From a virus: DNA of 24,075 nt. The position numbers were made by a program, and so were the translations under genes. The notes below the pieces were generated by a model. It searched no databases, was not told the origin of the DNA, and saw only the letters and a program-made list of their open reading frames with translations. Position 1 is the stretch's first letter. Each line of letters starts with the position of its first letter. Of this stretch, positions 1 through 24,075 are shown piece by piece. Location of the stretch: positions 1 to 24,075 of the IMG/VR virus record IMGVR_UViG_3300009788_000297; one strand, 5' to 3'.

Positions 1-408
1 CGTGGCGTATCGCTTCTCGATCTTCCCCCACTGGATCTGACAGTCGTCTTTCCAAACGTGCCCGGTCAGCGCGTCGCCCACCGCCCTCTGGAGCTTGTCT
101 CCGTCCGGCGTTACTACGTGGTACGTCGGGTGATGCGGTTTCTCCGGAGCTAAAAAGCGAAATTCCAACGACACCCGAACCGGGCCAACGATCGGTTGCT
201 CGGGTAGTGAGTCCTCGAATGCTCGCTGGATACTCCGCTCCCACGCCTTCTCTCCGTCGTCGTCGTCTTCGACAACCGCCATATCGCAGATCCGGAAATA
301 CCAATCACCGCCCCGTTGAATCCCCCTGGACGTGCCGCCGCGTGGCACGGCCTTGTGATTTCCCTTCGTGTGTGGGTGGCCGCGCACCCAGATCTGAACC
401 TCGTACAT
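1..408 (-). CDS. rusA: RusA-like Holliday-junction resolvase, 3' end beyond window
   Basis: The frame opens with ATG at 408-406, two bases after the TAA of the upstream gene, and stays open to the window edge. The 136 visible residues therefore lack the C-terminus. Residues about 100-125 carry the RusA signature PDGDKLQRAVGDAL followed by WKDDCQIQ. In RusA proteins the spaced aspartates of this block bind the metal that cuts four-way DNA junctions. Resolving branched DNA before packaging, or during recombination, fits its place as the last visible gene of the leftward replication block. The ribosome site is weak, so translation is probably coupled to the upstream gene. The family call is from remembered motifs. 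I am confident of the family but cannot judge the missing C-terminal part. Confidence 0.87.
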   Translation of the reverse strand, partial: MYEVQIWVRGHPHTKGNHKAVPRGGTSRGIQRGGDWYFRICDMAVVEDDDDGEKAWERSIQRAFEDSLPEQPIVGPVRVSLEFRFLAPEKPHHPTYHVVTPDGDKLQRAVGDALTGHVWKDDCQIQWGKIEKRYAT

Positions 409-410
409 CG

Positions 411-896
411 TTACTTGGCCGGCGCTTCGTCGGCCTGCGGGATCTCGAGCTGGCGCCGGTCCATGCGCACCGCGACGCGCTGGCCCATGTTCTCTCTGAG
501 CCACAACGTCAGGGCCGGATCGTCGTCGACGTCGTCAAACTTGATCGTTACCGCCGCCTTCGGTTCCGTGTCATTCGCGAGCGGGGCCGAGACCCGGGCG
601 GAAATGTAAAAGGTCCGATCGATCTCGACCTTCGTTTTGCCTTCGCCGAAAACCACGGCGACCTCTTTTGTATCCAGCTCGAGATCGCCGCCACCGACAC
701 GAACCGGCGAGTCCTTGCTTGAATTCGCCAGCATCTTTTGCTGCGCCGGCGCGTCGCCGCCGAGCGCGCCGGCCATGGCCTCGGTGAAGTCGTAGGTCAA
801 CCACGCGGTTAGCGTGCGCTTGGGGTCCTGCCCTTTGACCTGGCGGAATCCGCTCTGACTCTTCTGCAAAACCGCTCTGAACTTTTTCGAGAAAAT
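411..896 (-). CDS. Unknown phage protein, probable AUU start
   Basis: I do not recognise this protein. It is about 161 residues if translation starts at 896, or 152 if it starts at a TTG at 869. The frame has no ATG or GTG near its 5' end. A perfect AAGGAGG (909-903) lies six bases before an in-frame ATT (896-894), which is ideal ribosome-site spacing, whereas the TTG has no comparable site. AUU is a rare but known start codon, as in infC. The protein is polar and alternates charged and small beta-branched residues in its second half, suggesting a beta-rich fold, and it ends in an acidic/alanine tail. It sits between the methyltransferase and RusA genes and is probably co-transcribed with both. 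No catalytic motif is visible. Confidence 0.7.
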   Translation of the reverse strand: MFSKKFRAVLQKSQSGFRQVKGQDPKRTLTAWLTYDFTEAMAGALGGDAPAQQKMLANSSKDSPVRVGGGDLELDTKEVAVVFGEGKTKVEIDRTFYISARVSAPLANDTEPKAAVTIKFDDVDDDPALTLWLRENMGQRVAVRMDRRQLEIPQADEAPAK

Positions 897-928
897 GACA
901 CACCTCCTTGTTGAGGGCCGCGGCCCAG

Positions 929-1641
929 TTAGAACATCGGGATCGTGTAGCCCGCGCTCAATCGCTTAACTGCAAGCTCGAATGTCTCCGGGCTGACCTC
1001 GGCGCCGATCGCGCGCCGCCCTTCCATCGCTGCCGCAAGCAGCGTTGTTCCGGACCCGGCAAACGGATCGCAAATCAGATCGCCCTTGATCGTGTAGTCG
1101 CGGATCAACTTTCGCATCGGCGCGAGCATCTTCGAGCCCGGGTGCTTCGACTCGGCCTGATACCCGACAGCGTTCGACGCCGGCGACATATACCAGCCCG
1201 GACGCGAGCCGATCCGCTCTTTGTCAAGCCGCCGCTTTGGCCTGGCGACGGTGAGGTAATCGGCGCCCGACGTCGGGCCGTCGCCGGCGAGACGCGGCGT
1301 CGGGCATTGCCTGATCCACGGGACAGGCGCGAAGGTGTACCACTCGCGATCGTCAATCGCGGTCGACCACCAGCGCGCGGCAATGTGATCGCCGAATATG
1401 ATCGCCCAATGCTGGATCCGCGGAAGCCAGTTTTAACAAACTCCCTGACGCTGGGTTCGGTGATCGCGTCGTAGCTGATCGTAGTCTTCCGCGTGCTCGA
1501 CCCGGTTCGCTGGCCTTCGTGGACGCGAGGCGAGAACGGGGGATCGCAGATCAGCGCGTCGCAGCAATCGTTGATCAGCACGTCTTGCCACGCGCCGAGG
1601 CGTAATTCCATCGCGCCGCATTTCGATCGCCAGACTTTCAC
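929..1641 (-). CDS. Beta-class DNA methyltransferase, frameshifted in this sequence
   Basis: The motifs are those of an amino-methyltransferase (N6-adenine or N4-cytosine). A catalytic DPPF lies at about residues 33-36, and the AdoMet-binding block DPFAGSGTT lies near the C-terminus. The order catalytic-then-AdoMet is that of the beta class. The two motifs are in different frames. They join cleanly as FVK-NWLPRIQHW if the four-base A run (plus-strand TTTT at 1431-1434) had five bases, giving 237 residues. I chose GTG 1641 because a good site, AAGGGCGAG, precedes it. An in-frame ATG at 1689 lies upstream but has a poorer site. The gene starts inside the end of the preceding gene. It is probably an orphan phage enzyme, since no restriction partner is nearby. 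As sequenced, the product would be truncated. A base-calling error or a real inactivating deletion are both possible. Confidence 0.82.
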
Positions 1642-1667
1642 TTGCTCGCCCTTTCGTCGCCCCGCGG

Positions 1668-2102
1668 TCAGCGGTGCGCCTTCGTCCATGTCTTCGCTAG
1701 CATCCCCTTCGCGATCGTCGTCGCGAGGCTTGCTCTCAATTGGCTCTTGCCCAGTTCCTTATGCGTAAGACCGATCTCGCGAAGCATCGCCACCTCAACC
1801 ACCTCGGCGAGCGATTGGTGAGTCTCTTCGAACGGTGCGCCGCCCTTCAGTTCGCGGTTGTGGTCATCCATGGCGCGCTCGAGCCCCGGTACTGGCTCGT
1901 CTACATCGGGAGTCCAAATCCAGTGGCCGGGACCGTTGCAGGCTGCGCAGATCGTTTCTCCGTCCATCCCCGTACAGTCCGGGGTGTGCGGTCGTGCCGC
2001 GCCAACCCCGTGCTTGAACCAGACGAGCTTGCCGCGAGCGATGGGCTTCGTCCGCGCTGGTGCTGGTGCTGTCGGGCTCAGGCTGAAAACGTTGTCGGTC
2101 AT
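1668..2102 (-). CDS. Unknown small phage protein with CxxC motif
   Basis: This is a 144-residue protein I cannot assign. ATG 2102-2100 overlaps the stop of the upstream initiator gene by ATGA, so the two are probably translationally coupled. Residues about 45-60 read CTGMDGETICAACNGPGHW. This CxxC followed by NGPGHW resembles one half of a DnaJ-type or ribbon zinc finger, with another cysteine and histidines just before it, so a single metal site is plausible. The C-terminal half is charged and helical, including GLTHKELGKSQLRASL, which could be a helix-turn-helix-like segment. Its 3' end overlaps the upstream, non-preferred start of the methyltransferase gene. The context suggests a role in replication or early gene control, but nothing in the sequence proves this. 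Confidence 0.72.
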   Translation of the reverse strand: MTDNVFSLSPTAPAPARTKPIARGKLVWFKHGVGAARPHTPDCTGMDGETICAACNGPGHWIWTPDVDEPVPGLERAMDDHNRELKGGAPFEETHQSLAEVVEVAMLREIGLTHKELGKSQLRASLATTIAKGMLAKTWTKAHR

Positions 2103-3010
2103 GATTTCTCTCGATCGCGTTTCAGTTGCTCCAGAAAGAGGCGCTCCTCTCTTTCCTTCGTCCGTTCGAGGGCTGCCGACGCGCGGTGCCGCTCTTCGTC
2201 CGTCTTGGGCGCTCGGCGCGCGCGCTGCTTCTGGTCGTAGACCTTCGGCGCGCTGCGGAGCCAGCTCTCGGCCGGGCGACTTCCGCTGAGCACGTCGGCC
2301 CATGACCCGCCGTCACTCCAGGGGGGCGCTGCGAATGCCCATCGGAGCAGGTCGATCTGTTCCTGGTATCCGGGCTCCGGCGGGACCCGGGAGACATTCA
2401 GGTAGCTGGAGACCCACCACTGCTCGCGCTCCATGGACCAGCGATCGGGGTCAGTCAGGGCGGCTCGGGTGTCGCGGCCCGTTTTGGCGTTATGGGCAAC
2501 GACGAGATCCCGGTGGGCATCGGCCACGTTGTAGGCGGTCGGCCCGGAGGCCGGCGCCGGGCGCTCAGGCTGCGCCCTATTCGTTGTCGTATTCGTATTC
2601 GTATTCGTTGTCGTATTCGTTGCGCGCGCGCGCGTAGAGATATTTTGGTTTTCTTTTGTTTGCAAATGATCGCAAGAATCCCCAGACGGCCCTGGGTATT
2701 TTGACTTCTTGGCCCTGGCAGACCAATGTTTCTCGGTGTTTGTGAGTTTCAGGTAGGGTCGACCGGCCTCATCCTCATACAAAACAGCCAGCCCATTGGC
2801 TTCCAGCTCGGCGAGTTGGCCCTGAATCTCGGAGGTCGTCAGATCGTAGAGCGCCAAGGCTCGACCCTTCACGATGGGGAGGCGCGCGTCAAAGCGGCCG
2901 AAGTCATCGACCACCAGCATCAGGCGCCACCAGAGGCGCTCCGCCTCTGGTGAGCACGCCGCGAGCTTTCCGCTATCGAGGGCCGCTGTGCTGAGAATTC
3001 GGTTTGGCAA
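2099..3010 (-). CDS. Phage replication-initiator-like protein
   Basis: The N-terminal domain (about residues 1-110) matches a common phage replication protein type. It begins PNRIL, then has WWRLMLVVDDFGRFDAR, a winged-helix-like stretch, GRPYLKL, and finally KKSKYP. I chose TTG 3010 because GGAG lies nine bases before it and family members begin M-PNR. An in-frame GTG at 3046 follows a TAA but has no ribosome site. The middle is a Thr/Asn-rich linker encoded by short tandem repeats. The C-terminal half (from about residue 155) is charged and helical and is probably where host helicase or loader proteins bind. By analogy with lambda O, it would bind the origin and recruit the host replisome. 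The origin may lie in the repeat region of this same gene. The remaining uncertainty is the exact family name. Confidence 0.78.
   Translation of the reverse strand: MPNRILSTAALDSGKLAACSPEAERLWWRLMLVVDDFGRFDARLPIVKGRALALYDLTTSEIQGQLAELEANGLAVLYEDEAGRPYLKLTNTEKHWSARAKKSKYPGPSGDSCDHLQTKENQNISTRARATNTTTNTNTNTTTNRAQPERPAPASGPTAYNVADAHRDLVVAHNAKTGRDTRAALTDPDRWSMEREQWWVSSYLNVSRVPPEPGYQEQIDLLRWAFAAPPWSDGGSWADVLSGSRPAESWLRSAPKVYDQKQRARRAPKTDEERHRASAALERTKEREERLFLEQLKRDREKS
2579..2622. repeat. Iteron-like tandem repeats inside the initiator gene
   Basis: ATTCGT occurs five times back to back or nearly so. The 12-mer ATTCGTTGTCGT occurs twice, at 2579-2590 and 2603-2614. The repeats encode the Thr/Asn linker of the initiator-like protein. 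Confidence 0.85.
2579..2672. other. Candidate replication origin
   Basis: Three elements lie side by side. They are the ATTCGT iterons (2579-2622), an alternating GC run (2622-2634), and a stretch at 2635-2672 that is only about one quarter G+C in an otherwise GC-rich genome. Iterons next to an AT-rich melting region in the middle of the initiator gene is the lambda ori layout. The function is inferred from this arrangement. Confidence 0.5.
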
Positions 3011-3075
3011 GCGCGGGCGCTCCGCGAGATCCTTACAGGACCCCACATCAACAGTTTACGAACAGTTGTGGACGG

Positions 3076-3276
3076 TTAGCCGGTCGCGCACTTCGTGACG
3101 TCGGATTCGTGCTCGCGCTCCCAGGCGACGAGCGCGTTTTCGAGTATGAACATCGCCGCCGCGTTCATCGAGACAGGAACCCCGGCCGTCTTGGCCTTGG
3201 AGTCCGCGAACGCTTGGAGGCGTGCCCAGAAGTCGTCGGTTGCAAAAAAGGTCTTCCGCTCTTTCGGCTTTGGCAT
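3076..3276 (-). CDS. Small ribbon-helix-helix-like DNA-binding protein
   Basis: This is a 66-residue protein starting at ATG 3276 behind GAGTGGGG. After a basic N-terminus (PKPKERK) comes a short beta-strand-like segment (TFFATDD). Two helices follow: FWARLQAFADSKAKT, then a turn, then MNAAAMFILENALVAW. This size and order resemble ribbon-helix-helix (Arc/CopG-type) repressors, which dimerise and insert the strand into the DNA major groove. It is the first gene of the leftward block and sits beside the divergent control region containing CAAC/GTTG palindromes, so it may regulate both directions. The assignment rests on predicted layout and position only. It could instead be a small replication accessory protein. 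Confidence 0.66.
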   Translation of the reverse strand: MPKPKERKTFFATDDFWARLQAFADSKAKTAGVPVSMNAAAMFILENALVAWEREHESDVTKCATG

Positions 3277-3319
3277 GGCCCCACTCTAGCCAGGAATTAT
3301 TCAGTGTCAATATCTTTCG

Positions 3320-3336
3320 CAACAAATGTTGACAAC
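3320..3336. promoter_or_regulatory. Candidate operator: overlapping palindromes
   Basis: CAACA-AA-TGTTG (3320-3331) overlaps GTTG-A-CAAC (3328-3336). The two palindromes share a half-site and cover the -35 element of the rightward promoter. A repressor such as the adjacent ribbon-helix-helix-like protein could act here. Confidence 0.45.
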
Positions 3337-3357
3337 GTGAATCACGGCAGCTACAAA
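3329..3357 (+). promoter_or_regulatory. Rightward early promoter
   Basis: A perfect -35 TTGACA (3329-3334), a 17-base spacer and TACAAA (3352-3357) lie just upstream of the first rightward gene at 3386. The -35 is embedded in the palindromes. Confidence 0.6.
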
Positions 3358-3385
3358 CGAACCCGGGCAACGAAAGGGCGAGACG

Positions 3386-3691
3386 ATGACAGACGAAGAG
3401 AAGAAGGGGCCGATCGGAACCGGGCTCGGATCATTCCTTGATCTGGAAGAAGCGGGCGATCTCGAGAATAAGATCTGCGACGAATTATTCGATCTGATCG
3501 GACCGATCGTCGACGGAAAGCCGTTGCACCTTGTTGCCGCCGTGCTCGCCAGGCTGTTCGGGATCGTGATCCACGAGAAGAACCTCGGGCCCGACGAGAT
3601 CGCCCAGTGGGTCGAATCGGCAATCGCCATGGGCGCGCAGCACCAGAGTCAGGCGAGCTCGTCGATCATTGTGCCTGGGAGCGTCCATTGA
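3386..3691 (+). CDS. Unknown early phage protein
   Basis: This is a 101-residue protein with no family I recognise. ATG 3386 has a strong site, AAGGGCGAG, four bases upstream, the same site type seen before the methyltransferase GTG and the gene at 6112. It is the first gene after the rightward promoter. The N-terminus is acidic and polar. The middle (residues about 25-75) is rich in Leu/Ile/Val and predicted helical, as in LENKICDELFDLIGPIVDG, with a hydrophobic segment around HLVAAVLARLFGIVI that is probably buried rather than membrane-spanning. Its stop overlaps the TTG start of the next gene by TTGA, which suggests coupled translation. Confidence 0.66.
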   Translation: MTDEEKKGPIGTGLGSFLDLEEAGDLENKICDELFDLIGPIVDGKPLHLVAAVLARLFGIVIHEKNLGPDEIAQWVESAIAMGAQHQSQASSSIIVPGSVH

Positions 3692-4134
3692 ATCCCCTGA
3701 AAGCTCTCAGCCTCTGGCAACCGTGGGCGTGGGCGCTGATCCACGCGGGCAAGGACGTCGAGAACCGGCCGTGGCGCACGAACTACCGGGGTCGGCTCTA
3801 CATCCACGCGGCGAAGCGGAAGCCGACCGACGACGAGCTCTGGTCGTTTCTCGAATTGTTCGAGGGGGCCAATCGCGAGCGATGCCACCGGATCGTTCCA
3901 AATGTGTCGAGCGCGATGGAATATCTCCGGTCAGTCTGCTGGCTCGGCGGCATGGTTGGCCACGTCGACCTCGTCGATTGCGTTCGCAGCTCGGGCTCGC
4001 CGTGGGGCGCCGACGATCAGTGGCATTGGAAGATCGCGAACCCGGTGGCGATCCCCTTCGTTCCGTACCGGGGCCGGCAAGGGCTCTTCAACATCGACTG
4101 GCGATACGTCGGGATCGAGGGTGAGACGCTGTGA
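3688..4134 (+). CDS. ASCH-domain protein
   Basis: This is a 148-residue protein if it starts at TTG 3688, seven bases after GGGAG and overlapping the upstream stop as TTGA. An upstream ATG at 3607 would overlap the preceding gene by 85 bases with no ribosome site. The N-terminus KALSLWQPWAWALIHAGKDVENRPW followed by YRGRLYIHAAK is the hallmark of the ASCH domain, a PUA-like beta-barrel. Later GMVGHVDLVDCV and GRQGLFNI fit its remaining strands. ASCH proteins bind RNA or modified nucleosides, and one bacterial member (YqfB) is an N4-acetylcytidine amidohydrolase. Phage versions are common, but their substrate is usually unknown. It lies in a chain of four tightly overlapping small genes. The domain call is good; any reaction is inference. 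Confidence 0.82.
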   Translation: MNPLKALSLWQPWAWALIHAGKDVENRPWRTNYRGRLYIHAAKRKPTDDELWSFLELFEGANRERCHRIVPNVSSAMEYLRSVCWLGGMVGHVDLVDCVRSSGSPWGADDQWHWKIANPVAIPFVPYRGRQGLFNIDWRYVGIEGETL

Positions 4135-4370
4135 TCTTCTCCGAAGCAATGGCGACACTGTTTGCGAAGATGCCGACCTCGGCCGCGTCGGTTGGCGAGC
4201 TGTCGGTTCTGTGCGGCTGGGGTCAGGAGAAGACCCGGGCGACGCTCTGGCACCTCTCGTGCGCCGGGCTCGCGAGCTTCACCAGCAAGCATGCGCGGCG
4301 CTGGAAAATCTCGGCAAACGGGAAGCGCGCCAGGGCCCTGATCCTTCTGCATGGGAGACAGAAGCTGTGA
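4131..4370 (+). CDS. Winged-helix-like small protein
   Basis: This is a 79-residue protein starting at GTG 4131 and overlapping the ASCH gene by GTGA. The segment SVGELSVLCGWGQEKTRATLWHL looks like a helix-turn-helix pair. It is followed by AGLASFTSKHARRWKISANGKRAR, which reads like the wing of a winged-helix DNA-binding fold with a basic tip. It resembles the many small phage helix-turn-helix proteins used for gene control, but no specific family is recognisable. It is probably coupled to both neighbours, because its own stop overlaps the next GTG. The start has only a weak ribosome site. Confidence 0.7.
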   Translation: MIFSEAMATLFAKMPTSAASVGELSVLCGWGQEKTRATLWHLSCAGLASFTSKHARRWKISANGKRARALILLHGRQKL

Positions 4371-4585
4371 AATATCCGCGCGAGGAAACCAAGCAGGTCG
4401 CCGAGATCTTGTGGGCGGAGACACGGGAGCTTCACGCGCTCGCCGAGAACATCGTGATCAAGCTCGACAAGCGCGACTTGCCCAACGCCCGGAAAATTCT
4501 CGCGGAGCTTCGCGACCGGATCCACAACGCCGCAGAGCGGGCAAGGACTCTCAGGATCATGACGTTCAAGGACGACAGCCGATGA
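4367..4585 (+). CDS. Small helical protein, unknown
   Basis: This is a 72-residue protein starting at GTG 4367, which overlaps the previous stop by GTGA and has GGGAG nine bases upstream. The sequence is almost entirely charged and amphipathic, as in ETKQVAEILWAETRELHALAENI and RKILAELRDRIHNAAERAR, indicating two helices that could form a hairpin or coiled coil. I recognise no family. The frame is open well upstream, but that part overlaps two other genes in a different frame, so I reject it as coding. It probably acts as a small dimeric adaptor, but nothing supports a specific partner. Confidence 0.66.
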   Translation: MKYPREETKQVAEILWAETRELHALAENIVIKLDKRDLPNARKILAELRDRIHNAAERARTLRIMTFKDDSR

Positions 4586-4794
4586 TCATCGCCGGTGATC
4601 GCGTGCGCGTCGCGCTCCGCCACACCCTCGGGCGGCCCTACACGATCGAAGCGACGTTCGTGGGCCCGGTCGACGATGGCGCGCTGCAGGTTCGCGTGCG
4701 GCTCGAGACCGACACCCGGCTTCCGGGGCGCCTGAAGAAGACACCGGCCGGCGAGATCGTCACGGTCGACCGTCGGTCGATGACAAAGGGTTGA
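4582..4794 (+). CDS. Small beta-rich protein, unknown
   Basis: This is a 70-residue protein starting at ATG 4582, overlapping the previous stop by ATGA. Alternating residues (IIAGDRVRVALRH, TIEATFVGPV, LQVRVRLE, GEIVTVDRRSM) suggest a small five-strand barrel of SH3 or KOW type, a shape often used to bind nucleic acid or protein. This is only a fold guess. It is the fourth gene of the overlapping chain that begins with the ASCH gene, so its level is probably tied to the others. Confidence 0.64.
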   Translation: MIIAGDRVRVALRHTLGRPYTIEATFVGPVDDGALQVRVRLETDTRLPGRLKKTPAGEIVTVDRRSMTKG

Positions 4795-4797
4795 ACG

Positions 4798-5019
4798 ATG
4801 CAGTTCGGCAAAATCAGGGATCTGACAGTTGAGCAAGCAACGGAAGTCCGGCAGATGCGATGCGACGACGGGTTCACATGGCGCATGGTCGCGTGCGAAT
4901 GCTTCGATCGATGGGGCGGTGACTGGTATCCACCGTCAAATCAGGGCATCGGGCAGGACATCTGCCAAGCCGCCGCGGCTTGCTTCGGCGAAAACCCCAA
5001 CGCCGCGCCGTGGAATTGA
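4798..5019 (+). CDS. Conserved-type small phage protein
   Basis: This is a 73-residue protein starting at ATG 4798, three bases after the previous stop. The pattern VRQMRCDDGFTWRMVACECFDRW, then YPPSNQGIGQDICQAAA and finally NAAPWN, recalls a small phage protein type with TWR-A, W-PPSNQ and a PWN end. I know that type by pattern but not by function. The first half could form a helix-turn-helix. Three cysteines occur but not in a clear metal-binding spacing. It belongs to the early rightward operon. Confidence 0.66.
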   Translation: MQFGKIRDLTVEQATEVRQMRCDDGFTWRMVACECFDRWGGDWYPPSNQGIGQDICQAAAACFGENPNAAPWN

Positions 5020-5020
5020 C

Positions 5021-5257
5021 ATGATCCACCCTCTCGTGCCGGTTGCCTTCGTCGTCGGGTTCTGCTCGTCGCAGACGACGGTGCTGGTGATCCGATCCTT
5101 CGCCTTCATAGGGCACATGGTTCGATGCGCTCAGAGGTTCGCCGACGGGACGAACCGAAACGCCGCTAGCGCATTGGCCGCGATCCACCCCGACGCCCGC
5201 AAGGACGCCGAGATCTTGCGCGGGCAGGTGTCAGAGCTAGGACGCGGGATCTGGTGA
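5021..5257 (+). CDS. Small membrane-anchored protein, unknown
   Basis: This is a 78-residue protein starting at ATG 5021, one base after the previous stop. Residues about 4-32 are strongly hydrophobic (PLVPVAFVVGFC, then TVLVIRSFAFIGHMV). This gives one or possibly two short membrane segments, followed by a polar helical tail (ARKDAEILRGQVSELGRG). It could be an inner-membrane protein or a spanin/holin-like piece. However, no lysozyme gene is next to it and the charge pattern is not diagnostic. I leave the function open. The gene lies directly before the small-terminase-like gene. Confidence 0.58.
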   Translation: MIHPLVPVAFVVGFCSSQTTVLVIRSFAFIGHMVRCAQRFADGTNRNAASALAAIHPDARKDAEILRGQVSELGRGIW

Positions 5258-5269
5258 TATGCTCACGGC

Positions 5270-5746
5270 ATGGCGGGCCGACCGTGCAAGCTCACACCGG
5301 AACTTCAGGCGAAGATCTGCAAGGCGCTGATCGATTGCGCGCCACGCGAGACGGCCGCGCTCGTCGCTGGGATCGGCAGAACGACCTTTTTCAAGTGGAT
5401 GGCTGCCGGGACCCCAAAGGAAGACGACGAAGACGCCCAGGTAATAGACCCGAAGTTCCGGGATTTTCGGGATGCCGTGGAAAAGGCCGAGGCTCAAGGG
5501 CAAGAGAAGCTGATCGGCATGGTCATGAAGGCCGCGCCGAAGGATTGGAAAGCGGCGATGACGATGTTGGAGCGACGCTGGCCGCAACAGTTCGCCCGAC
5601 GCATCTACAAGCCCGAGGACAATGCCGAATCAGTGACCGTCACCTTCAAACGCCCGGCGATGGACGCCGACGCGAAGAGCGATCTGATTGTTGAACCGCC
5701 GCCACTGATCGAAGGTGGCGGCAAGAACGGAAACGGAAAGGGGTGA
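5270..5746 (+). CDS. Terminase small subunit-like DNA-binding protein
   Basis: This is a 158-residue protein starting at ATG 5270. The N-terminus (GRPCKLTPELQAKICKALIDCAP, then TAALVAGIGRTTFFKWMAAG) is a helix-turn-helix of the type found in phage small terminase subunits. A helical oligomerisation region follows (FRDAVEKAEAQGQEKLIGMVM) and then WKAAMTMLERRWPQQFA, which is frequent in this group. Such proteins recognise the packaging site and hand DNA to the large subunit. The C-terminus is basic and Gly/Asn-rich. There is no ribosome site. A TATGCT preceded by TG lies six bases before the ATG, so a very short or leaderless mRNA is possible. The gap of about 2.3 kb to the large subunit gene is unusual. 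Confidence 0.76.
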   Translation: MAGRPCKLTPELQAKICKALIDCAPRETAALVAGIGRTTFFKWMAAGTPKEDDEDAQVIDPKFRDFRDAVEKAEAQGQEKLIGMVMKAAPKDWKAAMTMLERRWPQQFARRIYKPEDNAESVTVTFKRPAMDADAKSDLIVEPPPLIEGGGKNGNGKG

Positions 5747-6069
5747 TCGAGTTGAAAGAACGGAAATTGGTGATCGTGCGAGGGCTAGTTGAGCGATACC
5801 TCGCGGCGACGAAGGCCATGCTGGAGGGCGTCGGTCTGAGAATGAGCGGAGCGGAGCGCGGGGCCCGCGAAACGGCACCGAAACATCTCCGCGCGTCCAT
5901 CAACCTGGCTAGATCCGATCAGAGCGCACTGGTCAAGCTCCTGATCGACAAGGGCGTAATCGGCGACGAAGAATGCCAGCGCGCGATGACAGAGGCCATG
6001 GAGGCCGAAGTGGAGCGGTACGAGAAGACGCTATCCGAGCGCATCGGGCGGCCGATCAAGCTCGGGTAG
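5743..6069 (+). CDS. Unknown helical protein
   Basis: This is a 108-residue protein starting at GTG 5743, overlapping the small-terminase-like gene by GTGA. It is mostly amphipathic helix with two long charged segments (ERKLVIVRGLVERYLAAT and ECQRAMTEAMEAEVERYEK). The central part ARETAPKHLRASINLARSD is basic. I recognise no family. The coupling with the terminase-like gene suggests it could assist packaging, but it could equally be a regulatory or early protein. Confidence 0.63.
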   Translation: MIELKERKLVIVRGLVERYLAATKAMLEGVGLRMSGAERGARETAPKHLRASINLARSDQSALVKLLIDKGVIGDEECQRAMTEAMEAEVERYEKTLSERIGRPIKLG

Positions 6070-6111
6070 AAAGCTGCGGCGCTGGCGTACCACCAAACGA
6101 AAGGGCGAATC

Positions 6112-6432
6112 ATGGCGAACGCATTTGAAATTGTGGAAAACGTTGCAGGGCGCATAGGAGCCCAGATCGAGTCCCGAGAACCACCGGGCGAACGGGCGAT
6201 GGCCCGGTGGGCCGAATTACTTCGCGAGGCTCTGGCCTGCCCGGTCAACGACAAGCCGAGGATCAAGATCACGATCGCGAAGAAAGACAAAGCCTATCTC
6301 GAGATCAACGGCGTCGCGATCCCGTGCCTCTCGCTCGACGTCTTACAGAATGCACGCGGTGGGAGAAGCTACCGGATCGAGATCCACTCTTGCGCGGTCA
6401 GTGAGCTCGCCGTGGAAGACGGTGCGACATGA
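6112..6432 (+). CDS. Unknown small protein
   Basis: This is a 106-residue protein starting at ATG 6112, with the strong site GAAAGGGCGA just upstream. The N-terminal half is helical (ERAMARWAELLREAL) and the C-terminal half is beta-rich (RIKITIAKKDKAYLEINGVAIP, then YRIEIHSCAV). It has the look of a small accessory phage protein with two sub-domains. I do not recognise it. Its stop overlaps the next start by ATGA, so it is coupled to the zinc-ribbon protein gene. Confidence 0.62.
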   Translation: MANAFEIVENVAGRIGAQIESREPPGERAMARWAELLREALACPVNDKPRIKITIAKKDKAYLEINGVAIPCLSLDVLQNARGGRSYRIEIHSCAVSELAVEDGAT

Positions 6433-7919
6433 AGCCGGAAGCGATCGAGATCCTTTGGACGCTACGCAGCGGGCTCGCATGGCTGGTCTATCGCGCCGAC
6501 AACGGCGCAACGCGGTCGATCGGGGCATGGTCGATCAGGTACGAAGACGACGACACCGGCAAGGAAATCGGGCTAACGATCGAGGCTGGCCAGGCGCTGT
6601 CTGTCCCGCTCGGGCACCCTAGCATTGTTCGCCTACTTGCCAAGCCATGTGCCGAGGAAACCCCGGTGCCCGATGCTGACCCCGTAAGGGAAGATGCGCG
6701 CCGCGTCTTCGAGAAGGTCGACGACGCATGCCCGGTGCCCGAGGCCGATGCCGATCGGCCCTGGAAATGCCAGACCTGTGAGAAAACCGTTTCGGGCGAA
6801 ACCGCCCAGCACATCTTGGGCACCGGCGGCCATCCGATCTGTTGCTCGCGAGGCATGAGCGAGGTCGGCCCGGACTCGCAGGGTGGCGAGGATCCGGCAC
6901 CGAAGCCGGTTCCGGAGTCGATGACAGCCGACCAACTCGCGGCGTCCATGCGTGAGGGCAAGCCGCCGCTGATGCCAGGGTGGGACCCGAAGTCAGCCGA
7001 CGTCTTCGCGAAGGGAACCCACGGCGGCAACCCCGCACCGTCCAAGCTGCTCGGCCACTCGGAGACGACGCTTGCCGACCTGGCGACGAAGCACGCGCCG
7101 AAGCCGAAGCCGGAGCCCATGAACTACGGGGGCGGCGACGTGATGAACCGAGGCCGCAAGCTCCTCGGGCTCAGACCTCTCAGCGATCACGAATACCAAG
7201 CAAGCCTCGGTGGGAAATGCTTTGACGATTGCCCGGAATGCGCGCCGCCGCTGGCCGAGATCCCATCGCTGGGCGGCATCAAACCCCCCAGACCATGGCC
7301 GAGGCCCGGAGGGTACATGCCGACCGAGGGCGAGCCCGTCGACGATGCTGCGCCGATCGCGATTCCTTCACCAGGTGAGCGGTACTGCTCCAAGTGCGGC
7401 CTGGCGCTGAAAGTCGTGCAGAGCCAGCGGGGCAATCCAGACCTTCCGCCGAGGGCCGAATACTTCTGCGATGGCTGCGGCGTGTTCGCGAGGCTGCCGG
7501 CCTGCGAAGCCGAAGAGCGGAAGCCGTTCGAGCACGATGGCCCAACCTACACTGGTCTCCGGGAAGCCCTGGCCGCCTACGCTCACAAGGCATGGTCGGG
7601 ATGGATGGAACACCTTTTCAAGAAATGCTCATTCTCTGAATCCGGCGGGCTTCTGATCCCCAAAGAGTACGCGGCAAACCTTTACCGGCAGATGTCGACG
7701 CCTTACGCCGGCCTGTCGGAAGCCGAGAAGGGAAGCGATCGGAAGGAAGCCGATCGGATGATCGCGATCACGCAAGCGGACTGGCCCGACCCCAAGCCAG
7801 CGCCGCCCGACGTCCACTGGCTCTGCACCATATGCAATGGGGTCTGGACGCGTCCGGCCGATGCCCACCGTCCCTGTTGCTGCAAGCTCGACATGGTGAA
7901 GACCTCGCACCCGGCGTGA
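6429..7919 (+). CDS. Large multi-zinc-ribbon protein, unknown function
   Basis: This is a 496-residue protein starting at ATG 6429 (ATGA overlap). It holds four cysteine clusters spread along its length: C114/C117 with H135/C138/C139; C264, C268 and C271; a textbook ribbon at C320/C323 and C347/C350; and C466/C469 with C483-485. The parts between are Pro/Gly/Lys-rich and probably flexible. Residues about 380-455 (HKAWSGWMEHLF, then PYAGLSEAEKGSDRKEAD) resemble a small stand-alone phage protein that I remember as conserved, so this may be a fusion. Several zinc ribbons on a flexible chain suggest nucleic-acid or multi-protein binding. Its place between the two terminase genes is unexpected. 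The coding call is firm, but the function is unknown. Confidence 0.75.
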   Translation: MKPEAIEILWTLRSGLAWLVYRADNGATRSIGAWSIRYEDDDTGKEIGLTIEAGQALSVPLGHPSIVRLLAKPCAEETPVPDADPVREDARRVFEKVDDACPVPEADADRPWKCQTCEKTVSGETAQHILGTGGHPICCSRGMSEVGPDSQGGEDPAPKPVPESMTADQLAASMREGKPPLMPGWDPKSADVFAKGTHGGNPAPSKLLGHSETTLADLATKHAPKPKPEPMNYGGGDVMNRGRKLLGLRPLSDHEYQASLGGKCFDDCPECAPPLAEIPSLGGIKPPRPWPRPGGYMPTEGEPVDDAAPIAIPSPGERYCSKCGLALKVVQSQRGNPDLPPRAEYFCDGCGVFARLPACEAEERKPFEHDGPTYTGLREALAAYAHKAWSGWMEHLFKKCSFSESGGLLIPKEYAANLYRQMSTPYAGLSEAEKGSDRKEADRMIAITQADWPDPKPAPPDVHWLCTICNGVWTRPADAHRPCCCKLDMVKTSHPA

Positions 7920-7930
7920 TAGTCTCCGAT

Positions 7931-7991
7931 TGCCAGGGGGATCCATCTGGACATCAGGCATTGGCTGTGAGCGCGTTCGGTCCCCCTGGCA
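7931..7991. repeat. Long inverted repeat before the large terminase gene
   Basis: TGCCAGGGGGA (7931-7941) is matched by its exact reverse complement TCCCCCTGGCA (7981-7991). A wobble pair and one further C-G pair extend the stem to 13 pairs around a 35-base loop. No T-run follows on either strand, so it is not a standard terminator. The rest of the 163-base gap (7920-8082) holds only a possible -10 element. Confidence 0.75.
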
Positions 7992-8082
7992 GTGCAGTTG
8001 CCGGGCGCGCGCCTCCGAAGTGGTCTGTTGCGGCGCTTGAGACCTAGCTAAGCCGATGCGCGCGCCGTGTTAGCCTGTCCCT

Positions 8083-9330
8083 GTGCATTGGGATAGCCCC
8101 TACGAACCCCAGCCCCACCAGGCTCGATTTCACGCCGCGCAGGCGAAGGGAAAGCTTTTCCTTGGCGGCGTCGGCGCGGGCAAGACGCTCACCGGAATCC
8201 ACGAAGCCGTCTATTTGATGGAGGACAATCCCCGGTGCGACGGTGCGATCGTTTCGCCCACCTTCCCCATGCTCCGCGACGTGATCGTTCCGCTCTGGGA
8301 AGAGTGGATCCACCCGAGTCTCTACACCCACAAGAAAAGCGATCAGTGTTTCATTTGGCACCCGACGGGGCGCCGGATCTTCCTTCGCTCCGCAGACAGC
8401 CCCGGTAGATTCTCCGGGCTCAACCTGGCGTGGGCCTGGCTCGACGAAGCCGCGATCCTTCTCAAGGCGAAGGTGTGGCGCATCATGCAGGCGCGCATCC
8501 GTGACCCGCGCGCTGTGCGCCGATGCGTCTACGCGACGACCACCCCCGACGGATACAACTGGCTGGTGAAGCTCTTCAAAAAGGAAGGGTTCGTTGTTCG
8601 CGCCAGGACCGCCGACAACAAGAAACTGCCCGACGACTTCGAGCCCGGCTTGCGCGCGAGCTACGGCGAAGAGATGGCCGCCCAGTATCTCGACGCGGAG
8701 ATCTTCGACCTGGCGGGCGTGGCCTGGCCCGTGGTCCCCGGCATTCACTGCTCTTTCACGGAAGCGTGGGCGCGCTCTAACTGCCGCAACTTCTTCGGTG
8801 GGACGGACTTCGGCCACACGAACCCCGCCGCCCATGTCGTTGGTGGCTTCGACGGTGACGGCCGCGCCTATCTGGTGGACCTCTGGTACAAGCGCGGCAA
8901 GACCCGAGCACAGATTGCCAGGAAGGGCCGGGAGTTGACCGACAAATGGGGGGTCCGGCGCTGGTACACGGACCATGATCCCGAGGGCGTGGCCGAGATG
9001 AAGAAGGCCGGTTGCGCGGTCCAGCTCGCGGAGAAGGGAAAGGGCAGCGTTGAAAGCGGCGTTCAATACGTTCGAGGCCTGCTCGCTGTGCGACACGACG
9101 GGCAGCCGCGCCTGCACATCGGCGAATGGCTCCACGACTGGCACCGCGAGCAGGACGCCTATCGATTCCCGGAAGACAGCGAAGAGCCGAAGGGCGAAGA
9201 CGGCGATCACGCGATGGACGCCACGCGTTACTTGCTGTACACGCACCACCTGACCCACACCCCGTTTGCATATCGGGGATCGGGCCGTGCTAGGATGGAC
9301 TCCGGCGGTCGTGAAGGCGAGCGCTTCTAG
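8083..9330 (+). CDS. terL: Terminase large subunit
   Basis: This is a 415-residue DNA-packaging motor. The ATPase half has Walker A GGVGAGKT at about residues 28-35 and Walker B WLDEA at about 119-123. The nuclease half has the RNase-H-like acidic residues D242 (GGTDFGHTNP), D297/D299 (YTDHDPEG) and D375/D379 (GDHAMDATRYL). It translocates DNA into the prohead through the portal and cuts the concatemer. GTG 8083 is the first usable start and has no ribosome site. A TGTTAGCCT element lies six bases upstream, so a leaderless mRNA is possible. The gene ends directly at the portal start. Because the enzyme has its own nuclease domain and a terminase partner, packaging does not depend on transposition. 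Confidence 0.94.
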   Translation: MHWDSPYEPQPHQARFHAAQAKGKLFLGGVGAGKTLTGIHEAVYLMEDNPRCDGAIVSPTFPMLRDVIVPLWEEWIHPSLYTHKKSDQCFIWHPTGRRIFLRSADSPGRFSGLNLAWAWLDEAAILLKAKVWRIMQARIRDPRAVRRCVYATTTPDGYNWLVKLFKKEGFVVRARTADNKKLPDDFEPGLRASYGEEMAAQYLDAEIFDLAGVAWPVVPGIHCSFTEAWARSNCRNFFGGTDFGHTNPAAHVVGGFDGDGRAYLVDLWYKRGKTRAQIARKGRELTDKWGVRRWYTDHDPEGVAEMKKAGCAVQLAEKGKGSVESGVQYVRGLLAVRHDGQPRLHIGEWLHDWHREQDAYRFPEDSEEPKGEDGDHAMDATRYLLYTHHLTHTPFAYRGSGRARMDSGGREGERF

Positions 9331-10821
9331 GTGAACATGGGAATCCGGGACAGCATCCGCCGAGGTCTTTCAGCCGCCGCAGAGCGCGGCATGTCCGCTC
9401 TCTCCCGATTCGCCCCCATCGTACCGAGCTCCGAGCTGGCCAAGTTCCCCGAGCAAGGCGTGTTCCTGTCGGGCAAGCGTGACGATTACGCATCGAACCT
9501 CGGCCGCCAGAAGGTCACCCCGGAGATCCTGGGCGATGCGCTGGCCGCCGCCGATCAGGGCGACACCGTCACGCAATACGAGATCTTCGAGAAGACCGAG
9601 CGCGATCCGAAGGTGGCGCGGCTCTACTTCCGACGCCGGACCATGGTCACCGGCAAGACCCTGATCATCGCGCCGGCCATCGAAGGCGACGCCAAGGCGG
9701 AGAAGGCTTCCGACCTCTGCAAAGAGATGCTCCTGGGCATCAACGGCCAGGGCGGCATCGAGAATTTCTCAGACGGGCTCTACGATCTGAGCGACGCGAT
9801 CGGTAAAGCGTTCGCCGTTTCGCAGGTCGCATGGGAGCAAGACGGCGGTCAGTTCGTGCCGCGCCGGTTCATAAGCTGGCCGCAAGTGCAGTTCAACCTC
9901 GGCGACCCGTCGGCGTTCGAAAAGCAAGATCACGATCGCGTGTTCATCAACACCGACGACGACACGCGCGGCAAGCCGCTCGACGAGTTCCCCGCGGGAC
10001 AGTGGCTCCTGCATCGCCACAAGCAGTTCAGTCAGCCGCTCGCCCGCGCTGCGATGTTCAGGAGCGTTGTCTGGTTCCAGATGTTCAAAACGTTCGGCTA
10101 CGGCGATCTGTCGATCTGGCTCGAGCGTTTCGGGATCCCGCCGCGCCAGGGCCGTTACGAGCCCGGCACACCGAAGGATGATCAGAACGCCCTGCTGAAA
10201 GCTGTCCGGGACATGGGCAAGGACCACTACGCGATCTTCCCGAACAACGGGACGATCGAGGTCCTGGAGATGAACGGCACGAAGGGTGAGGCCCCGCACC
10301 CGGTCATGATCAAGCACTGCAACGACGAGATCTCGGTTGTCATCATGGGCAACACGATGGCGACGACGCAGGGCGACAAGGGCGCGCGCTCGATCAAGGA
10401 AAGCTACCAGATCGAAGAGTACGAGCAGGCCGAGCACGATTCGGTGAAGCTCGCCGCGACCCTTCGCCTGCAGCTCTGCCGGCCAATGGTGATCGCGAAC
10501 CTGGGACCCGACTTTCCGATCCCGATCGTTCGTTTCGAGCTCGACGACATCGAAGATCTCCAGGTGGTCTCCGAGGTCGACGAACGACTCCAGGGCATGG
10601 GCTGGCCGGTGACCGCCGGTTACATCGCCGACAAGTACAAGCGCCCGCTGCCCGAGGGTGTCGAGCGTGACGAGGTTCTCACCCCGGGCGGCACGGCGAC
10701 AGAGGCCGAGGCTGCGTTCCGCGCGCTCCAGGATGAAAAAAAAAAGAGCTTGTCCTGGGTGATGTCGAGGCTCTCGCGACCCGCGGCGCCACCCGCGCGG
10801 TCCCGCCCTCCGAAGGGCTGA
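9331..10821 (+). CDS. Portal protein, Mu gp29-like
   Basis: This is a 496-residue protein in the zero frame, starting at GTG 9331 directly after the terminase stop (ATG 9337 is the alternative). It matches the Mu gp29 (DUF935) portal family throughout: KVARLYFRRRTMVTG, then WEQDGGQFVPRRF, GQWLLHRHK, FGYGDLSIWLERFGIPPRQG and NTMATTQGDKGARS. Portal rings sit at the capsid vertex and pass DNA. After residue about 470 the frame crosses an A10 run (10736-10745) and then encodes an unpromising Pro/Arg-rich tail. The minus-one frame instead continues in good coding sequence straight into the MuF-like protein. A fusion by frameshift, or a single missing A, is likely. Confidence 0.93.
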   Translation: MNMGIRDSIRRGLSAAAERGMSALSRFAPIVPSSELAKFPEQGVFLSGKRDDYASNLGRQKVTPEILGDALAAADQGDTVTQYEIFEKTERDPKVARLYFRRRTMVTGKTLIIAPAIEGDAKAEKASDLCKEMLLGINGQGGIENFSDGLYDLSDAIGKAFAVSQVAWEQDGGQFVPRRFISWPQVQFNLGDPSAFEKQDHDRVFINTDDDTRGKPLDEFPAGQWLLHRHKQFSQPLARAAMFRSVVWFQMFKTFGYGDLSIWLERFGIPPRQGRYEPGTPKDDQNALLKAVRDMGKDHYAIFPNNGTIEVLEMNGTKGEAPHPVMIKHCNDEISVVIMGNTMATTQGDKGARSIKESYQIEEYEQAEHDSVKLAATLRLQLCRPMVIANLGPDFPIPIVRFELDDIEDLQVVSEVDERLQGMGWPVTAGYIADKYKRPLPEGVERDEVLTPGGTATEAEAAFRALQDEKKKSLSWVMSRLSRPAAPPARSRPPKG

Positions 10822-11648
10822 ACGCCTCCCTTACAGCCCACGTCGTCAAGTCGGCATCCCTATCAGCAGCCTCGGCGTCGCTCGACGAAGCAGAGTGGGC
10901 CGACCGCAAAGAATACGAGCGGGTCACCTACGAAGAGACGCTGTTGGCGAACCTGCACGGCCGGGCAGAGGTCTTTCTGGACTTCAAGGGCCAGACGCAG
11001 TTCGCCATCTTCGATTGGGTGACACTGCCGTTCAAAGAGGCGATCGAAGAGTTCCTGAAGCGGTCGGTCATGAGCGCGCGGGCCTTCAAGCGGCTCACCG
11101 ATGCCATGCGGATCAAGGCGTTCACGATCGCCGGCGATCACAATCAGTACACCCGCCAGCGCGTGAAAGACTCGCTCGCCGACGCCATCGAGCTGGGCAT
11201 TCCGCAAGCGGAGTGGATCGCACAGACAGAGGGCATGTTTGACCGGATGGGCGTGACTGGCCGCGGCCGACACCACCTGGACACCGTTTTCGAGACCAAC
11301 GTTTTTGGCTCGTACCAGCATGGGCGGTTCCGCCAGCAGCAGTCGCCGGCGATCATCAAGGCTCGCCCGTTCCTGGTGTATCGCACCGTTGGCGATGACA
11401 ATGTGCGCGATTCCCATAAGGCCATGGAAGGCTTCACCGCGCAGCGCGATCACCAGATCTGGGGCACGTGGTATCCCACAAACGGTTTCCGCTGCCGGTG
11501 CCGCGTCGACGCCATTTCAAAGCGCGTCGCTGAGAAGCGCGGGATCGCCTCGGCCAGCTCGAGCCGCGGCGTGGATCCGGACGAAGGTTTCGCGAGCAAC
11601 CCTGGCGCGTGGCTCGAAGAGCCGAAGAAGACACGCCGCAAGCGTTGA
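10737..11648 (+). CDS. MuF-like head morphogenesis protein (minus-one frame after portal)
   Basis: The frame is open from 10737, after a TGA at 10734, to the stop at 11648. Its first conventional start is TTG 10944, with no ribosome site, giving 234 residues. The 5' extension reads as normal protein (LDEAEWADRKEYERVTYEETL), so the real product probably begins upstream by minus-one frameshift at the A10 run and is a portal-MuF fusion of about 772 residues. The C-terminal domain carries the Mu F-like signature VRDSHKAMEG, then WYPTNGFRCRCRVDAIS. MuF proteins are minor head proteins attached to the portal and sometimes ejected with the DNA. The family call is firm. The start is uncertain, with 10944 as the minimal alternative. 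Confidence 0.84.
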   Translation, partial: KKKELVLGDVEALATRGATRAVPPSEGLNASLTAHVVKSASLSAASASLDEAEWADRKEYERVTYEETLLANLHGRAEVFLDFKGQTQFAIFDWVTLPFKEAIEEFLKRSVMSARAFKRLTDAMRIKAFTIAGDHNQYTRQRVKDSLADAIELGIPQAEWIAQTEGMFDRMGVTGRGRHHLDTVFETNVFGSYQHGRFRQQQSPAIIKARPFLVYRTVGDDNVRDSHKAMEGFTAQRDHQIWGTWYPTNGFRCRCRVDAISKRVAEKRGIASASSSRGVDPDEGFASNPGAWLEEPKKTRRKR

Positions 11649-11674
11649 CATCCGACGGTCAGGCCGCCTAGCGT
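11645..11674 (+). promoter_or_regulatory. Candidate promoter at the end of the MuF-like gene
   Basis: TTGACA (11645-11650, overlapping the MuF TGA stop), an 18-base spacer and TAGCGT (11669-11674) form a plausible promoter. It points at a terminator only about 80 bases away. Confidence 0.4.
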
Positions 11675-11680
11675 GAGGTT

Positions 11681-11758
11681 GCATTGGCGCGAAACGGACC
11701 CGCGTCATCCGAGCCAGTAGGGGCCGATCGGACTGCGAACCGATCGGCCCCATTTTTT
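11681..11758 (+). ncRNA. Possible short phage RNA
   Basis: A transcript starting about seven bases after the TAGCGT element and ending at the T-run of the strong terminator would be about 78 bases long. It contains no convincing open frame. This is predicted only from the promoter-terminator arrangement. The same terminator could simply end the portal/MuF mRNA. Confidence 0.3.
11720..11758 (+). terminator. Strong intrinsic terminator
   Basis: GGGGCCGATCGG (11720-11731) pairs perfectly with CCGATCGGCCCC (11740-11751) around an eight-base loop. The stem is followed by A and six T residues (11753-11758). Confidence 0.9.
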
Positions 11759-11764
11759 CGGGGG

Positions 11765-11794
11765 TTGACAGATCGCATTGCGCGCGCCTGTAAT
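11765..11794 (+). promoter_or_regulatory. Promoter for the capsid gene cluster
   Basis: A perfect TTGACA (11765-11770), an 18-base spacer and TGTAAT (11789-11794, five of six matches) lie right after a terminator. The expected start point coincides with the GTG of the protease gene. Confidence 0.65.
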
Positions 11795-11801
11795 GTCCCC
11801 C

Positions 11802-12962
11802 GTGACCCCCGCCGAAAAGCTAGCCAGGATTCTCGCCAAGTCGAAGTTTGCGATCCTTGACGGAATCGCACTCGCCGATCAGGAGCTTCCCACGGCGATC
11901 GGCGACGTGTCCTGGCATCTGGTCGCGCTCGAGGGCGCCTGGAAAGGCCACTGGCAGGGGCCCTTCCGGATCACGAGCGACACGCTGCAGAGCATGGCCG
12001 ACCACTTCGACGCGCGGAAGATCCCGCTCGTGGTCGACTACGAACACCAGTCTCTGACGATGGACCGTGCGCCGGCGGCTGGCTGGATCAACGAGCTGGA
12101 CCTTCGAACGAACGACAAGGGCGGCAAGGAGCTCTGGGCGCGCACCGAATGGACCGAGCGGGGCGCAGCCTATATCCGGGCCAAGGAATATCGCTACAAG
12201 AGCCCAACCATCAACTGGCAAACCCGGGACCGCGTGAGCGGAAAGGTCAGCGGCGCATCGCTTCACAGCGTCGCCCTGACGAACCACCCGTTCCTGCACG
12301 AGTTGCCCGAAGTCACTCTAAACAGCATGGCTGGCGCGCTGGCGCTGGTCGAGCCCGAGACGGAGCAAGAGACCATGGACGAGACGCAGATCAAAGAGCT
12401 TCGCAAAATCCTCGGGCTGGCCGATGACGCCGATGCCGATGCCATCGCCGACGCGGTCAAGGCGCTGCACATCAGCGGCAAGACGCTGGGCGAGGTCTTC
12501 GCCGCGCTGGGCGACAAGGTCAAGGACATCGCCGCCGCCAAGGCCGAGATCCTGACCCTGACCACGCGGTCAACGGCGGCCGACGGTTCGGCTGAGCGGA
12601 TCGCGTCCATGGAGGCCACGATCAAGGGCTTCAAGGACACCGAGGACAAGAAGACCGCGCTCGAGCTGGTGCGCAAGTACCAGGCGGCGCGCAAGGTCGG
12701 CGCCGACGGTACCGACAACTTCAAGGCGTGCCTGAAGCATGCCGAGGCCGATCCCGTGGGCTTCGCAGCCATCATGGATACCTCAGAGCCCTGGGTGGCC
12801 GGTGGTGAGCAGGTCGCCGAGACGCATCGGCGCGAGGGCACGATCGGCGGCACGGCTCCGAAGACGCTCGCCGACCTGAACCCGGCCCAGCTCGCCGCGG
12901 CGCAGTCTGCGGGCCTGACCGACGAAGACATCGAGAAGCACGGCGCCGAGTTCGTAAACTAG
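11802..12962 (+). CDS. Mu I-like prohead protease and scaffold
   Basis: This is a 386-residue protein if it starts at GTG 11802. ATG 11793 and TTG 11778 are in frame but lie inside the promoter. No start has a ribosome site, and the promoter predicts transcription beginning at or next to the GTG, so a leaderless mRNA is likely. The N-terminal domain (about residues 1-170) matches the Mu gpI protease, with WHLVALEGAWKGHWQGPF, then PLVVDYEHQSLT, AAGWINELDLR, YRYKSPTINW and HSVALTNHPFL. The C-terminal part is charged and helical, like a scaffold. The protease would cleave scaffold and capsid proteins during head maturation. It is followed at once by the decoration and capsid genes. Confidence 0.87.
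   Translation: MTPAEKLARILAKSKFAILDGIALADQELPTAIGDVSWHLVALEGAWKGHWQGPFRITSDTLQSMADHFDARKIPLVVDYEHQSLTMDRAPAAGWINELDLRTNDKGGKELWARTEWTERGAAYIRAKEYRYKSPTINWQTRDRVSGKVSGASLHSVALTNHPFLHELPEVTLNSMAGALALVEPETEQETMDETQIKELRKILGLADDADADAIADAVKALHISGKTLGEVFAALGDKVKDIAAAKAEILTLTTRSTAADGSAERIASMEATIKGFKDTEDKKTALELVRKYQAARKVGADGTDNFKACLKHAEADPVGFAAIMDTSEPWVAGGEQVAETHRREGTIGGTAPKTLADLNPAQLAAAQSAGLTDEDIEKHGAEFVN
12375..12962 (+). CDS. Probable nested scaffold protein (in-frame internal start)
   Basis: ATG 12375 lies in the same frame as the protease, with GGAG nine bases upstream, and follows a Pro/Glu-rich junction (VEPETEQET). It would make a separate 195-residue C-terminal product. The product is helical and charged (EIKELRKILGLADD-like repeats, then GERIASMEATIKG-type heptads) and ends KHGAEFVN. 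In Mu the scaffold Z is made in just this way from within gene I. Free scaffold in excess over protease is needed to shape the prohead. The site and position support it. Only N-terminal sequencing or proteomics would prove a separate start. Confidence 0.55.
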   Translation: MDETQIKELRKILGLADDADADAIADAVKALHISGKTLGEVFAALGDKVKDIAAAKAEILTLTTRSTAADGSAERIASMEATIKGFKDTEDKKTALELVRKYQAARKVGADGTDNFKACLKHAEADPVGFAAIMDTSEPWVAGGEQVAETHRREGTIGGTAPKTLADLNPAQLAAAQSAGLTDEDIEKHGAEFVN

Positions 12963-13031
12963 GCGACGCCTGGACGGTAAACCGGTAACGAATCCCCCGG
13001 GCGCGAGCCGCCCCTTGACGGAGAAAAGACA

Positions 13032-13787
13032 ATGACGGCCATCGCCCAGGATCGAAGCATCGACAAAGCCGGAAGCAAGCTCTTTGCCTACGACCTCGCC
13101 GCCACCGCCAAGCTGTACCAGGGGACCCTGATCATCAGGAACGCGGCGGGGAACCTGCTCGACGGCGCCAACACCGTTGACACGAAGTTCGCCGGCATCA
13201 GCCGTGGCGACCCGGTCAACGGTACTTCCACGGTCGACAACACGAACGGCAGCATCGCCGACCTGACCGCCGAGCTGCAGACCGAGGGCGTGTTCTCGTT
13301 CGCGTCGTCCGGGCTCGACAAGACCGACATAGGCGCCCGCGTCTACGTCTCGGACAACCAGACGATCACGACTACGCCGGGCCACGTGTTCTGCGGGATC
13401 ATCGTCGCGATCATCGACTCCAAGGTCTACGTGGATATCGTTCCGGCGACCACCGAGACCCGGGAGCGGGTCTATATGTACTTTTCCCGCGACGCCGTTC
13501 TTGGCGCCACGGCGATCCAGATCGCCCGCTGGAAGTTCAACCGGTTGGCGTATCTCAGGGCGGTTCACATCAACCTGTCCGTGGCCGCGACGACCTCTCT
13601 TGTCGTCAGCATTTCCGATGGCACGACCACGCTCACGGCGCCCACCCTGACCGCGACCGAGTTTGACAAAGAGGATTACGCGGGAGCCGCGTACCTGGCG
13701 GCGACCGAGATCACGGTCACGGCCGACGACGACTCGAGCGCATCGGCCGAAGACCTGGCCGGCTTCGCCGTATTCGACCTGATCTAA
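13032..13787 (+). CDS. Head decoration (cement) protein with extra C-terminal domain
   Basis: This is a 251-residue protein. ATG 13032 has GGAG nine bases upstream. Residues about 1-145 match the short capsid decoration/cement type: TAIAQDRS at the start, then FAYDLAATAKLYQGTLIIRN, GISRGDPV, a GVFSFASSG strand and DIGARVYVSDNQTITTT. Such proteins sit on the capsid surface and stabilise it. Residues about 150-251 are an added beta-rich domain (INLSVAATTSLVVSISDG, TEITVTADDDSSAS), which the usual family members of about 110-150 residues lack. It may be displayed outward from the particle. Its position between protease and major capsid is standard for Mu-like modules. Confidence 0.76.
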   Translation: MTAIAQDRSIDKAGSKLFAYDLAATAKLYQGTLIIRNAAGNLLDGANTVDTKFAGISRGDPVNGTSTVDNTNGSIADLTAELQTEGVFSFASSGLDKTDIGARVYVSDNQTITTTPGHVFCGIIVAIIDSKVYVDIVPATTETRERVYMYFSRDAVLGATAIQIARWKFNRLAYLRAVHINLSVAATTSLVVSISDGTTTLTAPTLTATEFDKEDYAGAAYLAATEITVTADDDSSASAEDLAGFAVFDLI

Positions 13788-13856
13788 ACCGGCCCGGCCG
13801 GACAACGTAAGGGACCGCCGCCCACTGATCGGGCTCAACCAAGGGAGAAAAGGACA

Positions 13857-14771
13857 ATGCTCGAACGCGACAAAATGAGGGCGGCCAGTCAGACGTTCCG
13901 CTTGATCTTCAAGCGCTCGCTCCAGAACAGCAATCTGCCGAAGCACGTCCAGGACGCGATGTTGCTGGCCGAGGAGTTCAGCACCACCGCATTCGTTTCC
14001 AAGATGCGCTGGTGGACCTCGGCGCCGATCATGCGCCACTGGCTCGGGCCACGCGTCCATCGCGAGCTCGAGGCCGAGGGCTTCGACGTGACGCTCAAGC
14101 CGTTCGAGTCGACCGTCGACGTCAAGCGCGATGACATCATGTTCGACCTTCTGGCGGGCTACACCAAGGGCATCCAGCAGATGGCCCGCGAGGTCATGCT
14201 GCTGACCTACCGCCGGATCCTCGAAGTCATCATGGACGGCTTCGCCGGCGCCACCTACCTGTGCTTCGACGGTGAGCCGCTGTTCGACGACTCGCACACG
14301 TTCGGCGACAACAAGAGCAATCTGGTGCTCGATGTCGCCGGGACCGCGCTCGATACGGCCAAGGTGGCGATGGCCGGCTTCACCGATCCGGTCACCGGCG
14401 ATCAGCTCGGCATCAGGCCGACGCACCTGTGGCACCACACGGCGCTCTTGCCGACCGTGACGAAGTTGCTCGGCCGCTCGGAGCTGTCGGGCGGCGGGAC
14501 GAACCAGCATTTCGGCACGCTGGCGCCGCTCGAGCTGGACCTCGGCAGCGGAAAGACGGGCTGGTGGGGAATCGCCTCCCTCGGAGCTGGCGAGCCCATG
14601 AAGCCGCTCGCCGTCTTCAAGCACCCGCGCGCCCCAGGCCTGATCGCCGCCGACGCCGAGACGGACAAGCTGAACTTCGAAGAGCGGATCATCGTCTACG
14701 GTACCGAGGCGTGGCGCACGGAATCGTGTGGGATGCCGATGTACATCTGGGGGTCCGACGGCTCCGCGTAA
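13857..14771 (+). CDS. Major capsid protein, Mu T-like
   Basis: This is a 304-residue protein starting at ATG 13857 behind AAGGGAG. It matches the Mu gpT major head family: MRAASQTFRLIFKRSLQ, then WWTSAPIMRHWLGPR, DVKRDDIMFDLL, YLCFDGEPLFDDSHTFG, THLWHHTALLP and a C-terminal ERIIVYGTEAWRTE. It builds the icosahedral shell around the scaffold and should be the most abundant virion protein. A strong terminator directly after it would limit read-through into the lower-copy connector and tail genes. No sign of truncation is seen; the length is typical. Confidence 0.92.
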   Translation: MLERDKMRAASQTFRLIFKRSLQNSNLPKHVQDAMLLAEEFSTTAFVSKMRWWTSAPIMRHWLGPRVHRELEAEGFDVTLKPFESTVDVKRDDIMFDLLAGYTKGIQQMAREVMLLTYRRILEVIMDGFAGATYLCFDGEPLFDDSHTFGDNKSNLVLDVAGTALDTAKVAMAGFTDPVTGDQLGIRPTHLWHHTALLPTVTKLLGRSELSGGGTNQHFGTLAPLELDLGSGKTGWWGIASLGAGEPMKPLAVFKHPRAPGLIAADAETDKLNFEERIIVYGTEAWRTESCGMPMYIWGSDGSA

Positions 14772-14809
14772 TCCGATTCTCAAGGCCGACTGGGCCATAA
14801 CGAGACACC

Positions 14810-14850
14810 GACCCCCGGCCCGGCGCATGCCTAGCCGGGGGTCACTTTTT
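14810..14850 (+). terminator. Intrinsic terminator after the capsid gene
   Basis: GACCCCCGGC (14810-14819) pairs with GCCGGGGGTC (14834-14843), followed by AC and five T residues. The next gene's ribosome site begins right after it with no obvious new promoter, so partial read-through is expected. Confidence 0.85.
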
Positions 14851-14861
14851 GAGGGGAACCG

Positions 14862-15311
14862 ATGCCGTACACGACGCGCGCCGAAGTTGAAAAGAGGATC
14901 CCGGCACAGCTCGTGTTGGATCTGGTGGACGACGACGCTACGGGGACCTTCGACGCCACGAACGAAGCGCGCTTTGACGAGTGCGAGCAAACGGCCTCAG
15001 AGGAGATCGACTCCTATCTACAGGTGGTCTACGCGGTCCCGATCTCGCCCACCCCGGGGATCATCTCGCCGATCGCTGTCGACCTCACGACCTACTACCT
15101 GCATTGGCGCCGGGCTCATCAGTTCGGGATGCCGGACGACATTGTCGAAGCCTACAAGATGCGGATCAAGCAGCTCGAGCGCATCTCCAGCGGCAAGCAG
15201 AAGCTTGGCCAGACGACCGAAAGCCCGGCCTCGGAGAACACCCTTGCGGTATCGGACGGGCCGGCCCAGATGTTCACTGGCGGGCCGACGGGAACGCTGC
15301 GAGACTTCTAG
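14862..15311 (+). CDS. Mu gp36-like (DUF1320) connector protein
   Basis: This is a 149-residue protein. ATG 14862 has GAGGGG five bases upstream. The start PYTTRAEVEKRIPAQLVLDLVDD and the helical ARFDECEQTASEEIDSYLQVVYAVPIS are typical of the Mu gp36/DUF1320 family, as are the later AVDLTTYYLHWRRA and the polar C-terminal tail. These proteins are taken to be head-tail connector or completion components, placed between capsid and tail genes as here. It lies immediately after the capsid terminator, so it should be expressed at a lower level than the capsid. Confidence 0.85.
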   Translation: MPYTTRAEVEKRIPAQLVLDLVDDDATGTFDATNEARFDECEQTASEEIDSYLQVVYAVPISPTPGIISPIAVDLTTYYLHWRRAHQFGMPDDIVEAYKMRIKQLERISSGKQKLGQTTESPASENTLAVSDGPAQMFTGGPTGTLRDF

Positions 15312-15313
15312 GC

Positions 15314-15736
15314 ATGGCCGACAACATCAAACTGGACGCAACGCGGATGCTCGCAGCCCTTCAAGAGGGCCAGCGCCGAGCTGCGAACCTTCGCCCGGCA
15401 TACGAGGTCATCGGAAATGATTTCGTGGTCAGCGCGCAAGAGAACTTCGACAGCGGCGGGCGCCCGCGCTGGGCACGGCTCATGAAGTCCACGATCGCCC
15501 AGAAGGTCAGGATCGGGAAGAACAACGGCCCCCTGAAGCGTTCGAACCGAATGCGAAACGCTGTGCACTATCGAGCGGGCCAGACTTTCGTGCGCTGGGG
15601 AACGACCGTGCGCTATGCCGTCTTTCATCAAAAGGGCAAGGACCGGATGCACCGTGACTTTCTGACCCCTCAGCCCGAAGACATGGACGAAGCGGCAGAT
15701 ACCGTGCTCGAGCACCTGGCGGAGCCGTTCGCATGA
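15314..15736 (+). CDS. Phage virion morphogenesis protein, Mu gpG/P2 gpS-like
   Basis: This is a 140-residue protein starting at ATG 15314, two bases after the previous stop. The open frame extends upstream but there it overlaps the gp36-like gene. NIKLDATRMLAALQEGQRRA is followed by FVVSAQENFDSGGRPRWARL, then RMRNAVHYRAG, RWGTTVRYAVFHQKG and RDFLTPQPED. These match the tail-completion family of Mu G and P2 S, including the basic W-RL and Y-FHQ-G motifs. The protein is thought to finish the upper end of the tail so that it can join the head. The ribosome site is weak, so translation is probably coupled. Confidence 0.84.
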   Translation: MADNIKLDATRMLAALQEGQRRAANLRPAYEVIGNDFVVSAQENFDSGGRPRWARLMKSTIAQKVRIGKNNGPLKRSNRMRNAVHYRAGQTFVRWGTTVRYAVFHQKGKDRMHRDFLTPQPEDMDEAADTVLEHLAEPFA

Positions 15737-16368
15737 AAGCCGTACACTTCGGCGTCACCCCGGGCACGATCACGGACGCGATCGTTTCTGCGCTCGAGAC
15801 GCTGACCCCAGTCAAGACCGTCAAGCGGATCCAGGACGACGACGAAGCGACGCTCAAGCGCGCTATCGCCACCGGCGCCGGAGGGCCAATGCTGCTGGTC
15901 TTCTACGGCGGCGGCGTCTACGCGCTGGACTCGGCGGGCGAGCAATCTTACGACGACACGCTTGCTTACACCGTCTTCGCGGTCGCTGGACGCTCGAGCG
16001 CACCCGCTGATCGGTGGACAGGCGGTGAGCATGATTCAGATCTCGCGACCGATCCAGGGGTCGAAGAGCTTCAAGACTGGGCGCTTTATCTGAGCATTCG
16101 CGCGGCCGAGGTCACCGGAGCAACCCAGGTCATAGCCCTTCGGCACACCCAAGCGGTACAAATGGAGCCAGGCCGCTGGATAGGCCAGGTGGAATTTACT
16201 GCGCGCCGCGGCGTGGATCTGTATGATGACGCAGTGACGACGACACTGGTAACACTCGGCCTCGTCAAGAACCCCAGCGATCCGCCGGATCTTTTCGAGG
16301 GCGACAACGTAACGCCGAAGAGCGACGAGCCGCCAGACACGGCGGGCGGCGTCTTCGAGCTGCCATAG
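15733..16368 (+). CDS. Mu gp37-like (DUF1834) protein
   Basis: This is a 211-residue protein starting at ATG 15733, overlapping the gpG-like gene by ATGA. The N-terminus (TPGTITDAIVSALETLTPVKTVKRIQDDDE) and the later DTLAYTVFAVAGRSSA and WIGQVEFTARRGVDLYDD fit the gp37/DUF1834 family found at this place in Mu-like genomes. It is probably a tail terminator or connector component. The last 40 residues (from about SDPPDLFEG) are an acidic, Pro-rich extension. The assignment leans partly on gene order. Confidence 0.72.
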   Translation: MKAVHFGVTPGTITDAIVSALETLTPVKTVKRIQDDDEATLKRAIATGAGGPMLLVFYGGGVYALDSAGEQSYDDTLAYTVFAVAGRSSAPADRWTGGEHDSDLATDPGVEELQDWALYLSIRAAEVTGATQVIALRHTQAVQMEPGRWIGQVEFTARRGVDLYDDAVTTTLVTLGLVKNPSDPPDLFEGDNVTPKSDEPPDTAGGVFELP

Positions 16369-16380
16369 GAAGGGGCGAGC

Positions 16381-16797
16381 ATGGACAATCTACCGAAGAT
16401 CGGCAGCAGGGTTCTGGTCAAGGCGTGCGCGCTGCCCGACAAGCGCCAGGCGGGTATGGCTCGCGTGCGGCGACCGGGCGGCGGTGGGCGGCGGCATTTC
16501 TTCGAGCACGAAGCCACGCCGATCGTTGTCACGCCCGAGCATCTGAAGATGATGATCAGCGGCAACATCGAGATCACCGACGGGGCCAATCTCCCGCAGC
16601 CAAACCCGGCCCTGCTCGCCAGGATGAAGCGCGAGGCCAGCAGAGACCCCGTAAAGGATCTGCAGGCCGCGATCTCTGGCCAGCTCGTTCCGAAGGTGAT
16701 CCCGGCGCCCGAGAGTGTCACCACCCCGCTGGACGCGCCGCCGTCGCTGTCGGCCGAAACTGACGGCTACTTCGCTGACGACCCCGACGAAGGATAA
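16381..16797 (+). CDS. Small protein at the Mu gp38 position
   Basis: This is a 138-residue protein. ATG 16381 has the strong site GGAAGGGGCGAG close upstream. The first 65 residues (IGSRVLVKACAL, FFEHEATPIVVTPEHLKMMISGNIEI) form a compact beta-rich unit like the short DUF2635/gp38-type proteins that precede the sheath gene in Mu relatives. The rest is a disordered, acidic, Pro-rich tail ending FADDPDEG. Its role is unknown. The family link is by position and weak pattern only. Immediately downstream is the sheath gene with its own ribosome site. Confidence 0.6.
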   Translation: MDNLPKIGSRVLVKACALPDKRQAGMARVRRPGGGGRRHFFEHEATPIVVTPEHLKMMISGNIEITDGANLPQPNPALLARMKREASRDPVKDLQAAISGQLVPKVIPAPESVTTPLDAPPSLSAETDGYFADDPDEG

Positions 16798-16839
16798 CCA
16801 CCGCACCGGCCAGTAGCCGGCAACAGGAGCCCGAGACAC

Positions 16840-18294
16840 ATGGCCGATATCCACTTCGAACAGATCATCGATCAGCTCACCCCGACCACCCAGATCGAAA
16901 CGGACTTCGAGGGCGGGCTCGACTCGCTGGCGTCGGATCGCGTCGAGATCCTGTTGCTGTCTCCGATCATCTCAGGCGCTACCGGCATAGTGGGCCAGGT
17001 CTACGATCTGACCAGCGTCCAGCGCGCGGTCGATCTGTTCGGCACGCTCTCTCGAGGCGTGGCCATGTTGAAGCGGATCTTCAAGATCTTCCCGCGCGCG
17101 AAGGTCTCCGGGATGCCCTACGCCGAGGGCAGCGGAGATGCCACGCTAACGGCAACCTTCGCGGTCGACGCGACAGGGGCCGGCAAGGCTGCGATCTTCG
17201 TGGCGGGACGTAAGGCAGAGATCGCCATCGCAAGCGGCGACGTCATCGCCGACATTACGGCAGCCATGATCGCCGCCGTGAACGCCGTTCCGGATCGCCA
17301 GTGGACGGCAACTGCGAGCACGCCGGGCCTTGTCGTGCTCACCGCGGATTCCGCCGGCGCGGCCGGAAACTCGCTCCGTGTCCGAACGGAGATCACCCCA
17401 GGCATTGGGACCACGCTCGATCAGGGCGGGATCGGCGCCCCCATGGCGAGCGGGACCACTGACGGCGATCCGACGTCGCAGCTCGCAGGCATCACGGCGA
17501 GCCGGTTCGATTTCATCGTGTTGGACACCGACGACGACACGGCCGCGGGAGCTGTCGAAGCACACCAGGAAAGCCAGTCCTTGCCCGCGAACCAGAAGTG
17601 GGGGACCGGCATCCATGCCAGCGTGGCCAACGACTCGGGAGTGCAGACCGACGCGCAGAACCGCGACTCTTACCGGATGGAAGTCATCCACCAGGAAGAA
17701 AGCGTGTGGCCGCTCTGGGAGCTGGCCGCGATGCTCGCCGCCGTCGAAGCAAAGAAGGGGATCAAGTTCTCGGTCGCCGGCGAGAAGATCGACGGGCTGC
17801 CGCCCGTGGTCGACTCGACGAAGCGGATCGCCGAGAACCAGATCGAGCTCAACCTCGAAGAGGGCGTCACCCCGATCGCCATCGACTCGGCGACGGGCGT
17901 TTCGTCCATCGTGCGCAACGTCACCACGCGCCAGACGGTGCCGATCGCTTTCCGCGATACGCGAATCATCAAGATCTCCGACTTCACAGACGAATCGATC
18001 ATCGCCGGTTTCGACAAGTTCAAGTCCGCCCTGCTCAAGACCGAAAGCCCGAGCGCATCGCCCGACACCCTTACCCCGGAGCTGTCGACGGCGACGCTCA
18101 ACGGGATCTTGCTCGAGCTGGACGCCCAGGATTATCTGCAGGGCGTGAAGAAGGCGATCAAGGCGGGGAGCAACTTCTCACAGATCAACAGCGGAAACCC
18201 CGACCGGATCGATCACGGGTTCGAGTTCTTCCCGACCCGCACCGCGCACCAGAAGGCGTTCCGAAAGACCTACGTCGACAGGGCTACATCATAG
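16840..18294 (+). CDS. Tail sheath protein, Mu L-like
   Basis: This is a 484-residue protein starting at ATG 16840 behind CAGGAG. It matches contractile tail sheath proteins. The N-terminal barrel contains DRVEILLLSPIISGATG. A large middle domain (about residues 100-240) includes TPGLVVLTADSAGAAGNSL and FDFIVLDTDDDTAAG. The C-terminus has FRDTRIIKISDFTDESII, then GILLELDAQDYLQ and the final DHGFEFFPTRTAHQ. Sheath subunits stack on the tube and contract at injection. Its presence shows the phage is a myovirus. It is followed by the tube gene, as expected. Confidence 0.92.
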   Translation: MADIHFEQIIDQLTPTTQIETDFEGGLDSLASDRVEILLLSPIISGATGIVGQVYDLTSVQRAVDLFGTLSRGVAMLKRIFKIFPRAKVSGMPYAEGSGDATLTATFAVDATGAGKAAIFVAGRKAEIAIASGDVIADITAAMIAAVNAVPDRQWTATASTPGLVVLTADSAGAAGNSLRVRTEITPGIGTTLDQGGIGAPMASGTTDGDPTSQLAGITASRFDFIVLDTDDDTAAGAVEAHQESQSLPANQKWGTGIHASVANDSGVQTDAQNRDSYRMEVIHQEESVWPLWELAAMLAAVEAKKGIKFSVAGEKIDGLPPVVDSTKRIAENQIELNLEEGVTPIAIDSATGVSSIVRNVTTRQTVPIAFRDTRIIKISDFTDESIIAGFDKFKSALLKTESPSASPDTLTPELSTATLNGILLELDAQDYLQGVKKAIKAGSNFSQINSGNPDRIDHGFEFFPTRTAHQKAFRKTYVDRATS

Positions 18295-18350
18295 CGAGCT
18301 AGCGCGCACCGGGCAGGACCCGCAACCGCACCCCGACAGGAGCAAGAGAC

Positions 18351-18737
18351 ATGGCCACCGGCGACCCAATCAGCAGAGCCTTCGTGAACGTCAACGGCAA
18401 GACCGCCGTTGCCGAGTCGGTGGAGATCGATCCCGACGACAGCACCGAATTCGTCGAAGGCATGACCGAGGACAACGAACCGCTCGGCGTCAGCCACGGC
18501 AACATGAAGACCACGATCACGCTCGAGATCCCCATGCGGGAAGGCGACTCCGCAGACATCGACTGGGAGGATCTCCAAGAGACGAAGGAAAACGTGATCA
18601 CAACTGTCCGTTTCCGAAACGGCCGCACGCACACCTACCAGAAGGGCGTTGTCGCCAAGGCGCCCAACTCGGCCAGCACCGGCGAGAAGGCATCGCGCTC
18701 GATCGAGCTCATGGTCTGGCGTCGGGCGATCTCCTGA
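18351..18737 (+). CDS. Tail tube protein, Mu M-like
   Basis: This is a 128-residue protein starting at ATG 18351 behind CAGGAGC. ISRAFVNVNGKTAVAESVEID is followed by DNEPLGVSHGNMKTTITLEIPM, then WEDLQETKENVITTVRFRNGRTHTYQKG and a final SIELMVWRRAIS. These fit the small Mu-like tail tube family. It polymerises into the inner tube around the tape measure. Its leader resembles the sheath leader. The length is normal. Confidence 0.88.
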   Translation: MATGDPISRAFVNVNGKTAVAESVEIDPDDSTEFVEGMTEDNEPLGVSHGNMKTTITLEIPMREGDSADIDWEDLQETKENVITTVRFRNGRTHTYQKGVVAKAPNSASTGEKASRSIELMVWRRAIS

Positions 18738-18741
18738 TCGT

Positions 18742-19308
18742 GTGGACGTTCGCGCCGTCAAGCTCGCCCTTCCGATAGAGGTCCCCTGGCAGACCGCCGA
18801 GGGCCTCAGGCATCTTTCTCTTTATCCACTATCCGACGCCGCTGTTGACGCCGCTGGCGTGACAGAGGACCAAGTAGCCGCCGGCCTGTCCGAATACCGC
18901 GCCGTGGTTGAAATCGTCGCCGCGTCGCTTCGGGTCGATCCCAGAAAGCTGGGCGCCAGCGTTACCCCCGTGGCCCTTCGTTGCCTCTATCAATGGTGGC
19001 TCGTCGTCCAGCGTAGGGCGTGGCCGTCGCCTGAAGATCTTTCGCGCTGGGTTCGAAAGGGGGTCATCGATCACCCTGGCGCAATGTCCGATGCCGTGCT
19101 GGCGATGCAGGCCGACGACGCCTCTACTTTTTACGGGAGCGCAGCAATCGATCTCACGCGCGGGCAAGTGTCGTATTTCGTTTCGCTTCGAAGCGCATGG
19201 CAAGAGTGGTACGGTGGCGACAAGGTAAAGACGCCGACAGACGACTTTCTCGATGAAGACAGGGAGGCAAGGCTACAGTGGCAGATGATAGAACGATCGA
19301 CAGACTGA
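18742..19308 (+). CDS. Tail assembly chaperone-like protein
   Basis: This is a 188-residue protein starting at GTG 18742, five bases after the tube stop. The frame is open further upstream but only inside the tube gene. The start VRAVKLALPIEVPWQTAEGLRHLSLYPLS resembles Mu gp41-type tail assembly chaperones, which begin with a short beta hairpin and a layout like this one. The rest is helical (SEYRAVVEIVAASLRVDP, then LYQWWLVVQRRAW). Such proteins coat the tape measure while the tube forms. There is no ribosome site; it is probably coupled to the tube gene. The call is supported by position between tube and tape measure. Confidence 0.66.
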   Translation: MDVRAVKLALPIEVPWQTAEGLRHLSLYPLSDAAVDAAGVTEDQVAAGLSEYRAVVEIVAASLRVDPRKLGASVTPVALRCLYQWWLVVQRRAWPSPEDLSRWVRKGVIDHPGAMSDAVLAMQADDASTFYGSAAIDLTRGQVSYFVSLRSAWQEWYGGDKVKTPTDDFLDEDREARLQWQMIERSTD

Positions 19309-19703
19309 AGCCCCAGGGCGCGCGAGACGTTCGGCAAGTCAAGTGGCCCGGCGGCACCGACGAGGTCGGCGTGATGATGCTCATGTGCGAGGACTTCCAA
19401 GACTCGCTCGTGGCTGCGCGTGACCGCCTTCGGAAGCGCTCCCAGGATCTGGGTCTGCTCTTCAACGCTGAGATGCTTCAGGATGAGGAGCAGGTCCAGG
19501 CTTGCTACCTGATGCTGCTCGAGCCGAAAGCGACGAGTCCGGAGGGCCGGCTCTTCAAGAGCGCCAACGAAGTTCGAAGCCGCGTGACCCCCGAAGAGCG
19601 CGCATACTTCACCCGCTGGCATGTCTACTTTCAAGAGAAGCTCGAGGAAGGTTTCGAGTTCCCGCCCGACGAGGGACTCGAGCTCCCGCCCGACGAGGGA
19701 TAG
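19278..19703 (+). CDS. Second tail assembly chaperone-like protein
   Basis: This is a 141-residue protein starting at GTG 19278. It overlaps the previous gene by 31 bases in the minus-one frame and has AGGGAGG and AAGG just upstream, so an ordinary start is likely. It is charged and helical (EDFQDSLVAARDRLRKRSQDLG, then QVQACYLMLLEP). It ends in two copies of an eight-residue unit (FEFPPDEG, LELPPDEG) encoded by a 24-base tandem repeat at 19653-19700. In many phages the two chaperone genes overlap and a frameshift links them. Here I see no clean slippery heptamer. The function is inferred from position. Confidence 0.62.
   Translation: MADDRTIDRLKPQGARDVRQVKWPGGTDEVGVMMLMCEDFQDSLVAARDRLRKRSQDLGLLFNAEMLQDEEQVQACYLMLLEPKATSPEGRLFKSANEVRSRVTPEERAYFTRWHVYFQEKLEEGFEFPPDEGLELPPDEG
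19653..19700 (+). repeat. 24-base tandem duplication at a gene end
   Basis: Two near-identical 24-base units encode FEFPPDEG and LELPPDEG at the C-terminus of the chaperone-like protein. This is a recent small duplication. Confidence 0.8.
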
Positions 19704-19706
19704 GCC

Positions 19707-21590
19707 ATGGCTCAACGCGGCGTTTTTCTAAGGCTAGGTGCAACCGGCGCAAAGGGCGTCGGTCGGGCCTTGAAGAATGTCGACAAGAGGCTAACCGGCA
19801 TCGGGCGCACGTCGAAGAAGACGTCTTCGGAGATGCGCCGATCGTTCGCTGGCATGAAGTCTAGCGCCCGCGGCCTCTTTGCCCTGCTCGCCGGTGGCGG
19901 AATTGTGGCGGGGACAAAGAAGATCATCTCGTATCAGAAGCGTCTCGGCGAGCTCCAGGGGAAAATGCGCGCTTCGACCGCGGACATGGTGAAGCTAGAC
20001 AATGAGATCCGGGCCGTTTCGACGTCGCTCAACCTGAACAAGGATGCCGGGCTCGAGGCAATCGAGGTTTACCAGGATCTCGGCGGCCACACTGAAGCCG
20101 CCATGCGGACCTTCGCCGAAATGTCTCGCATCGCCAAGGCGACCGGCGCCGAGCAGAAGAACCTGGCCCAGGTTCAGGGCCGCTTGTTCGAGCAGGGATT
20201 TACTGGGGCCGAAACGATCAAGGCGCTCCGGATCCTCTCCGAGCAGGCCGACGCCGGAACCATCGCCATGAACGGCCTCGACAAAGAGATCGGCGCGCTG
20301 GTCGGCACGGCCTCGAAGATGGGTAAGGCATTCGAGGGCGTTGAGGGCGTGGCCAAGGTCGGCCGCCTGGTTCAACTCGCCGGCGGGTTCGCGAAGGGGC
20401 CAGAGGATGCGCGAACCGCCGTGCTCGCTCTGTTTCGTGACCTCAGCAAATCAGCGGCGAAGCTCGGCAAGGGCAAGGACAAGATCAACGTCTTTGACGA
20501 GACGGGCATGCGCGACACCGAGACCCTGATGGCGCAGATTCTGAAGCGCACAAAGGGCAAGGTCGAAGGCAAGAACGGGCTCTCGAGCATCTTCACCGAG
20601 GAAAGCCAGAAGCTAGCCCTGGCGTTCAAGGGCGCCTTTGACTTCGATACTGGCAAGTTCAAGGCCGGTAGCTCTATCGGTCGCACGAGAAAGGCGACCG
20701 GGACGCGCGCCGGCACAGAGAGGCAACTCGCGCTGGTCCGCGGCGGCATCAGCAAAGAGGCCGAAGATCTTGAAGGCGCGCTGCGAAAGCTCGGCAATGC
20801 GGTCGACGTTGCCGCTACCGACATCTTCAAGCGCATCGTGAAGAGCCCCGCCGCTGCTTCAGGTCTTGCCGTCGCTGGAATCGCTGCAGCGAAGATCGGG
20901 CCGAAGATCTTGGGTGGCCTGCTGGGCTTCATCACGAAGGCGCGGGGGGGCGCTGGCGCCGCGCCGGGCGTTGGTGGCGCTGGCGGCGTGACACCCGTCT
21001 TCGTGGTCAACCTCCCCGGGGCGAACGCATTCCAGGCCGCCGGCTTCGGCCTCGGTCCAGGCGGAGCGGGCGCTGGCGGCGCTGGAGCAAAGAAGGGCTT
21101 CGGCGGGCTGCTGACCGCGACAAGCAAGACCGGCAAGGCGCTGCAGGCAACCGGCATCATCGGCATGTTTGCCGGTGTCGCGACGGCTGGATTCCAGTTC
21201 GGCTCGATGCTCGACAACCTTCTAGGGCTCTCCGACAAGGTCTCTGATGCGCTCGTAGGGTTCAACAAGCGGGCCGCAGACGAGCGGGTGAAGAAGTTCA
21301 CCAAGCAGATCGGAGAGGGCGCAGTGGTCAGCCAGGCGCGCGAGCTCGCCCAGCTCGCGAAGTCCGGGGTCAAGACCGTGGAGACGCGCGGCGGCGAGAA
21401 GGTGGCCCTGAACGAAGAGAACATCAGGAAGATCCTCGCCACCCAGGGCGCCGCGCAAGGGCTCTCGCCTGAAGCCATGAAGGCGCTCGGCGGCGCGATC
21501 ACCGACGCTCTCAAGGGCGCCATCGTGATCAAGCCCGCCGGCGGCGTGGACAAAGTAGAGGTGGAGATCGGAAGGGGGCCCGCAAGATGA
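19707..21590 (+). CDS. Tail tape measure protein
   Basis: This is a 627-residue protein starting at ATG 19707, with GAGGG about seven bases upstream. It is the longest tail gene after the chaperones. It is mainly long helices (VGRALKNVDKRLTGIG, then NEIRAVSTSLNLNKDAGLEAIEVY, and later GGISKEAEDLEGALRKLG). It also holds two hydrophobic stretches, at about residues 380-405 (AAASGLAVAGIAAAKIG) and 470-500 (GIIGMFAGVATAGFQFG), separated by a Gly/Ala-rich region. This is the classic tape measure plan: it sets tail length, and the hydrophobic parts enter the host membrane at injection. At the usual 1.5 angstroms per residue the tail would be about 95 nm. Confidence 0.88.
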   Translation: MAQRGVFLRLGATGAKGVGRALKNVDKRLTGIGRTSKKTSSEMRRSFAGMKSSARGLFALLAGGGIVAGTKKIISYQKRLGELQGKMRASTADMVKLDNEIRAVSTSLNLNKDAGLEAIEVYQDLGGHTEAAMRTFAEMSRIAKATGAEQKNLAQVQGRLFEQGFTGAETIKALRILSEQADAGTIAMNGLDKEIGALVGTASKMGKAFEGVEGVAKVGRLVQLAGGFAKGPEDARTAVLALFRDLSKSAAKLGKGKDKINVFDETGMRDTETLMAQILKRTKGKVEGKNGLSSIFTEESQKLALAFKGAFDFDTGKFKAGSSIGRTRKATGTRAGTERQLALVRGGISKEAEDLEGALRKLGNAVDVAATDIFKRIVKSPAAASGLAVAGIAAAKIGPKILGGLLGFITKARGGAGAAPGVGGAGGVTPVFVVNLPGANAFQAAGFGLGPGGAGAGGAGAKKGFGGLLTATSKTGKALQATGIIGMFAGVATAGFQFGSMLDNLLGLSDKVSDALVGFNKRAADERVKKFTKQIGEGAVVSQARELAQLAKSGVKTVETRGGEKVALNEENIRKILATQGAAQGLSPEAMKALGGAITDALKGAIVIKPAGGVDKVEVEIGRGPAR

Positions 21591-22468
21591 GTGAATGGGC
21601 AAACCTGGTTCCCGTGATCTTCGGCGGCGTGCAGTTCCACGTCCAGTCGACCGACGACACCTTCGACAAGCGACGATGGGGCCGCTACCCGATCCCGTAT
21701 CGCGATGGCGAAGAGTTCGAAGACCTCGGCCGCGAGGCCCGCAGCACGCGCGTTTCTGCCATCTTCATCGGAGACGGCTACCTCGGCCGCCTAGACGCGC
21801 TTCGGAACGTCGTCGCCAACGGTGAGGCCGAAAGCTTCACGCATCCGCTGCTTGGCACCTGGACCGCCAGGGCGTCGATCGATTCCGTTCGGCACGAGCA
21901 CAGCGCGCGGGACATGGCCACGGTAGAGCTCGAGATCGTCGAGGACGGGCTAGACGCGGAGCCCGGGAAGATCCAAACAGTAACAACGCTCAAGAACGAT
22001 CTGACATCGCTCACCGAAGACGTCGAGGCTGCAATAGCAGCGCTGCCCGACGCGCCGAATTCAACCGCTGTCGAAGATGCAGCAGACGACGCAAACGCCG
22101 CGGCGCTCGACATGGTCGCCAACGTCGAGGACGACAGCGGCACGGCCGACGTCTTTGCCGATCGCGTGCGCCAGAAGTCCAGTGACGCGATCGTGGTCGC
22201 GCGCCAGAATCACGACGACGTCGAAGCGTACGATCTGACCCGGTCGCTGAGTCTGATCGCATCCGGCGCCAAGCTCCTAGCCGAGTCCGTGTTGAGCGAC
22301 AAGCCGCCGCTTCGAAGCCACGAGGTTGTCGGCGATCTCTCCGTCGCCATGCTTGCGCATATCCTCTATGGGGATTTCTCCAGGGCCGACGAGATCCTCG
22401 ATATGAACGACGTCGAGGATCCGAACCTGATCCCCACCGGAACCGTGCTCCGGGTCTTCACCGAATAG
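21587..22468 (+). CDS. Mu N-like baseplate protein with tail-X/LysM-like end
   Basis: This is a 293-residue protein starting at ATG 21587, overlapping the tape measure stop by ATGA. Residues about 5-120 match the N-terminal domain of the Mu N (DNA circularisation-named) family: FGGVQFHVQSTDD, RWGRYPIPYRDGEEFEDLG, SVSAIFIGDGYLGRLDAL-like and HPLLGTWTARA. An acidic, Ala-rich helical linker follows. The last 50 residues (AMLAHILYGDFSRADEILDMND, then LIPTGTVLRVF) look like the small tail-X/LysM-type domain that is often a separate gene. Mu N is a baseplate component linking tube and hub. The protein is shorter than Mu N, and the end domain may be a fusion. Confidence 0.8.
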   Translation: MSEWANLVPVIFGGVQFHVQSTDDTFDKRRWGRYPIPYRDGEEFEDLGREARSTRVSAIFIGDGYLGRLDALRNVVANGEAESFTHPLLGTWTARASIDSVRHEHSARDMATVELEIVEDGLDAEPGKIQTVTTLKNDLTSLTEDVEAAIAALPDAPNSTAVEDAADDANAAALDMVANVEDDSGTADVFADRVRQKSSDAIVVARQNHDDVEAYDLTRSLSLIASGAKLLAESVLSDKPPLRSHEVVGDLSVAMLAHILYGDFSRADEILDMNDVEDPNLIPTGTVLRVFTE

Positions 22469-23521
22469 ATGGCACGCCCGCGATCAGTCTTGGATGTTCG
22501 CCTGTTGCTCGATGACGTCGAGTTCCTGGGCTGGCAATCGTGGACGATCGCCAACGACGTCACGCAATGGGCTGACGCATGGAGCCTCGAATCTCCGAAC
22601 CGGCGCGGCGCGCTGGCCGGCAAGATAGCTCCGGGCCAGGTCGCCGAGGTCATCATTGACGGCGTGACCGTCTCGCGCGGCTTCGTTGACGACGTCGACA
22701 TTGACGGAGATGCCAACGGTAACTCGATCGCCGTCACAGGGCGCGACGGCTTCGGCCCCAGCGCCGACGTTTCGGCCGACCCGGGAACCGTCGGGCCCAT
22801 GACCTTGAAGACGCTCGCCGAACGCCTGATCGGCGACTGGGTCGAAACGTGGAACGTGGCCGACAACATCGCGCTGGCGATCCACCAGTCGATCGAGATC
22901 GAGCCCGGCGACACGCAAGCCGAAGTAGTTCAGCGCATCGCCGAAAAAGATGGCCTCCTGATCTGGCATCGCAGCGACGGGACCGGACTCATAGCCCGAC
23001 CCAACTACACCCAGGAACCGCTGCACAAGATCCGGCGCTTCGTGTCCGGCCCGAGGACCAGCGAGAACAACGTGATCTCGGGCGGAAGCCGGGAGTCATG
23101 GCGCGGGCGCTACAACTCGACGAAGGTCGCCGGGTCCGGAGCCAACGACAAAACCAACTTCGGCAAGTCGTCTCACCGCAAGTCGACCGTGATCGATGCC
23201 GAGGTTGACGATCGCCGAAAGCTGATCGTCACCGACGGGGATTTGCGAACCATCGCCCAGGCAAAGCAGCGCGCCGAGGATCTGGTTTCCCGCCAGGCGA
23301 TGGACGGGCTAACGATGGAGTACACGGTGGGAGGCCACTACGGAACGCCGTTCAAGGACACCGCGCCCCCTGTGCTGTACGATGTTGACCAGCGCGTCGA
23401 CGTGATCGACGAAGTCACGGGCATTGAGGGAGTTTTCTGGATGAGGTCTCGCAAGTTCAGCGAAGGAAGCGAAGGCGCGCGATCGGTCCTGACCCTGCAT
23501 CCAAACGGGTGGCTGGGGTGA
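22469..23521 (+). CDS. Baseplate hub protein, Mu P/gpD-like
   Basis: This is a 350-residue protein whose ATG 22469 follows the previous stop with no gap. WQSWTIANDVTQWADAWSLE is followed by GVTVSRGFVDDVDID, then ITGRDG-like VTGRDGFGPSADVS, the helical DTQAEVVQRIAEKDGLLIWHR and IRRFVSGPRTSENNV, and a C-terminal VDVIDEVTGIEGVFWMRSRKFS. These match the Mu P / P2 D hub family, which forms the trimeric base of the tail tube. Its stop overlaps the next GTG as GTGA, coupling the hub with its spike. Confidence 0.88.
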   Translation: MARPRSVLDVRLLLDDVEFLGWQSWTIANDVTQWADAWSLESPNRRGALAGKIAPGQVAEVIIDGVTVSRGFVDDVDIDGDANGNSIAVTGRDGFGPSADVSADPGTVGPMTLKTLAERLIGDWVETWNVADNIALAIHQSIEIEPGDTQAEVVQRIAEKDGLLIWHRSDGTGLIARPNYTQEPLHKIRRFVSGPRTSENNVISGGSRESWRGRYNSTKVAGSGANDKTNFGKSSHRKSTVIDAEVDDRRKLIVTDGDLRTIAQAKQRAEDLVSRQAMDGLTMEYTVGGHYGTPFKDTAPPVLYDVDQRVDVIDEVTGIEGVFWMRSRKFSEGSEGARSVLTLHPNGWLG

Positions 23522-24075
23522 GCCTGATTCGGGAAATCAACAAGCGCGTCGACGCAGCGATCGGCCGCCTCTCTCGCTCCATTGTTCGCCGCGCGCTGCT
23601 CGCATCGGGTGTCGACGCCACCTATTCGGCACAGCTCGAGGGCGACGCCGGCGACGTGAAGAACCGTCACGAGTTTTGGCAACACTTCGGTTTCACGTCC
23701 AGGCCGCCCGCCGGCGGCGAGGCCGCCATGGTCGCCTTTGGCGCTGGCGAGGGCGCGGTGGTCGTCGCAGAGAATGACCGCGCGCACCGGCCCGAAACGC
23801 TCGCCTCGGGCGATGCCATGCTGTACGCGAAGAAGGACGGGAGCGATCAGGCTAGCGTGCATGCGAAGGCCGCCGGCAACGTAGACCTGAACGCGCCCAA
23901 GACGGATGCAACGGTCAACGTTGGAGGCGATGCAGAGTTTCTCCTGCTGGGCGAGACGGTCAAGGCCAATATGAACACCTTCGCCGAAGCCGTCGAAGCC
24001 ATCACGCCCGGCAACGAAGCCGCAAACGCCATCGCGCTCGGCGTGATCAAGGACGCAGCCTCGGCGCTGGACACG
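23518..24075 (+). CDS. Mu gp45-like baseplate spike protein, 3' end beyond window
   Basis: This frame starts at GTG 23518, overlaps the hub stop by GTGA, and stays open to the window end. The 186 visible residues have no stop. LIREINKRVDAAIGRLSRSIVRR starts a helix. LEGDAGDVKNRHEFWQHFGFTSRPPAGGEAAMV is typical of Mu gp45, which forms the base of the membrane-piercing spike. GDAMLYAKKDG, then SVHAKAAGNVDLNAP and ATVNVGGDAEFLLLGE, are the start of a repetitive beta-helix that would form the needle. The C-terminus is missing here, so the tip and its metal site cannot be judged. Confidence 0.86.
   Translation, partial: MSLIREINKRVDAAIGRLSRSIVRRALLASGVDATYSAQLEGDAGDVKNRHEFWQHFGFTSRPPAGGEAAMVAFGAGEGAVVVAENDRAHRPETLASGDAMLYAKKDGSDQASVHAKAAGNVDLNAPKTDATVNVGGDAEFLLLGETVKANMNTFAEAVEAITPGNEAANAIALGVIKDAASALDT

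Follow-up and report, generated by a model that had tools for sequence, protein, structure and literature searches.

An adenine run at the portal–MuF junction of a Mu-like phage is a candidate site of RNA polymerase slippage

It is not obvious how a phage would fit a few extra domains, fixed in number, onto the twelve-subunit ring of its portal, the DNA gate of the head. SPP1 gp7 and similar MuF proteins occur as one or two copies bound to the portal within the head (PMC5576092). In the virus record IMGVR_UViG_3300009788_000297 (24,075 bases; this whole stretch of DNA is termed the window throughout), a Mu-type portal gene and a MuF gene lie in different reading frames that meet within a run of ten adenines. 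Sequence comparison suggests that a stretch of some nine to ten adenines, present in the window phage and in roughly 60 lineages of more distant alphaproteobacterial phages, allows a single gene to yield a short portal as well as one fused to MuF.

The window carries a Mu-like head block, recognized from its open reading frames and from Pfam profiles (Table 1). Its portal belongs to the Mu-type family, with PF06074 matching residues 83–437 at an E-value of 2.8e-67 and a score of 227.9 bits against a curated cut-off of 23.9. The gene that adjoins the portal is a MuF gene, as PF04233 matches the −1 frame at an E-value of 6.7e-14 with 53 bits against a cut-off of 29.6; the profile search matched PF04233 alone, and no PBECR2 domain was found after the window MuF. 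At 932–1690 on the minus strand, a DNA methylase (PF01555) appears to be divided between two frames, the break lying away from any long homopolymer, and is either a decayed gene or the product of an assembly indel error.

Table 1. Head-block genes of the window and features of its portal–MuF junction
Feature	Position	Strand	Basis
Large terminase	8083–9330		ORFs, profile search
Mu-type portal gene, unshifted frame, 496 aa	9331–10821	+	ORF; PF06074 match
TGA closing the −1 frame directly 5' of the run	10734–10736	+	−1 frame translation
A10 slippage site (candidate), containing A_AAA_AAG at 10740–10746	10736–10745	+	Assembly sequence
Open −1 frame: portal C-terminal domain and MuF	10737–11648	+	Translation
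First part of the −1 frame, positional counterpart of the portal C-terminal helical domain	10746–10970	+	Portal-tail alignment; codon usage
Unshifted portal tail after the run, poor coding potential	10747–10821	+	Codon log-likelihood −12.2 in the portal frame
First conventional start in the −1 frame, TTG	10944–10946	+	SD pairing energy −2.9 (weak)
MuF domain	11157–11507	+	PF04233, residues 139–255 of window:10743-11645
Mu-like protease	11778–12962		ORFs, profile search
Mu gpT-like capsid	13857–14771		ORFs, profile search

The run itself exceeds chance expectation: it is the sole A or T homopolymer of seven or more in the window, and 8-A matches were observed three times (overlapping) against 0.16 expected. 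The portal frame crosses it as GAT GAA AAA AAA AAG AGC, GAGC following directly on the tenth adenine, and continues for 25 codons to its stop, whilst the −1 frame is open from within the run through the whole of MuF. Since a TGA closes the −1 frame directly 5' of the run, the MuF frame can be reached from the portal only inside the adenines. By codon usage the portal frame is the better coding frame as far as the run, and beyond it the −1 frame takes over, with log-likelihoods over 10747–10943 of +26 (−1 frame), −31 (zero frame) and −44 (third frame). An earlier note, made from the sequence alone, had described the A10 run followed by GAG and the A_AAA_AAG heptamer within it, and had proposed that a −1 slip opens straight into MuF to give a fusion of about 772 residues. 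The sequence reads as described, the computed product has 772 amino acids, and the observation that the run joins the two frames is confirmed. The note's reading of the 207 bases before TTG 10944 as protein, and of the zero-frame tail as unconvincing, likewise agrees with the codon statistics.

A point that the earlier note had missed lies in what the −1 frame encodes before MuF. Alignment with the portal tails of relatives places the start of this frame opposite their C-terminal helical domain, so that the unshifted window product would apparently be a portal without its last domain, and the shifted product would consist of the portal core, the C-terminal domain and MuF. The match is one of position; a profile of the portal C-terminal domain scored the window −1 frame weakly (4.8 bits, rank 9 of 2003 including shuffles), with 8 of 2000 shuffles outscoring it. 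The predicted structure of one in-frame fusion from a relative, L038, was poor (mean pLDDT 54.6), and its lysine stretch falls within a low-confidence region (439–488).

Relatives were gathered by scans of viral and genome contigs, their junctions were classified, and loci were clustered at 90% portal identity, with the window included in all totals. The junction run was found in 92 loci, or 61 clusters, made up of RcapMu-type phages of alphaproteobacteria and the window, and its length is nearly constant (A9 in 86 loci, A8 in three and A10 in three). In 490 kb of representative sequence, 61 of the 62 runs of at least eight adenines are the junction run. Lysine elsewhere in these portals is mostly encoded by AAG (877 codons vs 339 of AAA), so the all-A stretch is not a matter of codon bias, and A9 is retained in two codon registers (CTC AAA AAA AAA C.. 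and GTA AAA AAA AAC). Among phages in GenBank, the portal of RcapMu, Rhizobium RR1-B and EBPR siphovirus 4 ends at A8–A9 with MuF open in −1 across the run, and RcWaterboi carries an A9 run there. In 46 of the 61 clusters the portal and MuF frames differ, MuF being in −1 in all but one of these; in the other 15 (L085 counted) it is in frame with the portal and the run is still present. The earlier note had suggested that homologues be compared for a conserved A-run, and in the related phage group the answer is strongly positive: a conserved run with two meaningful predicted products is found in the alphaproteobacterial phages.

Some loci in this set have peculiarities of their own. Only L016 (about 4875–4882) combines A8 with a MuF in +1 rather than −1, which may reflect an indel within the run or a sequencing error. 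The in-frame portal–MuF of L085 has a second frame break near its C-terminal end (about 6100–6245), away from the A9. RcapMu's depositors also flag another possible −1 frameshift in RcapMu35 (L006:1343), a small gene that precedes the portal.

In the 15 in-frame clusters the −1 frame meets a stop at a median of 3 codons, 13 of the 15 within 5 codons vs 17% at control positions (p 6e-9, in tests that count clusters as independent whereas they are partly related), and the other shifted frame does so at a median of 7 codons (control 28), so that slipping in these genomes would end the protein. Where MuF is out of frame, the zero frame ends a median of 1 codon after the run, and 98% of these genomes meet a third-frame stop in the first 12 codons, as against 33% at control positions, although in one subgroup this stop may stem from conserved residues. 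Sister phages change their frame arrangement mostly through small indels beside an intact run: L033/L086 and L035/L038 are separated by a two-base difference upstream of an intact A9, and L052 and L061 by an indel downstream of the run, whilst in the pair L044/L185 the difference (A9/A8) is inside it. At least six gains or losses of the in-frame state fall on well-supported branches of the portal tree. Taken with the sister indels, this indicates that the run is retained while the frame around it drifts. The run's persistence in in-frame clusters, the stops in the shifted frames and the indels beside the run together suggest that both the run and the making of two products are under selection.

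These observations bear on how MuF is translated and on which machine, if any, slips. Two separate proteins could be made, namely a short portal and a MuF begun at TTG 10944 by re-initiation or coupling. The nearest relatives of the window do have separate genes, with MuF starting near the equivalent place, and a small alphaproteobacterial clade (L060, L062, L065, L066) uses MuF's own start; these four, and L070, are without the run, their MuF start overlaps the portal stop, and the portal-type helical region forms the N-terminus of MuF. The TTG of the window, however, has an SD pairing of −2.9 vs about −8 to −11 in several relatives (the earlier note had called it the first conventional start, with no ribosome site), it lies 120 bases past the portal stop, and the −1 frame 5' of it reads as coding, all of which makes separate proteins improbable here; they would also leave the run unexplained. 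Amongst run-bearing out-of-frame genomes too, SD pairing at MuF-frame starts is weak (median −4.2), and only 9% of these starts reach −7 or below vs 35% of portal starts. It seems from these comparisons that the run and an own MuF start replace each other, and that the short portal is a working form. If a fusion is made, the same chain could arise from mRNA of genomic length through a −1 ribosomal shift of the dnaX type on A_AAA_AAG, which the earlier note had named as the signal. Slippery A heptamers sit in register in the window, as A_AAA_AAG, and in nearly all relatives, most cases having either A_AAA_AAG or A_AAA_AAA, and such a shift would directly explain why 45 of the 46 out-of-frame clusters have MuF in −1. 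However, the relatives retain nine adenines whichever of the two registers they use, although a ribosome would need only seven in a single register, and early stops are found in the third frame as well, which is out of reach of a −1 shift. In E. coli dnaX, which shares the heptamer and the direction, the frameshift is stimulated by an upstream SD and a downstream stem-loop, and neither has a conserved counterpart here. An SD-like motif 4–18 bases 5' of the run was found in none of the 61 clusters (background 15%), and no conserved RNA structure or stem-loop was found at the junction among relatives. The AGGA to which the earlier note had drawn attention is indeed present, at 10730–10733 (3–6 bases 5' of the run, at the edge of the 4–18 search range), but it is not common to the relatives. 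The run has the length looked for in slippage sites, an A or T homopolymer of about nine or more in a coding region (A10 in the window, A9 in nearly all loci). Early stops close every frame but the one that encodes MuF, as would suit a mixture of transcript lengths, whereas a −1 ribosomal shift uses two frames. The lack of a conserved SD or structure, a run length independent of codon register and stops in both other frames thus fit polymerase slippage better, and the evidence favours it over the ribosomal shift, which is rather unlikely. Of the earlier proposal of recoding, the −1 portal–MuF fusion beside a shorter unshifted portal is upheld; the dnaX-type ribosomal signal as its likeliest mechanism is not. 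We consider it likely that the A10 run is a programmed site of RNA polymerase slippage at a domain boundary of one portal–MuF unit from which both products are made.

The window stands apart from the group in which the run is conserved. Single-protein scans with portal, TerL and MuF yielded no close relatives; the nearest, from wider portal alignments, have 30–35% identity and mostly separate genes, and none of them has an A-run at the junction. Thirty further Pseudomonadota portals had no junction run, and the A8 runs of L263 and L280 lie inside MuF. Many Pseudomonadota genomes (several of L258–L283) have Mu-type portals of only about 390–450 codons with no MuF found within the fetched flank. 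A quick tree groups the window, on a very long branch, with Mushu-type phages (support 100) and outside the A9 clade; in Mushu-type phages the portal and MuF genes are mostly separate. The window's run is therefore probably an independent case, and the evidence for run conservation, which comes from the alphaproteobacterial relatives, is stronger than that from the window itself. The best match of the window MuF (39%) is in L171, which has an in-frame portal–MuF–PBECR2 fusion (L171:245-2890) without any A-run of six or more. In-frame portal–MuF genes thus exist without a run as well as with one (15 clusters), and were a single A missing from the assembly, the window would hold a plain in-frame fusion; the methylase also appears frameshifted, so that an assembly indel error is possible. 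Nevertheless, the related group more often has A8–A10 with MuF in −1, and a plain fusion is improbable for the window. The earlier note had held that an eleventh A would reduce the locus to such a fusion; this is no clear-cut argument against recoding, as many in-frame relatives keep A9 together with early stops in the shifted frames. A true A11 would place the window in this in-frame class, and it would probably still slip. It could also be supposed that replication slippage alters the genomic run length and so switches MuF on and off by phase variation. Long homopolymers can mutate in this way, and the runs of L044 and L185 do differ, but with the run length nearly constant (A9 in 86 of 92 loci) and frame changes arising mostly from indels beside the run, phase variation is judged highly unlikely.

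Under the mechanism proposed here, RNA polymerase would slip on the A-run and so produce transcripts with a spread of run lengths. Unslipped transcripts would give a portal that ends shortly after the run, without the C-terminal domain, and those with one extra A would give the 772-residue chain of portal core, C-terminal domain and MuF; those in the third frame would stop within a few codons and give a near-identical short portal. The short and fused forms would co-assemble in the portal ring, where some subunits would bring MuF into the head. The frequency of slippage would set the ratio of short portal to fusion, and if a minority of transcripts slipped, a few of the twelve subunits would carry MuF toward the head interior. 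Three elements of this scheme are what we infer from the pattern: the occurrence of slippage in vivo, RNA polymerase and not the ribosome as the machine that slips, and a ring that contains both proteins. Some MuF proteins carry toxin-like domains that are thought to be injected. In the alphaproteobacterial group the MuF of L006 and of L038 bears a PBECR2 nuclease domain, and slippage may therefore also set the dose of this nuclease.

The lambda-type tail assembly chaperone (gpG/gpGT) is made as a longer fusion at a set ratio by recoding; as here, phage structural genes yield a longer recoded fusion, but these are tail genes with a ribosomal signal rather than a head portal and MuF. For slippage by RNA polymerase the precedents are Thermus thermophilus dnaX, on an A9 run, and IS elements (PMC1088944). 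In Thermus dnaX, as here, an A9 run in a coding region allows one gene to give a long and a short protein, and slipping of the in-frame version ends the protein early, as in the in-frame loci; it is a cellular replication gene, unlike the phage genes, and its slippage was measured whereas ours is inferred. Citrobacter rodentium tssM1 slips on A11 (PMC4256274), the run lying just 5' of the stop so that one extra A restores a longer protein, and both forms are needed there; it differs from the present case in its longer run and in being a secretion-system protein, not a virion one. In-frame portal–MuF and portal–MuF–PBECR fusions have been described (PMC7302621, PMC5512222) that hold the same domains in one chain, but these are constitutive as described, with no slippage reported. 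For RcapMu (JN190960) the annotation already records that the portal is short, that a frameshift may be present and that the MuF start lacks a good ribosome site; the shift its depositors proposed is +1, and nothing in their record notes ties it to the A-run or to other phages. Within the literature searched, chiefly the main texts of openly available papers, no description of recoding at the portal–MuF junction came up. Programmed slippage and portal–MuF fusions are each already known, and the proposed slippage at the portal–MuF junction would be the new element.

There is perhaps an even chance that a slippage site setting the number of MuF-bearing portal subunits is a selected and widespread device of Mu-like phages, kept in or out of frame, coupled to PBECR2 in at least some alphaproteobacterial phages and evolved independently in the window lineage. 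If it is true, many prophage portal and MuF annotations would be wrong, with short portals taken as complete and MuF given starts without ribosome sites. For the placing of a set number of MuF domains on the portal, a mixed ring of short and MuF-bearing subunits made by slippage would be a simple answer, and one testable in RcapMu and RcWaterboi.
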